Origin: Armatimonadota bacterium
Lineage (GTDB): Bacteria; Armatimonadota; Fimbriimonadia; Fimbriimonadales; Fimbriimonadaceae
Length of the DNA stretch: 64,000 nucleotides
Assembly: GCA_018268395.1 (NCBI GenBank)
Contig: JAFDWQ010000001.1
Location: forward strand, 1 to 64,000
Direction: 5' to 3'
The notes beneath the pieces were generated by a model. The model was not told the origin of the DNA. It saw nothing but the letters and a program-made list of their open reading frames with translations, and did not search any database. The position numbers and the translations under genes were made by a program. Shown piece after piece: positions 1 through 64,000 of this stretch (position 1 is the first letter of the stretch; the number at the start of each line of letters is the position of its first letter).

Positions 1-1
1 C

Positions 2-262
2 CCGGTCTGCAACGGGTCGGTCGCAATCGAAATTTCCGCCATGCCGCGTTGCCAGACCGGGCCACCCGTCCTCTCGAACGTCGCCCCCGGCACAATGGTG
101 CGCGTGTTCAACTTCACGGGCAACACGGCGAGCTGGACTGTAGGCGTCAACATACTGGCGATCGCAAACAACAAAATGGCGGAATTCGTGTTCTACGACG
201 ATGGCGGCACTGGCCGTTGGTTGATCACTCAGAGCAACGTTGACGCGAAAAGGTGGCCGTAA
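2..262 (+). CDS. C-terminal fragment of an unrecognised protein (5' end outside window)
   Basis: The frame is open from the left edge to a TAA at 260-262, giving about 86 residues of a longer protein. An internal ATG at 41 exists, but coding-like sequence continues upstream of it, so the gene most likely starts outside the window. The segment is rich in small polar and beta-branched residues (for example FNFTGNTASWTVG and VFYDDGGTGRW), which suggests a beta-rich, surface or tail-fibre-like C-terminus. I do not recognise the family. It converges with the next gene, with only 14 bases between the stops. Confidence 0.5.
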   Translation, partial: PVCNGSVAIEISAMPRCQTGPPVLSNVAPGTMVRVFNFTGNTASWTVGVNILAIANNKMAEFVFYDDGGTGRWLITQSNVDAKRWP

Positions 263-276
263 CGGCTTTCCATTTG

Positions 277-897
277 TCATCGAGCCGGGGGAACTGCCCT
301 CGGCTCGATATTAACGTAAAACCGGGTGACGCAATAGGTCGTTGGGTTCGGAAAAGCGTCGAAGTCCTGCCTGAACGTGATTGCGGTGACTCGCGTCCAA
401 TCGACGACGCCCTGAAAGTCAGAACGCTTAAAGAGGATACCCCGAGGCTGACCTTGCCAATACGCGTTGCCCGCACTCTGGCCGAACTTGTCCCGAACCG
501 TAATTGCAAACACGTCCGCGGTTCGCCCAGCGGAAACAGTAAAGTAGTCGACCCAGAAGCAGGCCACGTTCGACAAGTTGACGGGAGGAGAAACAAGACT
601 GCAGTTCACTTGCAGATAGTAAGTCCAAGTCATCTCGGCCGTTGTAGTGACCATTTGTTTGCGATTGCCGATTGAGAGCGTCAACGTACCGCCGTTCGTG
701 AAACTCCCGACTTGCACCTGGGCTGCGCGTCGGGGGAAGAGGCATTGGGACCTTGGAAGATCGAACCACTCGTTGCCCCCAGACTGGTTTTTCGTAAACG
801 ACTCTTGGTAGAGCGGCGTGTCGAAGCGGTCAATGTCGACGAACTTATAGTGCTGATCCTGACCGAGGCAGAGGGCGGCCGTGAGGGCAACGGTCAT
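277..897 (-). CDS. Secreted protein of unknown function
   Basis: A 206-residue protein starting at an ATG read from 897 downwards. The N-terminus is a short hydrophobic signal peptide (MTVALTAALCLG followed by QDQ), so export is likely. The rest is rich in Ser, Thr, Phe and aromatic residues with an alternating beta-strand pattern and has no catalytic motif I recognise. The start has no strong Shine-Dalgarno, although a TAGAAT-like -10 lies close upstream. The gene is isolated: the stop faces the preceding gene and the 5' side opens onto the repeat-rich RAYT region. Confidence 0.6.
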   Translation of the reverse strand: MTVALTAALCLGQDQHYKFVDIDRFDTPLYQESFTKNQSGGNEWFDLPRSQCLFPRRAAQVQVGSFTNGGTLTLSIGNRKQMVTTTAEMTWTYYLQVNCSLVSPPVNLSNVACFWVDYFTVSAGRTADVFAITVRDKFGQSAGNAYWQGQPRGILFKRSDFQGVVDWTRVTAITFRQDFDAFPNPTTYCVTRFYVNIEPRAVPPAR

Positions 898-1055
898 AGT
901 GTCTTCATTCTATCGCAGCTTTTCCAGAATCGCGGATGCTAGCGTCCGTCGGAGGGTTTCCTGGCCATGGCATAAAGTGCGAGTGGCCGGGGTGATGTCG
1001 CGTGCCCTCCGGACGGGCGGCCCGGTCTGGCAACGGCGTCCACGCTTCATTTGGC

Positions 1056-1115
1056 TGCCTCCAGACTCCGAAAGCCTCTTGCTCCCGACAACGGACGGAC
1101 TTAGTCTGGAGGCTT
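1056..1115 (+). repeat. REP-1 palindromic element, upstream copy 1
   Basis: A 60-bp unit opening with TGCCTCCAGACT and closing with AGTCTGGAGGCTT, so its 11-base ends are inverted complements around a variable core. The same unit recurs at 1291-1350 and, inverted, at 1931-1990 and 2041-2100. The four copies bracket the transposase gene. Confidence 0.85.
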
Positions 1116-1124
1116 GACGGACGA

Positions 1125-1186
1125 CGGGTGGCAGGGGTGAAACGGGATGTCCGTGCCCGTTTGCACCCCTGTCTGAAGGACCACGG
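1125..1186 (+). repeat. REP-2 hairpin element, copy A
   Basis: An approximately 62-bp imperfect palindrome. The inner stem pairs GGGTGAAACGGG with CCCGTTTGCACCC across a short GATGT-containing loop. An outer GGTGG pairs with CCAC near the 3' end. Related units lie at 2118-2176 (inverted), 28416-28470 and 29234-29295. Confidence 0.75.
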
Positions 1187-1290
1187 CCCGCAAGGTAACG
1201 TCCCCCCGGTGCGCAGGCGGACGTTCAACGATCCCGGACACGCCCACGAGCTCACGTTCTCGACCTACAGGAGGGCCAGGCTCTTTTGGA

Positions 1291-1350
1291 TGCCTCCAGA
1301 CTTCGAAGGCCTCCCGCTCCCGACAACGGACCCACTTAGTCTGGAGGCTT
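1291..1350 (+). repeat. REP-1 palindromic element, upstream copy 2
   Basis: Second 60-bp upstream copy, with the same 11-base terminal inverted repeats (GCCTCCAGACT / AGTCTGGAGGC). Its core is close to that of the copy at 1056; both contain CTCCCGACAACGGAC. It ends 34 bases before the transposase start. Confidence 0.85.
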
Positions 1351-1384
1351 GACGGACCGATCATGACGGTAACCTCCGCCCTTC

Positions 1385-1945
1385 TTGGCCAGGTATCGGC
1401 ACTATCAGAACCGGGGTGGCCCGGGCGACGACGTTTTCGTCACGACGACGTGCCTGGACTTCGCGCTGCTGTTCGCCCGGCCGGAGATGCGCTCTGCGGT
1501 CGGGGCTTCGCTGCTCGGCGACCTCGACCACTATGGTGCGGTCCTGCACGCCTACGTCGTCATGCCGCACCACGTCCATCTTGTCGTGCGGGCGCCTTCC
1601 GATATGGGGCCACCCGCCCTGATGCAGCGGCTCAAGAAGAACGCCGCCGACCGGCTGCTCCCCTTGCTAGAGCCCGATGAAGCCGCCCAACTGTCGCAGC
1701 AGGAAGGTCTGGACGGACGTCGGTTCTGGAAGCGGTCGTTCCGTTCGCTGGTGCTCGAGAGAGACCGCACCTTCTGGCAGAAAGTGGGCTACGTCCACCA
1801 GAACCCGGTCCGTGCCGGCCTGGCCGTACGGGCCGAGGACTACCCATGGTCGAGCGCCCGAGCGATGAAGTCCGGAAGGTGGTCGTGGGAGGAAGGCTGC
1901 CTGCAGGCGTGCTTGGAGTCGGTGCGGACGAAGCCTCCAGACTAG
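1385..1945 (+). CDS. REP-associated tyrosine transposase (RAYT, Y1/HUH superfamily)
   Basis: A 186-residue single-strand DNA transposase of the REP-associated Y1 family. These proteins nick and join REP hairpins and are usually single-copy domesticated relatives of IS200 transposases. Visible signatures are the metal-binding HUH motif in MPHHVHLVV (His63 and His65) and the segment YVHQNPVRAGL around Tyr136, the likely nucleophile, followed by DYPWSSA. The start is TTG (LARYRHYQN); no ATG fits and no strong Shine-Dalgarno is seen. Two REP-1 copies lie on each side in inverted orientation, as expected for a RAYT and its cognate repeats. The TAG stop at 1943-1945 lies inside the first downstream REP-1 copy, so the last residues (VRTKPPD) are encoded by the repeat and its conserved flank. 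Confidence 0.9.
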   Translation: MARYRHYQNRGGPGDDVFVTTTCLDFALLFARPEMRSAVGASLLGDLDHYGAVLHAYVVMPHHVHLVVRAPSDMGPPALMQRLKKNAADRLLPLLEPDEAAQLSQQEGLDGRRFWKRSFRSLVLERDRTFWQKVGYVHQNPVRAGLAVRAEDYPWSSARAMKSGRWSWEEGCLQACLESVRTKPPD

Positions 1946-1990
1946 TTTCGGCGGCGCGCGGTGTGAGGTGGTGTCCGGAGTCTGGAGGCA
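1931..1990 (-). repeat. REP-1 palindromic element, downstream copy 1 (inverted)
   Basis: A 60-bp unit that, read on the minus strand, opens TGCCTCCAGACTCCG and closes TAGTCTGGAGGCTT, matching the upstream copies at both ends. Its core differs from theirs. It supplies the stop codon of the transposase. Confidence 0.85.
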
Positions 1991-2040
1991 GCAACGTCAG
2001 ACCGGCCCTTGAAGCCGCGTGTTGTGAGCCGGTGCGGACG

Positions 2041-2100
2041 AAGCCTCCAGACTAGGCCCGGCGGCGTGCGGTCTGAGGTGGTGTCCGGAGTCTGGAGGCA
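2041..2100 (-). repeat. REP-1 palindromic element, downstream copy 2 (inverted)
   Basis: Near copy of 1931-1990 displaced by exactly 110 bases. The ten bases in front of each copy (GGTGCGGACG at 1921 and 2031) are also conserved, so the duplicated unit is longer than the palindrome itself. Confidence 0.85.
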
Positions 2101-2117
2101 GCAACCTCGCCAGAAGA

Positions 2118-2176
2118 CGTTCCTTCGGGACCGGGGTGCAACGGGCACGGATTATCCCGTTCACCACGGCCACCCG
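2118..2176 (-). repeat. REP-2 hairpin element, copy B (inverted)
   Basis: Read on the minus strand this starts CGGGTGGCC and contains GTGAACGGGAT and CCGTGCCCGTTGCACCCC, matching copy A at 1125 closely. A and B therefore form an inverted pair outside most or all of the REP-1 copies and around the transposase. Confidence 0.75.
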
Positions 2177-2425
2177 TTGGTCGCGCCCACAAGCGTGCCA
2201 CCCATCGGGAGGCTCACCCTAGGGTGGGGCCACCCCCCGCCGCAAGAGAGAAGCCGGGAGCCAGAGGTGCCGGGCGGTTTCGTGCTCAATACCCGCCGGC
2301 CTCAAAAGATTTTGCTAAAAAGTGTGGGGGTCGGACGAAGAGATGTGGAACAGGGTTCCTAAGGCTCGGCGCAGGCAAGGTCGTCTCACGATCGTTGGCC
2401 GGCGAGGGGCTGGAGGAAACGAACC
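2177..2425. other. Non-coding stretch between the repeat block and the next gene
   Basis: No gene is visible here. It contains CACCCTAGGGTGGGGCCACCC near 2216-2236, whose reverse complement resembles GGTGGCCCCCCGATAGGGTGG at 29219-29240, so a further short repeat appears shared with the toxin-antitoxin region. An AT-richer patch at about 2307-2325 could hold a promoter for the gene at 2426. A good Shine-Dalgarno (GGAGG) lies at 2412-2416. Confidence 0.4.
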
Positions 2426-3133
2426 ATGGCAAACATCGCCTATTCCGCACTCGTCAACGCCGTCCGCGGCAAGATCGGCACCGTCGTGTTCATGAACGCG
2501 AAAAGCGGCCCGACCGCCCGTGTCAAGGCCGGGGTCCGCAACCCCAAATCCTTGGCGCAGAGGGCGGTCCGAGGCTACTTGAGCAAGGCCGCCAAAACGT
2601 TCGAAGGCCTGACGTCTGCCCAGGCCGACGCCTGGAACGCCTACGGTGCCGGCCAAGTCCGCCACAACCCTGTGACAGGCGAAACCTATCCGCTCAGTGG
2701 CATCAGCGCCTACGTCGAGCTGGCGGTCAAGTTCCTGCAGCTCACTCCGACGGGCACGCTTCCGGTGACGCCTCCCGCCACAGACTTCACGGGAGACACG
2801 ATCACGCTGACGGCGACGGCAGGGACGGGCCAGATCACGCTGACCGCCAGCGGGGCCAGTCAGCTCGGGGTCACGTGTGAAGTCCTCCTACAGAAGCTAC
2901 CGGGCCGCAACCGGAAGCCGAACCCCGACGGCTACGTCCACGCCGCGTTCAAGCTCTTCGCTTCCGGCTCGCTGGACCTCGTCGTCCCGGTGCCTCCGGG
3001 CTTCTATGCCGCCGCCTACCGGTTCGTGAAGAACACGACGGGCCAAGCGACCGACCTTGTCGCCTTGCCGGTCCAGACCGTCACGCTGATGGTCGAAGGC
3101 GGCGGAAACGTCGCGAAGAAGAAAGCGGCCTGA
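2426..3133 (+). CDS. Conserved hypothetical protein, DUF6266-like N-terminus
   Basis: A 235-residue cytoplasmic-looking protein with a good Shine-Dalgarno (GGAGG) nine bases before the ATG. The N-terminal third (GKIGTVVFMNAKSGPTAR, then RNPKSLAQRAVRG) follows the pattern I remember for DUF6266-type proteins, where a GK.G...V...W-like beta segment is followed by a NP...AQ helix. The middle and C-terminus are Thr-rich beta sequence, and the last residues are lysine-rich (KKKAA). No signal peptide or transmembrane segment is present. Function is unknown; the family assignment is tentative and rests on motif recollection only. Confidence 0.65.
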   Translation: MANIAYSALVNAVRGKIGTVVFMNAKSGPTARVKAGVRNPKSLAQRAVRGYLSKAAKTFEGLTSAQADAWNAYGAGQVRHNPVTGETYPLSGISAYVELAVKFLQLTPTGTLPVTPPATDFTGDTITLTATAGTGQITLTASGASQLGVTCEVLLQKLPGRNRKPNPDGYVHAAFKLFASGSLDLVVPVPPGFYAAAYRFVKNTTGQATDLVALPVQTVTLMVEGGGNVAKKKAA

Positions 3134-3141
3134 CGACGGAC

Positions 3142-3266
3142 GGGGAGCGAGGACTCACGACAGCGGGCCCGACCGCCCGTCCACGCTCCCCATCGATCCT
3201 TGCCTGCCCGACCCTCGGGTCAACCGGAAGGTTGACAGGCCACGGGCCTCCACCGAAGGGGAGGCC
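3142..3266. terminator. Cluster of hairpins between convergent genes
   Basis: Three stem-loops lie between two converging stops: GGGGAGCG/CGCTCCCC (3142-3149 with 3184-3191), a perfect GTCAACC-GGAA-GGTTGAC stem with a GNRA-type loop (3219-3236), and GGCCTC/GAGGCC (3245-3266). None has a T-tract. A bidirectional termination or mRNA-stabilising role is plausible but not shown. Confidence 0.35.
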
Positions 3267-3297
3267 AGGGTGGGCCGGAGCGCGTGGTGCCGGCCCC

Positions 3298-3789
3298 TCA
3301 GCTTGCCGGAAAGCGAGGATCTTGGCGGTACAGCCAGATCTGGCCCGTGTGGTACGCCGGGTGTTGCACCACGCGCCAGAGTCCGGCCACGCCCGGCACG
3401 ACAGGCCCGAGCGGAGTCTCCACCGGACGCTCCAGCACCTCCGCGGTCGGGGCGTCCACGATCGGCCGGAAGCGGTCGCCACTGAACTCGAGGGCCGTTT
3501 TGAGGCGGTCGGGCGTCATGTCGGCGTCTTCGAACGGGAACGGGTCGTCGGTGATGAACTTGGCCCGCACGCAATCCTCGATGCGCTCGGAGTAAGGCGT
3601 GAGGACGGGCGGCTGGGGGCCGAGACGGTCGGAGAACCAGACCTCCGAACCGGCCATGTGGTACGTCATCTCGCCGATGTTGCAGGCGCCGGGATGCGGG
3701 CGCCAGACGAGCTGCGCCGGGGTCAGCCCCTCGAGCGCTTGAGCCAGGCGCTCGCGGGTGAACCGCCACACTTCGCCATAGGGAGACAT
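3298..3789 (-). CDS. DinB/YfiT-superfamily protein
   Basis: A 163-residue four-helix-bundle protein of the DinB superfamily, whose members bind a metal through three histidines and include thiol-dependent transferases. The sequence shows the usual layout: a first helix with RFTRERLAQALEGLT, LVWRPHPGACNIGEMTYHMAGSE (first metal His in TYHMAG), and a last helix with QHPAYHTGQIW carrying the remaining histidines. Length fits the family. The substrate cannot be told from sequence. It sits on the minus strand 28 bases downstream of the M15 peptidase gene and could be co-transcribed with it. Confidence 0.8.
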   Translation of the reverse strand: MSPYGEVWRFTRERLAQALEGLTPAQLVWRPHPGACNIGEMTYHMAGSEVWFSDRLGPQPPVLTPYSERIEDCVRAKFITDDPFPFEDADMTPDRLKTALEFSGDRFRPIVDAPTAEVLERPVETPLGPVVPGVAGLWRVVQHPAYHTGQIWLYRQDPRFPAS

Positions 3790-3817
3790 GACGAAAGTGT
3801 AGCGGATGAGGCGGTGG

Positions 3818-4648
3818 TCAAGGCTTCTTCGCCGGCAACCGCCGGAACTCGAGGGTCATGGACTTGCCGTCGAACGCGTACTGGAAGCCGAGGAACGCGT
3901 TGACGTCGGCGAACTTGACGAACGGTCGGCCGCCGACCACCGCGACAGGCATGACCGCCTGCTCTCCGCTCAGTTCGAGCTTGGCGGTCTTGTCGCCGAC
4001 CGAGACGACCTGCCCGCCGAAATAGTCGGTGAAGTCTTCGACGGACACCCAGACGCGCGAACTGCGGTGGAAAGCCTCGACCGAGAAGTGACGGCCCTCG
4101 AAGACGATCTTCACCGGCCGGTCAGGCGAGGAAACGGGGTCGGGCGGTCGGGGTGCGGAGCCGTCCAAGGGCGGCACGAGCGCACCGATGGCGCGGCGCG
4201 CGGCAGGCGCCTTGATGTCTCCGCCGTTCTGCCGGACGGTGTCGAGCAGTTGCGCGACCGTCCTACCGACCGGGATCTGAAAGTGCGGTTCGTCGACCGG
4301 GTTCTTCCAGTCCCCGCCCCACTCCAAGCCCGACTCCTTCCCTATCTTGCCGACCTTTTTATAGAGCGGGGACTCCTCGAGATAGTCGCCGTTCTTGAAG
4401 AGCCCGACGTCCCAGGCGATCCCATAGTTGTGGTTGCTCTGTCCCCCTCGGGCGTTGGTCACCTTCTGGCCCGGCTTGGTGCGGCCCTGGGCGTACAGTT
4501 CGTCCTGCTCGGCGAACGTGCGCGTCCCGCTGACGATGCGGACGTCATAGCCGGCGTCGAGCACGGCCTGGAGGAACCTCCGCGCGTGGGCTTCGGCTTC
4601 AGGGAGAAGGGTTTTCAGGTGTTTTTCGCTTTGCTTGTCGAACGGCAT
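3818..4648 (-). CDS. M15-family peptidase (D,D-carboxypeptidase / L-Ala-D-Glu endopeptidase type)
   Basis: A 276-residue protein whose first 150 residues match the M15 zinc peptidase fold that cuts peptidoglycan stem peptides. Visible are VRIVSGTRTFAEQDELY, then SNHNYGIAWDVG supplying the first zinc His and Asp, and DEPHFQIP supplying the last His. The second half (from about residue 165) carries two repeats resembling the copper-amine-oxidase N-terminal-like domain (VWVSVEDFTDYFGG, PFVKFADVNAFLG), which may bind the wall. I chose the ATG at 4648 because GAGG lies just upstream and the family begins near here. There is no signal peptide with this start, so export would need holin-like help or lysis; a longer in-frame extension exists but looks non-coding. 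Confidence 0.8.
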   Translation of the reverse strand: MPFDKQSEKHLKTLLPEAEAHARRFLQAVLDAGYDVRIVSGTRTFAEQDELYAQGRTKPGQKVTNARGGQSNHNYGIAWDVGLFKNGDYLEESPLYKKVGKIGKESGLEWGGDWKNPVDEPHFQIPVGRTVAQLLDTVRQNGGDIKAPAARRAIGALVPPLDGSAPRPPDPVSSPDRPVKIVFEGRHFSVEAFHRSSRVWVSVEDFTDYFGGQVVSVGDKTAKLELSGEQAVMPVAVVGGRPFVKFADVNAFLGFQYAFDGKSMTLEFRRLPAKKP

Positions 4649-4808
4649 CGTGACGGCCCTCGCGTCCGCTGTCTTCAGCGGATTGTGCACTTCTGAACGG
4701 GCCGAGGGCGCCCGAGTCAACCGAGACGTCCGAAAACTTCGACAAGGGCGTACGCTCGACGAGGGTGACGTCGGTCTCCGCGGGGCTAAACTCGCGGCGA
4801 GGCCGACC

Positions 4809-6467
4809 ATGTCCGTTCTGCGTACGATCCTCTGCACCTGCGCCGCGTCGATGGCGCTCTTCGCTTCCGCCCAAGGGTCGCTGCTCGATCGCCTGGCCCA
4901 GCCGCAGGACGGTCGGAGCATGCGGGAGAGCAGCAGTTTCCGCATGGGCAAGGACGGGAAGTACGATCCGAAGTCGCCCTTCACGAAGGACTTGGACGAG
5001 CACAGCAACCGGGACAACTTCCGGGTGCCGCCCGGCCAGACCCACGTTCTGATGGACGCGAAAGGACCGGGCGTCATCACGCACATCTGGTTGACGTTCC
5101 TGGGCCCGGAAGTGCAGGACTGGGCGCCGAAAGGGAGCGCGACCCACCAAGAGATGCTCCTGAGGATCTATTGGGACGGCGACTCGAAGCCGGGCGTGGA
5201 GGCGCCCGTGGGCGATTTCTTCGCGAACTGCTTCGGCAAACGCTCGCCCGTCGTCAGCATCCCGGTCATGGTCGAGGACGGGGACAGTTACAACTGCTTC
5301 TGGAACATGCCGTTCCGCAAGTCGGCCCGGATCGAGATCGTGAACCAAGGGTCGCAGAACATCAACCTGCTCTATTACAACGTCGACTGGATCAAGAAGG
5401 ACAGCCTGCCGAAGGACACGCCCTACTTCTATGCCCAGTACAGGCAGGAGTATCCGGTCGAGAACGGCAAGGACTACACGATCCTCGAAACGGAGGGCAA
5501 GGGGCACTACGTCGGGACGGTGCTGGCCGTCCGGTCGCGGAGCCCCTCATGGTTCGGTGAGGGCGACGAACGGATCTTCATCGACGGGGAGAAAGAGCCT
5601 TCGATCCAGGGGACGGGCACCGAGGACTATTTCTTGAGCGCCTGGGGCCTGCAGACGACGAGCACGCCCTATTCGGGGACGCCGTATTTCGACCAATGGG
5701 GGATCGTGGGCGGGCACACGAGCGCCTATCGCTGGCACCTGAACGACCCGGTCGTCTTCCAGAAAGGCATCAAGGTGGCGATCGAGCACTTCGGATGGAT
5801 CTCGCCTGACGAAAACCCGAAGTACGTCGCGAACAGTTGGAACGAGCGCGAGGACGACTTCTCGTCTGTGGCGTTCTGGTACCAGACGGGGAAGCCGACC
5901 TTTACGGCGCGAGCGCCGGCTGAAAGGAAGCTACCGGACATCGAACGGGTGACGGCTTTCGCCCGGGACGGCGAAAAGCACGGCGCGGGCTCGGTACAAC
6001 TCCAGCAGCTCGACCTCTATGACGGAAAGCAGGTGCTGTATTCTCCCGTCGTCAAGCCATCGGGCGACAAACCGTCTCCTGACGAAACGTGGATCGAGAT
6101 CCCGTTCGACATTAAGAAGAAGGAACCATTGCGGCTCCTCTTGAACATGACGACGAGCTACGACTTCGGCATCTACGAGGCCACCTTGACGACCGAAGGG
6201 CTCTCGCCGCTGGGCGGATACAAGCTCGGCGGCCCTCTGGACCTCTACTCGGACAAGGTGAAGAACCGCGAATTCCACCTTCTCGACTTCTGGCCCGATC
6301 CTGGCCGTTATTGGCTCCGGCTCCGGTGCGTCGGAAAGAACGCGGCGTCCCAGGGGTACTTGCTCGGCATCGAGTCCGTGCGCCTGCGCGAGCGGCGGCC
6401 CCGGGTGGAGAAGATGGGTTGGGACCGGGACAAGGACTGGCGCAAGGAACTCAAGCTATACGGCTAA
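4809..6467 (+). CDS. Secreted GH172-family (DUF2961) glycoside hydrolase
   Basis: A 552-residue exported enzyme. The ATG at 4809 starts a clear signal peptide (ILCTCAASMALFASAQG). The mature part shows the DUF2961/GH172 hallmarks: GPGVITHIWLTF early, FFANCFGK, NMPFRKSARIEI, and the motif GTGTEDYF, whose Glu272 is the expected catalytic region. A C-terminal beta domain follows. Characterised GH172 enzymes act on difructose anhydrides and on D-arabinan or fructofuranoside linkages; the substrate here is not predictable. The divergent neighbour is the M15 peptidase, and the small gene at 6528 follows on the same strand. Length is normal for a family member plus an extra beta domain. Confidence 0.85.
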   Translation: MSVLRTILCTCAASMALFASAQGSLLDRLAQPQDGRSMRESSSFRMGKDGKYDPKSPFTKDLDEHSNRDNFRVPPGQTHVLMDAKGPGVITHIWLTFLGPEVQDWAPKGSATHQEMLLRIYWDGDSKPGVEAPVGDFFANCFGKRSPVVSIPVMVEDGDSYNCFWNMPFRKSARIEIVNQGSQNINLLYYNVDWIKKDSLPKDTPYFYAQYRQEYPVENGKDYTILETEGKGHYVGTVLAVRSRSPSWFGEGDERIFIDGEKEPSIQGTGTEDYFLSAWGLQTTSTPYSGTPYFDQWGIVGGHTSAYRWHLNDPVVFQKGIKVAIEHFGWISPDENPKYVANSWNEREDDFSSVAFWYQTGKPTFTARAPAERKLPDIERVTAFARDGEKHGAGSVQLQQLDLYDGKQVLYSPVVKPSGDKPSPDETWIEIPFDIKKKEPLRLLLNMTTSYDFGIYEATLTTEGLSPLGGYKLGGPLDLYSDKVKNREFHLLDFWPDPGRYWLRLRCVGKNAASQGYLLGIESVRLRERRPRVEKMGWDRDKDWRKELKLYG

Positions 6468-6527
6468 TGCCGCAGCGACGGGAACGGGAGTCGCGATGGC
6501 GGCGTCTGGGAGACTCAGGCGCCGGCC

Positions 6528-6773
6528 ATGGACATTACTCCTCCCAAAACATACGTGGCCCTCGTCGACGAGTACATCGCCAAGGGCGAGCGGCTCATGA
6601 CGGCGGCATCGCCCGAAGAAGGCCGTGCGCTCGAAGAGGAGATGCAGGTGCTCTTCGACGCGATCCAGGCTTTCGAAGACGTACCGGGATTCCCGAGCGG
6701 ACAAGACCAGACGGCACGTCTGCGTTTCTTGGACTGGGAAGACAAGCACGGCGTGCCCGATGACGGGCCATAA
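6528..6773 (+). CDS. Small acidic hypothetical protein
   Basis: An 81-residue, acidic, mostly helical protein (for example RALEEEMQVLFDAIQAFEDV) with no signal peptide or transmembrane segment. It lies 60 bases after the GH172 gene and 28 bases before the aminopeptidase gene on the same strand, so it is probably part of that transcript. The ribosome-binding site is weak. I do not recognise the family. Codon usage looks normal for the region. Confidence 0.55.
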   Translation: MDITPPKTYVALVDEYIAKGERLMTAASPEEGRALEEEMQVLFDAIQAFEDVPGFPSGQDQTARLRFLDWEDKHGVPDDGP

Positions 6774-6801
6774 GCTTCTGCCCATGGAATAATCGGGGCC
6801 C

Positions 6802-7839
6802 ATGCCTCTGCCCGGACCGCTCGAACTCCTGCAGGAACTCGTGTCCTTACCCGGGCCGCCGGGGCAAGAAGACGCCGTTCGCGAGGCCGTCGGGCGGCAC
6901 GTCGCAGCTCTCGGCTTGAAGGCCGAGACCGATCCGAAGGGCAACCTCTTGGTGAAGGTCGGGCACGGCGATCCGAAAGTGGTCGTGACCGCCCACATGG
7001 ACGAAATCGCCATGTTCGTCAGGGGCATCGGCCACGACGGGTCGTTGCTTGTCGGTGCGATGGGCGGGCTCCATCCGTGGAAACTGGGCGAAGGCCCGGT
7101 CCAGGTCTTGGCCGACGCAGGGCCGATCGACGGGGTCCTCGGATTCGGATCCGTCCATACGGAAGCGCCGGGATCGGTCGTACGGTCGGCCGACGACGAC
7201 GGTCTGGACTGGGACATGGCTTCGGTCTTGACGGGCCTCGACCCGGACACGCTCATGGACGCGGGGGTCCGACCGGGAACGAGGGTCGTCGTCCATCCCT
7301 CCCGGCGCGGACTGACGAAACTTGGCGAGTTGGTCGCGGGATACTTTCTCGACGACCGCGCCGACCTGGTCGCGTGGTTGCTCGCCCTTGAGGAGTCGAA
7401 AGACGGGGCTGCTTGCGCCTTGTTCGTCGCGACGGCCTCCGAAGAGGTCGGCGGCGAAGGCGCCCTTTACGTCCTCCACCGCACCCAGCCCGACGTCTGC
7501 ATCGCCTTGGAACTGGGACCGGTCGTCGACGACGCGCCTGTGGAGTTGAACGACCAACCCACCGTTTGGTCGAACGACAGTTACGCCGCGATGTCCCCGG
7601 CGGACGCGCGCCTTCTAGACGACGTCGCCTCGGGACTTGGACTCGACCTCCAGTTCCAAGCCCTGTCTCGGGGCGGAAGCGACGCTTCGTGCGCTGCGAG
7701 CCACGGCCTCTGCGCGCGCCCGGTCACCCTAGGCATCCCGATGGCCAACAGCCACGGTTACGAAGTCGTCCATCCCCGGGCGATGGTGAACCTGGCCCGT
7801 CTGACGTCGGCGCTCGTCACCCGGCTTTCTTCACCCTGA
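6802..7839 (+). CDS. M42-family metallo-aminopeptidase (glutamyl aminopeptidase type)
   Basis: A 345-residue dinuclear metallopeptidase of family M42, cytoplasmic enzymes that trim short peptides and often form tetrahedral assemblies. The metal and catalytic signatures are all present: VTAHMDE (His65, Asp67), LDDRAD with the bridging Asp, ATASEEVGGEG with the general-base and metal Glu, LELG further on, and SHGYEVVH with the last His. Length is typical. It is the third gene of a likely plus-strand run and is followed 32 bases later by the alcohol dehydrogenase. Some family members were first annotated as cellulases (FrvX or endoglucanase M), a label that should not be used here. Confidence 0.88.
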   Translation: MPLPGPLELLQELVSLPGPPGQEDAVREAVGRHVAALGLKAETDPKGNLLVKVGHGDPKVVVTAHMDEIAMFVRGIGHDGSLLVGAMGGLHPWKLGEGPVQVLADAGPIDGVLGFGSVHTEAPGSVVRSADDDGLDWDMASVLTGLDPDTLMDAGVRPGTRVVVHPSRRGLTKLGELVAGYFLDDRADLVAWLLALEESKDGAACALFVATASEEVGGEGALYVLHRTQPDVCIALELGPVVDDAPVELNDQPTVWSNDSYAAMSPADARLLDDVASGLGLDLQFQALSRGGSDASCAASHGLCARPVTLGIPMANSHGYEVVHPRAMVNLARLTSALVTRLSSP

Positions 7840-7871
7840 AGTCCGTTCCAGGCCGGTGCTAAGATGCGGTC

Positions 7872-8984
7872 ATGCCCACCGAAGCCAGAGCCTGCATCCT
7901 TGAGGAACCCGGCGCGCCAGCGGTCGTTCGCGACATCGTCATCGACGCACCCGGCCCGAACGAAGTCCTGGTCCGGCTTACTGCGAGCGGCGTCTGCCAC
8001 ACCGATCTGACCGTCAAGAACCTCAACGGCAACGGGATGCCTTTCCCGATCGTGCTCGGTCATGAAGGTGCGGGCATCGTGCAAGAGGTGGGGGAGGGCG
8101 TCAAGAACCTTCAGCCCGGCGACCCGGTCGTCATCGCCTACCGCGCGCCTTGCGAGATGTGTCCCGCCTGCTTGCGCGGCGATCCCCGACACTGTTATGC
8201 GGCCCTGCGGCCGCAGCCTCGGATCCGGCGGAAGACCGACGGTGCACTCTGCTCACAGGTCTTAAGGTGCGGCACCTTTGCGACGCACACCGTCGTCCAT
8301 GCGAAGGCGGCGATCAAGATGCCGGACGTCATGCCGTTAGACCGCGCGTGCCTGATCGCTTGCGGCGTGATCACGGGCGTGGGCGCGACCATGTTCACGA
8401 CCCCGGTCTTCGCAGGGTCGAGGGTGGCGGTGATCGGGTGCGGCGGGGTCGGATTGAGCGTCCTGCAGGGTGCACGGCTCCAGCACGCCCGGCAAGTGAT
8501 CGCGGTCGACGTCAACCCGGTGAAGCTCGACTGGGCGCGCAAGTTCGGTGCGACCCATACGGTGAACGCCCGTGAATGCGACCCTGTCCTCGAGGTGCGG
8601 AGCCTGACGGAGGACGGTTGGGACGGCGGCGTCGAATTCGCGTTCGAGGCGACCGGCATCCCCGCCTGCACGGAGCAGGCGGTCCGGATGCTGAGTTACG
8701 GCGGAACGGCCACGACGATCGGCTTCCCGGCTGCGAGCGACGCGGTGAACCTCAACCTGGGCGACATGGCGACCGGCGTCTACTGGAACAAAGCGGGCCT
8801 CAACGTGTGTCATTGCGGCGACGCGCTCCCTTCGACGGACTTCCCGCTCATGGCCCAGCTTTACCTGGAGGGCAAGCTGGACTTGGACGGCATGGTGACG
8901 CGCCGGATCACACTGGACGACGTGGAAGACGCGTTCCACGAGATGGAAACGGGCGACGTCATCCGGTCCGTCATCGTACTTTGA
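7872..8984 (+). CDS. Zinc-dependent alcohol dehydrogenase (MDR family, class III-like)
   Basis: A 370-residue medium-chain dehydrogenase/reductase. Catalytic zinc ligands are Cys42 (GVCHTD) and His64 with Glu65 (GHEGAG), and a third Cys in CGVITGVGA. The structural zinc cluster is complete: Cys94, Cys97, Cys100 and Cys108. The nucleotide-binding GCGGVGLSV motif and the Asp of VIAVDVN favour NAD(H). The CGVITGVGA signature resembles class III (formaldehyde/S-hydroxymethyl-thiol) and NDMA-dependent enzymes, but the physiological substrate is not determined by this. It lies 32 bases after the aminopeptidase gene and may share its transcript. Confidence 0.85.
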   Translation: MPTEARACILEEPGAPAVVRDIVIDAPGPNEVLVRLTASGVCHTDLTVKNLNGNGMPFPIVLGHEGAGIVQEVGEGVKNLQPGDPVVIAYRAPCEMCPACLRGDPRHCYAALRPQPRIRRKTDGALCSQVLRCGTFATHTVVHAKAAIKMPDVMPLDRACLIACGVITGVGATMFTTPVFAGSRVAVIGCGGVGLSVLQGARLQHARQVIAVDVNPVKLDWARKFGATHTVNARECDPVLEVRSLTEDGWDGGVEFAFEATGIPACTEQAVRMLSYGGTATTIGFPAASDAVNLNLGDMATGVYWNKAGLNVCHCGDALPSTDFPLMAQLYLEGKLDLDGMVTRRITLDDVEDAFHEMETGDVIRSVIVL

Positions 8985-9093
8985 ACCTGGACCGGGGGGA
9001 CGGAGCCGCACCTGCAAGATTACGGTGACGATGTGCCGACAATCCCGTATAGGGCTCCGACAAGGATGCCCTGACATCTGATCGGAGAAAGCC

Positions 9094-9660
9094 GTGAACA
9101 ACATCCAACGCACAGCGGCCCAGGTTCCAAACCTGGCCGAAATCGCGGGCGGTTCGCCCGCTGCGGCGGTCCGGAGGGCCGCCGAAGGGCCAAAACCTCA
9201 GAGGACGGCAGGCAACGACGTCCTCGGTACGCCCGTCGACAAAGCGAACCTGTCCCGACCGGGCCAGATCTACGGAAAGCTCGAAGAGCTGAAGGCTCAA
9301 GATCCGGCCAAGTACAAAGACCTCGTCAGCAAGACGGCGGCGCACGTCCAGCGTGCCGCCGACGATGCGACGGGCCACGAGCAGACGTTCCTGAACGGCC
9401 TCGCCGCCAAGTTCGCCAAAGCGGCCGACGGCGACCTGACCGCGCTCAAGCCGCCGTCGCAGAACCTCGATCCCCGGGTCGCGGCTTATGCGAAGCAACG
9501 CAGAACGGGCCCGCCCGAACACTTGCTCATGCGGCACGCCAATGGCGGACCGGACATGACCAACGGCCATAACAAGGCCTTGGACGATGCGATCGGATCG
9601 TTGACCGAAGCCCTCGGACTTGGAACCGTCTTCGACGGGCCGTCCAAAACAGCGGCCTGA
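9094..9660 (+). CDS. Small conserved protein of unknown function
   Basis: A 188-residue protein starting at GTG 9094 behind a good ribosome-binding site (CGGAGAAA). The first 50 residues look disordered. Then comes VDKANLS, similar to the short D.V.LS motif placed before a helix in FlgM-like and hook-associated proteins, followed by a helical bundle (KLEELKAQDPAKYKDL and so on). The pattern DPAKYKDLV...AA..ATG recalls a widespread small helical family often found with a VDLS-type lead motif; its role is unknown. There is no signal peptide. The flagellar genes 5 kb downstream make a motility link possible, but nothing here proves it. Confidence 0.65.
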   Translation: MNNIQRTAAQVPNLAEIAGGSPAAAVRRAAEGPKPQRTAGNDVLGTPVDKANLSRPGQIYGKLEELKAQDPAKYKDLVSKTAAHVQRAADDATGHEQTFLNGLAAKFAKAADGDLTALKPPSQNLDPRVAAYAKQRRTGPPEHLLMRHANGGPDMTNGHNKALDDAIGSLTEALGLGTVFDGPSKTAA

Positions 9661-9728
9661 TCCGGACGCATCCGAGACCGTTCGGCATCCGTACCGTACG
9701 GTTTTATGACGAACAGGGGCACGGGACG

Positions 9729-10619
9729 TCAGACGATCCCGTGCTCCTGCATGAACCGGGTGTTCTGCCGCCAGTCCGGGCGGACTTTGACAAAGGTCTC
9801 GAGGAAGACCTTCCCGTCGATCATCTCCTCGATCTCCTCGCGTGCTTCCGTGCCGATGCGCTTGAGCATCGCTCCCCCTTTACCGATCAAGATCCCTTTC
9901 TGACCTTCCGTCTCGACGAGCACGACGACGGAGATCCTTGTCAGTCCTGGCGTCTCCTCCCAGTTCTCGACGTACGTCGCGACCGCATGGGGGACTTCCT
10001 TGTGGGTCTTGCGGAGCGCCTTCTCACGGACGAGTTCGGCCGCCAACGTCCGGACGGACTGGTCCGTCACTTGTTCGTCGGGATAGAGCGGCTCGCCTTC
10101 GGGCAGGGCCTCGACCACGAGTTCGACAAGTCTGCCGACGTTCTGCAGCTTCGTGAAGGAGGTCATCATGTTCCGCTCCGTCCCGTAGAGTCCGAGGTAG
10201 GCCTCGTAGTTCGTCTCGACGTGCGCGGGTTTGAGGACGTCCATCTTGTTCAGGCTCAGCACCACAGGTTTGCCCGCCGCCACCCGCTTGATCAGTGCCG
10301 CAAGTTCCTCGTCGTCCTTGCCGGGATGGCGGCTCACGTCGACGACGGCGAGGACCACGTCGATACCGTCAAGGGACTGCCGGACCGTTTCGTTCAGGAT
10401 CGAGCCGAGTTTGTGCTTCGAGGCATGGAGGCCGGGGGTGTCGGCGAAGACGATCTGGGCGTCGCTCCGCGTATGGATCCCGAGGATCCGCCGCCGCGTC
10501 GTCTGGGCTTTGTCCGAAACGATCGAGACTTTTTGCCCGACGATGGTGTTGACCAGCGTACTCTTGCCGACGTTCGGTTTCCCGACGACGGCGACCACGC
10601 CCGCCCGATAGGCCCCCAT
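9729..10619 (-). CDS. era: GTPase Era, 30S ribosome assembly factor
   Basis: A 296-residue GTPase that binds the 3' end of 16S rRNA during small-subunit maturation. G1 is GKPNVGKST (residues 13-21), the switch region has AQTTRRRILGI, G3 is DTPG (60-63) and G4 is NKMD (124-127). The C-terminal KH domain carries GILIGKGGAMLKRIG. Length and domain order are those of bacterial Era. It starts one base after the stop of the upstream GH42-like gene on the minus strand, so the two are translationally close and surely co-transcribed, an unusual partner for era. Confidence 0.95.
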   Translation of the reverse strand: MGAYRAGVVAVVGKPNVGKSTLVNTIVGQKVSIVSDKAQTTRRRILGIHTRSDAQIVFADTPGLHASKHKLGSILNETVRQSLDGIDVVLAVVDVSRHPGKDDEELAALIKRVAAGKPVVLSLNKMDVLKPAHVETNYEAYLGLYGTERNMMTSFTKLQNVGRLVELVVEALPEGEPLYPDEQVTDQSVRTLAAELVREKALRKTHKEVPHAVATYVENWEETPGLTRISVVVLVETEGQKGILIGKGGAMLKRIGTEAREEIEEMIDGKVFLETFVKVRPDWRQNTRFMQEHGIV

Positions 10620-10620
10620 G

Positions 10621-13600
10621 TCAGTCCCTCTTTCGGAACATGACGTTCAGCGCCTTCGGGTCGGCGTCTCGTTCGCTCCGCCCGTCGCCGCCGCTTTCGG
10701 AGACGCTTCGCCGCCGTCGCCGACGACGGCCACGGCTCCTTTGCACGTCTTCGGACGGCTCGTCGGAGTCTTCGGTCACTTCGAGCATGGACGGCTTCAG
10801 CAAGAGGTCGTCGGCGAGTTCCTCGCTCCAGCTTTCCTCGACCCACTCGTCGAGCTTCATGATCGGCACGTCGAACCGCATCATGTCCCAGTGGAGGGTG
10901 TTGTCTTCCCTCTGGACGGGTCCGACCAGCTTGAGCAGGTCGTCCGGGTCGCGGGCCAGGATGCCCTCGATGTCCGCACGGGTCCCCACTAAGAAGCAGT
11001 GGGTCGAGCCGTCGAGGGCCTGGAAGCGCAGGCTGTTGCCTTCGGTCGACATCCATTCCCGGTCGATGACGTTGTACGCCGACCACTTGTCAGGAAGCGC
11101 CAAAGTCCGTGGCCCGGTCTCCCTGCAGTGGACGGTCAAGAACGGCGGGCGGGCATGGACGACATCGTTCTGGAAGCTCCAGACGTGGGCCCTCGCCATC
11201 TGGCCGAGCGAACGGAACAGACCGGGGGTGACGATCGGTTCGCCCAAGAACACGGAGTGCCACTTCCCGGTGAACTCGCTCGCGAAGGTTCGTTCGACAT
11301 AGCTCGGAAGGCCGGAGTGCGAGTACTCGCCGTGGACGACACCGTCCTCGGGAATCGCGAAGTAACTCGGCTCGAGCTGTCCACCCTTGGCCAAGGCTTG
11401 CTCGGGAAGGTTCTGGCACAGCGGGTCGCGGCTGTTGAGGATCGTCGTACCGGAGCGGCTGTTGAACGGTTGCGGCCGGAGCGCGATGCCCGTCACTTCG
11501 CGGACGCGTTCGAGGCTTTCGCGGCCGCCTTCGAACAGTCCGGCGCTGTAGAGCCAGAAAAGCACCTTGCCGTCGCGCTGGAGCCTGGTCTTGATCGCAC
11601 TACGGACTTCCGGCCGGATGTCCCACGCGTTGACAAAGACGTGGAGCTTGCACTCGGGGAAGTTCTCGCGGTGGGCGAGGTCGCTCAAAAGGTAGAAACC
11701 GGCGCTCAGACCTGACCGGAGCACCGACTCCCGGACGTTCTGGACCAGGGCCTCGAACGCTCGACCGTCGACCAGGTAGGCGAGCGACCGCTCGTCGACG
11801 AACACGGCGACGTCGGGGTCCGTCGGCTGGGCGCCCATCGCCCACACCAAGGCGTCCTGGATCGCCTTCGCCCTTTCCCAGATCCCTCGCGACGCCAACC
11901 AACCATTGCCCCATGTGTCCATCCAAGCCGCGCCGGAGCTATGGGCCAGAGCCGAGCCGGCGCCCCTCCAATGGACGCTGCCGAGGGCCTGCGGAGTCTT
12001 CATAACCGGATTGAAGTCGTCCGGTTCCTTTTGGCCGCTGATCGGTGTCTTGAAGTCCTCTTCGCTGACGTACAGCTTGCCGTTCAAGGCGAAACTGTCG
12101 ATCGGCGCCGGGAACCCGGCCGCGCTTCCCGGTTCCCTGCCCTTGTAGCTGGGAGGGCCGCCGATGTAATCGATGTCGGGACAGCGCAGAAGCTTTCCGA
12201 GCGAGAGGTGGCCGTTCGACGGGTGCGACCACTCGAAGGTGTAACCATAGCTGACGCCGACCAGGAAACGACCCTCGCTTGCGACACGGGCCGCATACGC
12301 GAGGTCTCCTAACCGTTCGCACGTCGCGTCGCTCAGGAAAAGGTGGTAGTCCACCCACCGCCGGGCTTTCCGGTCGGTCCGGACGAAGCCCTTCTCCGAT
12401 TGTCGCATCTCCTGGAACTCGGGCACGTTGACCGTCTGGAAGTCCACGTTGCCGTCGAACCACGCGGCGCGCAACGAGACGACGTCGTCGCGGTAACGGT
12501 GACGCAGCCATTCCCGGAACTTCTCGGTGGCCGCGACCGAAGTGTCGTAACCGACCGCCTCGGACTGGAACCATTCGCCGCGCTCGAGGTGGACACCGAG
12601 CACGCGCTTGTCCGCGTCGACCTTCTTGAGCTTCCGAAGGTACGACTGGAGACACTCTTGGGCCGCTGTCCAAAACTCGTCGTCGCAGATGCTCGGATCG
12701 GCGGGTTGTCCGTCCTCACCGGTGTACGAACCCTTGGGGAACTCTTTCTCGCTACCGGACGGGGCGACGAAGACCGTCCTGAAGACCACTCGGGAATCGG
12801 GATCGATCGCCCGCATTCGCTTCAGCAGGAACCCAGAGAGCCCGACGGCCTCGTCGACCGACCCGTCGTCGACGACGAGCTCGATCAAAAACGAGAACAG
12901 GTGGATTCCGCACTCGGAGGCGAGTTTCGCCTCTTCGAGGACGGTGGCAAGACGGCCCTCGTCGTCCGCCGAGGCGAAGAACATGAGCGGCGGGATGACC
13001 TTGCCGTCCGCGACGATGATCGGGACACCGTCCCTCACGACGACCTGGGCCGCGTCTTCAGGGACCGCGACAGGCTCGCGGCGAGGAAGCCGGTCGGGCT
13101 CGGGAGCGGACAGGACTTCGACCGTCTCACCGACGGCGACGGCCTCGCGCTCACGAGGCGGACGGCTTTCGCGTGGCTCGCGGCCTCCCCGCTCGCGGGG
13201 CTCCCGGCCGCCCTGCTCCCTAGGCTCCCGTCCGACTTGCTCACGGTGCTGCCGTGCCTTACGGGACCGCGACCGGCGAGGGGCCAAGTCTGGGGCCTGC
13301 TGTCCCTCTGCTCCGCCCTCCTCCGGAACGGCCCGTCGTTCGGGAGCGGCACCGGGCGACCGCCACTTGGGAACCGGAAAACTCGGGTCGCCGAACGATA
13401 TGGATTCCTCTTGTTCATGCCTGTCGGCCGTCGCTTCCACGGCCTTAGACCGACCGGACGGCCTGCGCCGTCCCCGCTCAGGTGCGGCTTGGGGCGCTTC
13501 GGGCTCCTTCGGTCCTTCGGAGGCTTGGCTGCGGGAACGGGAGCGCGACGTGGACGCCGGCGGAGGCTTGACCGCTTCCGGTTCTTTCTCCTGGACAGGC

Positions 13601-13911
13601 TTGGCCGCCCCCGGTCCGCGCCGGGTCTTGGCCGCTTTGGCCATGATCTCGCGCTCTTCTTGGACTTCTTCGAACAAGGTCTTCTTGCGGCCCGCCGCTT
13701 TCGGAGCTTCCGTCAACGGTCGAGAAGCCTCTGCGGGAGCCGCCTTTCCGAACAGGGGCTTGGCTTTCGCCTTAGCGGCGGCCGGGGTCGGGGCCGGAGC
13801 CTGTACGGTCTTTTCGGTTTTCGTCGTCGCTCGTTTCGTCGTCTTCGGCTTTGTGGAGGCCTTGTCCTGTTCTGTCGCCCCGCTTTCGGTCTTTTGTGTT
13901 TTTCTGGCCAT
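10621..13911 (-). CDS. Large GH42-like TIM-barrel protein with Arg-rich disordered tails
   Basis: A protein of about 1,096 residues. The first 280 residues are low-complexity and strongly charged (Lys/Ala/Pro, then RERGGREPRE-type repeats), and the last 45 residues include RSRGRRRRRRRS. Between them is a domain with features of GH42/beta-galactosidase-like barrels: an active-site strand GVHLERGEWF, FREWLRHRYRDDV, then KLYVSEEDFKTP as a possible nucleophile strand, and a Rossmann-like trimerisation-type domain afterwards (VAVFVDERSLAYL, KLHVFVNAW). There is no signal peptide, so it should stay in the cytoplasm. I chose ATG 13911 (MARKTQK) because GAAGAG lies just upstream; an in-frame start at 13965 also exists. 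The tails resemble those of RNA-binding proteins, and the gene is directly upstream of era. Catalysis is unproven. Confidence 0.7.
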   Translation of the reverse strand: MARKTQKTESGATEQDKASTKPKTTKRATTKTEKTVQAPAPTPAAAKAKAKPLFGKAAPAEASRPLTEAPKAAGRKKTLFEEVQEEREIMAKAAKTRRGPGAAKPVQEKEPEAVKPPPASTSRSRSRSQASEGPKEPEAPQAAPERGRRRPSGRSKAVEATADRHEQEESISFGDPSFPVPKWRSPGAAPERRAVPEEGGAEGQQAPDLAPRRSRSRKARQHREQVGREPREQGGREPRERGGREPRESRPPREREAVAVGETVEVLSAPEPDRLPRREPVAVPEDAAQVVVRDGVPIIVADGKVIPPLMFFASADDEGRLATVLEEAKLASECGIHLFSFLIELVVDDGSVDEAVGLSGFLLKRMRAIDPDSRVVFRTVFVAPSGSEKEFPKGSYTGEDGQPADPSICDDEFWTAAQECLQSYLRKLKKVDADKRVLGVHLERGEWFQSEAVGYDTSVAATEKFREWLRHRYRDDVVSLRAAWFDGNVDFQTVNVPEFQEMRQSEKGFVRTDRKARRWVDYHLFLSDATCERLGDLAYAARVASEGRFLVGVSYGYTFEWSHPSNGHLSLGKLLRCPDIDYIGGPPSYKGREPGSAAGFPAPIDSFALNGKLYVSEEDFKTPISGQKEPDDFNPVMKTPQALGSVHWRGAGSALAHSSGAAWMDTWGNGWLASRGIWERAKAIQDALVWAMGAQPTDPDVAVFVDERSLAYLVDGRAFEALVQNVRESVLRSGLSAGFYLLSDLAHRENFPECKLHVFVNAWDIRPEVRSAIKTRLQRDGKVLFWLYSAGLFEGGRESLERVREVTGIALRPQPFNSRSGTTILNSRDPLCQNLPEQALAKGGQLEPSYFAIPEDGVVHGEYSHSGLPSYVERTFASEFTGKWHSVFLGEPIVTPGLFRSLGQMARAHVWSFQNDVVHARPPFLTVHCRETGPRTLALPDKWSAYNVIDREWMSTEGNSLRFQALDGSTHCFLVGTRADIEGILARDPDDLLKLVGPVQREDNTLHWDMMRFDVPIMKLDEWVEESWSEELADDLLLKPSMLEVTEDSDEPSEDVQRSRGRRRRRRRSVSESGGDGRSERDADPKALNVMFRKRD

Positions 13912-14135
13912 CTCGGCTCTTCCGTAATCCGTCGCTTGCTGAAGGCGGCGCACCCGGGCTTTCAAGGCACGGCAGGGCGCAGATCGTACGCTTCACGCAA
14001 GGATCAATGGAGTATGGCAGATAGCGTCTTCGACGTCCTGTCCTGGACCAGGCCCGGATTCTACGCCCTCCCCACTACTTTTTCGGGGACGAGCGACCGA
14101 AGATTCTAACCGGAGCCTTGCTCCATGGAGCCTTG

Positions 14136-15950
14136 ATGGACATCCTCTCGATCTTGCCGCAGTCGCCTGCGGCCCCGCGGGTGGCGGGTAGTCCGCCGAC
14201 CAGGGGGAAACCTGATCCGGCCAAAGTGCCGGACCGGCCCGACCCGGCGGCGGCGCCGACGGAGCGCGCCGACGGACAGAAGGAAGCGATTGGCCAAGGG
14301 CAGAAGACCCGCCAAAACCTGCTGGACCTTCTCGAAGACGCGGTCCCCGGAACAAAGAGCCTGCTCGCCGACGGGCAAGCCAAGACCGTCCTGTCCGAGA
14401 TCGCGCTTCCGCCGACCTTGGACGACATGGTCAAGGCGCTGGCCTCGATGGGCATCGCCTTGCCCGCGCTCGCCGGACCTCCGACGGCACCCGTCCTAGC
14501 CGAAGCGATCAAGGCTTCCGACCTAGGCGAGGGCGTCAAAGCCACGCTCGCCAAACTGGTCGAAGCCGCCGTACCCGTTCCGGCAGCGGACGTCATCGCC
14601 CTTGAAAGGCCGAACCCCGTCCCCGTCCCGGTAACGGGCCGACCGGCGCCGAAAGCCGATACAGGTCCGACACCACACGCCGAACCTGCTCCGAAGCCCG
14701 CGCCACACGCCGGTTCCGGACCCGCGCCGCACGCCGGGACGCCGCCCGTTCCGGTCGCACAGGAACCGGTGCCCCAGGCCGTGATCAGACCCGATGCGGA
14801 CGCGGTCGTCGTCCGTCCGACGCAGACCTCACCGATGCCTGCTCCCACGGCCGAATCGGCACCCGTCGCGGCGTTCGTGGCGGTCGGGCAAGCCGTGGCA
14901 CAAGGTCAACGCTTCGATCAAGGACTCGCCGAGGACTTGAACGTCGTCGAGATCGCCGCGGAATCCGAGGTCCCGATCGTCACGACAGGACGTGTCCCGG
15001 CCCCGACCATGGTCAAGACCGAAGACGTGGCGCCAGAGCAAACGCCACTTACGACAGGGCCCGTACCTGAAGACAGGTCGGCCGCGGAAGTGCCCGAGCG
15101 GCCGATGCCGCAGCCGCACGCCGAAGCAGGACGGAACCCCGATCCCAAGCCCGAACTCGGACGACCGGACAAGACCGCGGGCACGGGGCGAACGGACGGA
15201 CCCGATCCGCACGCCGAAACGAGGAACGCGCCAAAGCCGGATCCGAAAGCCGACTCATCGGTCTTAGGGCGTCCGGACCGGACGGCCCGGACGAACGATC
15301 CGGCGCAAGCCTGGATCCGTCCTGCGGTCGGGAACGACGAGACCGCTCCGGTCGAGTCCAAAGCCGCCATGTCCGGCGCCTTTATGGAAACCGAACTCGA
15401 CGCGTCGAACGTCCTTGACGTCGACCCGGTCGAAGGTTCGGAATCCGTTGAAGCCGTTTCGACGCCGGCTCCCACGGCCGCGGCCCACTCTCCGAAGTCA
15501 TCGGAGCGGGCGCCGTTGCCGAAGGAGACGGTCGACAGCGTGCACCGACAAGTCGCCGACAGGATCGAGACCATGGTCAGCGGCCGCAGGAGCGGCTCGG
15601 TGACCGTCAAGCTCAATCCGACCGATCTGGGAACGATCACGTTGACCGTCAAGAACCTCGGGTCGCGCGTCGACACCGAGATCAAAGCGAGCAACGAGGA
15701 TGTCCGGTTGGCGCTTCAGGCCCACCGGCAAGACCTTGTCCAAAACGTCGAGAGCCGCGGTCTGACGATGAACTCGTTCAACGTCGGGCAGGACGCTCAA
15801 CCACAAGGTGGACAAGACCACCGGTCGGCTTTCGTCGAGGCTCAACGGCAGGCCAACCTGAAAGCAGCCGTGACGTCTGCCCCTGAGTCCCGCAGCGCGG
15901 TCTCCGTGGCCGCCCGACCTTCGACTTCGGGGGTCGACTACCTCGCGTAG
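14136..15950 (+). CDS. fliK: Flagellar hook-length control protein FliK-like
   Basis: A protein of about 604 residues with a long Pro/Ala/Glu-rich, apparently disordered N-terminus and middle, and a C-terminal Flg_hook domain (SVTVKLNPTDLGTITLTV, then VRLALQAHRQDLVQNVESRG). This is the layout of FliK, which measures hook length and switches export specificity. The ATG at 14136 has GGAG close upstream; a TTG at 14118 is an alternative start. It is the first gene of the flagellar run: flgD starts nine bases after its stop. The disordered region contains imperfect PHA-type short repeats (APKPAPHAG, APHAGTP). Divergent from the GH42-like gene. Confidence 0.88.
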   Translation: MDILSILPQSPAAPRVAGSPPTRGKPDPAKVPDRPDPAAAPTERADGQKEAIGQGQKTRQNLLDLLEDAVPGTKSLLADGQAKTVLSEIALPPTLDDMVKALASMGIALPALAGPPTAPVLAEAIKASDLGEGVKATLAKLVEAAVPVPAADVIALERPNPVPVPVTGRPAPKADTGPTPHAEPAPKPAPHAGSGPAPHAGTPPVPVAQEPVPQAVIRPDADAVVVRPTQTSPMPAPTAESAPVAAFVAVGQAVAQGQRFDQGLAEDLNVVEIAAESEVPIVTTGRVPAPTMVKTEDVAPEQTPLTTGPVPEDRSAAEVPERPMPQPHAEAGRNPDPKPELGRPDKTAGTGRTDGPDPHAETRNAPKPDPKADSSVLGRPDRTARTNDPAQAWIRPAVGNDETAPVESKAAMSGAFMETELDASNVLDVDPVEGSESVEAVSTPAPTAAAHSPKSSERAPLPKETVDSVHRQVADRIETMVSGRRSGSVTVKLNPTDLGTITLTVKNLGSRVDTEIKASNEDVRLALQAHRQDLVQNVESRGLTMNSFNVGQDAQPQGGQDHRSAFVEAQRQANLKAAVTSAPESRSAVSVAARPSTSGVDYLA

Positions 15951-15959
15951 GAGAACGAC

Positions 15960-16370
15960 ATGGATCCCGTGACAGGACTGACGAACGGTGCGTACGGCAA
16001 CGTGGTGAAACCCAAGCCCGGCTTGGACATGGCGACGTTCTTGACGCTGTTGACCGTTCAATTGGCCAACCAGAACCCCTTGGAGCCGATGAGCGACGCA
16101 GACTTCTACGGTCAGCTGGCCCAACTCGGGCAAGTCCAGGGCATCGAGAACATCCAGACCTCGATGGAGATGAGCCAAGCGGCGGGGATGATCGGAAAGA
16201 CGGTCACCGCTGTCCGCACCTTGACCGAGAACGGCGAAAACTCGTTGGTGACAGGCGTCGTAGAGCGCGTGTCGATCCGTGACGGAGAGCGCATCTTGAC
16301 GGTCCGCGACGCTCAGACGGGCGGCCGCGTGGACGTCAAGCTCGGCAACATCCGGGAGATCAGCGCCTAG
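15960..16370 (+). CDS. flgD: Flagellar hook capping protein FlgD, short form
   Basis: A 136-residue protein with the conserved FlgD N-terminal segment: FLTLLTVQLANQNPLEPM, then FYGQLAQLGQVQGIENI, followed by AAGMIGKTV. FlgD forms the cap under which FlgE subunits assemble. Many FlgD proteins have an additional Ig-like and Tudor-like core of about 100 residues; here only a short beta region (VTGVVERVSIRDGERIL) remains, so this is a compact version. The start has GGAG nine bases upstream. Its stop is three bases from the next gene. Confidence 0.92.
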   Translation: MDPVTGLTNGAYGNVVKPKPGLDMATFLTLLTVQLANQNPLEPMSDADFYGQLAQLGQVQGIENIQTSMEMSQAAGMIGKTVTAVRTLTENGENSLVTGVVERVSIRDGERILTVRDAQTGGRVDVKLGNIREISA

Positions 16371-16373
16371 GCC

Positions 16374-16745
16374 ATGAGCGAACCGATCCAAAACCTTCAG
16401 GTCCAGCAACTGCTCCGGACGCGGGCTGACGCCCCGCGCCCTGCGGCCGCTCCGTCATCGGGCGGCATCGACTTCGAGTCGGTGCTGAGTGACAGGCTGA
16501 AGGTGAGCGCCCATGCGAAGACGCGGCTGCAAAGCCGCGATCTGCAGCTCGACCAAGCGGCATGGGAAAGGGTCATGACCGGCGTCGACAAGGCCGCCCA
16601 GAAGGGGGCCAAGGAGACGCTCGTGATGGTCGACGACGTGGCCCTCGTGGTCAGCGTCCGGAACCGCACGGTGATCACCGCCGTGGACAAGGAACGGTTG
16701 AAGGAGAACGTGTTCACCAACATCGACAGCGCCGTCATCGCCTGA
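16374..16745 (+). CDS. Small flagellar operon protein (TIGR02530-like)
   Basis: A 123-residue protein located between flgD and flgE, the same position as the TIGR02530 flagellar-operon protein of Bacillus and other bacteria. It shares the family features: a variable N-terminus, SAHAKTRLQSRDLQL, then KGAKETLVMVDDVALVVSVRNRTVITAV. The role in hook assembly is not established. The ATG follows the flgD stop after three bases, so translational coupling is likely. Confidence 0.85.
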   Translation: MSEPIQNLQVQQLLRTRADAPRPAAAPSSGGIDFESVLSDRLKVSAHAKTRLQSRDLQLDQAAWERVMTGVDKAAQKGAKETLVMVDDVALVVSVRNRTVITAVDKERLKENVFTNIDSAVIA

Positions 16746-16914
16746 CTTCCGGGCGGCACGGCCGCCCGAACGACCCGACCGACCGGAACGAAAACGCAGG
16801 ACCCGTACAAAGACGTGCGGGACGCCCAGCCCGGGCTCGACCAGCCCGAGGCCGTTCCCGGTCAACGACCAGCCGGACGCACGTGCCGGACACCGAGAAC
16901 CGAGAACACAAGAC

Positions 16915-18171
16915 ATGTTACAAGCCATGCTTGCTGGCGTCGCCAGCATCAAAGCGCAGCAGACGCGCATGAACGTCATCGGCAACAACCTTGCCAACGT
17001 GAACACGACCGCCTATAAGGGAAGCCGCGTCACGTTCCAAGACATGCTCGCCCAGACCCTTCGCGGCGCGAGTCGGCCTACCGGCACACTGGGCGGCACC
17101 AACCCCGTCCAGTTCGGCCTGGGCGTGTTGGTCGCCGGCACGGACGTCAACAATGAGCAAGGATCGCTCAACGCGACCAACCGCCCGACCGACTTTGCCA
17201 TCCAAGGCAACGGCTTCTTCGTGATCGGGAACGGTGAGAGCATCGCCTACACCCGTGACGGCGCTTTCGACCTTGACGCGAACGGCGACATCGTCCACCG
17301 CGCGACGGGCAACCGAATGCTCGGTTGGTCGGCGGACCAGGCGACGGGCAACATCGACACCAACCAACCGATCGGGCCCACCTCGACCCTGCGGATTCCG
17401 ATCGGCGCCCGCACCGCCGTCCAGGTGACGACGAACGTCACCGTCGCCGGCAACCTCGACTCCCGGTCGTTCAACACGGCGGGCACGCAATCGACGTCGT
17501 TCACGATGCGAGTCTTCGACACCCTGGGAACGGAGCACTTGGTCACCGCGACGCTGACCGAGGACGCGACCAACCCGAACCAATGGAACTGGACCCTTGC
17601 GGGTGCAGGCGGCGATACCGTCACCGGTAGCGGCTCCCTCACGTTCGACCCGGCGACGGGCGACCTCCTGACCGGCAACCCTGGCACGATGACGGTCACG
17701 CCGCCTGCGTCGTCAGGCGTGCCCGCCTTTACGGTCGCGCTCGACTTCGGAACGGTCTCACAAAGGGCCTCTGAAATGCAGATCCAGATGAGCAACCAGA
17801 ACGGCTTCGCCCCGGGCTCGTTGTCGTCGTTCTCCGTCGGTACGGACGGCATCCTTACGGGCCTCTATACGAACGGCCTGACGCGCCCCCTGGGCCAGAT
17901 GTCCCTCGCGATCTTCCCGAACGCGAACGGTCTTGAAAGGACCGGTTCGAACGTTTGGCGCGCTACCGATAACTCGGGCATCCCCGTCATCGGCCCCCCG
18001 CGCACGGGCGGCCGCGGTTACGTGAACAGCGGGTTCCTCGAACAGTCGAACATCGACATTTCGAACGAATTCACCGACCTGATCATCACGCAACGCGGTT
18101 TCCAGGCGAACACGAAGGTCGTCACGACCGTCGACGAAATGCTCCAAGACTTGATCAACATCAAGCGCTGA
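16915..18171 (+). CDS. flgE: Flagellar hook protein FlgE
   Basis: A 418-residue axial protein. The N-terminus (MLAGVASIKAQQTRMNVIGNNLANVNTTAYKG) carries the rod/hook signature, followed by GVLVAGTDVNNEQGSLNATNRP, FAIQGNGFFVI and RDGAFDLDANG. The C-terminus (ISNEFTDLIITQRGFQANTKVV, then DEMLQDLINIKR) supplies the coiled D0 half. The central D1/D2 beta domains are shorter than in long-hook species. About 170 bases separate it from the previous gene, and a strong terminator follows, so the hook operon ends here. Confidence 0.95.
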   Translation: MLQAMLAGVASIKAQQTRMNVIGNNLANVNTTAYKGSRVTFQDMLAQTLRGASRPTGTLGGTNPVQFGLGVLVAGTDVNNEQGSLNATNRPTDFAIQGNGFFVIGNGESIAYTRDGAFDLDANGDIVHRATGNRMLGWSADQATGNIDTNQPIGPTSTLRIPIGARTAVQVTTNVTVAGNLDSRSFNTAGTQSTSFTMRVFDTLGTEHLVTATLTEDATNPNQWNWTLAGAGGDTVTGSGSLTFDPATGDLLTGNPGTMTVTPPASSGVPAFTVALDFGTVSQRASEMQIQMSNQNGFAPGSLSSFSVGTDGILTGLYTNGLTRPLGQMSLAIFPNANGLERTGSNVWRATDNSGIPVIGPPRTGGRGYVNSGFLEQSNIDISNEFTDLIITQRGFQANTKVVTTVDEMLQDLINIKR

Positions 18172-18189
18172 TCACCATAAGGTGAAGTC

Positions 18190-18228
18190 GGGCGCGTCCT
18201 GCGAACTTGTGCAGGGCGCGCCCTTTTT
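18190..18228 (+). terminator. Rho-independent terminator after flgE
   Basis: A stem of GGGCGCG plus CCTGC pairs with GCAGG plus CGCGCCC around GAACTTGT, and is followed by TTTTT. It ends the flagellar operon and lies between convergent genes. Confidence 0.88.
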
Positions 18229-18245
18229 CGTCGTTTGACGGGAGT

Positions 18246-19613
18246 TCAATGACCGACGGGGATCGGGCCGACCACGGCGCGGACCTGGATGTCGTACGCC
18301 GGACTGTCAGGATCGTTGGACGTGACACGTATCGTCCCGGTTTTGATCCCGGGGGAGGACGTGTCCACGGTCACCGTGTGCTGGCGCGTCCCGCTCGCGG
18401 CAATGGAAAACTGGCCGCCAGGCACGGTGAACCCGCCTCCGGCCGTCATCGAATAAACCAAAGGGTTGATCCCGTTCGCACTCCAGAGGGCCGTGTCGGC
18501 GGCGTTGGAGAGCGTCAGCGTCCTCTGCCCGTTCGAAAACATCTTGAACAGGCCCATATCGAAGAGGACCGGAGCCCCGAGCTTGCCCGGGACACGAAGG
18601 TCGAAGAACACGGGAAGGTGTCCGGACTGACCTCCGCATTCGTCGATCAAGGCCTGCGCGATCGCGGAGCCGACCATCGTGTTCCCCGTGACCTTGAGCG
18701 GCTGGTTATACGTGGTCCCGTCGTTGCCCCAAGAACGGTACGAGTGGTTCGGGTCGTTCCATGTGGACGTGCTGTAGGCGAGGTTGGGGTTACCGAGATA
18801 GTCGAACCCGCCGCCGTCGACCAGGTCGCTGGACGTCAGCAGAAAATCGAAGCGGTCGTCCATTCCGCCGCTCGACGCCCCGTTCCAAGGATCCTGCGTG
18901 TGCACGAAGCGAAACGTGTTGTTGGAGTTCCAGTTACCCGGTGTCTTGATCGGATCGAAGAACCGGCCGAAGTTGTCGACCTGCGATCCGGTCAACTCGA
19001 TGTACGATGTTTCGGAAGCCGATTGGATGTTGAAGTCTCCGCCGATGAGGAAAGGGTGGCCCAGCGACTGCGCATCGTCCCGGATCAACTGACACTCGAG
19101 GAGCCTCCGGCTCTTGTCGTCGTCTGTCGTCCCCGCCTTCATGTGCGAGCTGTAGAGCGAAAGCCGCGCTCCCGCACCCGAGTACCCCTTGAGAAGCACG
19201 TCGTAGCGCAAGACGTTCCTGGGCGGACTGGGGGAGTTACCCCCATTGACGACGATCTCGTATCCTAGATATGACAGTTTGGATGTCCGGTACACGAAGG
19301 CGCAGTCCGTGTCCGGCCCATTGACGAAGGGAGCGGCCGCATAGTCGCCAGGGCTTCCGGGCGCGTTGTTCACGATCGAAAGGAACGAACTGAGTGCGGA
19401 CGCGCTCATGAATTCCTGGAGCAGGAAGACGTCCGGACGGGCGCTCCGGCCCTCGAACACGCCGAACATCGCAGTTTCGATCGCAGACTGCCTCCCACCG
19501 CCATAGTTCGAGATGTTGTGCGTCAGGACGCGCAGTTGGGCTTGGGCGACGGTCGGGACGACAAGCGGGAAAAGACAGGACAAGAGGGCGCTCCTCGAGC
19601 GGAGTCCAAACAT
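18246..19613 (-). CDS. Secreted endonuclease/exonuclease/phosphatase-family protein
   Basis: A 455-residue protein, using the ATG at 19613 that begins a signal peptide (ALLSCLFPLVVPTVAQA). The mature part has the EEP fold order: LRVLTHNISNY, VFLLQEFM with the catalytic Glu, LYSSHMKAG, GGDFNIQS with Asp-x-Asn, and SGHLPVFFDL with the terminal His. The substrate could be DNA or phosphoesters. The last 100 residues form an Ig-like choice-of-anchor D-type domain (FSNGQRTLTLSNAADT, TGTIRVTSNDPDSP). No clear Shine-Dalgarno is seen at this start. A longer reading frame exists upstream but adds no conserved sequence. Confidence 0.78.
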   Translation of the reverse strand: MFGLRSRSALLSCLFPLVVPTVAQAQLRVLTHNISNYGGGRQSAIETAMFGVFEGRSARPDVFLLQEFMSASALSSFLSIVNNAPGSPGDYAAAPFVNGPDTDCAFVYRTSKLSYLGYEIVVNGGNSPSPPRNVLRYDVLLKGYSGAGARLSLYSSHMKAGTTDDDKSRRLLECQLIRDDAQSLGHPFLIGGDFNIQSASETSYIELTGSQVDNFGRFFDPIKTPGNWNSNNTFRFVHTQDPWNGASSGGMDDRFDFLLTSSDLVDGGGFDYLGNPNLAYSTSTWNDPNHSYRSWGNDGTTYNQPLKVTGNTMVGSAIAQALIDECGGQSGHLPVFFDLRVPGKLGAPVLFDMGLFKMFSNGQRTLTLSNAADTALWSANGINPLVYSMTAGGGFTVPGGQFSIAASGTRQHTVTVDTSSPGIKTGTIRVTSNDPDSPAYDIQVRAVVGPIPVGH

Positions 19614-19757
19614 GGAAGGGGATTGTACATCCTTGTTGTCAGGCTTTTTACCGACAGACCCGCCTTGCGCGGTGCCCGGAAGGGGCGACCGCACCGGCAA
19701 TTCCTCTAGGTTCATGGCCGCATCAAGCCCGACCCGCATCCGAGAGCCCCGAATCCT

Positions 19758-19786
19758 GTTAAAGACCCTTAACGCCTGAGTAACAT
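19758..19786 (+). promoter_or_regulatory. Promoter with GTTAA/TTAAC palindrome, first paralogue
   Basis: A -35-like TTAAAG (19759-19764) and a -10-like TAACAT (19781-19786) are 16 bases apart. The -35 is the left arm of GTTAAAGACCCTTAAC. The second paralogue has the same arrangement at 21585-21613, with the same 16-base spacing and a similar distance to the ATG. Confidence 0.5.
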
Positions 19787-19900
19787 TCCGGCGCGTGCCC
19801 TAGGCCCTCTCGGCCGGACGGCACCGTGAGCTCGATTGACTGTGGAGAGGCAGTGGCTGCCCGCCAGCTTCGGCCCGTGTCCAAGTTCAAGAGGCATACC

Positions 19901-21469
19901 ATGCGGAACAGAACTCGAACTTCGCTCCTTTCGTTAATGGCCGTCTTTTCGGCATCGGCGTTCGCCGCACCGTTCACCCCCGGCAACATCGTCATCAGCC
20001 GGGTCGGAGACGGTAGCGCCGCCCTGTCCGGGGCCGCCACCGCGGTCTTCCTTGACGAATACACGCCTGGCGGACTCCTTGTCCAGTCCGTCGCGATGCC
20101 GACCGCGCTGAACGGAAACAACCGGATCCTGACGAACAGCGGCTCCGCCGGCTCGGAAGGGTTCATCTCCCTTTCCGTGGACGGCAAGGGTATCGCCGTC
20201 GTCGGTTATGACGCACCCGTCGGGACCGCCACGGTCGCAACCACGTCCGCCGCAACGTTCAACCGTGTGGTGGGATGGGTCAAGGCCGACGGAACCGTGG
20301 ACACCACGACCAACATCGACGGTTACGACGGTAGCAACGTCCGGAGCGCGTGCACCATCGACGGTTCGGCGTTCTGGACCGGCGGCACGGCCGGCTCCGG
20401 CCTTCAGGCCACCGCGGGCGTGCGCTACAACCCGTACGGCCCCGGCCAGCTCGGCGTCCAACTTTCGACCGACGTTTCGAACACGAGGAACACCAAGATC
20501 CAGTTCGACCAGTTGTTCGTCAGCACCATGTCCGGCGCCTTTCGAGGCGTCAACACGATTGGAACAGGCGTCCCGACGACCTCTGGGCAGACGACCGTTC
20601 TGCTTCCGGGGTTCGATCCCAACACCTCGAGCACCCAGAGCGTTTACGACTTCTGGTTCGCCGACTCCTCGACGCTCTATGTCGCCGACGACCGCTCGGC
20701 GGCCAGCGGCGGCGGACTGCAGAAATGGACGTTCGACGGTACGACCTGGACGCTGGCGTACACCCTGACCTCCGGCATTCCTGGCAACGGTGGGATCCGG
20801 GGCCTGACGGCTAAAGCCGATGCGAACGGCAACGTCCTCTATGCGACGAGCACGGAGACCAACGCCAATTCTCTCGTCGCCGTGACCGACACCGGCGCTG
20901 GATCGACCTTTAGCGTCGTCGCGGTCGCTGGCGTCAACACCCGCTTCCGCGGACTGGCCTTTTCCCCGGCCGCAGGCGGCGCGACCACCGAGACGTTGGC
21001 CCCGGTCAACGGCGCGGTCTCGATCGGCAAGTCGAGCTCGGGCGGCTTCGGCGACACCGCCGTCGTCGACAACGTGAGCTGGCGCGTCTGCAAGTTCGTC
21101 GTGACTTCGGCGACATCGCCGATCGTCCGGGTCCGGTTCGACTACACCACGACCAAGACCGCCCCGACCGCGATCGACTGGTCCGTCACGGCCAAGATGG
21201 TCCACAGCGGGACCTTCAAAGTCCAGCTCCTGTTGAGCCACGACCCGAACAACCCGAACAACAACGCGGGCTACGACGTGGTCTTGCCGCAGACGGCGAT
21301 CAACACGACCATGGCGACCTACACGGGTTCGGCCACCTCGACGCCTCTGAGCCAGTACGTCGGCACGGCGGGCACGATGTCCGGCCGGGTCGAGGTCTAC
21401 CGGAGCTTCAGCGCCGTCGCCGCCCCCTGCGTCGACATCGACGCCGCGCTCCTCAAGGTCACCGGCTGA
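19901..21469 (+). CDS. Secreted protein, tandem paralogue 1, with shared C-terminal domain
   Basis: A 522-residue exported protein. The ATG at 19901 follows GAGG and opens a signal peptide (LLSLMAVFSASAFA). Residues 20 to about 370 look like a beta-propeller or esterase-like propeller (NRVVGWVKADGTVDT, STLYVADDRSA, GNGGIRGLTAKAD). The last 150 residues are a separate beta domain with RVCKFVV, PIVRVRFDYTTTK and a C-terminal PCVDIDAALLKVTG, which recurs in the next gene and in the LamG protein at 48166. No catalytic motif is recognised. It is 75-97 percent identical, depending on region, to its neighbour at 21722, so the pair arose by tandem duplication. Confidence 0.75.
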   Translation: MRNRTRTSLLSLMAVFSASAFAAPFTPGNIVISRVGDGSAALSGAATAVFLDEYTPGGLLVQSVAMPTALNGNNRILTNSGSAGSEGFISLSVDGKGIAVVGYDAPVGTATVATTSAATFNRVVGWVKADGTVDTTTNIDGYDGSNVRSACTIDGSAFWTGGTAGSGLQATAGVRYNPYGPGQLGVQLSTDVSNTRNTKIQFDQLFVSTMSGAFRGVNTIGTGVPTTSGQTTVLLPGFDPNTSSTQSVYDFWFADSSTLYVADDRSAASGGGLQKWTFDGTTWTLAYTLTSGIPGNGGIRGLTAKADANGNVLYATSTETNANSLVAVTDTGAGSTFSVVAVAGVNTRFRGLAFSPAAGGATTETLAPVNGAVSIGKSSSGGFGDTAVVDNVSWRVCKFVVTSATSPIVRVRFDYTTTKTAPTAIDWSVTAKMVHSGTFKVQLLLSHDPNNPNNNAGYDVVLPQTAINTTMATYTGSATSTPLSQYVGTAGTMSGRVEVYRSFSAVAAPCVDIDAALLKVTG

Positions 21470-21492
21470 CGTCCCCCGTCGCCTGACGTCGA

Positions 21493-21530
21493 CCGCCCGC
21501 CTTCGCGATTGCGAGGCGGGCGGCCTTTTT
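21493..21530 (+). terminator. Rho-independent terminator after paralogue 1
   Basis: CCGCCCGCCT-CGC pairs with GCG-GGCGGGCGG around GATT and is followed by TTTTT at 21526-21530. It separates the two paralogues into individual transcripts, in line with each having its own promoter. Confidence 0.88.
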
Positions 21531-21584
21531 CATCGACCTCGTTAAGAGTCGGTGAAACGTCTAGAGGATCAGCCCAGAACCGCC

Positions 21585-21613
21585 GTTAAGTCTTGGTTAA
21601 CGACCTCTACACT
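21585..21613 (+). promoter_or_regulatory. Promoter with GTTAA/TTAAC palindrome, second paralogue
   Basis: A -35-like TTAAGT (21586-21591) and a -10-like TACACT (21608-21613) are separated by 16 bases. The -35 lies in GTTAAGTCTTGGTTAAC. It matches the element at 19758 in both geometry and palindrome; the leader is about 105 bases in each case. Confidence 0.5.
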
Positions 21614-21721
21614 GGCCCCTGTTGCGTGCCGTCCGAGCGCGCGTTGCTGTAACGGTGAGGAGTCGTGCGGGTTTATGGACGATCGTCCGGGCCTCTCCAG
21701 GACAGCTATTCGGAGATACCC

Positions 21722-23290
21722 ATGCGGAACCAAGTTCGAACCCTCGTCTTGTCCCTATTCGCCGTCGCGTCTGCAGCGGCGTTCGCCGCTCCGTTCACCC
21801 CCGGCAACATCGTCGTCAGCCGGGTCGGAGACGGTAGCGCCGCCCTGAACAGCGCCGCGACGGCCGTTTTTCTCGACGAATACACGCCTGCTGGAATCCT
21901 CGTTCAAACGATCGCGCTCCCGACGGCACTCGACGGTGAAAACCGGATCCTGACGAGCAGCGGCTCTGCGACCTCGGAAGGGTTCGTCGCCCTGTCCGTC
22001 GACGGCAAGGGCGTCGCCATTGCCGGCTACGATGCGCCGGTCGGAACGGCCTCGATCGCAGGATCGTCTTCTGCGACTTTCAACCGGGTCGTAGGTTGGG
22101 TCAAGGCCGACGGGACCGTCGACACCCGGACGAACATCGACGGATACGACGGAAACAACGTCCGTAGCGTCTGCACGGTCGACGGCTCGGCGTTCTGGAC
22201 GGGCGGCACCGCAGGCTCCGGCCTTCAGGCGACGGCCGGCGTGCGCTACAACCCGTACGGCCCCGGCCAGCTCGGCGTGCAGCTTTCAACGGACGTCACG
22301 AACGTCCGCAACGTCAAGATCCAGTTCGACCAGTTGTTCACGAGCTCGATGTCGGGCGCGTTCCGCGGCGTGAACACGGTCGGCACGGGCGTCCCGACGA
22401 CGAGCGGGCAGACGACCGTCCTCCTTCCCGGGTTCGACCCGAGCACTTCGAGCTCGCAAAGCGTTTACGACTATTGGTTCGCCGACTCCTCGACGCTCTA
22501 CGTCGCCGACGACCGCTCGGCCGCCAACGGCGGAGGACTGCAGAAGTGGACGTTCGACGGCACCACGTGGGTGCTGGCCTACACCATTACGGCGGGAGTG
22601 CCTGGAAACGGCGGCATCCGCGGCCTCACGGGTAAGTCGGACGCTGGCGGGAACGTCCTTTACGCCACGAGCGGAGAAAACGCCGCCAACTCGCTCGTTG
22701 TCCTGACGGACACGGGCGCCGGCTCCTCCTTCAGCGTCGTCGCGGTCGCGGCGGTCAACACCCGCTTCCGCGGACTGGCGTTCTCCCCGGTCGCGGGCGG
22801 CGCGACCACCGAGATCCTGGCCCCGGTCAACGGAGCGGTCTCGATCGGCAAGTCCAATACAGGCGGCTTTGGCGACACCGCCGTCGCCGACAACGTGAGC
22901 TGGCGCGTCTGCAAGTTCGTCGTCACCTCGGCGACCTCGCCGATCGTCCGGGTCCGGTTCGACTACACCACGACCAAGACCGCTCCGACCGCGATCGACT
23001 GGGACGTGACGGCCAAGATGGTGCACAGCGGGACCTTCAAGGTCCAGCTCCTGTTGAGCCACGACCCGAACAACCCGAACAACAACGCGGGCTACGACGT
23101 GATCTTGCCGCAGACGGCGATCAACACGACGATGGCGACCTATACGGGTTCGGCCACCTCGACGCCGCTCTCGCAGTACGTCGGCACGGCGGGCACGATG
23201 TCCGGCCGCGTCGAGGTCTACCGGAGCTTCAGCGCCGTCGCCGCCCCGTGCGTCGACATCGACGCCGCGCTCCTCAAGGTCACCGGTTAA
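21722..23290 (+). CDS. Secreted protein, tandem paralogue 2, with shared C-terminal domain
   Basis: A 522-residue exported protein of exactly the same length as its neighbour at 19901, with a signal peptide (LSLFAVASAAAFA) and the same propeller-like body (STLYVADDRSAANGGG). The C-terminal 150 residues differ from paralogue 1 at only a handful of positions, for example WDVTAKM against WSVTAKM, while the first 100 residues differ at roughly a quarter of positions. The unequal divergence suggests gene conversion or strong constraint on the C-terminal domain. Start at ATG 21722, 51 bases downstream of a weaker in-frame possibility. A terminator follows at 23312. Confidence 0.75.
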   Translation: MRNQVRTLVLSLFAVASAAAFAAPFTPGNIVVSRVGDGSAALNSAATAVFLDEYTPAGILVQTIALPTALDGENRILTSSGSATSEGFVALSVDGKGVAIAGYDAPVGTASIAGSSSATFNRVVGWVKADGTVDTRTNIDGYDGNNVRSVCTVDGSAFWTGGTAGSGLQATAGVRYNPYGPGQLGVQLSTDVTNVRNVKIQFDQLFTSSMSGAFRGVNTVGTGVPTTSGQTTVLLPGFDPSTSSSQSVYDYWFADSSTLYVADDRSAANGGGLQKWTFDGTTWVLAYTITAGVPGNGGIRGLTGKSDAGGNVLYATSGENAANSLVVLTDTGAGSSFSVVAVAAVNTRFRGLAFSPVAGGATTEILAPVNGAVSIGKSNTGGFGDTAVADNVSWRVCKFVVTSATSPIVRVRFDYTTTKTAPTAIDWDVTAKMVHSGTFKVQLLLSHDPNNPNNNAGYDVILPQTAINTTMATYTGSATSTPLSQYVGTAGTMSGRVEVYRSFSAVAAPCVDIDAALLKVTG

Positions 23291-23311
23291 GAGCGAAAGC
23301 GTAAGAAAACT

Positions 23312-23346
23312 GCGAGAGGCGGCGTCCCGATGGGCGCCGCCTCTCG
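23312..23346 (+). terminator. Hairpin terminator after paralogue 2
   Basis: CGAGAGGCGGCG pairs with CGCCGCCTCTCG around a ten-base loop; the following TCCTTTC is a weak T-tract. Confidence 0.7.
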
Positions 23347-23411
23347 TCCTTTCAAGGCCCCCGGGTTCAAATTAGATTTTCCTCTATTACATCTCTTTTA
23401 CAAGACAGGTG

Positions 23412-23440
23412 CTATACAAACAACACGTTTTGTTGTATAG
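23412..23440 (+). promoter_or_regulatory. AT-rich inverted repeat directly before the start codon
   Basis: CTATACAAACAA and TTGTTGTATAG are inverted complements with one bulged base, in a stretch far more AT-rich than its surroundings. The right arm touches the ATG at 23441, so it could be an operator or could hide the translation start. No Shine-Dalgarno is visible in front of that ATG. Confidence 0.5.
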
Positions 23441-24997
23441 ATGGGAATCGTGCTGAGGGCAAGAGGCATTCTGACCACGTCCGTGTCGCTGGTGTTGGCC
23501 GGCGCGTGCTGGGCGACGACACGGGAACTCATCGATTTCTCGATCCTTCCGGGCCTGCCGGCCGAAAACGTCCGGTCCGGCAGTTTGGCCGTCGAGGACT
23601 ATCCGCTTCCGGTGGTGGACAACGCCGGGGCTGCGGCATACGACCACACTCAGTCCCTCGTTTTCGAAAGGAAGATGGAGGAGGGGAGCGTGGAACGGCC
23701 CCTCTACAAGAAGGCCGTGCTGACCTATCCGTTGGGACAGAACTCGTTCACCTTCCCGATGCCGGACCATGAAATCTCGCTGTGGCTGCACATCGACGGC
23801 CCTCCCTCCGTCTCCCCCGGTGCTTCTCCGTTTTCCCAGAGCGAAGTGCGTCCAGAGATGGTCAGGATCTGCCTCAAAGGCCAAGGCAAAACGTACTATT
23901 CAGCCCGCCAGCAGGTCTCGAGAGGGTGGAACGAACTCCGCTTTTGCCTGACGAGCAAGGTCTACGCGCCTCGTTGCCCGGACTCCTTCAACAACCGTAT
24001 CGTCCAATTTTCGCCCGAAGACGAGTCTGGAACCTTCATCGACACCGTTCAACTGGTGTTCGACGGCACTTATGACTGTGCCGCCAGCTATTCGGTCGGG
24101 AAGATCCGGCTGAACACGTGCAAGCTCCAGCCCGTCAGGCCCTGTTCGATCGTGATGGTCTACGACGACGCTTGGTCAGGGTTCCTCGACTACGCCTATC
24201 CGACGGTCAAGGCCCTCAAGATGCCGGTCACCGTCGCTGCCGTCCGGGACTACGCGGTCGGGCCCGCCCCTTTCCACATGTCCGTGAACGACCTGCAAGC
24301 GGTTTTCGGATACAACTATTTGAACCCGTTGGGCGCAAAGACCTTCTTGGTCGACATCGTCAACCATACGGCGACCCACTTCCGGCTTCACGGCGACACG
24401 CCCGCCCTGCGTCGGAACTACCGGACCTCGAGCGGCATGATGGGCGTTTACGACGACATCTTCGAGGGAAGGCGGTTCCTGATCGACAATAAACTGACCC
24501 GGAACGCCAGCGAGTCGTTCCTCATCTATCCCGGCGGCGCGAGCGACGCTCAAGTCTACATGGCGATGGAACAGATCGGGATCCGCTTCGGGCGGACCGT
24601 GAGCTGCGAACGGAACCAGAACGCCCAAGGCGACAGCCTCCGGAACCCCTTCGCCGGCGAAACGTACGACGCTTGCCGGGCCGAGAACAACGTCGACATT
24701 TTCCAGAGCCAACATCCGGTCGAAGAACTCTTCGACTGGATCGATGAAGGGATCCAGACCGGGCGGAACAGGTTCATCATGTGGCACGACGTGATGCCGG
24801 CCTTGCCGGAATTCGACGTCAATGGAAGGGCAGCCGACGGCTACCACACGGTCTACAACGTGAACTCGCTGGCGTTTCACGACCAGGTCTTGGCGTACAT
24901 CCAGGCTAAGAGAGGGCCGCGCTGCTCCGTCAGGACCCTGCCCGCGTGGTACCAGTCCCTCTCGGATTTGCAGAAGATTCCTGGATTCCACTTATAA
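23441..24997 (+). CDS. Secreted polysaccharide deacetylase-like protein, paralogue 1
   Basis: A 518-residue exported protein (signal peptide ILTTSVSLVLAGACWA). The N-terminal half is a beta-sandwich with HEISLWLHIDGPP and ESGTFIDTVQLVFDG. The C-terminal half follows the CE4 NodB order: MVYDDAWSG with two Asp at 242-243 (motif 1), VNHTATH with His309 and His313 (motif 2), and FLIYPGGASD (motif 3-like), so metal binding looks possible. It would remove acyl groups from a polysaccharide, substrate unknown. The ATG at 23441 has no Shine-Dalgarno; GTG at 23450 is an alternative. A second paralogue follows at 25114, with about 60 percent identity by eye. Confidence 0.78.
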   Translation: MGIVLRARGILTTSVSLVLAGACWATTRELIDFSILPGLPAENVRSGSLAVEDYPLPVVDNAGAAAYDHTQSLVFERKMEEGSVERPLYKKAVLTYPLGQNSFTFPMPDHEISLWLHIDGPPSVSPGASPFSQSEVRPEMVRICLKGQGKTYYSARQQVSRGWNELRFCLTSKVYAPRCPDSFNNRIVQFSPEDESGTFIDTVQLVFDGTYDCAASYSVGKIRLNTCKLQPVRPCSIVMVYDDAWSGFLDYAYPTVKALKMPVTVAAVRDYAVGPAPFHMSVNDLQAVFGYNYLNPLGAKTFLVDIVNHTATHFRLHGDTPALRRNYRTSSGMMGVYDDIFEGRRFLIDNKLTRNASESFLIYPGGASDAQVYMAMEQIGIRFGRTVSCERNQNAQGDSLRNPFAGETYDACRAENNVDIFQSQHPVEELFDWIDEGIQTGRNRFIMWHDVMPALPEFDVNGRAADGYHTVYNVNSLAFHDQVLAYIQAKRGPRCSVRTLPAWYQSLSDLQKIPGFHL

Positions 24998-25035
24998 AGG
25001 AGCCCTTTTCGCCCCTGACCACGGCAGTGTCACCG

Positions 25036-25078
25036 GATCAAGGTCCTTGTCTGGTAGTTTCGCCAGACGACTTTGATC
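25036..25078 (+). promoter_or_regulatory. Extended inverted repeat in the leader of deacetylase paralogue 2
   Basis: GATCAAGG with CTTTGATC (outer) and GTCTGG with CCAGAC (inner) form a two-part palindrome about 36 bases upstream of the ATG at 25114. It may be an operator or an RNA hairpin. A TATACT-like -10 lies at 25100-25105. Confidence 0.4.
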
Positions 25079-25113
25079 TGAGTCCGGCCTGGTCGTCCTA
25101 TATACTCTCGGGC

Positions 25114-26652
25114 ATGAAGCAGATGGGGCGTTGTCTTGTGTTGTTCCTCGCGGGCCTCGTCGGGGCGCAGGCTTATGCACTGAACCAGGAGTTGATCGAC
25201 TTCACGGCACTGCCGACCGTACCGCCGGAAAACGTCCGGCCCGGAAGCATTGCGGTCGAGGACTTTCCCTTGCCCGTCGTCGACAACGCGGGAGCCCCTG
25301 TCTGCGACCACTCTCAGTCCACAGTCGTCGAGCGCGAAGTGACGGATGCGACCGACGGAAGAGCCGGGTTCAAGACGTCGGTGCTCACGTACCCGGTCCT
25401 GAACACGTTCTCCTTCCCGCAACCTGGGCACGAGATTTCGCTTTGGCTGCACGTGTCCGGCCCGCCGCTCTTCGTTCCTGGCCCGGCACCGTTTTCCTCG
25501 ACCGAGAGCCACCCCGGACTTGTAACGGTCCGCCTCATCGGGCAAGGCAAGACCTTCACGTCCCGAAAAATGGAGGTCACCCGGGGATGGAACGAGCTCA
25601 AGTTCTATCTTTCGAGCAAAGTGAACGCGGCCCGCAATGCGACCGACTTCAACAACAGGCTCGTCCACTTCACCCCCGAAGACGAGAGCGGGACGACCAT
25701 CGACACGGTCCAGATCGTCGTGGACGGCACGTTCGATTCGGCCGAGAGCTTCTCGATCGGTAAGGTCCGGCTCAACACCTGCAAGGTCCAGCCCGTCGAA
25801 CCGAGTTCCGTCGTCATGGTCTACGACGACGGCTGGTCCGGGTTCTATAACTACGGTTACAAATACGGGATCCTTCGCATCTATCAGATCCCGGCGACGC
25901 TCGCGGTCGTGAAGAACTACGCCGCGCCGGTCGATCTCCATATGAGCCTGAACCAGATCAAAGAGGTGTTCAATTACACAGGATCGGGCGGCAAGATCTT
26001 CGACGTGGTCAACCACACCATGACCCACAATCCCCTCCACGGAGACGGCGCGGGCACAGGCCCGAAGCGCAACTACCGGACGCAGAACGGTGTGATCGGG
26101 GTCTACGACGACATCTTTGAGGGCCGCAAGTTCCTGATCGACAACGGGCTGACCAGGAACGGAAGCGAAAACTTCTTGATCTATCCCGGGGGGGCCAGCG
26201 ACGCCCAAGTCCATGCGGCGATGGAGCAGATCGGCATCCGCTACGGACGGAAGGTCAACTGCGAGCGCAACCAAAACGCGAACAACAACAGCACGCGCAA
26301 CCCCTATGGCGGCGAGTGCTACGACGCCGCGACGGCCGAGAACTCCTGGAGCCAGTACGCGAGCGCCCATCCGCTGGACGAGATGCTCGACTGGATCGAT
26401 GAGGGCATCGAGACAGGACGGCCCCGCTTCATCATGTGGCACGACCTCGTCCAGAACATGCCCGCGTTCAACGAGGACGGCCGCGCCGTCGACGGCTGGC
26501 ACACCGTGCACAACACGAACACGATCGACTTCCACAACAAAGTCGTGAAGTACATCAGCCAGATGCGCGGTCCGAAGTGCGTCCCCCGCACCTTGCCGAA
26601 CTGGTACAACAGCCTGTCGGAACTTCAGCGCGTGGCCGGTGTGCACTATTGA
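25114..26652 (+). CDS. Secreted polysaccharide deacetylase-like protein, paralogue 2
   Basis: A 512-residue exported protein starting at ATG 25114 with a signal peptide (CLVLFLAGLVGAQAYA). It repeats the architecture of its neighbour: a beta-sandwich domain, then MVYDDGWSG, VNHTMTH and FLIYPGGASD as CE4-like motifs. It is an independent transcription unit candidate, since a palindrome and a -10-like box precede it. Both paralogues keep the metal-binding Asp and His residues, so neither looks dead. The body differs throughout, unlike the almost identical C-termini of the pair at 19901 and 21722, so this duplication is older. Confidence 0.78.
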   Translation: MKQMGRCLVLFLAGLVGAQAYALNQELIDFTALPTVPPENVRPGSIAVEDFPLPVVDNAGAPVCDHSQSTVVEREVTDATDGRAGFKTSVLTYPVLNTFSFPQPGHEISLWLHVSGPPLFVPGPAPFSSTESHPGLVTVRLIGQGKTFTSRKMEVTRGWNELKFYLSSKVNAARNATDFNNRLVHFTPEDESGTTIDTVQIVVDGTFDSAESFSIGKVRLNTCKVQPVEPSSVVMVYDDGWSGFYNYGYKYGILRIYQIPATLAVVKNYAAPVDLHMSLNQIKEVFNYTGSGGKIFDVVNHTMTHNPLHGDGAGTGPKRNYRTQNGVIGVYDDIFEGRKFLIDNGLTRNGSENFLIYPGGASDAQVHAAMEQIGIRYGRKVNCERNQNANNNSTRNPYGGECYDAATAENSWSQYASAHPLDEMLDWIDEGIETGRPRFIMWHDLVQNMPAFNEDGRAVDGWHTVHNTNTIDFHNKVVKYISQMRGPKCVPRTLPNWYNSLSELQRVAGVHY

Positions 26653-26736
26653 TCTTGGAGACCGGGCGAAACCGCACATGAAGCCCGCTTGGACCCTTGA
26701 TCGTCTTGTCTGAGGGGCTTCGGAGGAAAAACCATC

Positions 26737-28035
26737 ATGCGCTCAAGGTCGGGGACGTTCCGGTTCGCTTTGCTGTCCATCGGCTTGTCGGTGTCCGCTT
26801 CGGCCTGGGCCGGTTTCAAGATCGTCCCGGTCTATGATCCCAGCATCACGAACGACCCTCAGGCCGCCGCGATCAAAGCGTGCATCGAGTCGTCGATCGC
26901 CCTCTATTCGGCCAAGTTCACCGATGACGTCACGGTCAAGATCTACTTCCAAAAGGGAGGCGGTCTCGGCACGAACATCTACGGCTACTACTGGAACGGG
27001 GCCGGCGTCGCCTATGACGTCCTCGATGCCGACGCCAAGTCTAACGACGACATCGAGGCCACAAAGCATATGCGCTCGACCGGATTCGGCAGCGTCGGCT
27101 ACACCAGCGCCAACGGCCGCGCCATGGGCCTGAACACTCCCGGCTTCCTGTCTGCGGGTGGCGAAGGCGGGTTCGACGGCATCGTCAGCCTGAACACCGA
27201 TATCTGTTTCTTCGACCACGAGAACCCCGTCGGCGGCAAGTTCGACCTCTATTCCGCCACGGCCCACGAGATCGACGAAGTCCTCGGCACGGTTTCGGGG
27301 ACGGGCGATTGGCTCGCTTTCTCCGCCGACTGCTTCCGCTACGACGGGGCCGGCCACCATCTCTTCTCGGGCGACACCAACACCCACGCCTACTTCTCGG
27401 TCGACGCGACGAACATGATCGTCGAATACAACCAGTTCGGACGGACGGGCGGCGACTGGGGCGACTGGGTGCCGCACTGGCCGTCGATGACGCAAGACTG
27501 GTCGATCTTTTCCGGCATCAAGATCGATCCGGGCGAACCGGAGTTCCGGCTCCTCGACGTGGTCGGCTACGACCGCTCGACGCAGTTTCCCGCGACCTAC
27601 TCCATCGTGCGCGGCGTGCCCCAGTCCGGAAACCTTCAGAGCCTCTTCGTGGTCGACGGTGACCGCCTGACGGTCAAGAACGGCGTCGTCCCCGTCCGCA
27701 ACGACTTCCCTGTCCAGGTCGTCGTGCAAGGCGATTCGCGGTTCGCCGTTCCCGGCGCCCTCAGGTTCCTCCTGACCGCCAGGACGTCGGTCCCCACCCT
27801 TTCGCAGACGATCGAACTCTACGACTGGACGACCGGCCTCTACGTCCCGCTCGACAGCCGGAACGGGAAGGTGGGCGATTCCACCGTGACCGTGTCCGCA
27901 CCCGATGCTCCCCGATTCGTCGACCCCCTGACCAAGCATGTCCGGGCGCGGATCAAGTACCGGGTGACCCAGGCGGCTTTGACCTCCGACTGGACGGTCG
28001 CCATCAATCAGGCCGTCTGGGAGATCACGCCTTAG
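26737..28035 (+). CDS. Secreted metalloprotease-like protein (NF038122-type) with altered zinc motif
   Basis: A 432-residue exported protein behind a strong ribosome-binding site (GGAGG). The N-terminus is a signal peptide (SIGLSVSASAWA). Residues 25-290 follow the NF038122-type predicted metalloprotease pattern, with the helix TAHEIDEVLG in place of HExxH: the second histidine is replaced by Glu. I recall HEIDEVLG as a recurring variant of this family, so activity is uncertain. The last 110 residues are a separate beta domain (TIELYDWTTGLYVPL, HVRARIKYRVTQ, WTVAINQAVWEI) that I associate with secreted proteins of Fimbriimonas relatives. It is the last gene of the secreted-protein block. Confidence 0.72.
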   Translation: MRSRSGTFRFALLSIGLSVSASAWAGFKIVPVYDPSITNDPQAAAIKACIESSIALYSAKFTDDVTVKIYFQKGGGLGTNIYGYYWNGAGVAYDVLDADAKSNDDIEATKHMRSTGFGSVGYTSANGRAMGLNTPGFLSAGGEGGFDGIVSLNTDICFFDHENPVGGKFDLYSATAHEIDEVLGTVSGTGDWLAFSADCFRYDGAGHHLFSGDTNTHAYFSVDATNMIVEYNQFGRTGGDWGDWVPHWPSMTQDWSIFSGIKIDPGEPEFRLLDVVGYDRSTQFPATYSIVRGVPQSGNLQSLFVVDGDRLTVKNGVVPVRNDFPVQVVVQGDSRFAVPGALRFLLTARTSVPTLSQTIELYDWTTGLYVPLDSRNGKVGDSTVTVSAPDAPRFVDPLTKHVRARIKYRVTQAALTSDWTVAINQAVWEITP

Positions 28036-28050
28036 GGAGGGGCGCGCTGC

Positions 28051-28090
28051 GTGTCTTTGCGTGGCTTTGCATGGCTCTGCCTTGCTTTGC
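28051..28090 (+). repeat. Four tandem 10-bp units
   Basis: GTGTCTTTGC, GTGGCTTTGC, ATGGCTCTGC and CTTGCTTTGC follow each other just after the metalloprotease-like gene. Units differ at one to three positions. A short degenerate tandem repeat without an obvious function. Confidence 0.6.
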
Positions 28091-28187
28091 GGCGTGGGTT
28101 CTTCGGACAAGGACAAAAACGCTCGCCTCGGGCACGTCTGGACCACAGTTAACGGAGCATTTTGTCCTTGCCACCCCGCTTAGGCCG

Positions 28188-28394
28188 TTGTCCTACGACG
28201 ATGCGCGGCGCAAACTCCTGGCCGCAAGGCTCCACGAAGTCAGCCAACGCGGCAGCCACGTCAACTTTGCGAAGGTGGTGGACGGAGGCTTGCGGACCTC
28301 CATTCTTCCCCGCCACCACGAGGTCAGTCTCGGCGCGCCCCGCTCCGTCCAAAGGCAAGCCGGCCTGAGCGTAGAGCCATGGGAAGTCCTCTAG
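28188..28394 (+). pseudogene. HicA-like mRNA interferase toxin, no normal start, no HicB seen
   Basis: Sixty-eight residues match the small double-stranded-RNA-binding-like HicA toxin: LSYDDARRKLLAA, then SQRGSHVNFAKV with the catalytic His, and PRHHEV followed by RSVQRQAGLSVE. The usual GTLRSILRQAGL has drifted (GAPRSVQRQAGL). The only nearby in-frame start is TTG at 28188, without a ribosome-binding site; the next one upstream, at 28071, would add unrelated sequence. No antitoxin gene of the HicB type is adjacent. It may be a decayed remnant or a gene with an unusual start. It lies in the accessory patch with the MNT-HEPN pair. Confidence 0.6.
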
Positions 28395-28415
28395 CCCTGC
28401 CCGCTCCGGCAGATA

Positions 28416-28470
28416 CCGGGGTGAAGGCCGATGTTGGTGCCGGCTTGCACCCGGGTTCGACGAACACCCA
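28416..28470 (+). repeat. REP-2 hairpin element, copy C
   Basis: CCGGGGTGAA and TTGCACCCGGG pair across GATGTTGGT, followed by TTCGACGAACACCC. The stem differs from copy A by paired changes (GGCC with GCCGG instead of ACGG with CCCGT), so the hairpin is conserved rather than the sequence. Confidence 0.7.
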
Positions 28471-28500
28471 GTGCCACCCGTGCCCTGCCCGCATCTCGGG

Positions 28501-28920
28501 CTAAGCGTAGATCCGTGCGATCTCGGCAAGGCACCAGGCCTTGACCTTCAGCATCGCCGTTTCGGCGACGAGAAAATCGGACTGCCCGACGGGGACAAAG
28601 CCGGGATAGCGCGTGAGCGTGACGAAAGACGCGACCGTGTTCGCTGCGGACTCGACATCGGTCGGAACGACCGTGCCCTGGTGCTTTGAGAGCAACAGCG
28701 CCACGTCATGCGAGTACGGCGGCTGGACTCCTCCGGCCACAAGGACGGCCTTTGTGTACTTCTCAGCTGCCTGCTGGGCGTGATACGCCGCCGGCGGCCA
28801 AGGGCCGTCGGCTGCCCGGAGAGCCGCGATGACCTGTTCGTCCTCGGCTGCCTTGTCCCGGCCAGTCCTGGACTGCGTTAGGCGGCGGCATAGACCAGCT
28901 TGCCCTCTCTGTCGGCCCAA
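28501..28920 (-). CDS. HEPN-domain toxin of an MNT-HEPN pair
   Basis: A 139-residue (at most) helical protein with the HEPN pattern AAYHAQQAAEKYTKAVLVA, then VQPPYSHDVALLLSKH, and a final helix with AMLKVKAWCLAEIARIY. In this system HEPN proteins act as ribonuclease toxins that the partner nucleotidyltransferase silences by adding AMP to a tyrosine. The RX4-6H catalytic motif is not obvious; RYPGF lies near the end. The only in-frame start I see is TTG at 28920, which overlaps the upstream gene by 43 bases, so translation is probably coupled. The first 20 residues are not typical of the family. Confidence 0.72.
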   Translation of the reverse strand: MGRQRGQAGLCRRLTQSRTGRDKAAEDEQVIAALRAADGPWPPAAYHAQQAAEKYTKAVLVAGGVQPPYSHDVALLLSKHQGTVVPTDVESAANTVASFVTLTRYPGFVPVGQSDFLVAETAMLKVKAWCLAEIARIYA

Positions 28921-29195
28921 TAGGCGGTAGAGCCAATGACCTCCCTCGCCGCCTCGAATTCAGCGGGCGTGCAGACGACAAGGTCGAGCGAGAACTGGCG
29001 GCCGGCCATGGCTTGATAGGCGATGGCCTGGCGGGGGACGAACGGGACCTCGGAATCGGCGATCACCAGGACGTCGAGGTCACTGTCCTCTCGGGCCTCG
29101 CCCCGGCCACGAGAACCGAAGAGGAGGACGCGGTGGACGGCGAACGTCTCACACATCCTTTGGCAGACCAGGTCCACGGCCTCTGCCTCGTTCAT
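28878..29195 (-). CDS. Minimal nucleotidyltransferase (MNT), antitoxin of an MNT-HEPN pair
   Basis: A 105-residue polymerase-beta-like nucleotidyltransferase. The signature GSRGRG lies at 27-32, the two metal-binding aspartates in DSDLD at 37-41 and the third acidic residue in FSLDLVV (Asp71). Members of this family modify the HEPN toxin. It is transcribed first and overlaps the toxin gene, the standard order for this module. Copies of the REP-2 repeat lie on both sides of the pair (28416-28470 and 29234-29295). Confidence 0.85.
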   Translation of the reverse strand: MNEAEAVDLVCQRMCETFAVHRVLLFGSRGRGEAREDSDLDVLVIADSEVPFVPRQAIAYQAMAGRQFSLDLVVCTPAEFEAAREVIGSTAYWADREGKLVYAAA

Positions 29196-29233
29196 GCTTG
29201 GATCGAAGTTTACACTTGGGTGGCCCCCCGATA

Positions 29234-29295
29234 GGGTGGCCGGGCTGAAAGAGGATGGTTTGTGCCTGTTTCCAGCCCGGTTCGAAGACCACCGG
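29234..29295 (+). repeat. REP-2 hairpin element, copy D
   Basis: Starts GGGTGGCCGGGCTGAAA and ends TTCCAGCCCGGTTCGAAGACCACCGG. The inner stem CCGGGCTG/CAGCCCGG and the outer GGTGG/CCACC match the layout of copy A, with compensating base changes. It sits just upstream of the MNT gene, whose start is at 29195, on the promoter side. Confidence 0.7.
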
Positions 29296-29405
29296 ACAGT
29301 GTCGGATCCTGCGGAACCTGGACAAGAGGGCGCAAGGCATAGGAACCCCCGGACAGGACCCGTTCGTTCTAACGGTCAAGGCGCACCAGCCTCCCGAGGG
29401 CCGAC

Positions 29406-30476
29406 ATGATCTTTCACTCCATCCTTCTCCTGAGCACCGTCGCGACCGACTGCAAACCCGCGCCGAAGACCGGCACGCACGTCTCCGCATTCAGCACGAA
29501 CATGCGGAGCATGTTCCAAGACAGCAAGGGCGTCTACTGGTTCGGCAGCGACGGCGAAGGCGTCTCGCGGTACGACGGCAAGAGCATCGTCCGATACACG
29601 AAGAAGGACGGTCTGCCCGCCGACCTCGTGACCCAGATCCAGGAGGACAAGAAGGGCGACCTTTACTTCACGACCTATAGCGGCGTCGCGAAATACGACG
29701 GCAAGACGTTCACCACGCTCAAGCCGGTCCGGATGGATTCGCCGGACAAGGGATGGCGGCTCAATTCAGGCGACCTCTGGTTCACATGGAACGCGAATCA
29801 AGACGGGCCCTCGCGCTACGACGGCAAGAAGCTGTACTCGTTGCGGTTTCCGAAGCATCACCTCGAGGAGGCGAAGCTGGCGCTCCAACCCAAGCACAGC
29901 ATGTACATGGTCTACACCGTCTACAAGGACAGGAAGGGAAAAGTCTGGTTCGGCACGGCCGACGCTGGTCTCTGCCGTTACGACGGGAAGACGATCAATT
30001 GGCTCTACGAAAGCCATCTGACCAACGTTCCGGGCGCAGGCTCGTTTGGCATCCGGTCGATCATCGAGGACCGCGACGGCAACTTCTGGATCTGCAACAC
30101 GCGGAAGCGGTTCACGGTCCCGCCGAACAACGGGCCGAGCCACGGCCTCCTCGACTACAGGTCGGAAACGGGGATCGCCGACATCAAGGCCATTGTCGGC
30201 GAAGACTGGCTTTATTTCCAGTCGGTCGTACGCGGAAGGGAGGGCGATCTGTGGATGATGCCTTGGGGCGGGGGGGTCTACCGCTATGACGGCCAGTCGG
30301 TCACCTACTATCCGGTGAAGGACGGCGAGAAGGACGCCCTGATGAGCCAGATCTACAAGGACCGCCGCGGCGACCTGTGGATCTGCAGCCAAACGGGTGG
30401 GCCGTACAAGTTCAACGGCCAGTCGTTCGAGAAGGTGTTGCCACCTGGGTCGGCGGGCGGCATGCTTACGGACTGA
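29406..30476 (+). CDS. Stand-alone two-component-regulator-type beta-propeller protein
   Basis: A 356-residue protein made of about seven propeller blades of the type found in hybrid two-component sensors, each with a W-F-G or equivalent strand and a Y-D-G-K turn: YWFGSDGEGVSRYDGK, LYFTTYSGVAKYDGK, LWFTWNANQDGPSRYDGKK, VWFGTADAGLCRYDGK and later ones. No kinase, transmembrane or response-regulator part is attached. The N-terminus (MIFHSILLLSTVATDCKP) is a short hydrophobic stretch that may be a signal peptide; ATDC is not a good lipobox. It lies alone after the repeat patch, so its partner is unknown. The function is probably surface sensing or binding. Confidence 0.75.
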   Translation: MIFHSILLLSTVATDCKPAPKTGTHVSAFSTNMRSMFQDSKGVYWFGSDGEGVSRYDGKSIVRYTKKDGLPADLVTQIQEDKKGDLYFTTYSGVAKYDGKTFTTLKPVRMDSPDKGWRLNSGDLWFTWNANQDGPSRYDGKKLYSLRFPKHHLEEAKLALQPKHSMYMVYTVYKDRKGKVWFGTADAGLCRYDGKTINWLYESHLTNVPGAGSFGIRSIIEDRDGNFWICNTRKRFTVPPNNGPSHGLLDYRSETGIADIKAIVGEDWLYFQSVVRGREGDLWMMPWGGGVYRYDGQSVTYYPVKDGEKDALMSQIYKDRRGDLWICSQTGGPYKFNGQSFEKVLPPGSAGGMLTD

Positions 30477-30873
30477 CGAACACGACCCTTCGCCGGAACG
30501 GACGATGTCGATAGGCGTGTGACGAACGTCCATACCTTTCGGCCTTCTCGACTCGAAACTCCAAGGTCATACCGATGTGAGCAAGCAGAAGGACACCCCA
30601 GGGAAGATCCGCCATAGTAACCCGTGAAGTCTCCTTGGCAGGCCGTTTTCGACAACGTGGCCAAGGCACGCCATAAGCCCCCGGGTTTCCAAAAGCGGGC
30701 CCCATGAGGAGGGGTTTAGGGGTCGAGCTTTGGAGTCTGCAAGGAGGCGATTCTGGAACCCCTTCTCCTTGCCCCATGACTTGTGCGGGAAGGGAGAAGG
30801 GGAAGGGGATGAGGGTTCTGGATCTGCACTCCAGCCCCTCCTCATGAGCGCATGCGTCTCTCGATGAGAGGGC
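30477..30873. other. Non-coding stretch between the propeller gene and thrS
   Basis: No gene is visible in either strand. The right half holds the large palindrome at 30703-30846. The left half shows no clear structure. The thrS stop lies at 30874 on the other strand. Confidence 0.5.
30703..30846. repeat. Large inverted repeat, two head-to-head copies of a short element
   Basis: CATGAGGAGGGG at 30703-30714 recurs as its reverse complement at 30835-30846. Inside, GGAGT, a TTCTGGAACC-like segment and CCCCTTCTCCTT (30759-30770) recur in mirrored order with AAGGGAGAAGGGG (30790-30802). The 144-bp block is an imperfect palindrome and may be a small mobile or dispersed element between converging genes. 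Confidence 0.55.
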
Positions 30874-32667
30874 TTACGGCAGCTTGACCAAAAACTCCTC
30901 GACCGTCATCGCACCGATGTCGCCGTCCTCGCGCGAGCGGACTCCGACCGTCCCGGCCTCGATGTCCTTGTCACCGATGATCAGCATGAACGGCACCTTC
31001 ATCCGTTGGTTCTCGCGGATCTTCTTGCCGAGCGTCTCGCGACGGTCGTCGACTTCGACCCGGAGCGGCCTCGTGTCGTAAAGCGTGTCGCGTAGGCGGT
31101 CGGCCAGGGCGAAGGCCGCCTCGTTGTGCCGGTCGGCGATCGGAAGGACCACGATCTGGGACGGCGAGAGCCAGAACGGATAGGCGCCCGCGTACTGCTC
31201 CGTCAAGAGTCCGATCATGCGCTCCAGAGAACCGAACGGCGCACGGTGGATCATGATCGGCCGGTGGGGCTTGCTGTCTTCGCCGATGTATTCGAGCTCG
31301 AACCTCTCAGGAAGGTTGTAGTCCACTTGGACGGTCCCCATCTGCCACTCGCGGCCCAGCGCGTCCTTGATCATCAGGTCGAGCTTCGGGCCGTAGAACG
31401 CGGCGTCGCCGGGCGAGACTTCGTAGTCGAATCCGATCCTGCGGCAAGCTTCTTCGATGGCCGCAGTGGCCGCCGTCCAGTTGTCTTCGTGGCCGACGTA
31501 CTTGTCCGAAGCCGGATCCTTCGTCCCGAGTCTGGCCCGGAAATCGTGCAGGCCCAGCTTCTTGAGGACGGTCTTCATCAGGTCGACGACCCCGATGAAC
31601 TCCTCTAAGAGTTGGTCGGGGGTCACGAAGAGGTGGGCGTCGTCCTGGGTGAACCCGCGGGCCCGGAGGATGCCCGTCACTTCCCCGCTCTGCTCGTACC
31701 TGTGGACCGTCCCGAACTCGGCATAACGGACGGGGAGGTCGCGGTACGACCGGAGCTGAGACTGGTAGATCTCGATGTGGAACGGGCAGTTCATGGGCTT
31801 GAGGATGTAGGTCTCCTTCTCCTCGTCCTCCATGAACGGGAACATCTTGTCGCGGTACGTGATGATGTGCCCGCTCTTTTCGTAGAGCTTGATGTTGCCG
31901 ATATGAGGGGTCACGACGGGCTGGTAGCCGCGCTTGAGCTGCTCCTGCTTCATCACGTCGGTCAGGACGTCACGCAGGATCGCGCCCTTCGGCAACCAAA
32001 GCGGCAGGCCCGTGCCGACCCGCGGCGAGAACATGAACAGACCGAGCTCCCTGCCCAAGACGCGGTGGTCGCGCTTCTTGGCCTCTTCGAGCATGTGCAA
32101 GTACGCCTCGAGCTCGTCCTTGGTCTCGAAGGCGGTGCCGTAGATGCGGGTCAGCTGCTTGTTCTTGACGTCCCCGCGCCAATAGGCTCCCGCGATCGAA
32201 AGCAACTTGAAGTTCTTGATCTCCTTCGTGTTCTCGATGTGCGGCCCGCGGCAGAGGTCGATGAAAACGTGCTCCTTGCCCTGTTTGTCGGTCGCCCGCT
32301 GTTCGTAGAAGCTGACCTCGTCTCCGACCGGGATCGCTTCGAGGAGCTCCAACTTGTAGAGTGCGTTGTCCGGGCCTTGGCCGTTGGTCGTCTCGTCGAG
32401 GATGACGGCCTTGGCCTCGTCCTTGTCACGTACGGACCGTCGGACGATCGGCTGCGCGAGATTGGAGAGTTCCCTCATGCGGTGCTCGATCTTCTCGAGT
32501 TCCTCCTCTTTGAGGGGCTCGGGAAAGTCGATGTCGTAGTAGAACCCGTTTTCGATCGGAGGGCCGATGGACAGCCTGGCGCCCGGGTAAAGCTCGGTGA
32601 CGGCCTGTGCCATCAGGTGTGCGGCGCTGTGTCGAAGTTTGTAAAGGTGGCTTTGTTCGTAGCTCAT
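30874..32667 (-). CDS. thrS: Threonyl-tRNA synthetase lacking the TGS domain
   Basis: A 597-residue class II synthetase that charges tRNA-Thr. It starts with the editing domain (HSAAHLMAQAV, His13 and His17, then DLCRGPHIENT) and continues with the catalytic core: MNCPFHIE with the zinc Cys, motif 2 in YAEFGTVHRYEQSG, motif 3 in PFGSLERMIGLL, and the anticodon-binding domain in QIVVLPIADRH. The usual N-terminal TGS domain of about 60 residues is absent with the ATG at 32667, and the upstream in-frame sequence does not resemble TGS. I prefer this start because GGGGG lies seven bases upstream. It diverges from the secreted-protein gene at 32784. Confidence 0.95.
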   Translation of the reverse strand: MSYEQSHLYKLRHSAAHLMAQAVTELYPGARLSIGPPIENGFYYDIDFPEPLKEEELEKIEHRMRELSNLAQPIVRRSVRDKDEAKAVILDETTNGQGPDNALYKLELLEAIPVGDEVSFYEQRATDKQGKEHVFIDLCRGPHIENTKEIKNFKLLSIAGAYWRGDVKNKQLTRIYGTAFETKDELEAYLHMLEEAKKRDHRVLGRELGLFMFSPRVGTGLPLWLPKGAILRDVLTDVMKQEQLKRGYQPVVTPHIGNIKLYEKSGHIITYRDKMFPFMEDEEKETYILKPMNCPFHIEIYQSQLRSYRDLPVRYAEFGTVHRYEQSGEVTGILRARGFTQDDAHLFVTPDQLLEEFIGVVDLMKTVLKKLGLHDFRARLGTKDPASDKYVGHEDNWTAATAAIEEACRRIGFDYEVSPGDAAFYGPKLDLMIKDALGREWQMGTVQVDYNLPERFELEYIGEDSKPHRPIMIHRAPFGSLERMIGLLTEQYAGAYPFWLSPSQIVVLPIADRHNEAAFALADRLRDTLYDTRPLRVEVDDRRETLGKKIRENQRMKVPFMLIIGDKDIEAGTVGVRSREDGDIGAMTVEEFLVKLP

Positions 32668-32783
32668 GTGAACCCCCGCAGACGATGCGGACGAATTGTC
32701 GAGTCCCCGGCGATCTGCCAGGAACCTGGGTTTCATGGTACCCCGACGAAACTTTCGGGCCGGACGCGAGGTCTAATGCGGTT

Positions 32784-33527
32784 GTGAGACTGTCGGTGCT
32801 CGTCGTCGCCTTGTTGCCCGGAATCGGAGCGGCCCAGATGGGGCCGCAGGGCATGATGGTCCAAGCCCTGGGCCGTATCGCGTCCTCCGACCAGATCGCG
32901 GTCGAAGCGACGGGCACAGAAAAGCGCGGGACGACGCTCGTCGAACTCAAATCGACCGTCGGACTGCTGTACCGCCCCGCAGAGGGCCGTGTCTTGATCG
33001 AGGTGCTGAACTTCGAAAACGGCAAACTCGTGGGCCGGATCGCCGGTGACGGGCTTCGCCTCTGGAGCTTCGACGGCCGGGCGAACACCTACTCCAGCTA
33101 TGGCTACGGGACCGAAGACAAGGGTCTCGACGCTAACTGGAGCGCTAAGTTCTTCCAGTCTCTCCGGCTCCGAACGAACGGGCCGTCCGCGTTCGCGACG
33201 AAGGTCCTTGACGATGCCATGCACCTAGGGACGAAAGCGACGGCGTGGCTGCCTTGGATCCCCACGGCCACCGTGGAACGCCAGGAGAACTCTATCGTCT
33301 GCAACGCCGGAAATCCGGCCCCCAATACGACGACCTACTTTTTGGACGGCGACGACGAGAGCGGCTACTCTCTGACGGCGGCACGGTTCGTCCAAGCAGG
33401 CGGCCAGCCCAAGAAGTGGGACCTGACGTTTACGCTCGGCACGCTTCCGGAGAACACGGAGTTCGGATTCGTACCGCCGCGGGGCGCCCGGATGGTCTCG
33501 GTCGGTCAGGCTACGGGCGGCGGCTAG
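32784..33527 (+). CDS. Secreted protein of unknown function, possibly LolA/DUF2092-like
   Basis: A 247-residue exported protein starting at GTG 32784 (LSVLVVALLPGIGAAQ is the signal peptide). The order of beta segments (EKRGTTLVELKSTVGLLY, LIEVLNFENGKLVGRI, GDGLRLWSFDG, NTYSSYGYG) recalls the half-barrel of LolA and DUF2092 proteins, which bind lipids or report on surface lipoproteins, but no sequence motif settles it. It is transcribed away from thrS. A gap of about 80 bases separates it from the MATE gene, so co-transcription is possible. Confidence 0.6.
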   Translation: MRLSVLVVALLPGIGAAQMGPQGMMVQALGRIASSDQIAVEATGTEKRGTTLVELKSTVGLLYRPAEGRVLIEVLNFENGKLVGRIAGDGLRLWSFDGRANTYSSYGYGTEDKGLDANWSAKFFQSLRLRTNGPSAFATKVLDDAMHLGTKATAWLPWIPTATVERQENSIVCNAGNPAPNTTTYFLDGDDESGYSLTAARFVQAGGQPKKWDLTFTLGTLPENTEFGFVPPRGARMVSVGQATGGG

Positions 33528-33609
33528 TCACCGTTCGCTCCAGCACGGGCCTTTGTAGGGCCCCTTGGCTAAGTCTTGGGGAGCGGACTGATACACTTGA
33601 CTTTCCGCT

Positions 33610-35007
33610 TTGGAATCCGTCGACACCGCGCAAGCGGGCCCTGAGCCCGAGACAGAGCATTCGGCGCGGACCGTCTGGATCCTCGCCTGGCCCGCCGTCG
33701 CGCTCAACACGCTGCAGACGGTCAACGCCCTTCTGGACACGTACTTCGTCCAGCACTTGCCCGTCGCGAACCTGACCGCCATCGGAGGAGCGACGAGCAT
33801 CCTCTTCCTCCTGGTCTCTATGGCCATCGCGCTCGGGACGGCTTCGACGGCCTTGGTCAGCCGGGCGTACGGCGCCGGGGACCGCGAAGGGTTCGTCACC
33901 GCGAACCAGAAGTGTCTCGGCCTGGCCTTGACGGGCGGACTGGCCTTCGCCGCTCTCAGCCTGCCGGGATCGGCGCTCGCCAGCGTGACCCTTCTACCCG
34001 CGGACGCGCCGCAAGCCCAACATTTGATGCGGGTCTACCTTGGGACGTTCGCCCTCGCCCTTCCGCCCCTGTTCCTTATCCAATCGTTGGCGGGCGCGTT
34101 GAGAGGGACCGGCGACACCAAAAGCCCGATGGTGATCAGCGGACTTCAGATCGGCCTGCACATCGTGTGCAACGCCCTGCTCATCAATGGCCGCCTCGCC
34201 TTCGGACCGATCGTGATCCCAGGGTTCGGACTGGGGATCTTCGGTGCGGGACTTGCCATGGTCGTCAGCTCCTGGGCTGCGGCGGCGTTCTACCTCTTTT
34301 GGGCGGGCCGTACCTCTCTGGGAGCGAGCTGGCGCCTTTCATGGCCTGGCATGGCTTGGGTACGACGGATCCTCGTCATCGCCGTACCGGCCGCGATGAT
34401 GTCGGTCGTCCGCGTCACGTCGCTGATGGCCCTGACCGGGATCTTGAAGAGCGTTCCGGGCGGAGCCAACGCGATCGCGGCGATGAGACCTGCGTTCAGC
34501 ATCGAGTCGTTGGCCTTCATGCCTCCCTTCGGACTTTCGATCGCAGCGGCCGCGCTCGTCGGGCAGTCGCTTGGAATGGGACGGCCCGACCGGGCCTCAA
34601 AGCTCGCTTGGACGGCCGCCCACCATGCGGCCGTCGTCAGTACGGTCGCCTCCGTCCTCCTGTTCGTCTTCGCGCCCAACGTCGCGCACAGCGTCGTCGC
34701 GAACCAACCAGAAGTCGCCGACGTCGTCGCGAGGTACCTGCGCTTCATCTGCGTCACCGAGGTCCTTTTCGCCTATGCGATGGTCCTCGTCGGGGCGATG
34801 CAAGGTGCCGGCGACACCGTCCGTCCGATGTGGCTTACGGTCGTCTGCATGTGGGGCGTCCGCGTCGGACTGGCAGGTCTGTTCGCGATCGGGCTCAAGC
34901 AAGGCGCCGACGGGTGTTGGCTGGCCATGACCCTGACCCAGGGCGTCCAAGGGCCTGCGGCGATGATCCTCTTCAAGCAAGGCGCTTGGAAGACGGTCCA
35001 AGTCTAG
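33610..35007 (+). CDS. MATE-family multidrug/organic-cation exporter
   Basis: A 465-residue inner-membrane protein of the MATE family with about twelve hydrophobic segments, using ion-gradient antiport to export drugs or metabolites. Recognisable are the first helix with AWPAVALNTLQTVNALLDTYFVQHL, GTASTALVSRAYGAGD after helix 2, ALRGTGDTKSP at the loop between helices 4 and 5, and AMQGAGDTVRPMWLT in the second half, the paired G-GDT loops typical of MATE. The start is TTG at 33610 following a short leader. Its last codon shares the CTAG stop overlap with the glycosyltransferase coming from the other strand. Confidence 0.9.
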   Translation: MESVDTAQAGPEPETEHSARTVWILAWPAVALNTLQTVNALLDTYFVQHLPVANLTAIGGATSILFLLVSMAIALGTASTALVSRAYGAGDREGFVTANQKCLGLALTGGLAFAALSLPGSALASVTLLPADAPQAQHLMRVYLGTFALALPPLFLIQSLAGALRGTGDTKSPMVISGLQIGLHIVCNALLINGRLAFGPIVIPGFGLGIFGAGLAMVVSSWAAAAFYLFWAGRTSLGASWRLSWPGMAWVRRILVIAVPAAMMSVVRVTSLMALTGILKSVPGGANAIAAMRPAFSIESLAFMPPFGLSIAAAALVGQSLGMGRPDRASKLAWTAAHHAAVVSTVASVLLFVFAPNVAHSVVANQPEVADVVARYLRFICVTEVLFAYAMVLVGAMQGAGDTVRPMWLTVVCMWGVRVGLAGLFAIGLKQGADGCWLAMTLTQGVQGPAAMILFKQGAWKTVQV

Positions 35008-36185
35008 ACCTTGAGGATCGGTTCGAACTTGTCCGTGATCGCTTCGATGTCGAACGTGGTCTCCGCGTAAGCCCGAGCGGCTTGGCCTGCCGTGGCCCGC
35101 TGAGCCACGTCGTCGGCCAGGGCCTCGGCCTTCTCCACGAACCCGGCCTCGTCGTCCGGCCGGACCACGGACCCCGCCCCGTTCTGCGTCACGATCCTGG
35201 CGGCCAGGTTCTCCAAGGGAACGGCGAGCAGCAACGGCTTGCCCGCGCACAGATAGGTCAAGACCTTCGAAGGCACCGAGAACACACCGGCGTCGGGCTC
35301 GAGGACGGCGACGAGGACGTCCGCCGTGGCGAGCATGTCGGGCATGGCCTCGAACGGCTGGAACGGCAAGACGTGCAGGTTGTCGAGCCCGAGTTCTTGC
35401 ATACGGCCCTTGAGGAACTCGATGCTCTGACCCTCCGAGACGACGATCATCCTTGCCCGACCCCGGAGTTTTTCGGACAGTCGGACGAGCAGTTCGGGAT
35501 TGTGCTTCATTCCGAGCGTGCCCGAATAGAGGAAATTGAGGCCGTCCTCGAAGCCGTGCTTGACGCCCCATGGGTTGACCCTGTCCCTGACGGGCATGTC
35601 CGACAGGGGGGCCCAGTTTTCGATCACGTGGACTTTCGGCTTGTTCTGGACCGACGCCGGAAGGAACGGTCGGAAATCCTCGGCGATCAGGACGATCGCG
35701 TCGCTCTGCTCGAGAAGCCGGTTTTCGAGCCGGACATAGTGGTCGCCCGCGAGAGTGCCGAGGCCGGCCCACTTCCCCGCCATCAGGCGACGGACGGCTT
35801 GTCCGATCAAGTCCTGGACCCAGAACGTGAACTTGGCTCCGCTCGCCCGGCTTTGGGCGAGAAGCATCTTCTGCGCGTCGAGCGGCGTGTTGGCCGACAG
35901 GACGGCCTGAGGGGCGAAGCGGGCGATGCGCTCGACCGCTTTGCGGCCGTGTTCAAAGTCGGCCTGACGGCGCTTGAAGACGTTGGACTTGTCGACCTTT
36001 TGCTCGAGCCGTATCGGTTCGACTTGGAACGACTCCGGGTCGTCGTGCCGTTTGACCAGCGCGCCCTGCGGCGTCAGGAACGACCCTGAGAACAGGTGGA
36101 GCACTTGATGGCCCCGACGGGCCAACGAGCGGCTCAGTTCGACCTGGAACGGGTGTCCCGAGTAGTCGTGGACGACGATCCTCAT
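35004..36185 (-). CDS. Glycosyltransferase family 4 protein (WbuB-like)
   Basis: A protein of about 393 residues with the GT-B fold. The N-terminus MRIVVHDYSGHPFQVELSRSLARRGH is typical of WbuB-like enzymes acting in surface-polysaccharide assembly. The donor-binding half has LYSGTLGMKHNPELL, then VFSVPSKVLTYLCAGKP, the E-x7-E-like region of this family. ATG 36185 matches the usual family start; a GTG at 36194 would add three residues. It lies downstream of the GDP-mannose epimerase-like gene with a hairpin between, so both may feed one polysaccharide pathway. It ends head-on with the MATE gene, sharing CTAG. Confidence 0.85.
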   Translation of the reverse strand: MRIVVHDYSGHPFQVELSRSLARRGHQVLHLFSGSFLTPQGALVKRHDDPESFQVEPIRLEQKVDKSNVFKRRQADFEHGRKAVERIARFAPQAVLSANTPLDAQKMLLAQSRASGAKFTFWVQDLIGQAVRRLMAGKWAGLGTLAGDHYVRLENRLLEQSDAIVLIAEDFRPFLPASVQNKPKVHVIENWAPLSDMPVRDRVNPWGVKHGFEDGLNFLYSGTLGMKHNPELLVRLSEKLRGRARMIVVSEGQSIEFLKGRMQELGLDNLHVLPFQPFEAMPDMLATADVLVAVLEPDAGVFSVPSKVLTYLCAGKPLLLAVPLENLAARIVTQNGAGSVVRPDDEAGFVEKAEALADDVAQRATAGQAARAYAETTFDIEAITDKFEPILKV

Positions 36186-36207
36186 CTTGTTCACGGACGG
36201 ACACGAA

Positions 36208-36239
36208 GGCCCGGAAGGCTCTCAAGACCGTTCCGGGCC
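36208..36239 (-). terminator. Hairpin between epimerase and glycosyltransferase genes
   Basis: GGCCCGGAA pairs perfectly with TTCCGGGCC around 14 bases. There is no T-tract, so it may reduce rather than stop readthrough into the glycosyltransferase gene. Confidence 0.45.
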
Positions 36240-36246
36240 CCAGCGC

Positions 36247-37236
36247 TCAGACTTTCGACGGGACGTTGCTCGTCATCTGGTCGTAGATCCAGGCATAGGT
36301 CTTCTCCATGCCTTCCCGGAGCGAGACCGAGGGCTCCCAGCCGAGTTCCTTTTCGATGAGCGTGTTGTCGCTGCTCCGTCCACGGACGCCTTTGGGCGCG
36401 TTCAAGTTGTAATGCCGATCGAGCGTGATGCCGGCGATGTCCTCGACCATGCCGACGAGTTGGTTGATCGAGACCATTTCCGAGCTTCCGAGGTTGATCG
36501 GATACTCGATGCCGCTGTCCATGATCTTCTTGATCCCGAGCGTGCAGTCATCGATGTACATGAAGCTGCGCGTCTGATGGCCGTCTCCCCAGATCTCGAT
36601 GTTGTGGTCGCCCGTGAGCTTCGAGTTGATGACTTTCCGGCAGATCGCGGCCGGTGCCTTCTCGCGGCCACCGTCCCACGTTCCGTGGGGGCCATAGACG
36701 TTGTGGAACCTGGCGACGCGCGTCACGATCCCGAAGTCCTCCATGAAGTGGCGGCACATCCGCTCGCTAAAGAGCTTTTCCCAGCCATAGCCGTCTTCGG
36801 CCAGGGCAGGATAGGCGTCTTCTTCCTTCAGACCGGGATTGTTGACGTCCTGCTGCTTTTCGCCGTTGTAGACGCACGCCGACGAGGCGTAGAAGAACCG
36901 CTTGGCGCCTTCGTCTTTGGCCGCCATTAACATGTGGGTGTTGATCAAGACGCTGATCATGCAGAGCGCCTTGTTGTTCTCGATGAAGCCCATTCCGCCC
37001 ATGTCGGCGGCGAGGTTGAAGACCGTCCCACAACCCTTGACGGCGTTTTGACAGGCCTCCCGCTCGCGGAGGTCGAGGATCTTGTTGTCGGCGTAGTCGT
37101 GGACTTGGTACCACTCCTCGTACGGCTTGATATCGACGGCCACGAGGTCCTGGACACCGTTGTTCTTCAAGTATTCGACAAGGTGTCCACCAATGAAACC
37201 GCCCGCTCCCGTGACCACCGTCCTGTTGCCAGCCAT
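36247..37236 (-). CDS. NAD-dependent sugar epimerase, GDP-mannose 3,5-epimerase-like
   Basis: A 329-residue extended SDR enzyme. It has the NAD-binding GAGGFIGGHL near the N-terminus, the ADMGGMGFIENN segment that is characteristic of GDP-mannose 3,5-epimerases, SSACVYNGE, and the catalytic YGWEK (Tyr-x3-Lys). KAPAAICRKV and GDGHQTRSFMYIDDC follow, as in that family. It would convert GDP-mannose to GDP-L-galactose or GDP-gulose for surface glycans. It sits just upstream of a glycosyltransferase gene on the same strand and 63 bases after folP. Confidence 0.85.
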   Translation of the reverse strand: MAGNRTVVTGAGGFIGGHLVEYLKNNGVQDLVAVDIKPYEEWYQVHDYADNKILDLREREACQNAVKGCGTVFNLAADMGGMGFIENNKALCMISVLINTHMLMAAKDEGAKRFFYASSACVYNGEKQQDVNNPGLKEEDAYPALAEDGYGWEKLFSERMCRHFMEDFGIVTRVARFHNVYGPHGTWDGGREKAPAAICRKVINSKLTGDHNIEIWGDGHQTRSFMYIDDCTLGIKKIMDSGIEYPINLGSSEMVSINQLVGMVEDIAGITLDRHYNLNAPKGVRGRSSDNTLIEKELGWEPSVSLREGMEKTYAWIYDQMTSNVPSKV

Positions 37237-37299
37237 GGGCTGATTATACCTTTGGCCAGGTTCAACGACCCAAGCAGGATTGCCCGGCTTAGGCTCTCG

Positions 37300-38115
37300 T
37301 CAAGCCCCTGCCGAGAGCACGGCCGACGCGACTTCCATGGCCCTTCGGGCCGGCCGGACGTCGTGGGCGCGGACGATCTTCGCTCCCGCCGCCTGCGCCA
37401 GGACCTGAACGGCGAGCGTGCCTTCGAGCCGCTCGTCAGGTGGGGCACCGCCGAGGATCTTGCCGAGGAACGACTTACGGCTGACGCCGATCAAGACCGG
37501 ATAGCCAGTCGCCACGAACTCGTCCAACCGGGCCAAAAGCGCGAGGTTGTGACCGAGCGTCTTCCCGAAACCGATGCCTGGGTCGATCCAGATCCGGTCG
37601 CCTGCGACGCCTACGGCTTCCGCGGCCCTGGCGCGCCCGACCAGAAAGTCCCTGACCTCTGCAACGACGTCGTCATAGTGCGGCGCCTCTTGCATCGTGC
37701 GGGGTTCCCCTTGCATGTGCATAAGGCAGACCGTACACCCTGAGCGGGCGCACACGTCGGCCATCTCTGGGTCGCCGAAAGCCGTGACGTCGTTGACGAC
37801 CTGGGCGCCGGCATCGAGCGCGGCCGATGCGACTTCGACCTTCGACGTATCGACCGAGACCACGACTCCCCTTTCGACGAGGCGCCTGACCACAGGGACG
37901 ACCCGCTGCCGCTCGTCCTCGGCCGAGACGGGAGAGGCACCGGGTCTCGTCGATTCTCCGCCGACGTCGACGAGATCCGCACCGTCCTCGACCATCCGGA
38001 TCCCGGCCTCGACCGCCTTGTCCTGGTCGAAGTACAGGCCCCCGTCCGAAAAGCTGTCCGGCGTCACGTTCAGGACGCCCATGAGGGCCGGACGTCCGAT
38101 GGGAAGGACGGACAT
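37300..38115 (-). CDS. folP: Dihydropteroate synthase
   Basis: A 271-residue TIM-barrel enzyme of folate synthesis that joins p-aminobenzoate to dihydropterin pyrophosphate. Present are MGVLNVTPDSFSDGG, DVGGESTRPGA, NDVTAFGDPEM, CLMHMQGEPRTMQ, WIDPGIGFGKTLGHNL, GVSRKSF and RAHDV. The ATG at 38115 overlaps the stop of the aspartokinase by one base (TGATG), so translation is coupled. A longer reading frame upstream overlaps aspartokinase and is not used. Confidence 0.95.
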   Translation of the reverse strand: MSVLPIGRPALMGVLNVTPDSFSDGGLYFDQDKAVEAGIRMVEDGADLVDVGGESTRPGASPVSAEDERQRVVPVVRRLVERGVVVSVDTSKVEVASAALDAGAQVVNDVTAFGDPEMADVCARSGCTVCLMHMQGEPRTMQEAPHYDDVVAEVRDFLVGRARAAEAVGVAGDRIWIDPGIGFGKTLGHNLALLARLDEFVATGYPVLIGVSRKSFLGKILGGAPPDERLEGTLAVQVLAQAAGAKIVRAHDVRPARRAMEVASAVLSAGA

Positions 38116-39458
38116 CAGCTCGCCTGTTCGAGCCCGAAACCGTCGTGGAGCAGCCGGACGGCCCTGGCCAGTTCGGACTCTGGGATCAGACAGCTCAATG
38201 AGAAATCGCTGTCGCTGGTCTGGAGCACAGGGATCTGGGCTTCTAGGAACTTCGACAAGACCCCGTAGAACACGCCAGGCTGCTGCATGTACTCGTGCCC
38301 GACGACCGAGACCATCGTGCACCCTTCTGCGATCTGTAGCGGCACGACCACAGGATCGCCGAGGGGTTTCATCAAGGCGATCTGAGAGGCGGCGCCTTGA
38401 CTGGGGGCGACGCCCGTCTGGACGACGTAGATCGCCCCTTGTCCTAAAGGTAGGACAAGGCCGTCGAAGACGTCCAGGATGGTCGCGTACTGCTCGCGAG
38501 GGACGGCGAACCCGACTCCGTCCGGGTTCAAGTTCACCATGTACAGGTTGACGGCGTGCTTGGCGAGAGTCTCGTACACCCTTGCCGCGAAGTCGGCACG
38601 GTGCTCGGGCGCGACGACGCCCAAGTCTGCCGAGACGTACACCAGTTTGCCGCTGTGGGTCACCCCCGTGACGCGCCGGCCCGGAAACCGGTCTCGGGAC
38701 ACGATCTCCGTTCCGGGATCCTCGCTGAACGTGTTCTTGACCCAGAGCGGCCGGTCGAACCGCATCGCGATCTCGGCCGCCCTCGGGTGGACGACCTTCG
38801 CGCCAAGGTGCGCGACTTCGGCGACCTCGTCGTACGTGACCTGACGCAGGGTGGGAGCGTCCGGAACCATCCGCGGGTCTGCCGTCTTGACGCCGTCGAC
38901 GTCGGTGTAGATTTCGACCCGTTCGGCAAGGAGCGCGGCGCCAAGACCGCTGGCCGTCGTGTCAGAACCGCCACGCCCCAAGGTCGTCAGTTCGGCGCCG
39001 GGCAAACCGCCTTGGACCCAGACGCCCTGGAACCCGCAAACGACCGGGATCAGGCCTCGCTTCAGGGCTTCGTGGATGCCGACCGGGTGGATGCCCAAGA
39101 TCCGGGCGTTTCCATATCGTCCGTCCGTCCGGATGCCCGCTTGACCGCCGCGGAGCGAGATCGCAGGTTGCCCGAGCGTTTTGAGGGTGTGGGCGAAAAC
39201 GACTGAGGAGAGGATCTCCCCGCAGGCCATCAAAAGGTCGAGCTCGCGGGGATCAGGTTCGACCGCCGGGTCGATCTCCCTCAAAAGGCTGATCAAGGTG
39301 TCGGTCGCGTAGGGCTCGCCCTTCCGTCCGATGGCGCTCACGACGACGACGGGCGAGACGCCCTGCTCTCTGGCCGAAATCACCTTCAGCGCGGCCGTTT
39401 GACGCGCCTCCTTGGTCTGGACGCTCGTCCCTCCGAACTTCATGACCCGGATCCTCAT
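38115..39458 (-). CDS. lysC: Aspartate kinase
   Basis: A 447-residue enzyme for the first step of lysine/threonine/methionine synthesis. KFGGTSV lies at the start, then GRGGSDTTASGLGAALLA, EIYTDVDGVKTADPR and HPRAAEIAMR; the C-terminal third holds two ACT-type regulatory modules. The length and the spacing of the modules suit a monofunctional, single-chain form. It overlaps the ACT gene upstream by four bases (ATGA) and folP downstream by one base, so all three are coupled. The strict order AKR, ACT, lysC, folP is uncommon. Confidence 0.93.
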   Translation of the reverse strand: MRIRVMKFGGTSVQTKEARQTAALKVISAREQGVSPVVVVSAIGRKGEPYATDTLISLLREIDPAVEPDPRELDLLMACGEILSSVVFAHTLKTLGQPAISLRGGQAGIRTDGRYGNARILGIHPVGIHEALKRGLIPVVCGFQGVWVQGGLPGAELTTLGRGGSDTTASGLGAALLAERVEIYTDVDGVKTADPRMVPDAPTLRQVTYDEVAEVAHLGAKVVHPRAAEIAMRFDRPLWVKNTFSEDPGTEIVSRDRFPGRRVTGVTHSGKLVYVSADLGVVAPEHRADFAARVYETLAKHAVNLYMVNLNPDGVGFAVPREQYATILDVFDGLVLPLGQGAIYVVQTGVAPSQGAASQIALMKPLGDPVVVPLQIAEGCTMVSVVGHEYMQQPGVFYGVLSKFLEAQIPVLQTSDSDFSLSCLIPESELARAVRLLHDGFGLEQAS

Positions 39459-39979
39459 GGTTCCTCCTCGACCAAGCGGCTCGAAATCCTCTCGGCGACC
39501 CGTTCGCCGTCGCCCGCGTCCATGACCATCAACACCCGGTCGTGCATGTCCCCCAAATGGTCGATGACGACCCCGGTCCCGATCACTTCACTGACGACGC
39601 GCGCGATAAGCCCTTCTTCATCCCTCATGTTCGCCGCGTGGGCCAAGACGATGCACCGACCGTCGTTCACGGCGTATTGGGCGCCTTGCGAATCGAGGGC
39701 CTCCACGACCTTCGACCTTTCGTCGGTCTGCGTCAGGAACGAGAGCCCGCCCGGAGTCAGCTTCAAGAAGTCGATGCTGATCCCGGCGCCGGAAATCGTT
39801 CCGAGCACTTTCACCCGGTCCGAAGCCTGTTCCAGGCCCGTGACATGGACGGTGCAGTAACCGCGCCGCATCTCGACACGGTGGATCCCCCTTGGCTTCT
39901 CGAACTGGGTCTCAGCGACGGGCCGGGCCTCTTCCGGCCCGGTCAACTCTCGGCGGAACGGCTCGGTCGACGGGTTCAA
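39455..39979 (-). CDS. Double ACT-domain regulatory protein
   Basis: A protein of about 174 residues with two ACT-like modules: RRGYCTVHVTGLEQASDRVKVLG with ISIDFLKLTPGGLSFL, then RCIVLAHAANMRDEEGLIARV. ACT modules bind amino acids or stabilise partner subunits. It precedes lysC and overlaps its start, so a role in feedback control of aspartokinase is the obvious guess, but it has no catalytic part and could equally act on another enzyme. The start is uncertain: a TTG at 39979 overlaps the stop of the aldo/keto reductase (TTGA), which would allow coupling. Confidence 0.72.
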   Translation of the reverse strand: MNPSTEPFRRELTGPEEARPVAETQFEKPRGIHRVEMRRGYCTVHVTGLEQASDRVKVLGTISGAGISIDFLKLTPGGLSFLTQTDERSKVVEALDSQGAQYAVNDGRCIVLAHAANMRDEEGLIARVVSEVIGTGVVIDHLGDMHDRVLMVMDAGDGERVAERISSRLVEEEP

Positions 39980-40926
39980 GCCGCGAACACCTTCTCTGCT
40001 TCGGCCCAAGCCTCGTCAGGGACCTCGGCGTCTGACGCGGCGACGTTCTCCTCGATCTGGGAGACCCGGCTCGCTCCGACGATCACGGAACTGACGTTCG
40101 ACAGTCGGAGGCACCAAGCTAAGGCGAACTGGCCCTGTGTCAGGCCGTACCGGGCCGCGATCGGCTCCAGGGCTTTGACTTTGACCAGGTTCGCTTCCTG
40201 CAACGAATCGGTCATGAACATGTTGCTTTTATCGTCCGCGCCCCGAGAACCTTCGGGAAGCGGGCTTCCGGGCCGGTATTTACCCGTCAGGACGCCTTGC
40301 GCGAGCGGGCTGAAGACCACTTGGCCGAGCCCTAGCCTTTCGCTCGTCGGGACCACGTCGGCCTCGATCGAACGGTTCAAGAGGTTGTAAACGGGCTGGT
40401 TGCTGACGGGCAACGTGCACCCCCATTCGCGGGCGGTCCGACAGACGGCCTCGATCGCGTCGGCGGGCCAAAGGCTGACGCCCCAATACAGGATCTTCCC
40501 TTGTCGGACAAGGTCGTCGACCGCACGGACCGTCTCTTCGAGGGGGGTGTCGGGGTCGAACCGGTGAAACTGCATCAGGTCGACATAGTCCGATCGAAGC
40601 CGTTGGAGCGATCCGTGAACGGACTCGAAAATGTGCTTTCGGGACAGGCCTCTGTCGTTGACGTCGTCGCTCATGGGGAAGAAGCACTTCGTGGCGACGA
40701 CCAAGGTCTCCCTCTTCAGCCCGGCGATCGACTTGGCCAGCGCCTTCTCGGCTTCGCCTTGGTTGTACACGTCGGCGGTGTCGAAGAAGTTGACGCCTAA
40801 CTCGTAAGCCCGTTTGACGATGGCGTCGGTCGTCGCGTCGTCGATGCTCCGACCATGCGTCAACCATCCACCCAGGCTGACGCTACTGACCTTGACACCG
40901 TACTTACCGAGCTTCCTGTACTTCAA
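39976..40926 (-). CDS. Aldo/keto reductase
   Basis: A 316-residue NADPH-dependent oxidoreductase with the AKR tetrad: Asp and Tyr in FFDTADVYNQGEAEKAL, Lys in VVATKCF and His in MQFHRFD. Near the C-terminus, SSVIVGASRVSQIEENV provides the cofactor phosphate loop. Its pattern resembles the potassium-channel beta-subunit-like/YdhF-like AKRs that accept many small carbonyl substrates. It begins nine bases after the stop of the membrane glycosyltransferase-like gene and overlaps the start of the ACT gene. Confidence 0.88.
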   Translation of the reverse strand: MKYRKLGKYGVKVSSVSLGGWLTHGRSIDDATTDAIVKRAYELGVNFFDTADVYNQGEAEKALAKSIAGLKRETLVVATKCFFPMSDDVNDRGLSRKHIFESVHGSLQRLRSDYVDLMQFHRFDPDTPLEETVRAVDDLVRQGKILYWGVSLWPADAIEAVCRTAREWGCTLPVSNQPVYNLLNRSIEADVVPTSERLGLGQVVFSPLAQGVLTGKYRPGSPLPEGSRGADDKSNMFMTDSLQEANLVKVKALEPIAARYGLTQGQFALAWCLRLSNVSSVIVGASRVSQIEENVAASDAEVPDEAWAEAEKVFAA

Positions 40927-40935
40927 GAAGCAAGG

Positions 40936-42879
40936 TTACCTTTCGACGGAAAACAGCACGGACCGGGGCCGGTCTGACCCCTTCGGGAAGGTCGCGACGG
41001 GCCGGATCGATCCGGACCGGACGGCGTCGGCGAAGAGGTAGCGCCACCAGAGGTTCGGATCCTGGCGCAACGCGTCGCGCTCGTCGTCCGCGTACGGCCT
41101 GTCGCCCATCGCGGCCTGCCAGCGGGCCCTGAATTCGGGATCGACCAACGCCAGGTTGACGTAGGCGTGAGTAAAGCCGAGCCGGCGCATCTCGGCCGCA
41201 AGGGCGTTACCGTCTGCGAGCGATTCATACGGGATCAGCGTGGAGTGGCCGGGATTCGCCCAGAAATACGGTTTGTCCAGATAGAAGCCGAAGACTTCGT
41301 CGTAAAGGGCGATCTTGACGTCGCCCTGCAGCGCATTGATGGTCTTGGACGGACCATAGAACGGCACGGTCAGTGTCTGGTACTGCTCGCGGTCGATCTG
41401 TCCAAGGACGACCCTCAATTGGTCGACGGACTGCGTCATGTAAAGCATGGCCGCGGAGTAGGCGGCCTGAAGGACGACCCCTACCGCCAAAACGCGGCCC
41501 AGCGTCAACCTAGCCACCGCTCCGCCCGCCAAAACGCCGAGGGGTACGACCACAGAAGTCAGGTACCGGCTTTGTTGGCTGAGAAAGAACCAGAAGACGA
41601 ATCCTACGCCGACGACAGCGAGCACGGCCCGTTCCCGCCCTTCCGCACGGCCAGAAGACGCCCATAGGAGCCCCGCTAAGATCGCGACGAAGCCGATCGA
41701 GCCTGTCGGAAATCCTCCGCCGTGCGTCTGGTCGGGGTTGACGTAACGTCCGGGCTGGTAGGCGAGCCCAAGGACCGCGTGCCCCAAGGCCTGCGGAGAC
41801 GTGCCGACTCCGAACGATTTCTGCTCCTCCGTATAGATCTTCGTCCTCCACTCGTCCCAATCTCTGCCACCGAGCTGTTTGTAGAAGAACGGATAGACGG
41901 GGCTGCCCGTCAACGCGATGCTTTTCGCGTACCAAGGTGCGGCCACCAAGACGGCGATGCCTGCAAGGATCGCCGTCCCGCGCCACGGACAGAACCCTTG
42001 GCCGTCCGCCGGATCCGGCTTCTTCCTCGTGAGAAATGCCACCGTCCAAGCGACGGCCAAGGCGGCGATCAGCGTCTGTAGGCCCGTGTGCTTGGTGCCC
42101 ATGGCGAACCCCAGACAGAGACCGGAGAGGATCCAGAATTTTCGGTCGGCAAACCTCAGGGCGTCGGCGGCATAAAGCACGGCGAGTCCTGCGAACAGGC
42201 CGTGAGGAATGTCGATGTAGCCCGTGCCCGCTTCCCACAAGACGACCGGGCACCCGGCGAACGCGAAGAGGGCCCACCATCCGGCCTTGCCGAAGTTCGG
42301 GCTATCGCCGTACCACCGTCGTGCGATCCCGAACACGGCCGCGCATCCGAGCAGGTACCAGCACAGGTTGAACGCCTTCGCGCCGGTCTCTCCTCCGACG
42401 GTCAGACCGTAAAGGTACAGCATGTCCGCCGTCATCGGGAAGTTGGAGTGGTGGATGCCCGGTACCGCAATGATCCGGCCGACTTGGAGCCAGATCTTGG
42501 GTACGGCGAAGTGGTAGGCGAGGCTGTCCCAGTCCCGCATGTCGGACGGGGCGAGGACGGCGGCGAGGATCAAGATCAGGAAAGGCGCCAAAAGCAGCAC
42601 TTTCCGTCCCCCTAGACCCCGAGGTAGCCCTTCGAGCCCCTTTCGCAGGTGCCTGGCCTCCAGGGCCAACAAGATCAACGGGCCGAGCCAGAGGGCGATG
42701 GTCACGCCGTTCGGAAGGAGCCCCGCCAGGAAGACAAGGAGTCCAAGGAAGGCTAACCCGAGGGCTCCGCCGACGCCGGTCCGTTCCCAGGGGCCGAGTC
42801 CGGGTGCCTTCCTACTGAGAAACGACGTCCCGACGGCAGCCATCGCAGCGGACAGCACCAAGGCGAACAGCAGCCCCAT
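40936..42879 (-). CDS. Multi-pass membrane glycosyltransferase-like protein (GT-C, PMT/ArnT-like)
   Basis: A 647-residue integral membrane protein with about twelve hydrophobic segments, the first at MGLLFALVLSAAMAAVG. MRDWDSLAYHFAVPKIW holds an Asp-x-Asp-like acidic pair in the first large loop, typical of GT-C enzymes that use polyprenyl-linked sugars. The C-terminal 150 residues form a soluble periplasmic tail. The ATG at 42879 is preferred because the extra upstream in-frame codons carry no membrane segment and overlap the divergent gene. It heads a five-gene minus-strand run but has no functional link to folP or lysC that I can see. Confidence 0.72.
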   Translation of the reverse strand: MGLLFALVLSAAMAAVGTSFLSRKAPGLGPWERTGVGGALGLAFLGLLVFLAGLLPNGVTIALWLGPLILLALEARHLRKGLEGLPRGLGGRKVLLLAPFLILILAAVLAPSDMRDWDSLAYHFAVPKIWLQVGRIIAVPGIHHSNFPMTADMLYLYGLTVGGETGAKAFNLCWYLLGCAAVFGIARRWYGDSPNFGKAGWWALFAFAGCPVVLWEAGTGYIDIPHGLFAGLAVLYAADALRFADRKFWILSGLCLGFAMGTKHTGLQTLIAALAVAWTVAFLTRKKPDPADGQGFCPWRGTAILAGIAVLVAAPWYAKSIALTGSPVYPFFYKQLGGRDWDEWRTKIYTEEQKSFGVGTSPQALGHAVLGLAYQPGRYVNPDQTHGGGFPTGSIGFVAILAGLLWASSGRAEGRERAVLAVVGVGFVFWFFLSQQSRYLTSVVVPLGVLAGGAVARLTLGRVLAVGVVLQAAYSAAMLYMTQSVDQLRVVLGQIDREQYQTLTVPFYGPSKTINALQGDVKIALYDEVFGFYLDKPYFWANPGHSTLIPYESLADGNALAAEMRRLGFTHAYVNLALVDPEFRARWQAAMGDRPYADDERDALRQDPNLWWRYLFADAVRSGSIRPVATFPKGSDRPRSVLFSVER

Positions 42880-42924
42880 CGCCGCGCAGTATACGGGTCC
42901 GCAACGGTTGCCATAATCGTCTTC

Positions 42925-43710
42925 GTGTCCCGCTATTGGCGCGTGTACCGGTTGTTCTTCACGAGTTCGCTCCAACGCGAACTCGAGTTCCGCGCCAACT
43001 TTATCGCCAAGATCTTTCAGAACCTCGTCTGGATCGTCTTCTTCATCTTGATCGTGGCGGTGATCTATTCGAACACGACGCTGGTCGCAGGCTGGAACCG
43101 GGGCGAGGCGTTCGTGCTGGCCGCGACCGTCTTCTTGCTCGGAAGCGTCAGTTTCGCCCTCTTCTTCAGCCTCATGGAGATTCCTGAGCAGGTCCGGAAG
43201 GGCACGCTCGACTTCGTCGTCACGAAGCCCATCGACAGTCAGTTCTGGGTCAGCGTGCGACGGTTCAATTTCGACCAGATCGGGGCCCTGACGGCAGGGG
43301 TCGGGATGCTTGTCTACGGCGTCGTCACGTCAGGTCAGCGCGCCGACGCGGTCCAATGGCTGTGCTTCGTCTTGCTCTTCGCCGCAGCCGTCGTGCTCTA
43401 TAACAGCTTCATGACGATCTTGATGACGCTGGGGATCTGGCTTGTCCGGGTCGACAACCTTTGGGTCCTCGGCGAGACGATCCAGCAAGTGGCCCGGTAT
43501 CCGATCGACATCTTCCAACCGAACGTCCGCACGATGCTCACGTTCTATTTCCCCTTGGCCTTCATCGCGACCGTGCCGGCGTCCCAGCTCGTCCGAGGGG
43601 CGGACTGGAGGTGGGTGCTCGGCGGGTGGGCTTGGGCGATCGGCATGTTCGCCGTCTCTCGCCTGTACTGGAGGTACGCCATGAGCCACTATTCGAGCGC
43701 GAGCAGCTAG
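42925..43710 (+). CDS. ABC-2-type transporter permease (DUF990 family)
   Basis: A 261-residue membrane protein with about six hydrophobic segments. The N-terminus (RYWRVYRLFFTSSLQRELEFRANFI) and the segment EIPEQVRKGTLDFVVTKPID are characteristic of the DUF990/ABC_2 permeases, which normally work with a second permease and an ATPase. Neither partner is adjacent here: the upstream neighbour diverges and the next gene is a CPBP protease. Start is GTG at 42925. Two bases separate its stop from the next ATG. Confidence 0.85.
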   Translation: MSRYWRVYRLFFTSSLQRELEFRANFIAKIFQNLVWIVFFILIVAVIYSNTTLVAGWNRGEAFVLAATVFLLGSVSFALFFSLMEIPEQVRKGTLDFVVTKPIDSQFWVSVRRFNFDQIGALTAGVGMLVYGVVTSGQRADAVQWLCFVLLFAAAVVLYNSFMTILMTLGIWLVRVDNLWVLGETIQQVARYPIDIFQPNVRTMLTFYFPLAFIATVPASQLVRGADWRWVLGGWAWAIGMFAVSRLYWRYAMSHYSSASS

Positions 43711-43712
43711 CT

Positions 43713-43799
43713 ATGGACCGGGTCGGCCCCGTCGGATGGGCGTTCCTGTTACTGGTGACCGGGTAGCTCCCCTACGCCGCGCTCCGGAGCGCGCAGAAG
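43713..43799 (+). other. 5' part of the CPBP protease gene, interrupted by an in-frame TAG
   Basis: From ATG 43713 the frame reads MDRVGPVGWAFLLLVTG, then a TAG at 43764-43766, then LPYAALRSAQKVGGSAKK straight into the CPBP gene at 43800 in the same frame. The upstream part looks like the start of its first membrane segment. The ATG is two bases after the previous stop, the normal spacing for an operon. Confidence 0.7.
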
Positions 43800-44441
43800 G
43801 TGGGCGGATCGGCGAAAAAGCCTAGTGAGGGGGCTTTCCTCGTGTCCGTCGTCGTGTCACAAGCGCTCATGACGGTCACGGCGCTCCTGGCGTCCTGGCG
43901 CGAGGGCCTGGACCTCTTCCCTGCCTATCGGTTCGAAGCGTGGCACCTTGCTTTGGCCGCGGCGTTCATCGTTCCGACCCTGGGGACGCTGCCTATACGA
44001 TGGGAGTGGCGCGGACGTGAGGGAAAGCGTTCCGCGCTTTGGAGGCTGCCAAAGACCTCTCGCGACCTCACATGGTGGATCTGGGTCGCAGTGATCGCGG
44101 GTGTTTGCGAAGAGATCGTCTACCGAGGGGTCATGTTCCAGCTCTGGGAGCGGGTTTTCGGCGGAGGTTGGTGGCCGTCCGCCCTGCTGTGCTCGGCCGT
44201 CTTTGCCGTGGCCCACGCCATCCAAGGTTGGCGGTCGGTCGCGATCATCTTCTTCCTGGCGCTTGCCAACCATGCGATCGTCCTCTGGACGGGCGGCCTC
44301 TACACGGCCATGGCGATCCATGTCGCCTACGATTTCCTTGCCGGCGTCGTGTTCATCGCCTTGATCCGAAGGGACAGGTTGCTCGAAGACGGACCGACCG
44401 ATATGGGTCCTCCCGAAGACCACGCGGGTGAAACCGGATGA
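43800..44441 (+). CDS. CPBP-family intramembrane metalloprotease, N-terminally interrupted
   Basis: A 213-residue membrane protein with the CPBP/Abi motifs: EEIVYRG (residues 104-110, catalytic Glu pair), FAVAHAIQG and HVAYDFLAG with the last histidine. These proteins cleave prenylated or small membrane proteins and include self-immunity factors. The usable start is GTG at 43800. In-frame sequence upstream of it encodes a plausible first helix but is cut by a TAG (43764-43766), so the protein may miss one membrane segment, or the stop may be suppressed or a sequencing error. It sits between an ABC-2 permease and a GNAT gene, which it overlaps by four bases. Confidence 0.78.
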   Translation: MGGSAKKPSEGAFLVSVVVSQALMTVTALLASWREGLDLFPAYRFEAWHLALAAAFIVPTLGTLPIRWEWRGREGKRSALWRLPKTSRDLTWWIWVAVIAGVCEEIVYRGVMFQLWERVFGGGWWPSALLCSAVFAVAHAIQGWRSVAIIFFLALANHAIVLWTGGLYTAMAIHVAYDFLAGVVFIALIRRDRLLEDGPTDMGPPEDHAGETG

Positions 44442-44968
44442 AACACGGCAACGGAGCCTCCGTCGACGTCCGCGAAGCGGTGTCGCAAAGCGATTACGAC
44501 GAGGCGCGGGAGCTCGTGCGCGCGTTCCACACGTGGCACAAGGAGCGGCATGCGGGCGACATCGATCTGATCGACCGTTACTTCCAACCTGGTGCGTTCG
44601 AGGACGAACTGGCGAACCTTCACGTGAAGTACGGTCCGCCCCAAGGTGCGATGCTCGTCGCACGGACCGAAGGGACTGCGGTCGGATGCGTCGCGCTCAG
44701 GGATCTGGGTCAAGGCGACTGCGAGATGAAACGCATGTTCGTACTCCCCGCTCACCATGGCAAGGGGATCGGGCTTTCGTTAGCCGAGGCCATCGTGAAG
44801 ACCGCCAAGCAAACGGGCTACAAGCGCATGTTGCTCGACACGAGCATCCGGCAACAGGAAGCCGAGCGCCTCTATGCGCGGATCGGGTTCGTCCACTGTC
44901 GACCCTATTACGAGATGCCCGACGACGTGCGGGAGTGGCTCGTCTTCATGGAACGTCGCCTTGTCTGA
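44438..44968 (+). CDS. GNAT-family N-acetyltransferase
   Basis: A 176-residue acyltransferase with the GNAT core: GAMLVARTEGTAVGCVALRDL, then MKRMFVLPAHHGKGIGLSLAEAIV with the pyrophosphate-binding Gly-rich loop, and AERLYARIGFVHC near the C-terminus. The acceptor is unknown. The start overlaps the CPBP gene by four bases (ATGA), so the two are translationally coupled. Its gene ends six bases before the convergent large secreted-protein gene. Confidence 0.85.
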   Translation: MKHGNGASVDVREAVSQSDYDEARELVRAFHTWHKERHAGDIDLIDRYFQPGAFEDELANLHVKYGPPQGAMLVARTEGTAVGCVALRDLGQGDCEMKRMFVLPAHHGKGIGLSLAEAIVKTAKQTGYKRMLLDTSIRQQEAERLYARIGFVHCRPYYEMPDDVREWLVFMERRLV

Positions 44969-44973
44969 CAAGT

Positions 44974-47010
44974 TTATCGAGGTTTGATCGGTCCCCCCGT
45001 CCTGGGCGGTTTCATCTTTTTGCGGTGTTCGGGAAGGCTGTTCCAGTACTTTTCGAATTCCTTCTTGGTGTCGGCCGGAAGCCCTTCGAACCCGGTGTAC
45101 GTCAGCTTCTCTGGGTCGGGGAGCAGCTCGGTCCGATAGGTCGCTGTCCGTCCTTGACCGAACTCGACGATGATCTTGATCTCGGCGACGTCTCCGGGGG
45201 TGTAGCGGAAGTCCGGCCTGTCTTCGGGTCGGACCGTCCGGACCTGAGTTTCGACGGCGGCCACGTCGATAAAGTCCGTTAACGATTGGAGCAAGCTGGA
45301 ACCGTCCGACTCGACCATGCGGGAGAAAAGCTGGGACCGAGTCTGGTGTCCGATCCGGACACGGGCACCTTCAGGCAGTCCGTTGGTCAGGTAGGTGGTC
45401 GGTTCCGCTTCCTCGCCCGGACCGGACCCTTGGACCTCGACGACCAAGCCCTTTCCCTCGTCAAAGAGCACTCGGGCCAGTTCCCGTCTGAACCGCTCCG
45501 GCATGGCGCCTAGGTTCGAAGTCGACACCGCCTTCTTGGCGTTTTCCCTTGTCGTCCTGTCCAACGTTCCGAAAAGGCGCAAGGCTTCGAAGTCGTTCCA
45601 GCGCGCCCGGCGGCGTTGGTCGCCGAACGGCAGGAACGCCCATTGCGAAAGCATGGACGAGCGGCTGTCCCGTTCGGTCGTCAAGGCCCTGGACGCGTTG
45701 TCCAAGGTCAGGTTCTCGACGCTCATGGAGCGGACCCACTCCCTCAGGGCGTTCCGATCGGTCCGCTTGTACCGCACGACCGTCGGCCACCCAGGCTTCA
45801 TCTGGAGATAGCCGCCGGAGGTGTCCACAACGCAACCGGAATCGTCCGTCAGTTCCCCGAAGACCGCACTCAGCGATCGTTCGGGCGACTGCGCCAGCGC
45901 CCAGGTGACGGTCTCCGCGTAGTCCGGCAGCGCGGCGACGTAGTCAAGGCCTAAGGCGGCGGCGGTCTGTCCGACGATTTCCGACGGCGTCGAGGCAAGA
46001 GGGTCCGTCCCGTCCGCCCCGGCCAACGCGTCGACGAGGATCTTCTGGCTCTGCTTGTCCGAACCGGCCGCGCTCCGGTCCGGCCATGAGCCGACCGCTG
46101 CGATGACGGCTCTGGACGTTCGCGACGGGACGAACGTTCCCGTCACTTCGAGTCGCACGGGCTTCTCGTCTCTTCCCTCGATCGGAACGTAGAGTCCGCC
46201 GCTCGAACTCATTCCTTCGCACGCGAACTGCTGGTCGATGTCGAACCAGTCGTCGTCGCGACGCACGGAGACCGTCCAATAAGACAGCTCGCCCGCCGCG
46301 CCCAACCCGTCGACACTGTCGCGGACCCTGGCCTCGGTCTCGTCGGTTCCGGTCCGTCGGCGAACTCGTTTGAAAGCCTCGGTTTCGGCCAGCAACTGTC
46401 GATAGGCCTCGCGGCAGCCCTGCGGGAGCTCTCGCTGCACCGGTGTCGGCTTGAGACTGAAGACCCATCGTTTTCCCAGTGGGATCCGCTCCAAAGGGGC
46501 CGACATGACCGCGGCCAAGACCTTGGACTCGAAACGACCCATCGGTAGCTGTCTCGCCAGTTTCTCGGACTCCCTCCAGTCCACGCTTCCGGGATCCCTT
46601 TCGATCGCTTGCCTTTGCTTTTCGACCCTCTCGTCCAGATCGCGGGCCACGACGTCGTCGAACTTCGGGACTCGGAGTTTCGCGACAGAGTGGTCGAGCT
46701 TCTCGCGCAGCATCCTCCGCTCGTGCTCGGCTTCCGCCCGTTCCTGGTCGGCGGTCCGCGTCAAGGTCTTTCCGTCCTTCGACTCCACCCAAGTCGCGTT
46801 CAACGTGTCGGCCAATCGGGCCAAGGCGACGTCGGGCTCCGCATCGGTGAACCCGACCGCGACGTAGTCGTCCCGCAACCGGTCGTCCGCACTCAGCTTC
46901 AGACCGGTGGCCTTGGACATCCGTTCGACGACCGACCTCACGTCCGCTGCAGGCGACCGGAAGGTGAAGGTTCCGGTCAGAGCCACGGCGCATGCGAAAC
47001 CGACGGTCAT
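44974..47010 (-). CDS. Large secreted protein of unknown function with STN-like N-terminus
   Basis: A 678-residue exported protein with a short signal peptide (MTVGFACAVALTGTFTF). Residues 20-85 (VRSVVERMSKATGLKLSA, DVALARLADTLNATW) look like an STN or secretin-type short domain, the module of outer-membrane transport and secretion proteins. A highly charged helical segment (ERAEAEHERRMLREKLDH) follows. The remaining 500 residues are mixed alpha/beta with no motif I recognise, ending in a Pro/Lys-rich tail. No partner gene is adjacent. It may act at the cell envelope, but function is open. Confidence 0.6.
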   Translation of the reverse strand: MTVGFACAVALTGTFTFRSPAADVRSVVERMSKATGLKLSADDRLRDDYVAVGFTDAEPDVALARLADTLNATWVESKDGKTLTRTADQERAEAEHERRMLREKLDHSVAKLRVPKFDDVVARDLDERVEKQRQAIERDPGSVDWRESEKLARQLPMGRFESKVLAAVMSAPLERIPLGKRWVFSLKPTPVQRELPQGCREAYRQLLAETEAFKRVRRRTGTDETEARVRDSVDGLGAAGELSYWTVSVRRDDDWFDIDQQFACEGMSSSGGLYVPIEGRDEKPVRLEVTGTFVPSRTSRAVIAAVGSWPDRSAAGSDKQSQKILVDALAGADGTDPLASTPSEIVGQTAAALGLDYVAALPDYAETVTWALAQSPERSLSAVFGELTDDSGCVVDTSGGYLQMKPGWPTVVRYKRTDRNALREWVRSMSVENLTLDNASRALTTERDSRSSMLSQWAFLPFGDQRRRARWNDFEALRLFGTLDRTTRENAKKAVSTSNLGAMPERFRRELARVLFDEGKGLVVEVQGSGPGEEAEPTTYLTNGLPEGARVRIGHQTRSQLFSRMVESDGSSLLQSLTDFIDVAAVETQVRTVRPEDRPDFRYTPGDVAEIKIIVEFGQGRTATYRTELLPDPEKLTYTGFEGLPADTKKEFEKYWNSLPEHRKKMKPPRTGGPIKPR

Positions 47011-47414
47011 CGTCTCATTCTACAGACACTCCGCCGGATTTAAGGGTCGGCCCGAAACAAAGTCCGGCCCGGACCGTCGACCGCTTCCTCCCGAGTGTCC
47101 GAGAAGCCGACCGTGACGCCGCATGACCATGGAAGCCGGTTCCGAGTCGTGTCCTGCTTCGTCCGACCCGTGTTTGGCTTCCTCCGACACGAGTTTTCGT
47201 CGTTCCGACTCGTGTTTTCGTCGTTCCGACCCGTGTCCTGCTTCTTCCGACCCGTGTCTTGCTTCCTCCGGCACGAGTTTTCGTCGTTCCGGCACGAAGT
47301 TTTCCCTCCTGGGCTTCGCCTTTCCCCGCAAAACAACCGCCCGAAACCGCCAAGAGACGGGTTTTTGCCGCTCCGGCCCTCCTGAGTGCCCTTGGGTCTG
47401 CCGAAAACAATACC
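47011..47414. other. Stretch without a clear gene, holding the 21-bp minisatellite
   Basis: About 400 bases between the divergent genes at 44974-47010 and 47415. All three minus-strand frames are open across the repeat, but none has a convincing ribosome-binding site or a neighbouring coding signal. The region may also contain the promoter for the gene at 47415. Confidence 0.4.
47141..47308 (+). repeat. 21-bp minisatellite, eight units
   Basis: Eight consecutive 21-base units of the type TCCGACCCGTGTCCTGCTTC follow one another. The last unit is degenerate. Two unit subtypes alternate, one ending TCCTGCTTC and one ending TTTTCGTCGT. Because 21 is a multiple of three, the repeat stays in frame; on the minus strand it would give heptads such as TTKTRVG, RSRTRVG or GSEEAGH depending on the frame, with no stop in any of the three frames. 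Confidence 0.85.
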
Positions 47415-48068
47415 ATGGTCTATTACCGAGCGCCGAAGACGCAGTTCCAAGCCTGGATGGCCAACTTCCAAAGCGTGGCCGCGGCCCATGCGGCGGCCCT
47501 CCGGCTCGACGCCGACGAACTCCTTGAGCTGTCCACGACGAACACGCGGTTCGCCGCCAGCTTCGACGCCCAGGAGACCGCCCACGCCGCGGCCAAAGGT
47601 GCGACCGCGCTCTGCGACCAAGAACGGAGCGAGGCGCTGGCCGTCGTGGCCAAGTACAACGCCCAGTTCCATGCGATCCCCGGCATCAGCCCGGACTTGC
47701 TCGGCGAGCTCGGCCTGACCGTCCCCGGCGGAGGCAGCGGCACCATACCCGTCTTCACACCCCTAGACCTGAGCGCGACGGGCAGCAGTAACGGCGTCAA
47801 CTCGCTGAAGTGGAAACGGAACGGAAACGTGAGCGGCACCATGTATGTGATCGAGGCCAGCTATGACGGCACGAACACGTGGGCGATCGTGGACACCAGC
47901 ACCCGCACGAAGTTCGAGCACGCCGACCAGGTTCCCGGGCGGTTCGTCCGGTACCGGGTCTATGCCAAGCGCGGCCAAAAGAAGTCGAACCCGAGCGGCA
48001 CCGCTTCGGTCTACGATCCCGGTCAGGGCCTGAGCCTGGTCGAGGGCGGCCGGTCGCAGGTGGCGTAA
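47415..48068 (+). CDS. Hypothetical protein: helical N-terminus plus fibronectin-III-like C-terminus
   Basis: A 217-residue protein beginning MVYYRAPKTQFQAW. The first 110 residues are helical with an Ala-rich amphipathic pattern (AAAHAAALRLDADELLEL). The rest has the beta-sheet rhythm of a fibronectin-III-like module (YVIEASYDGTNTWAIVD, FVRYRVYAKRGQKKS). The combination of a helical M-Y-R/F-W start, helical body and Fn3-like end is one I know from a family of uncharacterised proteins in several environmental bacteria. No signal peptide, so it is probably cytoplasmic or delivered by other means. It follows the minisatellite region. Confidence 0.65.
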   Translation: MVYYRAPKTQFQAWMANFQSVAAAHAAALRLDADELLELSTTNTRFAASFDAQETAHAAAKGATALCDQERSEALAVVAKYNAQFHAIPGISPDLLGELGLTVPGGGSGTIPVFTPLDLSATGSSNGVNSLKWKRNGNVSGTMYVIEASYDGTNTWAIVDTSTRTKFEHADQVPGRFVRYRVYAKRGQKKSNPSGTASVYDPGQGLSLVEGGRSQVA

Positions 48069-48129
48069 AGCTCCCCTCTCCCAGTGCCGAAAACCCAATG
48101 GGCGCGCACGCGCGAAGGAATCGTCCTGA

Positions 48130-48162
48130 GTCGGCGGCCGAGGCAGCACCTCGGCCGCCGAC
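48130..48162. terminator. Strong hairpin between convergent genes
   Basis: GTCGGCGGCCGAGG pairs with CCTCGGCCGCCGAC around CAGCA. It stands between two converging stops, so it can serve both, but it lacks a T-tract on either side. Confidence 0.6.
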
Positions 48163-48165
48163 GGT

Positions 48166-49359
48166 TCAGCCCGTCACGTCCATTCGTGCGTACTCGAAGT
48201 CGGTGCACGGTTGAGCGATCGAGGAGAGGCCCACCCGTTGGACCTCGATGCGACCGGTCATCCTCAAGTCCGCACCGACATAATCGGACAGCGTTCCGGT
48301 CGGCACTCCGAACGTGACGGCATATCCGGTGCCGACGGGATTGTCCGCGACCAGAACGAACTCGCCGGTCGTACCGACCTTCTGAACGTACTGACGGATG
48401 CGGAACGGGCCGCTCGCTGACATCCGCGACTTCACGGCGAACGTGATGCTGTCTGGATGGGCTTTGGTCGTGGTGAACCCAAGATCCACCCTGACGATCG
48501 GCGCGCTCATGTTCGGCAAGACGAACTTGCAGATCCGCCGGGCGTTCTCGTCGTTCGCGTACCAGCTCGAGAGCGTGCCTCCAGACCCGATCGTCCCCAA
48601 CCGGACCGTCTCGGTCTCGGGAGCGAGGATCTCGCCCTGCGCGACGACCGCCGCCACTTCTTGGGGCGACAGGGCTTGGTCGTAGATCCGGACGTCGTCG
48701 ACCGTACCGTGGAACGAGGTCGGATTGCCCTCGAACGTGTACTCCGAGTTGGAGCCGATAAAGAGCCTTGCACCGGACTCATGGATCACGGACGACCAGC
48801 TCGAGTGGCCCGTCCATTGGCCGTTCACGTAGTACTCGACGTTCTGACCGTCCCAGGTCGCAGCGAGGTGGGTCCAGCGTCCCTGGACGAAAGCGCCTTG
48901 GTCGCGGCCGTTGAAGTCCCAACCTTGCCAGCCGTCTGCATCCAACAGGGGGCCCCAGTGCCCGTTTCCCGAGAGACCGAAGACTCCGAACCAGTACGAC
49001 AGAAGCCCGTTCGGGCCTTCCTTTGCGAAGATGGGGGCGTCCCGTGTCGTGTCGTCACACCGCACCCATGCCATGAACGTCATTCTGTTCACAAGCCTTA
49101 AACTCGGACTGTCCGGGATTTCGACGCGCGTGCAACCGATGCCGACGGTGCCGTCAAAGTACAGGCCCGTGCCGGACCTCCCGGCCGTCCAGGTGCCAAG
49201 TTTGGCGTTGACCAGCGTCCCGTCGTTTCCGATGCCCGAGGAATCTTGGACGACCGTGCCTGAGGCGCCGTCGCACGTATAGTGACCGACCAATGCGGCC
49301 TGTGCGCAACATGCAGAGAGCGTGGCCGACGCGAGCGCCACGGCTTTTCCGACTTTCAT
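48166..49359 (-). CDS. Secreted LamG-domain protein with the shared C-terminal domain
   Basis: A 397-residue exported protein (signal peptide to CCAQA). Residues 25-235 are a LamG/concanavalin-like jelly roll: LVGHYTCDGASGTVVQDSSG, GLYFDGTVGI, RMTFMAWVRCDD, WTHLAATWDGQNVEYYVNG and GTVDDVRIYDQALS. From about residue 255 comes the domain found in the paralogues at 19901 and 21722: RICKFVLPN, APIVRVDLGFTTTK, LSDYVGAD, GRIEVQRVG and a final PCTDFEYARMDVTG. It probably binds carbohydrate outside the cell. The start ATG at 49359 is well placed before the signal peptide. Confidence 0.82.
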   Translation of the reverse strand: MKVGKAVALASATLSACCAQAALVGHYTCDGASGTVVQDSSGIGNDGTLVNAKLGTWTAGRSGTGLYFDGTVGIGCTRVEIPDSPSLRLVNRMTFMAWVRCDDTTRDAPIFAKEGPNGLLSYWFGVFGLSGNGHWGPLLDADGWQGWDFNGRDQGAFVQGRWTHLAATWDGQNVEYYVNGQWTGHSSWSSVIHESGARLFIGSNSEYTFEGNPTSFHGTVDDVRIYDQALSPQEVAAVVAQGEILAPETETVRLGTIGSGGTLSSWYANDENARRICKFVLPNMSAPIVRVDLGFTTTKAHPDSITFAVKSRMSASGPFRIRQYVQKVGTTGEFVLVADNPVGTGYAVTFGVPTGTLSDYVGADLRMTGRIEVQRVGLSSIAQPCTDFEYARMDVTG

Positions 49360-49482
49360 CCACTCTTCTCCCTTTGCCCTAGGAAGGCTTGTCCACTCTT
49401 CAGGGCCGGTTCTTTCTACGCCGTCAAAGGACGTTCCCGACCGCCCGTACCCCGTCGTGTGACCGGCTTTTCGGGAATTGGT

Positions 49483-49983
49483 TCACTCTCGGACGAACCC
49501 GATCCGGCCGTTGCGTTCCAGCACCGCCTCTTTGATCGCTTCGACGTCGTCCGTCTGTGCTTCGAGTCGCATGTCGGCCAACAAGTCCTCTTTGGTGACG
49601 GCGTGTTGTTCCATCGGCCCGAACTGAACGACCCCTTCCTTGATCAGGCTTTGCCGCGTCCCTTTGACGAGGCTACAGAACCACGGCGACCGATAAGACA
49701 GCCTTTCGATCGTCCGTTGGACCAGCACCATTACGGCGGCCGCCTCGAGGCACGAGACCAGGTTCGCCCCACCGTTGATCGCGCGGCTGAGAAGGGACCC
49801 GAGCACGACGGCCATGACGACGTCGACGGCAGACGCCTGCGCCATGAACCGCTTCTTGGCAAGTCGCACGAAGGCGATGGCCGCTACGAACACGATGAAC
49901 GTCCGGACCGAGACGAGCCCTGGGGACAGGTCGTCTCCAGGCGACCACAACAGCTTGGACAGAGACGTCTGGAAGTCGTCCAT
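49483..49983 (-). CDS. DUF421-family membrane protein (YetF-like)
   Basis: A 166-residue inner-membrane protein with the DUF421 pattern: an N-terminal pair of hydrophobic helices (SVRTFIVFVAAIAFVRLAKKR, VVMAVVLGSLLSRAI), then a short cytoplasmic domain with LIKEGVVQFGPMEQH and DLLADMRLEAQTDDVEAIKEAV. DUF421 proteins are conserved in many bacteria and linked to stress or spore physiology; their activity is unknown. It diverges from the SDR gene at 50055 with 71 bases between, where both promoters must lie. Confidence 0.85.
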   Translation of the reverse strand: MDDFQTSLSKLLWSPGDDLSPGLVSVRTFIVFVAAIAFVRLAKKRFMAQASAVDVVMAVVLGSLLSRAINGGANLVSCLEAAAVMVLVQRTIERLSYRSPWFCSLVKGTRQSLIKEGVVQFGPMEQHAVTKEDLLADMRLEAQTDDVEAIKEAVLERNGRIGFVRE

Positions 49984-50054
49984 GAGTCGCTAGACGCCGG
50001 GAATGCGGACGGTCTTCCGGGAGTCCTTTGGAGACATGGACCGTAGGAGGAACC

Positions 50055-50909
50055 GTGGCTGAAGCACGGTTGCGACCAGAGCAACAGCAAGAACCGCCGG
50101 GTCGACAAGACGCCATGGAGCCTCGGCCCGTCGAGATCTGGCCGGACTACCGCCCAGCAGGAAAGCTACTCGGTAAGGTCGCGGTCGTGACGGGAGGGGA
50201 CAGCGGCATCGGACGAAGCGTCGCGATCCACTTCGCCGCCGAAGGGGCCGACGTCGCGGTGCTCTTCCTCAACGAGCGCGATGACGCCGAAGAAACGAAG
50301 TCCAAAGTCGAATCCCAGGGCCGTCGGTGCCTGTTGTTCCAAGGTGACGCCGGCATCGAATCGTTCTGCCGCGAGGTCGTCGCCAGGGTCATCGAATCAT
50401 GGGGCCGGATCGACGTCATCGTCAATAACGCGGCCGAACAGCACCCTCAGGACTCGATCGCCGACATCACCCGCGACCAGCTCGAGCACACGTTCCGCAC
50501 GAACGTGTTCGCGGCCTTCTATCTTGTGAAAGCAGCCTTGCCTCACCTTCACGAAGGGGCGAGCATCATCAATACGAGCAGCGTCACGCACTACAAAGGG
50601 TCTGGCCACCTCCTCGATTACAGCGCGACGAAAGGCGCCTTGACCGCGTTCACGCGGTCACTCTCCGAGTCGCTCGTTGGAAAGAAGATCCGGGTCAACA
50701 GCGTCGCCCCTGGTCCGATCTGGACACCCCTGATCCCCTCGACGTTCACGCCGGAGGAGGTGGCGACGTTCGGAAGCGACGTGCCGATGGGAAGGGCAGG
50801 CGAACCTGCCGAAGTCGCACCGTGCTTCGTATTCCTCGCCAGCGACGACTCGAGCTACATCACGGGCCAGACCCTGCATCCGAACGGTGGCACCGTCGTC
50901 AACGCGTGA
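50055..50909 (+). CDS. SDR-family oxidoreductase (YhdF/YghA-like)
   Basis: A 284-residue short-chain dehydrogenase. It starts at GTG 50055, seven bases after a full AGGAGG, rather than at an earlier start without a ribosome-binding site. NAD(P) binding is GGDSGIGRSVA; NNAAEQ follows, then the active site with SSVTHYKG and YSATKGAL (Tyr-x3-Lys), and a C-terminal SYITGQTLHPNGG. The family is usually annotated as stress-associated glucose/ribitol-type dehydrogenase; the substrate is not clear here. It faces DUF421, a pairing that suggests a stress role but does not prove one. Confidence 0.88.
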   Translation: MAEARLRPEQQQEPPGRQDAMEPRPVEIWPDYRPAGKLLGKVAVVTGGDSGIGRSVAIHFAAEGADVAVLFLNERDDAEETKSKVESQGRRCLLFQGDAGIESFCREVVARVIESWGRIDVIVNNAAEQHPQDSIADITRDQLEHTFRTNVFAAFYLVKAALPHLHEGASIINTSSVTHYKGSGHLLDYSATKGALTAFTRSLSESLVGKKIRVNSVAPGPIWTPLIPSTFTPEEVATFGSDVPMGRAGEPAEVAPCFVFLASDDSSYITGQTLHPNGGTVVNA

Positions 50910-50931
50910 GCCGGCGTTCCGAGACGGCTGC

Positions 50932-52332
50932 TCAGCGAGGCGGGGTCTTGCCGGATTGCTGGGACGAAGGCTTTTCGTCGGTCTGTCGACTGATGACACT
51001 GGCTTCCGGCCCGAATCCATAGAGTTCCGGTCGAACGTACTTGCCCCGCTCGTGCACGTCCTTTTGGATCTCCACGGGTATCCCGTGCTTCTGGATCCAA
51101 AGGTCGTTGCGGACAGCCTTGACCTCCCACGACACCACGACCCTTGGCCTGCTCGTCCGGATCTGGAACCTATTGCCGACGACTTCCCGTGAGACTTTCG
51201 CCAAGACGAAGTCGTCGCCGGAATCGATCACCGTCAAGTTGTATTCCGGATCCCGGTTGATGCTGGCATAGTAGTCGGGAAGCCGGACCCAGGCGTATCC
51301 GTTCGCGTCGGTGGTCGCGCGGCCCTGGTAGATGTTCCTTGGTTCGGAACCCTCGGCGCAGTAGTGCCTGAGAAACTTGTTCGCGGGGTCGAGCGGATGG
51401 TCGATTTCAAAACTCTTCGTCCCCGTCGTTGTGAGGTTCCCGATCCCGTAGAAGGCATAGTCTGAAGGCGAGCCTCCCGCGACATATCCTACGATGGCCC
51501 GGTTGACGCCTGTGCCGTCTGCCTCCGCATGCAGGCCATAGGACTGGATCCCGGACGACGAGCTGCCTCGCGACTTGATCCCATATCGCGCGTTCACTCC
51601 ACCGCCGTAAGACGTCGTGTCAATCCCGACAGGGTTATCGCCGATTTCTGAGATTTTGAGCGCCGTGGAGGTCGACGGACTTCCGATAATGGCGACGTTT
51701 CCCTCCGAATTCACCGACACGGCGTCGTTCGAACCGATATGGAGCCTCCATTCTCCTGTCGCACCGTCCATGTACGTGTAACCGCTGATGGTGCCATTGT
51801 GCGAGTAACCGTAGAAAGGCTTGCCCGTCGCCGCCGTCCGGACGTACATGCCGTTAAAGCCTGTCGACGAGTTACCGATTCCGAAAATCTCTGCACTTGA
51901 AACCTGGGACGATCTTTGGACTCCGACAAATCCGCTGCTGAAGACCGTAGGCCCGGCGTTGAACGTGTTCGCCAGGTCTCTTCGCGCCACGTTGGTGCTG
52001 AGTCGGGCGTCGGGGACCGTGCCTGACGCGATGTCCGAGCCGCCGTGAACGTGCACCTTCGACGCAAAGGCGGTGCCGTCAAGGCCGTCCAAGAGGTCCG
52101 CATTGACCCCGAAGACTCCGGACCCGTCACCTCTGAACTGACCGGCGATGGCCGTTCCGGTGATGTGCGAATGCCCCGTCTGGGCCGTGCCCGGCGTCGT
52201 CGTCTGGATCCTCACGAACGCGGGGAGCGACGCTTGGACCTGGGCGAAGGCCGGGCCCGCTCCGGCTATGGCCCAGAACGACGCGGCGCCGAGGAAGCCG
52301 AACGCTATGGGCTTCAGGTTGGTCTTGTCCAT
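50932..52332 (-). CDS. Secreted repeat protein with a phage-tail/secreted-fibre-like C-terminus
   Basis: A 466-residue exported protein (signal peptide SFWAIAGAGPAFAQ). The first 250 residues are Gly/Ser-rich, like a tail-fibre or trimeric adhesin (GQFRGDGSGVFGVNADLLDG, ARLSTNVARRDLANTFNAG). The C-terminal 170 residues contain TGTKSFEIDHPLDPANKFLR, EPRNIYQGRATTDANGYA and VLAKVSREVVGNRFQIRT, a conserved module that I have seen at the end of many large surface or phage-like proteins. The very end is Lys/Ser-rich. It is not part of a phage cluster here. The gene has its own promoter region, facing the lpd gene. Confidence 0.7.
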   Translation of the reverse strand: MDKTNLKPIAFGFLGAASFWAIAGAGPAFAQVQASLPAFVRIQTTTPGTAQTGHSHITGTAIAGQFRGDGSGVFGVNADLLDGLDGTAFASKVHVHGGSDIASGTVPDARLSTNVARRDLANTFNAGPTVFSSGFVGVQRSSQVSSAEIFGIGNSSTGFNGMYVRTAATGKPFYGYSHNGTISGYTYMDGATGEWRLHIGSNDAVSVNSEGNVAIIGSPSTSTALKISEIGDNPVGIDTTSYGGGVNARYGIKSRGSSSSGIQSYGLHAEADGTGVNRAIVGYVAGGSPSDYAFYGIGNLTTTGTKSFEIDHPLDPANKFLRHYCAEGSEPRNIYQGRATTDANGYAWVRLPDYYASINRDPEYNLTVIDSGDDFVLAKVSREVVGNRFQIRTSRPRVVVSWEVKAVRNDLWIQKHGIPVEIQKDVHERGKYVRPELYGFGPEASVISRQTDEKPSSQQSGKTPPR

Positions 52333-52661
52333 TCTCTTCTCCGAGCCGCCACCGCGACCACCCTACACGTATATCACATACCCTTGGCGTCAAGTCGCAC
52401 GAGCTCGTGACGGTCGGCCCCAAAGATGGCGGCTCTCCCTCAGGACGTGACCCGGCCGACCTGCTCCCCAGTTCCCATCCGGCCGTCCACACCCTCGGTA
52501 GAATCCGGGCCGTGCGCGATCCCGCCAGGACCGCGACGGACTCCGCCCGATACGCCACTGGGACTTTCGTGGCCGGGCCTGCCGTCGCCCCGCCGAAAGG
52601 CCTTGAACGTCTCGTTAAGGAGATCAGCGGGATCGTGCAGACCAAGGAAGAAACCCAAGCC
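52333..52661. other. Non-coding region between the secreted repeat protein gene and lpd
   Basis: About 330 bases with no convincing gene. An AT-rich ACGTATATCACATAC near 52367-52381 could be a promoter for the minus-strand gene, and GGTAGAATCC at 52497-52506 a -10 for lpd. In-frame sequence upstream of the lpd ATG is open but does not resemble a dehydrogenase N-terminus. Confidence 0.4.
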
Positions 52662-54077
52662 ATGCCACAAGAGAACTTCGATGCGGACGTCGTCGTCGTC
52701 GGTGCCGGACCCGGCGGTTATGTCGCCGCGATCCGCGCCGCCAAACTGGGCGCCAAGGTCGTCTGCGTCGAGAAGGAGTTCTTGGGCGGGACGTGCTTGA
52801 ACTGGGGGTGCATTCCGAGCAAGGCCATGATCGCGGGCGTCCATGCGTTGCAGTCGGTCAAGCACGCGGCCGACTTCGGCGTCGTCGTCAACGGAGACGT
52901 CTCGCTCGACTTCGAGAAGTTTTCGGCCCGGCGCAACAAGATCGTCCAGACGCTCCGGGGCGGCGTCGGCGTCCTGTTCAAGAAGAACGGCGTCACCCAT
53001 GTCGAAGGCTTCGTCAAGTTCAAGAGCCCCAACGCGATCGAAGTCGAGAAGGACGGCAAGACGTCCACGCTGACGGCGAAGTCGTTCATCATCGCGAGCG
53101 GAAGCAAGATCATCGTCCCGCCGATCCCCGGCCTGCAGGGCGGCCGAGAAGACGGGATCTGGACGAGCGACGACGCGGTCACGGCCCCCTTTGTCCCGAA
53201 GAAGATGCTGATCATCGGCGGCGGTGTCATCGGCGTCGAGTTCGGCTACGTGTTCAACGGACTCGGGACGGACGTCACCATCGTCGAAATGCTGCCAAGG
53301 CTCATTCCGATGGCGGACGAAGACCTCGGAACCGAACTGGGCAAGCAGCTCGGCAAACAGGGCGTCAAGATCATGACGGGTTCGGCCGTCGAGAAGCTTG
53401 AAAAGACCAAGGCCGGTTGGAAAGTTTCGGTCAAGAGCGGGGGCGAAACGAAGGACGATACGTATGACGTGGTGCTCGTGGCGGTGGGGCGCCGGTCGTT
53501 CACGGACCAGATGGGACTCGAGGACATCGGCGTCAAACTCACCCGGAGCGGGATCGAGACCGACGAGACCCTCAAGACCAGCGTGCCGAACATTTATGCC
53601 ATCGGTGACGTGACGGGCCGGATCCAACTCGCTCACGTCGCGAGCTATGAAGGCCAGATCGCCGCGCACAACATCGTCAAAGGTGAGGACCGCAAGGCCG
53701 ACTACCGCGCCGTGCCGAACTGCATCTACACGGTGCCCGAAGTCGCAAGCGTCGGTCTGACCGAAGGCGAGGCCAAGAGCCAAGGCCACGACGTCATGGT
53801 CGGCAAGTTCCTGTTCCGGCCGCTCGGCAAGGCCATGGCGACGCTGGAACAAGAGGGTTTCGTCAAGGTCGTCAGCGAGAAGAAGTACGGCGAAGTGCTC
53901 GGCGTCCACGTAATCGGCGCGCATGCGACCGACCTCATCGCCCAGGCCGTCGTCGCGATCAAGTTGGAAGCGACGGTCGACGTCATGGTCGACACGATCC
54001 ATGCGCACCCGACGATGACCGAAGCGTTCCTTGAAGCCTACGAGGACACTCACGGCGTCGCCATCCATAAGGTGTAA
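52662..54077 (+). CDS. lpdA: Dihydrolipoyl dehydrogenase
   Basis: A 471-residue flavoprotein that reoxidises lipoamide in the 2-oxo acid dehydrogenase complexes. The FAD-binding VVVGAGPGGYVAAIRAA is followed by GGTCLNWGCIPSK (redox cysteines 45 and 50), an NAD-binding IIGGGVIGVEFGYVF, TDVTIVEMLPRL, YAIGDVTG and the dimer-interface HAHPTMTEAF with the catalytic His. The start ATG at 52662 is directly before the flavin motif. No E1 or E2 gene is near; the only neighbour on the strand is the FAD oxidoreductase, which follows immediately. Confidence 0.95.
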   Translation: MPQENFDADVVVVGAGPGGYVAAIRAAKLGAKVVCVEKEFLGGTCLNWGCIPSKAMIAGVHALQSVKHAADFGVVVNGDVSLDFEKFSARRNKIVQTLRGGVGVLFKKNGVTHVEGFVKFKSPNAIEVEKDGKTSTLTAKSFIIASGSKIIVPPIPGLQGGREDGIWTSDDAVTAPFVPKKMLIIGGGVIGVEFGYVFNGLGTDVTIVEMLPRLIPMADEDLGTELGKQLGKQGVKIMTGSAVEKLEKTKAGWKVSVKSGGETKDDTYDVVLVAVGRRSFTDQMGLEDIGVKLTRSGIETDETLKTSVPNIYAIGDVTGRIQLAHVASYEGQIAAHNIVKGEDRKADYRAVPNCIYTVPEVASVGLTEGEAKSQGHDVMVGKFLFRPLGKAMATLEQEGFVKVVSEKKYGEVLGVHVIGAHATDLIAQAVVAIKLEATVDVMVDTIHAHPTMTEAFLEAYEDTHGVAIHKV

Positions 54078-55310
54078 GTGAAGGTCGTCGTCGTCGGGGC
54101 AGGCGTGATCGGCCTGTGCACGGCTTGGTCGTTACGCCGCGACGGGCACGAGGTCACGGTCGTCGACCGCGGCCCTTTCGACGGTGACCGCGCGTCCCTC
54201 GGGAACGGGGGCATCGTCGTGCCGTCCCACTTCGTCCCCTTGGCGGCACCGGGAATGGTCGCGACGGGTCTGAAACTGATGACCCGCCGGGACGGCCCGT
54301 TCCGGATCAAGCCGTCCCTGGACGCCGGGCTCGCCAAGTGGTGCTGGCTCTTCACCCGGCACTGCACCGAGGACAACGTGTCCCAAGGAGCGCCGCTGCT
54401 CAGAGACCTCCACTTGGAGAGTCGCGGCTTGTTCGAATCCCTCGTCGAAGAGATCGGTGACGACTTCGGCTTTGAACGCAAAGGCCTCTTGATGACCTGC
54501 CTGACCGAACACGGTCTTGAAGAAGAGGTCGAAGTCGCCCACAGGGCCCGCGAACTAGGTCTCCAGGCAGACGTCCTCGACCGCGATCAAGTGCAGGCCA
54601 GGGTCGGGACGACGCGTGTCGAAGCCAAGGGCGCGGTCTATTTCGCCGACGACGCTCACATGGCCCCTCACGTCTTGGTCCGTCGTCTTCAAGAGACGCT
54701 CGAAGACCGCGGCGTGACGTTTCTCTGGAACGTCAAGGCGGGCGGCGTCTCGCCTGAAGGCGGGTTATCGACACCGGACGGACCGTTCGCCTACGACGCC
54801 CTGGTCGTCGCGGCCGGAACGTGGTCCGGCGTCTGGGCCAAGACGATCGGTCTCGACATGCCGCTTCAGCCCGGTAAGGGACTCAACGTCGGCCTTTCGG
54901 CGCCGCCCCGGCCGCTCGAAATGCCGCTTTTGTTGAAGGAGGCGCGGATCGCCGTCACTCCGATGTGCGGCGGCATCCGGTTCGGTGGCACGATGGAACT
55001 GGGCGAGTGGTCGCTCGAACCCGACACGGTGCGTGCGCAGGCCATGGTCAAGAACATCCCCGCCTATCTTCCCGACTTCCCCGAAGACCTCTTTGCGGAC
55101 GTGCCCGTCTGGACGGGCCTCCGGCCCTGTTCGCCTGACGGACTGCCGTACGTCGGACGGTCGCAGCGGGCGCAAAACGTCGTGTTCGCGACCGGTCACG
55201 GCATGATGGGTTTGAGCCTGGGCCCCGTGACCGGAGACATGGTCGCCCGAGAGATCGCGTCACCGGGATCGTGCCCGGCAGCCTTGTCCCCCGACCGTTT
55301 CGACGGCTAG
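54078..55310 (+). CDS. FAD-dependent oxidoreductase, D-amino acid dehydrogenase-like
   Basis: A 410-residue flavoprotein of the DAO/DadA superfamily. It opens with VVVVGAGVIGLCTAWSLRRDGH and VTVVDRGPF, has GNGGIVVPSHFVPLAAPG (family signature), and ends with GLRPCSPDGLPYVGRS and GHGMMGLSLGPVTGDMVA. Its start (GTG) directly abuts the lpd stop, so the two are translationally coupled. It would oxidise a D-amino acid or similar amine to the oxo acid and pass electrons to the membrane; the exact substrate is not known. Its stop shares CTAG with the tsaD gene on the other strand. Confidence 0.85.
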   Translation: MKVVVVGAGVIGLCTAWSLRRDGHEVTVVDRGPFDGDRASLGNGGIVVPSHFVPLAAPGMVATGLKLMTRRDGPFRIKPSLDAGLAKWCWLFTRHCTEDNVSQGAPLLRDLHLESRGLFESLVEEIGDDFGFERKGLLMTCLTEHGLEEEVEVAHRARELGLQADVLDRDQVQARVGTTRVEAKGAVYFADDAHMAPHVLVRRLQETLEDRGVTFLWNVKAGGVSPEGGLSTPDGPFAYDALVVAAGTWSGVWAKTIGLDMPLQPGKGLNVGLSAPPRPLEMPLLLKEARIAVTPMCGGIRFGGTMELGEWSLEPDTVRAQAMVKNIPAYLPDFPEDLFADVPVWTGLRPCSPDGLPYVGRSQRAQNVVFATGHGMMGLSLGPVTGDMVAREIASPGSCPAALSPDRFDG

Positions 55311-56305
55311 GGTAGCGGCGCGTTCGGAAGGCAGTCGAGGTCGATGTCGTCCGGCCCGTCCAGCATCAGTCGCACAGAGCCTGCGATCCCGATCATGGCG
55401 GCGTTGTCCGTGCACAGGTCCATCCGTGGCGCGAAGAACGGAACTCCGAGCCGCCCGCACTGCTCCGAAAGCCTCGAACGGAGGGCGACGTTCGCGGCGA
55501 CCCCACCGACCAGGCTCAACGCCTTGGCTCCGGTCTCTTCCATGGCGCCCAAGGCCTTTTTCGAGAGCGAGTCCACGATCGCGGCCTGGAGGCTGGCGGC
55601 GGCGTCCGCGACGTGGAGCCGGTCTCCCTCTTTCTCCACCAAACGGAGGACGGCCGTCTTCAGACCGCTGAAACTGAAATTGAGCGGGTCTTTCGAGAGT
55701 CCGCGAGGAAGCGGGTACCGCTTCGGGTCACCGTTCCGGGCGGCATCTTGGACGGCACGTCCACCGGGATACCCTAGACCCAACAGCCGGGCCCCTTTGT
55801 CGAACGCTTCTCCGGCCGCGTCGTCGATCGTCTGTCCTAACAGCTTGTAGCGACCGGGCGCGTCGACTCGGACGATCTCGGTATGCCCGCCGGAAACGAT
55901 CAAGGACAAGTGAGGAAACGGTACGCCGACGCCATCGGCCAGCACGCTCAGGACGTGGCCCTCCAAATGGTGGACACCGATCATCGGGACTCCCCATGCC
56001 ATCGAGAGCGCCTTGGCGGTCGAGACGCCGACGCTGAGGGCCCCTACGAGACCGGGCCGGTTGGTGACGGCGACGGCCCCGACCACACGTCCTGCCAACG
56101 CATCGATCACCACGGGCAAGACGGCTTCGACATGGGCCCGTGCTGCGGCTTCGGGCACGACACCTCCCCATTTCTGGTGCATCTCGATCTGGCTGGCGAC
56201 GACGTTGCTCAGCACGCTCGTCCCCTGGACGACCGCTGCCGCTGTCTCGTCGCAACTCGTTTCGATCGCCAGTATCGGCTCGGGGAAGGTGTCCAAGTCC
56301 GGCAT
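55307..56305 (-). CDS. tsaD: tRNA threonylcarbamoyladenosine transferase TsaD
   Basis: A 332-residue ASKHA-fold protein that, with TsaB and TsaE, makes the t6A37 modification of ANN-decoding tRNAs. Visible are ILAIETSCDETAAAV, the metal-binding VHHLEGH (112-117) and SGGHTE (138-143), AAGEAFDKGARLLGLGYPGG, and SLVGGVAANVALRSRL with FAPRMDLCTDNAAMIG near the end. Length is typical. It starts two bases after the rimI stop. tsaB is not in the cluster, which is unusual because tsaB and tsaD are often near rimI. Confidence 0.95.
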   Translation of the reverse strand: MPDLDTFPEPILAIETSCDETAAAVVQGTSVLSNVVASQIEMHQKWGGVVPEAAARAHVEAVLPVVIDALAGRVVGAVAVTNRPGLVGALSVGVSTAKALSMAWGVPMIGVHHLEGHVLSVLADGVGVPFPHLSLIVSGGHTEIVRVDAPGRYKLLGQTIDDAAGEAFDKGARLLGLGYPGGRAVQDAARNGDPKRYPLPRGLSKDPLNFSFSGLKTAVLRLVEKEGDRLHVADAAASLQAAIVDSLSKKALGAMEETGAKALSLVGGVAANVALRSRLSEQCGRLGVPFFAPRMDLCTDNAAMIGIAGSVRLMLDGPDDIDLDCLPNAPLP

Positions 56306-56307
56306 CG

Positions 56308-56760
56308 TCACTCCGGCATGTCGTGCAGCCACATGACGACCGCATCTTCGCGGTTGTCCGGGTAGTACCGCTTGCGGACGCCGGCGCGGACGTAGCCTAG
56401 CTCTTCATAGAGGTGTAGGGCGGCGGTGTTCCCTGCCCGGACTTCGAGGGTGGAGCAGACGGCACCCGCGTCCTTAGAACGGTCCAGAAGTTCCTCCATC
56501 AAGTGACGTCCAAGCCCCTGACGGCGTTTGTCCGGATGGACCGCGATGGTCGTCACGTGGGCCTCGTCGGCCAGGATCCACGCACCTGCGTAACCCGCGA
56601 CCTTCCCCTCGAGCACTGCGACGAGGAACACGCTTTGCACCTGGCCGAGTTCGTTCCGGAACGACTGTTCGGACCAGGGGGCCCCGTGCGAAGCCCGTTC
56701 GATCTCCATGATCTCGGAAAGGTGCGCCTCCTCGAGAGGGGCGAACCTGACGCCCCTCAT
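56308..56760 (-). CDS. rimI: Ribosomal-protein-S18-alanine N-acetyltransferase RimI-like
   Basis: A 150-residue GNAT protein acetylating N-terminal alanine, expected target ribosomal protein S18. It has GYAGAWILADEAHVTTIAVHP, RRQGLGRHLMEELL and EVRAGNTAALHLYEELGYVRAGVRKRYY, with the family tail NREDAVVMWLHD. It lies between livF and tsaD; rimI is classically next to tsaB or tsaD, which supports the call. The start overlaps the livF stop by four bases (ATGA). Confidence 0.9.
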   Translation of the reverse strand: MRGVRFAPLEEAHLSEIMEIERASHGAPWSEQSFRNELGQVQSVFLVAVLEGKVAGYAGAWILADEAHVTTIAVHPDKRRQGLGRHLMEELLDRSKDAGAVCSTLEVRAGNTAALHLYEELGYVRAGVRKRYYPDNREDAVVMWLHDMPE

Positions 56761-57458
56761 CCTCCCAGGTACGCCTCTTTCACCTTAGGATCGGTCAACA
56801 AGTCGCGGCCCGTTCCTTGGAGCACGATATGGCCCGTCTCCAAGACATAGGCGCGGTGCGCGATCTCGAGGGCCCGGTGCGCGTTCTGCTCGACCAGAAG
56901 GATCGTCACTCCGTCGCGGTTCAGCTCGCCGATGGTCTTGAAGATTTCGGTGACCAGGTTCGGTGCAAGCCCCATGCTCGGTTCGTCAAGGAGGAGGAGC
57001 CGGGGCCGGGACATCATCGCCCGACAGATCGCCAACATCTGTTGTTCGCCGCCTGACATCGTGCCCGCACTCTGCTTCAGACGCTCCCGCACGCGGGGGA
57101 ACTTGTCCATGACCTTTTCCATATCGGCCTGGACTTCGTTGTCCTTCCGTGTGAACGCCCCGAGCTGCAGGTTCTCCTGGACGGACATGTTGGTGAAGAT
57201 CTTGCGCCCTTCCGGCGACTGGCTGATCCCCATCCGGACGATCTTGTCCGGTGCGGCGTTGTCGATCTCCTGACCTTCGAACGTGATCGATCCGGTCCGG
57301 GGTCGGACCAGGCCCGAGATCGTCCGCAAGAGAGTGCTTTTGCCCGCCCCGTTCGAACCGATGATGGCGACGACCTCGCCTTGGTTCACGTCCAGACTGA
57401 CGTCGCAAAGGGCTTGGATGGCGCCGTAATAGACGTCAAGGCCGGAAATCTGAAGCAT
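56757..57458 (-). CDS. livF: Branched-chain amino acid ABC transporter ATPase LivF-like
   Basis: A 233-residue ABC ATPase. Walker A is GSNGAGKST (34-42), the signature is MSGGEQQML, Walker B is LLLLDEPSMG and a switch His lies in LLVEQNAHR. The features GISQSPEGRKIFTNMSVQENL and LAPNLVTEIFKTI are typical of LivF. No other gene of the transporter (livG, livH, livM, substrate-binding protein) is nearby, so it is separated from its usual operon and heads livF-rimI-tsaD instead. Its start is about 120 bases from the divergent adaptor gene. Confidence 0.9.
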   Translation of the reverse strand: MLQISGLDVYYGAIQALCDVSLDVNQGEVVAIIGSNGAGKSTLLRTISGLVRPRTGSITFEGQEIDNAAPDKIVRMGISQSPEGRKIFTNMSVQENLQLGAFTRKDNEVQADMEKVMDKFPRVRERLKQSAGTMSGGEQQMLAICRAMMSRPRLLLLDEPSMGLAPNLVTEIFKTIGELNRDGVTILLVEQNAHRALEIAHRAYVLETGHIVLQGTGRDLLTDPKVKEAYLGG

Positions 57459-57581
57459 GAAGGCTCATTTTAGCCCTAGCAGCGCCCTGTCCCAATGATC
57501 CTAAGCTCCGAAACCCGGGGTGTGGTTCGTAGGTACCTTATGGTGCCGCCGACTCCCGGTAGGCACGTTTGTGAGGGACCG

Positions 57582-59204
57582 TTGAACCGATTGTCTGTTG
57601 TCTTCACCGTATTCCTGGCTTTGGCCCTTGGAGGCTGCTCCGGTCTCGGGGGCGCACCGAAGCCGACAAGCAAGCCGCAGAAGGTCGAAAAGGGCGACGT
57701 GACCGTCCAGGTCGTCGAAACGGGTTCGCTTTACGCGGTCAAGTCCGTCCAGGTCAAGAGCCGGGTGTCGGGAAGGGTCAAAAAGATCTTCGTCGAAGAA
57801 GGCGACCGGGTCCGGGCCGGTCAACTCATCGCTGAGATCGACCCACAGGAGACCCAACTCCAGGTCGACCAGAACTCGGCCCAAGTGCGTGCCGCAGAGT
57901 CCGGCGCCCACCGACAGGACATCGAGATCGCGCAGCGTGCCGTCGCTGTGCGGAACGCCCTCGACAAGGCCAGGTCCAACCTTCGGCAGATCAAGTTGGA
58001 GTTGGGCGCCCAACCGACCTTGACGCGGACGGCCGTCACAGCCTCCAGTTCGGCCTATGCCGCCGCAAAGCAGACGTACGACCAACTCGTCGGCGTCACC
58101 CAGCCGAACGCCAGGACGGCCGCTGAAACCACCTTGAACGATGCCAAGAACAGTGAGGCGACGGCGCAAAACGAAGTCCGTCGCCAGGAGTCCTTGCTCG
58201 ATAAAGGCTATGTCGCCCAACGCGACGTCGAAACGGCCAAGCTCAACCTCGACCTGGCCCGCAGCAAGGTCCGGACGGCCGAGGAAAACCTACAGCGTTT
58301 GGCCGAAAGCCAAAGGCTGGACCGGGAACAGGCCAACGAGAGGGTGAATCAGGCCAAGGCCGACCTGGACCGTTCCCAGGCCAATACGATCCAAGACACG
58401 GTCAAGCGCGAGCAGTACCTTCGTGCGGTGCGCGAAGTCAGTGACGCCGAGAACGCCTGGCGGGACATCGCCGCCCTTCGAGCCTCGCGAAGCCAGCAGC
58501 ACTGGCAGATCAACCAACTCCGGAGCGTCTTGAGCGACGGTCAAAGGCAGTTGCGCGAAACGCGCATCATCGCGCCGATCGACGGTGTCGTGACGAAGAA
58601 GATGGTCCAGGAAGGAGAGCTCGTCTCGAGTCTGAACAGCTTCAGCGCGGGCACCACGGTGGTCGTGCTCGAAGACCGTTCCAAGATGCTCTGCAAGCTC
58701 AACGTGAACGAGATCGACACGGCCAAACTCAACATCGGCACGCCTGTCGACGTCAAGGTGGACGCGTTCACCGATTCCAAGTTCACAGGCAAGGTGACAA
58801 AAATCGCACCGGCCTCCAATGCCGCTGCGACGGGCACGACGACGGCGACGGGCGACACCGTCGTCAAATACGAAGTCGAAGTGACCGTCGAAGAGCGCGA
58901 CGAGCGGCTCAAATCCGGAATGTCGGCCCGGTGCACGATGAAAGTGCTCGACCGGAATAACGTCCTCTTCCTGCCCTTGGACTATACGGGCTCGGACGAT
59001 AAGGGCGATTTCATCATGCTCGCCCCGGCGAACAAGAAGGATCCTAAAGCGAAAGGCACCCGTCAGGACGTGAAGCTCGGCGCCAAGTCGGCGACCAGCG
59101 CGGAGATCGTCTCGGGCGCGACGGAAGGACAAGAAGTCGTCAAACCCGATTACAAGATCCCGAAACGACAGGGCATGATGAGCGGCCCTTCTGACGGAGA
59201 GTAA
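57582..59204 (+). CDS. Periplasmic adaptor lipoprotein (MacA/HlyD-like)
   Basis: A 540-residue adaptor protein. The TTG at 57582 follows GAGGGA and begins a lipoprotein signal (LALALGGC, with Cys17 as acylation site). After it come a beta-barrel/lipoyl pair split by a long coiled coil (residues about 80-330, with AQRAVAVRNALDKARSNLRQIKL and ENLQRLAESQRLDREQANERV), then IIAPIDGVVTKKMVQEGELV and a membrane-proximal domain. Such adaptors bridge an inner-membrane transporter and an outer-membrane channel. The next gene, 0 bases away, is the MacB-like permease. Confidence 0.88.
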   Translation: MNRLSVVFTVFLALALGGCSGLGGAPKPTSKPQKVEKGDVTVQVVETGSLYAVKSVQVKSRVSGRVKKIFVEEGDRVRAGQLIAEIDPQETQLQVDQNSAQVRAAESGAHRQDIEIAQRAVAVRNALDKARSNLRQIKLELGAQPTLTRTAVTASSSAYAAAKQTYDQLVGVTQPNARTAAETTLNDAKNSEATAQNEVRRQESLLDKGYVAQRDVETAKLNLDLARSKVRTAEENLQRLAESQRLDREQANERVNQAKADLDRSQANTIQDTVKREQYLRAVREVSDAENAWRDIAALRASRSQQHWQINQLRSVLSDGQRQLRETRIIAPIDGVVTKKMVQEGELVSSLNSFSAGTTVVVLEDRSKMLCKLNVNEIDTAKLNIGTPVDVKVDAFTDSKFTGKVTKIAPASNAAATGTTTATGDTVVKYEVEVTVEERDERLKSGMSARCTMKVLDRNNVLFLPLDYTGSDDKGDFIMLAPANKKDPKAKGTRQDVKLGAKSATSAEIVSGATEGQEVVKPDYKIPKRQGMMSGPSDGE

Positions 59205-60431
59205 ATGGGCTTCTTCGAGTCGTTCCGGGTCGCCGTCGACATGCTCCGGCTGCACAAGCTGAGGGCGTTCTTGACCATGCTCGGCGTCATCATCGGCGTC
59301 GCCAGCGTCATGCTGATCGTCGAGATCTCCGACGGGTTCAAGAAGTTCCTGCTCGGTCAGATCGAGGAACTGGGTACGGACACGATCATCGTGTTCTTCG
59401 ATCCTGGCAAGATGCGGGGTCAGGGCTTCGGGCGGATCGACAAGCTCACCAACGACGACATCGATTACATCCAGAACCGGACGACCACGATCGGACTTGT
59501 CTCCGGCATCCTTCAAGGGCCCGCCGACGAGATCCGGCACGGCGACCGGACGTTGAAGAGCCCTCGCGTCATTTGTACGGACCAGAACCAGGCCCAACTC
59601 AGTAAGGTCGGCATCGCCAAGGGCCGCCACCTCTCCGAGAACGACCTCAAGTACCTCGCCAACGTGTGCGTCATCGGCGACGAGACCGCCGAAACGCTTT
59701 ATGGAAAGGACGACCCCCTCGGTCAGACCCTGACCATGAAGGGGATGACCCTTCAAGTCGTCGGCGTCATGGAGCGGATCGACATCATGGGACAGACCAA
59801 CGGCAAAGACGTCTGGATCCCGATCACGACCGCCCAGAAGAAGTGGATCGGGGGAGAAATGGTGAGTTACATCACCTGCAAGCCCAAGGACGGCGTCGCG
59901 GTCAACACGGCCATGGACGACGTCTGGGAGGTCCTCATGCGCAAGTCAGGGGGGCGGCCGCTCTACCGGGTCGACTCGCGGGAAAGCATGCTCAAGGTCT
60001 TGGGCACGATCGTACAAGTCATCGGTGTCGTCCTTGCCGGAATCGCCGCTCTGTCCCTTCTGGTGGGCGGCATCGGCATCATGAACATCATGCTCGTGAG
60101 CGTCACGGAGCGGACGCGCGAGATCGGTCTCCGTAAGGCAGTCGGCGCCCGGCGCAGCGCGATCCTGGCCCAGTTCCTGGTCGAATCCGCGCTCTTGTCC
60201 CTGGTGGGCGGGCTCATCGGCATGTTCTTCGCCTTTGCCATTGGGCAGGCCGTTACCGTGCTTACGGCGATTTCGAAGACCCCGCCCCCGAACGGGATTT
60301 CCATGCCCTTCAACCCGGTCGTCGGCGTCGTCACCGCCTTGTATTCGGCCTTGATCGGCGTGGTGTTCGGGATCTATCCGGCAGCCAGGGCGGCACGTCT
60401 CAGCCCGATCGAGGCGCTCCGGACGGAATGA
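59205..60431 (+). CDS. MacB-like ABC permease (FtsX/MacB_PCD)
   Basis: A 408-residue membrane protein whose start directly follows the adaptor stop. It has the MacB layout: an N-terminal helix with KLRAFLTMLGVIIGVASVMLIV, a large periplasmic domain (residues 50-270), and three C-terminal helices with GGIGIMNIMLVSVTERTREIGLRKAVGAR. Unlike true MacB there is no ATPase domain fused at the N-terminus and no ATPase gene adjacent, so the partner ATPase must be elsewhere. It is followed after about 70 bases by the BTAD/NB-ARC regulator. Confidence 0.9.
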   Translation: MGFFESFRVAVDMLRLHKLRAFLTMLGVIIGVASVMLIVEISDGFKKFLLGQIEELGTDTIIVFFDPGKMRGQGFGRIDKLTNDDIDYIQNRTTTIGLVSGILQGPADEIRHGDRTLKSPRVICTDQNQAQLSKVGIAKGRHLSENDLKYLANVCVIGDETAETLYGKDDPLGQTLTMKGMTLQVVGVMERIDIMGQTNGKDVWIPITTAQKKWIGGEMVSYITCKPKDGVAVNTAMDDVWEVLMRKSGGRPLYRVDSRESMLKVLGTIVQVIGVVLAGIAALSLLVGGIGIMNIMLVSVTERTREIGLRKAVGARRSAILAQFLVESALLSLVGGLIGMFFAFAIGQAVTVLTAISKTPPPNGISMPFNPVVGVVTALYSALIGVVFGIYPAARAARLSPIEALRTE

Positions 60432-60500
60432 CCGAGGGCTTGAGATCGGATTCTCGCGTGGGGAACCGTATCCCGTGCCACAATCGCGCGATAAGCGGGG

Positions 60501-63212
60501 ATGTGGCGGATCGAGCTGCTGGGAGAGCCGAGGGTGGTCGGTTACGGTCAGACGATCGTGCGTTTCGAGTCGAAGCGGGCGGTCGCGCTACTGGCTTACC
60601 TGACGTTGCACCCGCAGACGCGACACCCGCGTGAAGTCCTGGTCGACCGGATCTGGCCCGAAGCGGACCTCGACGCCGGCCGGAACCGTTTGAAGCAAGC
60701 CCTGTCGTCGTTGCGCCGACAACTCGAACCGCCTTGGCTCGGCCCTGGAGTCGTGATCGACGCCGACCGGTCGCACATCGGGCTCAGGGCCGGCTCCTTC
60801 GAGTGCGACGTGGCGGAGTTCAAGGAAGCACTCGTGAGGGGCGACACGGCCACGGCGAGGGCGATGTATCGAGGCGAGCTGATGCCTGGCTACTACGACG
60901 AATGGCTCGAAGACGCTCGGTTCGAGCTCACCTCGCTCGCACTCGACCTCGAAGACGGCCCCCGACCTGAACCTTTGTCCGAACCACGGCCCGTGGCGAA
61001 GTGGCGTCGCGAACTTCCAGCCGAAGTGACCACGTTCGTCGGCCGGGAAGACGAAACAAGGCAAGTCCTGGACGGGCTCGACAGGGGCCGTTGGGTCACG
61101 GTCACCGGTTTCGGCGGGATCGGCAAAACCCGCTTGACGCTCCAGGCGGCGCGACAGTGGTCGGAAGGCGACGCCGTGTTCGTCCCGTTGGCCGATGCCG
61201 TGGAACCTGGGCAAGTCTTGTCCGGCATCGTCCGGACCCTTGGCGGCGACAACCCCCAAGCCGACGTCGCTGCGGTCGCGGCCTTTGTCGGCGACCGCCC
61301 GACGCTGGTAGTGCTCGACAATATGGAAGGGGCGGCTTCGACGTCGACGGCAGACGCTCTGAACCGGCTCCTAGAGCAAACGCCCGGGTTACGCCTTCTG
61401 GTCTCGTCCCGGGTCGCCCTCAAAGGCCGCGGCGAATCCGAAGTCCGGCTCGGGCCCCTTCCCCTACCGGGACCGTCGGACGACACGGGCGCGTTCGCCA
61501 CCAACCCGAGCGTCCGGTTGTTCGTCGACCGGGCCAGGAACAGCCGACCCGACTTTCAAGTCACGCCGAGGAACGCCGAGACCGTCAGCGAGGTCTGCCG
61601 TAGGTTGGACGGAATCCCGTTGGCGATCGAGTTGTGCGCGGCCTGGTCGCACCTCGGCGTTCGGAGCATGCTGGAACGGCTCGGTACCGCGTCCTCGCCG
61701 CTTCGGGCCCGGTCCACAAGGCCGGAGGAGCGCCACAACTCCCTTGAAAAGGTCTTCGAAACGACGTGCGACCTGTTATCGCCCGCTGCGCGGCGGCTCC
61801 TGGGACAGCTCTCCGTGTTCCGCGGCGGTTGGGACTGGGAGCTCTTGGAACCGGTCTGCGAAGGTTCGGCCGATTTCGAGACGCTGTCCGAACTGATCGA
61901 GGTGAGCGTCGTCGTCCCCGAGTACGAAAGCGACCCTCCGCGGTTCGACATGCTCGTCAGCGTCCGCCAATACGCGGAACGGCTCTTGGAAGATACGGAA
62001 ACCGGTGCTACGAACGACAGGTTCGTCCGACACTTCACGACATTGGCGTCGATGTCCCGAAGCGTCGCGCCCGTCCCGGCACGCGACATCGTCGACCAGA
62101 CAGGTTGGATCGGCTTCCTCTCCGACGAATGGCCGAACGTCCAGCACGCGGCCCAAGTAGCAGCCTCGGCAGGCGACCCCGTCTCGGCACGGACGATCGT
62201 CGAAGACACGGAGTGGTTTTGGAGCCTCTATCGGTCCGACGGCCAGATCCTGGGTTGTCTGGACGGAGACGAAGGACTCACGGCCCGGATCCTGCGTGCG
62301 ACGCACGGCGTCGCGGACCGGAACGAAGGGGACGTCGCGGCACTCTGGGACATCCTGGTCGACGAGGCCTCCCGGCTCGGCGACGACCGGATCCTCGCGG
62401 AAGCCGCCTTGCGCAAGGCCAAATTCAAGGTGCTCCGACAGAACATGGTCGGAGTCGAAGAAACGGCCATGATGGCGAAGTCAAAGTTCGAGGAAGCGGG
62501 CGATCCGGTCGGGCTCGGTCAGGCCCTCCACGTCCTGGCGAACTGCGCGATCCAAAAGGGCGATGACGAGATCGCCGCTCGGACGCTGGACGAAGCCGAC
62601 CGTCACTTCCGGTCGGCAGGCAGTCTCGTGAACCTCGCGGCTGTGGCGTACACCCGGTGTCGGGCCCTCTATATGAAGGAACGATACGCGGAGGCTCTGC
62701 CCGCACTTTACGCGTGCCGCGACGTGGCCAAGGGTCTTCGGAACATGCGGTTCATGGGCCGTACGGCGAACTTGTTCGGCGTCGTCCTGCGGCATCTGGG
62801 CCAAGAAGACCTGGCCCGCGTCTACTTGTACTTGGCCTTCGAGTCGAGCCGGGAGGTCCGCGACGTCCGTGCCGCGCACATTCCGCTCTGGAACTTGTTC
62901 CAATCGCTCGGAACGGAGGGACGGTGGGAAGACGCCGTTCCGGTGATGGGGGCTTCGATGAAGGCTTGGGAGACGCACTACCGCTCCCGCCTTGATCCCC
63001 ACGATCAGCCCTTGCTCGACCGGTTCCTGGAATCGGCCGGAAGCGCGTTGGGACCCACCAAGATGGCTGGGCTTGAGGCGACGGGCCGCGCGCTGACGTT
63101 GGACGAATGTGGGGACTACCTGGCCCGGATCTTGAGCGGCGAACTTGCGGCGAACGAACCTGAAACTCGGTCATTCTGGCCCTCCGGCCCTAGTCGTCGG
63201 GACCGGTCATAG
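60501..63212 (+). CDS. BTAD-type transcriptional regulator with NB-ARC ATPase and TPR region
   Basis: A 903-residue regulator. Residues 1-95 form an OmpR-like winged helix (WRIELLGEPRVVGYGQTIV, RVALLAYLTLHPQTRHPREVLVDRIWP-type region), and 100-150 form a shortened bacterial transcriptional activation domain. The NB-ARC/STAND ATPase follows with Walker A GFGGIGKT (203-210), LVVLDNMEG (Walker B) and RLDGIPLAIELCAAW. From about 600 onwards come TPR-like helices. STAND proteins of this type bind a ligand and switch on nearby genes. The upstream transporter pair is a natural target, but this is only positional. Confidence 0.85.
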   Translation: MWRIELLGEPRVVGYGQTIVRFESKRAVALLAYLTLHPQTRHPREVLVDRIWPEADLDAGRNRLKQALSSLRRQLEPPWLGPGVVIDADRSHIGLRAGSFECDVAEFKEALVRGDTATARAMYRGELMPGYYDEWLEDARFELTSLALDLEDGPRPEPLSEPRPVAKWRRELPAEVTTFVGREDETRQVLDGLDRGRWVTVTGFGGIGKTRLTLQAARQWSEGDAVFVPLADAVEPGQVLSGIVRTLGGDNPQADVAAVAAFVGDRPTLVVLDNMEGAASTSTADALNRLLEQTPGLRLLVSSRVALKGRGESEVRLGPLPLPGPSDDTGAFATNPSVRLFVDRARNSRPDFQVTPRNAETVSEVCRRLDGIPLAIELCAAWSHLGVRSMLERLGTASSPLRARSTRPEERHNSLEKVFETTCDLLSPAARRLLGQLSVFRGGWDWELLEPVCEGSADFETLSELIEVSVVVPEYESDPPRFDMLVSVRQYAERLLEDTETGATNDRFVRHFTTLASMSRSVAPVPARDIVDQTGWIGFLSDEWPNVQHAAQVAASAGDPVSARTIVEDTEWFWSLYRSDGQILGCLDGDEGLTARILRATHGVADRNEGDVAALWDILVDEASRLGDDRILAEAALRKAKFKVLRQNMVGVEETAMMAKSKFEEAGDPVGLGQALHVLANCAIQKGDDEIAARTLDEADRHFRSAGSLVNLAAVAYTRCRALYMKERYAEALPALYACRDVAKGLRNMRFMGRTANLFGVVLRHLGQEDLARVYLYLAFESSREVRDVRAAHIPLWNLFQSLGTEGRWEDAVPVMGASMKAWETHYRSRLDPHDQPLLDRFLESAGSALGPTKMAGLEATGRALTLDECGDYLARILSGELAANEPETRSFWPSGPSRRDRS

Positions 63213-63371
63213 AGCTCCTTACGTTTTCCTTACGGTCCCTCCCTATCATCGCTTCCATGCAAGGCCCGATCGGCTACGCCGAAGACGAATCCGGATGTCG
63301 GATCGAAGACGGCGGCGCCGTGTTCGGAGTCACCTTGCCACGGGCTGAAAGCCCGGTTCGGGAGCAGAAAC
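63213..63371. other. Leader between the regulator and the last gene
   Basis: About 160 bases. The sequence CGGGCTGAAAGCCCGGTTCG at 63346-63365 resembles the stem part of the REP-2 element with its loop removed, and a GGGAG ribosome-binding site follows before the ATG. TATCAT near 63243 could be a -10. Assignment as a REP-2 relative is weak. Confidence 0.35.
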
Positions 63372-64000
63372 ATGAACCTGAGACACATCGCGCCGATCGT
63401 CGCTTTCCTGACCCTGTCCTCGACGGCAGTCACGGCCTCGGCCCAATCGGGCCCGCCTGAAAGAGGACTGAACCATGTCACGGTCCAGACCGTCGATCCG
63501 AACGGTCCGTCCTTCACGTTCACGTCCGGGCAGCGGACCTATACGGCCAAGGTGCTGGGCGCCGTCTTCATGAACGGCGGAGCAAAGAGCAACTTGGACA
63601 CGTTCTTTCGGATCGCGCCCGGCAAAACGTACTACGTCAAGATCGCGACCGCAGGAAATCCGGTCGTTATCGACTGGATCTGGGACGGGGTCAGCTTCGC
63701 CGCGTACAAGAACAAGGCGAAGTCGCACGTCGGCAAGATCTCGTTCCGCAGCCAAGACCTCTTGATCGTCGACGAGTACGTCTATACCGTCGACTCGGGG
63801 ACAAAGTTCGTAAGGGACGGCAACGTCGTCACGGTGAAGGACCTTCGTGACGGCGACTACGTTTCGGTCAAAGGCGAAATCGCGGGCAACGTCTATCCGG
63901 TCGCCGGACAGGTCACCTACATGACCCCCGAAAGAGGCAAGCTCGTGAACAAGCTGAAGTCGAGCGACAAAGTCGTCAGTCAGAGGGCCAAGGACAAACT
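63372..64000 (+). CDS. Secreted protein, 3' end outside window
   Basis: From ATG 63372 (ribosome-binding site GGGAG) the frame is open to the right edge, giving 209 residues plus a partial codon. A signal peptide (IVAFLTLSSTAVTASAQ) is followed by beta-rich sequence (HVTVQTVDPNGPSFTFTSGQ, VVIDWIWDGVSFAAYKN) with a repeated KFVRDGNVVTVKDLRDGD turn that recalls small beta-barrel or OB-like surface modules. No catalytic motif is visible in the part that is present. Confidence 0.7.
   Translation, partial: MNLRHIAPIVAFLTLSSTAVTASAQSGPPERGLNHVTVQTVDPNGPSFTFTSGQRTYTAKVLGAVFMNGGAKSNLDTFFRIAPGKTYYVKIATAGNPVVIDWIWDGVSFAAYKNKAKSHVGKISFRSQDLLIVDEYVYTVDSGTKFVRDGNVVTVKDLRDGDYVSVKGEIAGNVYPVAGQVTYMTPERGKLVNKLKSSDKVVSQRAKDK

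Follow-up and report, generated by a model that had tools for sequence, protein, structure and literature searches.

A RAYT-class transposase gene between inverted hairpins in an Armatimonadota genome: a probable IS-like element with a MITE family

The window analyzed here comprises 64,000 nucleotides from an Armatimonadota bacterium (assembly GCA_018268395.1, contig JAFDWQ010000001.1, positions 1 to 64,000). Near its start lies an intact reading frame (positions 1385-1945, + strand, TTG start at 1385) for a 186-aa Y1 HUH transposase of the RAYT or TnpA-REP type, with the HUH residues H63 and H65, the catalytic Y136 and a Y---NP motif. The start position agrees with the N-termini of related proteins, and the last codons (K-P-P-D-stop, AAG CCT CCA GAC TAG) are located inside an arm of the first downstream hairpin. 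The assignment to the RAYT family, made previously in a sequence-only reading of the locus, is supported by the family model, by invariant motifs and by the nearest solved relative. The NCBIfam model REP_Tyr_transpos (NF047646) gave 80.8 bits, marginally above its cut-off of 80, and the IS200 model (NF033573) 27.2 bits, far below its cut-off of 55. H63, H65, Y136, N140 and P141 are invariant among 12 clade members, and Y1_Tnp was the sole domain found with Pfam. A PDB search with the single sequence returned no match, whereas a profile of the clade identified E. coli TnpA-REP (4er8) as the top solved structure (E-value 1.7e-10). The same structure was the best Foldseek match of the AlphaFold model (pLDDT 90; E-value 4.7e-9, TM 0.61/0.68), above ISDra2 and IS608. 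The genome contains one intact RAYT of this clade.

Four palindromic units surround the gene, as the sequence-only reading had noticed, each measuring 57 bp from arm to arm (its 60-bp windows were 1-2 nt wider). Two units with a core of type A are located upstream, at 1057-1113 (+ strand, outer copy, foot TTGGCT at 1051-1056) and 1292-1348 (+ strand, foot TTGGAT at 1286-1291), and two with a core of type B downstream, at 1933-1989 (- strand, complementary foot at 1990-1995) and 2043-2099 (- strand). All eight arms match the 11-bp terminal inverted repeats GCCTCCAGACT/AGTCTGGAGGC perfectly. With up to one mismatch, the window contains 11 arm matches versus 1.1 expected, a number that no shuffle equalled. 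Unit orientation confirmed that the two downstream units point the opposite way to the two upstream ones. Left and right also have different cores, with 83-86% identity within a side versus 43-51% between sides.

A count of the 11-base ends over the whole assembly (3.72 Mb in 15 contigs; perfect arms, cores of 30-46 nt) identified 22 units, versus none for the reversed control pattern, so the unit is not confined to this locus. Degenerate and partial copies detected by BLAST are additional to these. Cores are mostly 35 nt long, and a short-loop version of the window stem was not found in this genome. When oriented by their flanks, all units have a single polarity, 5'-TTKGCT-GCCTCCAGACT-core-AGTCTGGAGGC-TT, with TTKGCT as outer foot and TT on the inner side, and TTKGCT faces away from the RAYT gene in every unit of the window. 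On the 3' side, A units are followed by TTGACGGAC or TTGTCGG and B units by TTCGTCCGCACCGRCTC. In 30 units, the information content outside the hairpin was 1.2-1.9 bits at positions -5, -3, -2 and -1 and 0.4-0.5 bits at -4 and -6, and conservation was close to background beyond 5-6 nt, which delimits the foot TTKGCT. The outer boundary of the unit is sharp, because the information content is near zero past -6. Some long cores may form an inner stem; in A cores the inner hairpin is weak, with one clearly covarying pair, and it is broken in the window's own two A copies. The idea that the 35-nt loop arose from a nested REP or a decayed REPIN was rejected, as arm-like sequence in 13 long cores did not exceed that in shuffled cores, except in one case.

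Other palindromes are interspersed with these units. Family Q (CCCGGTCTG...CAGACCGGG, 42-43-nt loop; window positions 1-61 and 1009-1047) has 23 perfect-arm copies of two core types in this genome, and contigs C1 and C15 each start exactly with a Q copy, probably an assembly break. Palindrome P (GGGGTGAAACGGG...CCCGTTTGCACCCC) is present at 1134-1172 and 2131-2170, with one inverted copy on each side of the RAYT gene, and the stretch 2105-2177 is similar to many places in the genome. A composite repeat of a B hairpin, a tail of about 60 nt and a Q hairpin, with fixed spacing, was found at C8:47184, C8:44954, C5:174627, C1:390855 and C8:66049 (L050, L051, L058, L062), as if the ends of two RAYT systems travelled together. 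Paralogous uncharacterized genes (window 277-897, - strand; C8 from ~66270 onwards; C1 from ~389990 onwards) have about 60 bp of upstream sequence in common, and a B or Q hairpin lies just before the start codon.

The RAYT composite (1051-1995) sits within one such B-tail-Q repeat. A truncated Q palindrome with arm CCCGGTCTGGCAACGG (1009-1050, - strand) is the left remnant of the interrupted repeat, and its tail (1996-2042, - strand) follows on the right together with the outer B hairpin (2043-2099). Uninterrupted paralogous copies exist at C8:66043-66319 and elsewhere; one uninterrupted site was interpretable for the insertion. Between the Q remnant and the tail about 44 bp of the repeat are absent, so the insertion was not clean. 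In the same genus no clean empty site was found, and the flanks inspected showed no apparent target-site duplication. The minimal candidate element within the composite consists of foot, A hairpin, RAYT gene, B hairpin and foot (1286-1995, + strand), with the inner A unit as left end (LE) and the inner B unit as right end (RE). That the entire flank was simply duplicated in inverted form was ruled out, since the order of P palindromes and units on one side does not mirror that on the other; that the outer B unit is part of another repeat also contradicts it.

Both ends of the minimal element recur in a family of MITEs in the same genome. Five full copies of about 240 bp (~235-246 bp) were found at C1:985900-986145, C12:48939-49182, C5:142510-142754, C8:67213-67450 and C8:68963-~69197, and one truncated copy at C8:47997. 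They consist of an A hairpin, an N-terminal stub of the RAYT gene joined to its last codons, and a B hairpin. One deletion junction, with about 450 bp of the gene absent, is common to all six. The copies are spread over four contigs, with the same ends and unrelated flanks: 200-bp flanks were mutually dissimilar, and the sole match among those tested joins two B-tail-adjacent sites. Several copies with the ends of the parent, a common internal deletion and unrelated flanks are what defines a MITE family, and an A/B-ended element with a MITE family founded by a single deletion should leave such copies. Judged by their pairwise identity of 75-88%, the MITEs are old. Every full copy pairs an A end with a B end, which is consistent with the earlier suggestion that the two sides may be differently processed. 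A B hairpin with a short remnant of the RAYT C-terminus was also found at C3:340143.

Further evidence comes from relatives, which are represented by assemblies, mostly MAGs, with some RAYT fragments at contig ends. Two full copies of the RAYT element were found in one relative only, G050, which belongs to the same order. The two intact genes are 92% identical over 640 bp. Similarity comprises hairpin, gene, hairpin and foot (TTWAACT and AGTTAA), and on either side it stops within a few bases of the hairpin, beyond which the flanks are unrelated. For this pair, dN is 0.06 and dS 0.19, and the dN/dS ratio of about 0.32 suggests that both copies remained under selection. The same genome contains dozens of short solo matches to the hairpin with a 6-nt foot, and an inverted pair of short-loop hairpins, separated by 160 bp and enclosing the first RAYT codons (L187, G050:C13, 568-752), a possible short-loop MITE. 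A RAYT duplication in G034 was set aside as evidence for movement, since the second copy reaches the contig end. It comprises two RAYTs of a second clade, 1.8 kb apart and identical over 712 bp (100%; L195, G034:C1:3300500-3304852), for which very recent transposition or an assembly effect is possible.

Together, these observations make it probable that the locus is an autonomous IS-like element, made of a TnpA-REP-class transposase and two inverted hairpins, A as left and B as right end. The MITEs support this reading because they share one junction between an A end and a B end, and the paralogous uninterrupted sites because they show the RAYT composite inserted in another repeat. Since the G050 copies match over hairpin, gene, hairpin and foot while their flanks are unrelated, they point to joint movement of gene and hairpins as an IS-like unit, at variance with the prevailing view that tnpA-REP genes are immobile. 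Against it stand the ~44-bp loss at the insertion, the single intact clade member in this genome, the age of the MITEs and the restriction of two full copies to one relative.

An alternative is an ordinary REPtron, i.e., a domesticated and immobile RAYT gene that spreads only REP-like hairpins in trans. Solo hairpins outnumber the gene copies in the window genome and in G050, the window genome has one intact RAYT of the clade, and most RAYTs in the literature occur once per genome, mobility of tnpA-REP being without evidence (PMC8266576). Against it stand the RAYT stub and C-terminal codons between both hairpins of the MITEs and the two G050 copies sharing hairpin-gene-hairpin in unrelated flanks, and we consider this alternative unlikely. 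Some of the patterns could be mimicked, without any transposition, if the repeated hairpins recombined or caused replication slippage (segmental duplication, gene conversion); the units do cluster and nest with the Q and P palindromes, and composites such as B-tail-Q exist. It is nevertheless very improbable as a general explanation, given MITEs with the same ends and unrelated flanks on four contigs and a conservation boundary at the same nucleotides in 30 copies.

The relation between hairpins and transposase in other genomes also speaks for the IS-like reading. RAYTs of the same clade in relatives of the same family and order are 38-52% identical, and they are flanked by palindromes with the same placement and orientation, mostly of the form [NAT]-GCCTCnnnnnn-(3-6 nt)-nnnnnnGAGGC-T. 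In a stem alignment of ten hairpins from seven genomes, 100% of the cells were paired, with double changes in 6 of 11 pairs. The CCTC stem base was invariant and the upper stem covaried, and none of 500 shuffles reached the covariation score. With a covariance model, each of the 16 relatives that carry a RAYT of this clade yielded 3-93 hairpin copies; among 44 genomes without one, just 5 had three or more (Fisher p 1.4e-10), two of these five carrying RAYT fragments. By this co-occurrence, the palindromes are the cognate repeats of this RAYT. It is hardly credible, then, that the ends are terminal inverted repeats moved by another, DDE-type transposase with the Y1 gene as passenger: both ends are indeed inverted copies (TTKGCTGCCTCCAGACT), unlike IS200/IS605 ends, but throughout an order, RAYTs of this clade lie between hairpins of this kind, whose abundance follows the clade, both ends can themselves fold into hairpins whose stems covary, and target-site duplications were not apparent in the inspected flanks.

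Loop length is not constant in these hairpins. Loops in relatives have either 3-6 or 33-55 nt, the long ones at the RAYTs G016:C267, G016:C183, G007:C1, G014:C15, G050:C124 and G009:C2 (the last with a 9-bp stem). The window's exact stem is present with a 3-nt loop eight times in G022, once in G019 and not in the window genome, and with a 34-36-nt loop in the window genome and, in a single copy, in its congener G001. At least six changes of loop length are required by parsimony on the RAYT tree, with a poorly resolved backbone and a weak state for L034. At least two changes are firm, because two strongly supported sister pairs, each from a single genome (G014:C15/C8 and G016:C183/C141), have opposite loop states. 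In G001 and G050:C137, some units have an extra right arm, possibly an intermediate of loop growth. In this genus, RAYTs of a second clade lie between long-loop hairpins of the CCCGGTCTG type (L040, L042, G001:C85:36540-36601), and G020 has a short-loop version of this type (L038), so that loops may have lengthened in parallel in two RAYT systems.

In the IS-like element that we favor, the Y1 HUH protein would bind both hairpins on single-stranded DNA, recognizing GCCTC/GAGGC at the base of the stem and TTKGCT as the 5' foot, and Tyr136 would cut at the outer feet. The intervening strand would then be moved; it would carry the RAYT gene or, for mobilization in trans, be the ~240-bp deletion derivative. 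Single hairpins would be spread as well, and the window copy may still be active. The loop, 35 nt here and 3 nt in cousins, would probably not be read in detail, and the A and B cores would mark left and right ends. More tentatively, and with less than even confidence, the locus may belong to a living, non-domesticated lineage of TnpA-REP-class transposons in Armatimonadota, in which the enzyme reads stem base and foot, the loop can switch freely between ~3 and ~35-55 nt, and long loops serve as A/B labels that give REP-like hairpins the polarity of IS ends. The 240-bp MITEs are ready-made non-autonomous substrates, and sister transposases with hairpins differing mainly in loop length make the hairpin parts read by the enzyme directly testable.

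A limited full-text literature search surfaced no published account of Armatimonadota RAYTs, and we compared the element with systems known from elsewhere. It resembles IS200/IS605 elements and their MITEs as an autonomous Y1 element with one hairpin per end, internally deleted relatives and no apparent target duplication. It differs in the Y---NP rather than Y---Q motif, in the low IS200 model score and in its ends, which are inverted hairpins of like sequence with the feet outward. REPINs (Bertels and Rainey 2011) consist of two inverted REPs with a spacer and are likewise symmetric palindromic units spread by a RAYT, but here a single outer stem is present, and inner arm copies were not above chance in 12 of 13 cores. 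The class 3 TnpA-Y1 proteins (Quentin 2018, PMC6006769) are said in their description to share features with IS as well as with REPtrons and to have secondary structures that are atypical, but have Y----Q and a CnGA foot instead of Y---NP.

REPtrons are closest in their protein, a class 2 Y---NP HUH transposase with 4er8 as best fold and profile match, and also have the gene between inverted palindromes that are repeated in the genome. By definition, a canonical REP has a loop of 2-5 nt and, on the 5' side of its hairpin, the tetranucleotide GTAG or GTGG (PMC6006769), whereas here the foot is TTKGCT (30 units) and the loop mostly 35 nt. Loop sequence matters for the TnpA-REP of S. maltophilia and Marinomonas, not for that of E. 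coli (PMC8266576), and a 35-nt loop would agree with an E. coli-like mode. The earlier statement that a RAYT acts here on REP hairpins is thus incomplete: it holds for the transposase and its cognate palindromes, but not for the REP label; moreover, gene and hairpins appear to have moved jointly, leaving MITEs, rather than being an immobile single copy, even though the window genome has one intact copy of the clade.

The nearest described arrangement is that of TIRYTs and TIRtrons (Di Nocera 2013, PMC3733652), with a RAYT-like gene between inverted repeats that are unrelated to GTAG REPs, are also found elsewhere in the genome and are in some cases self-complementary. The GGGGWSAS motif of most TIRtron repeats is absent from the TTKGCT-GCCTCCAGACT ends, and the C-terminal HTH domain of TIRYT subclass 2.1 was not found by Pfam in the 186-aa protein; here, in addition, stem and foot are defined by covariation across genomes. 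We describe the locus as a presumably mobile IS-like element of the RAYT class, bounded by inverted hairpins and accompanied by MITEs. For the spread of REPs and the present mobility of their transposases, this locus and its relatives offer a concrete candidate with defined ends, bearing on how a transposon becomes a REP system or the reverse.
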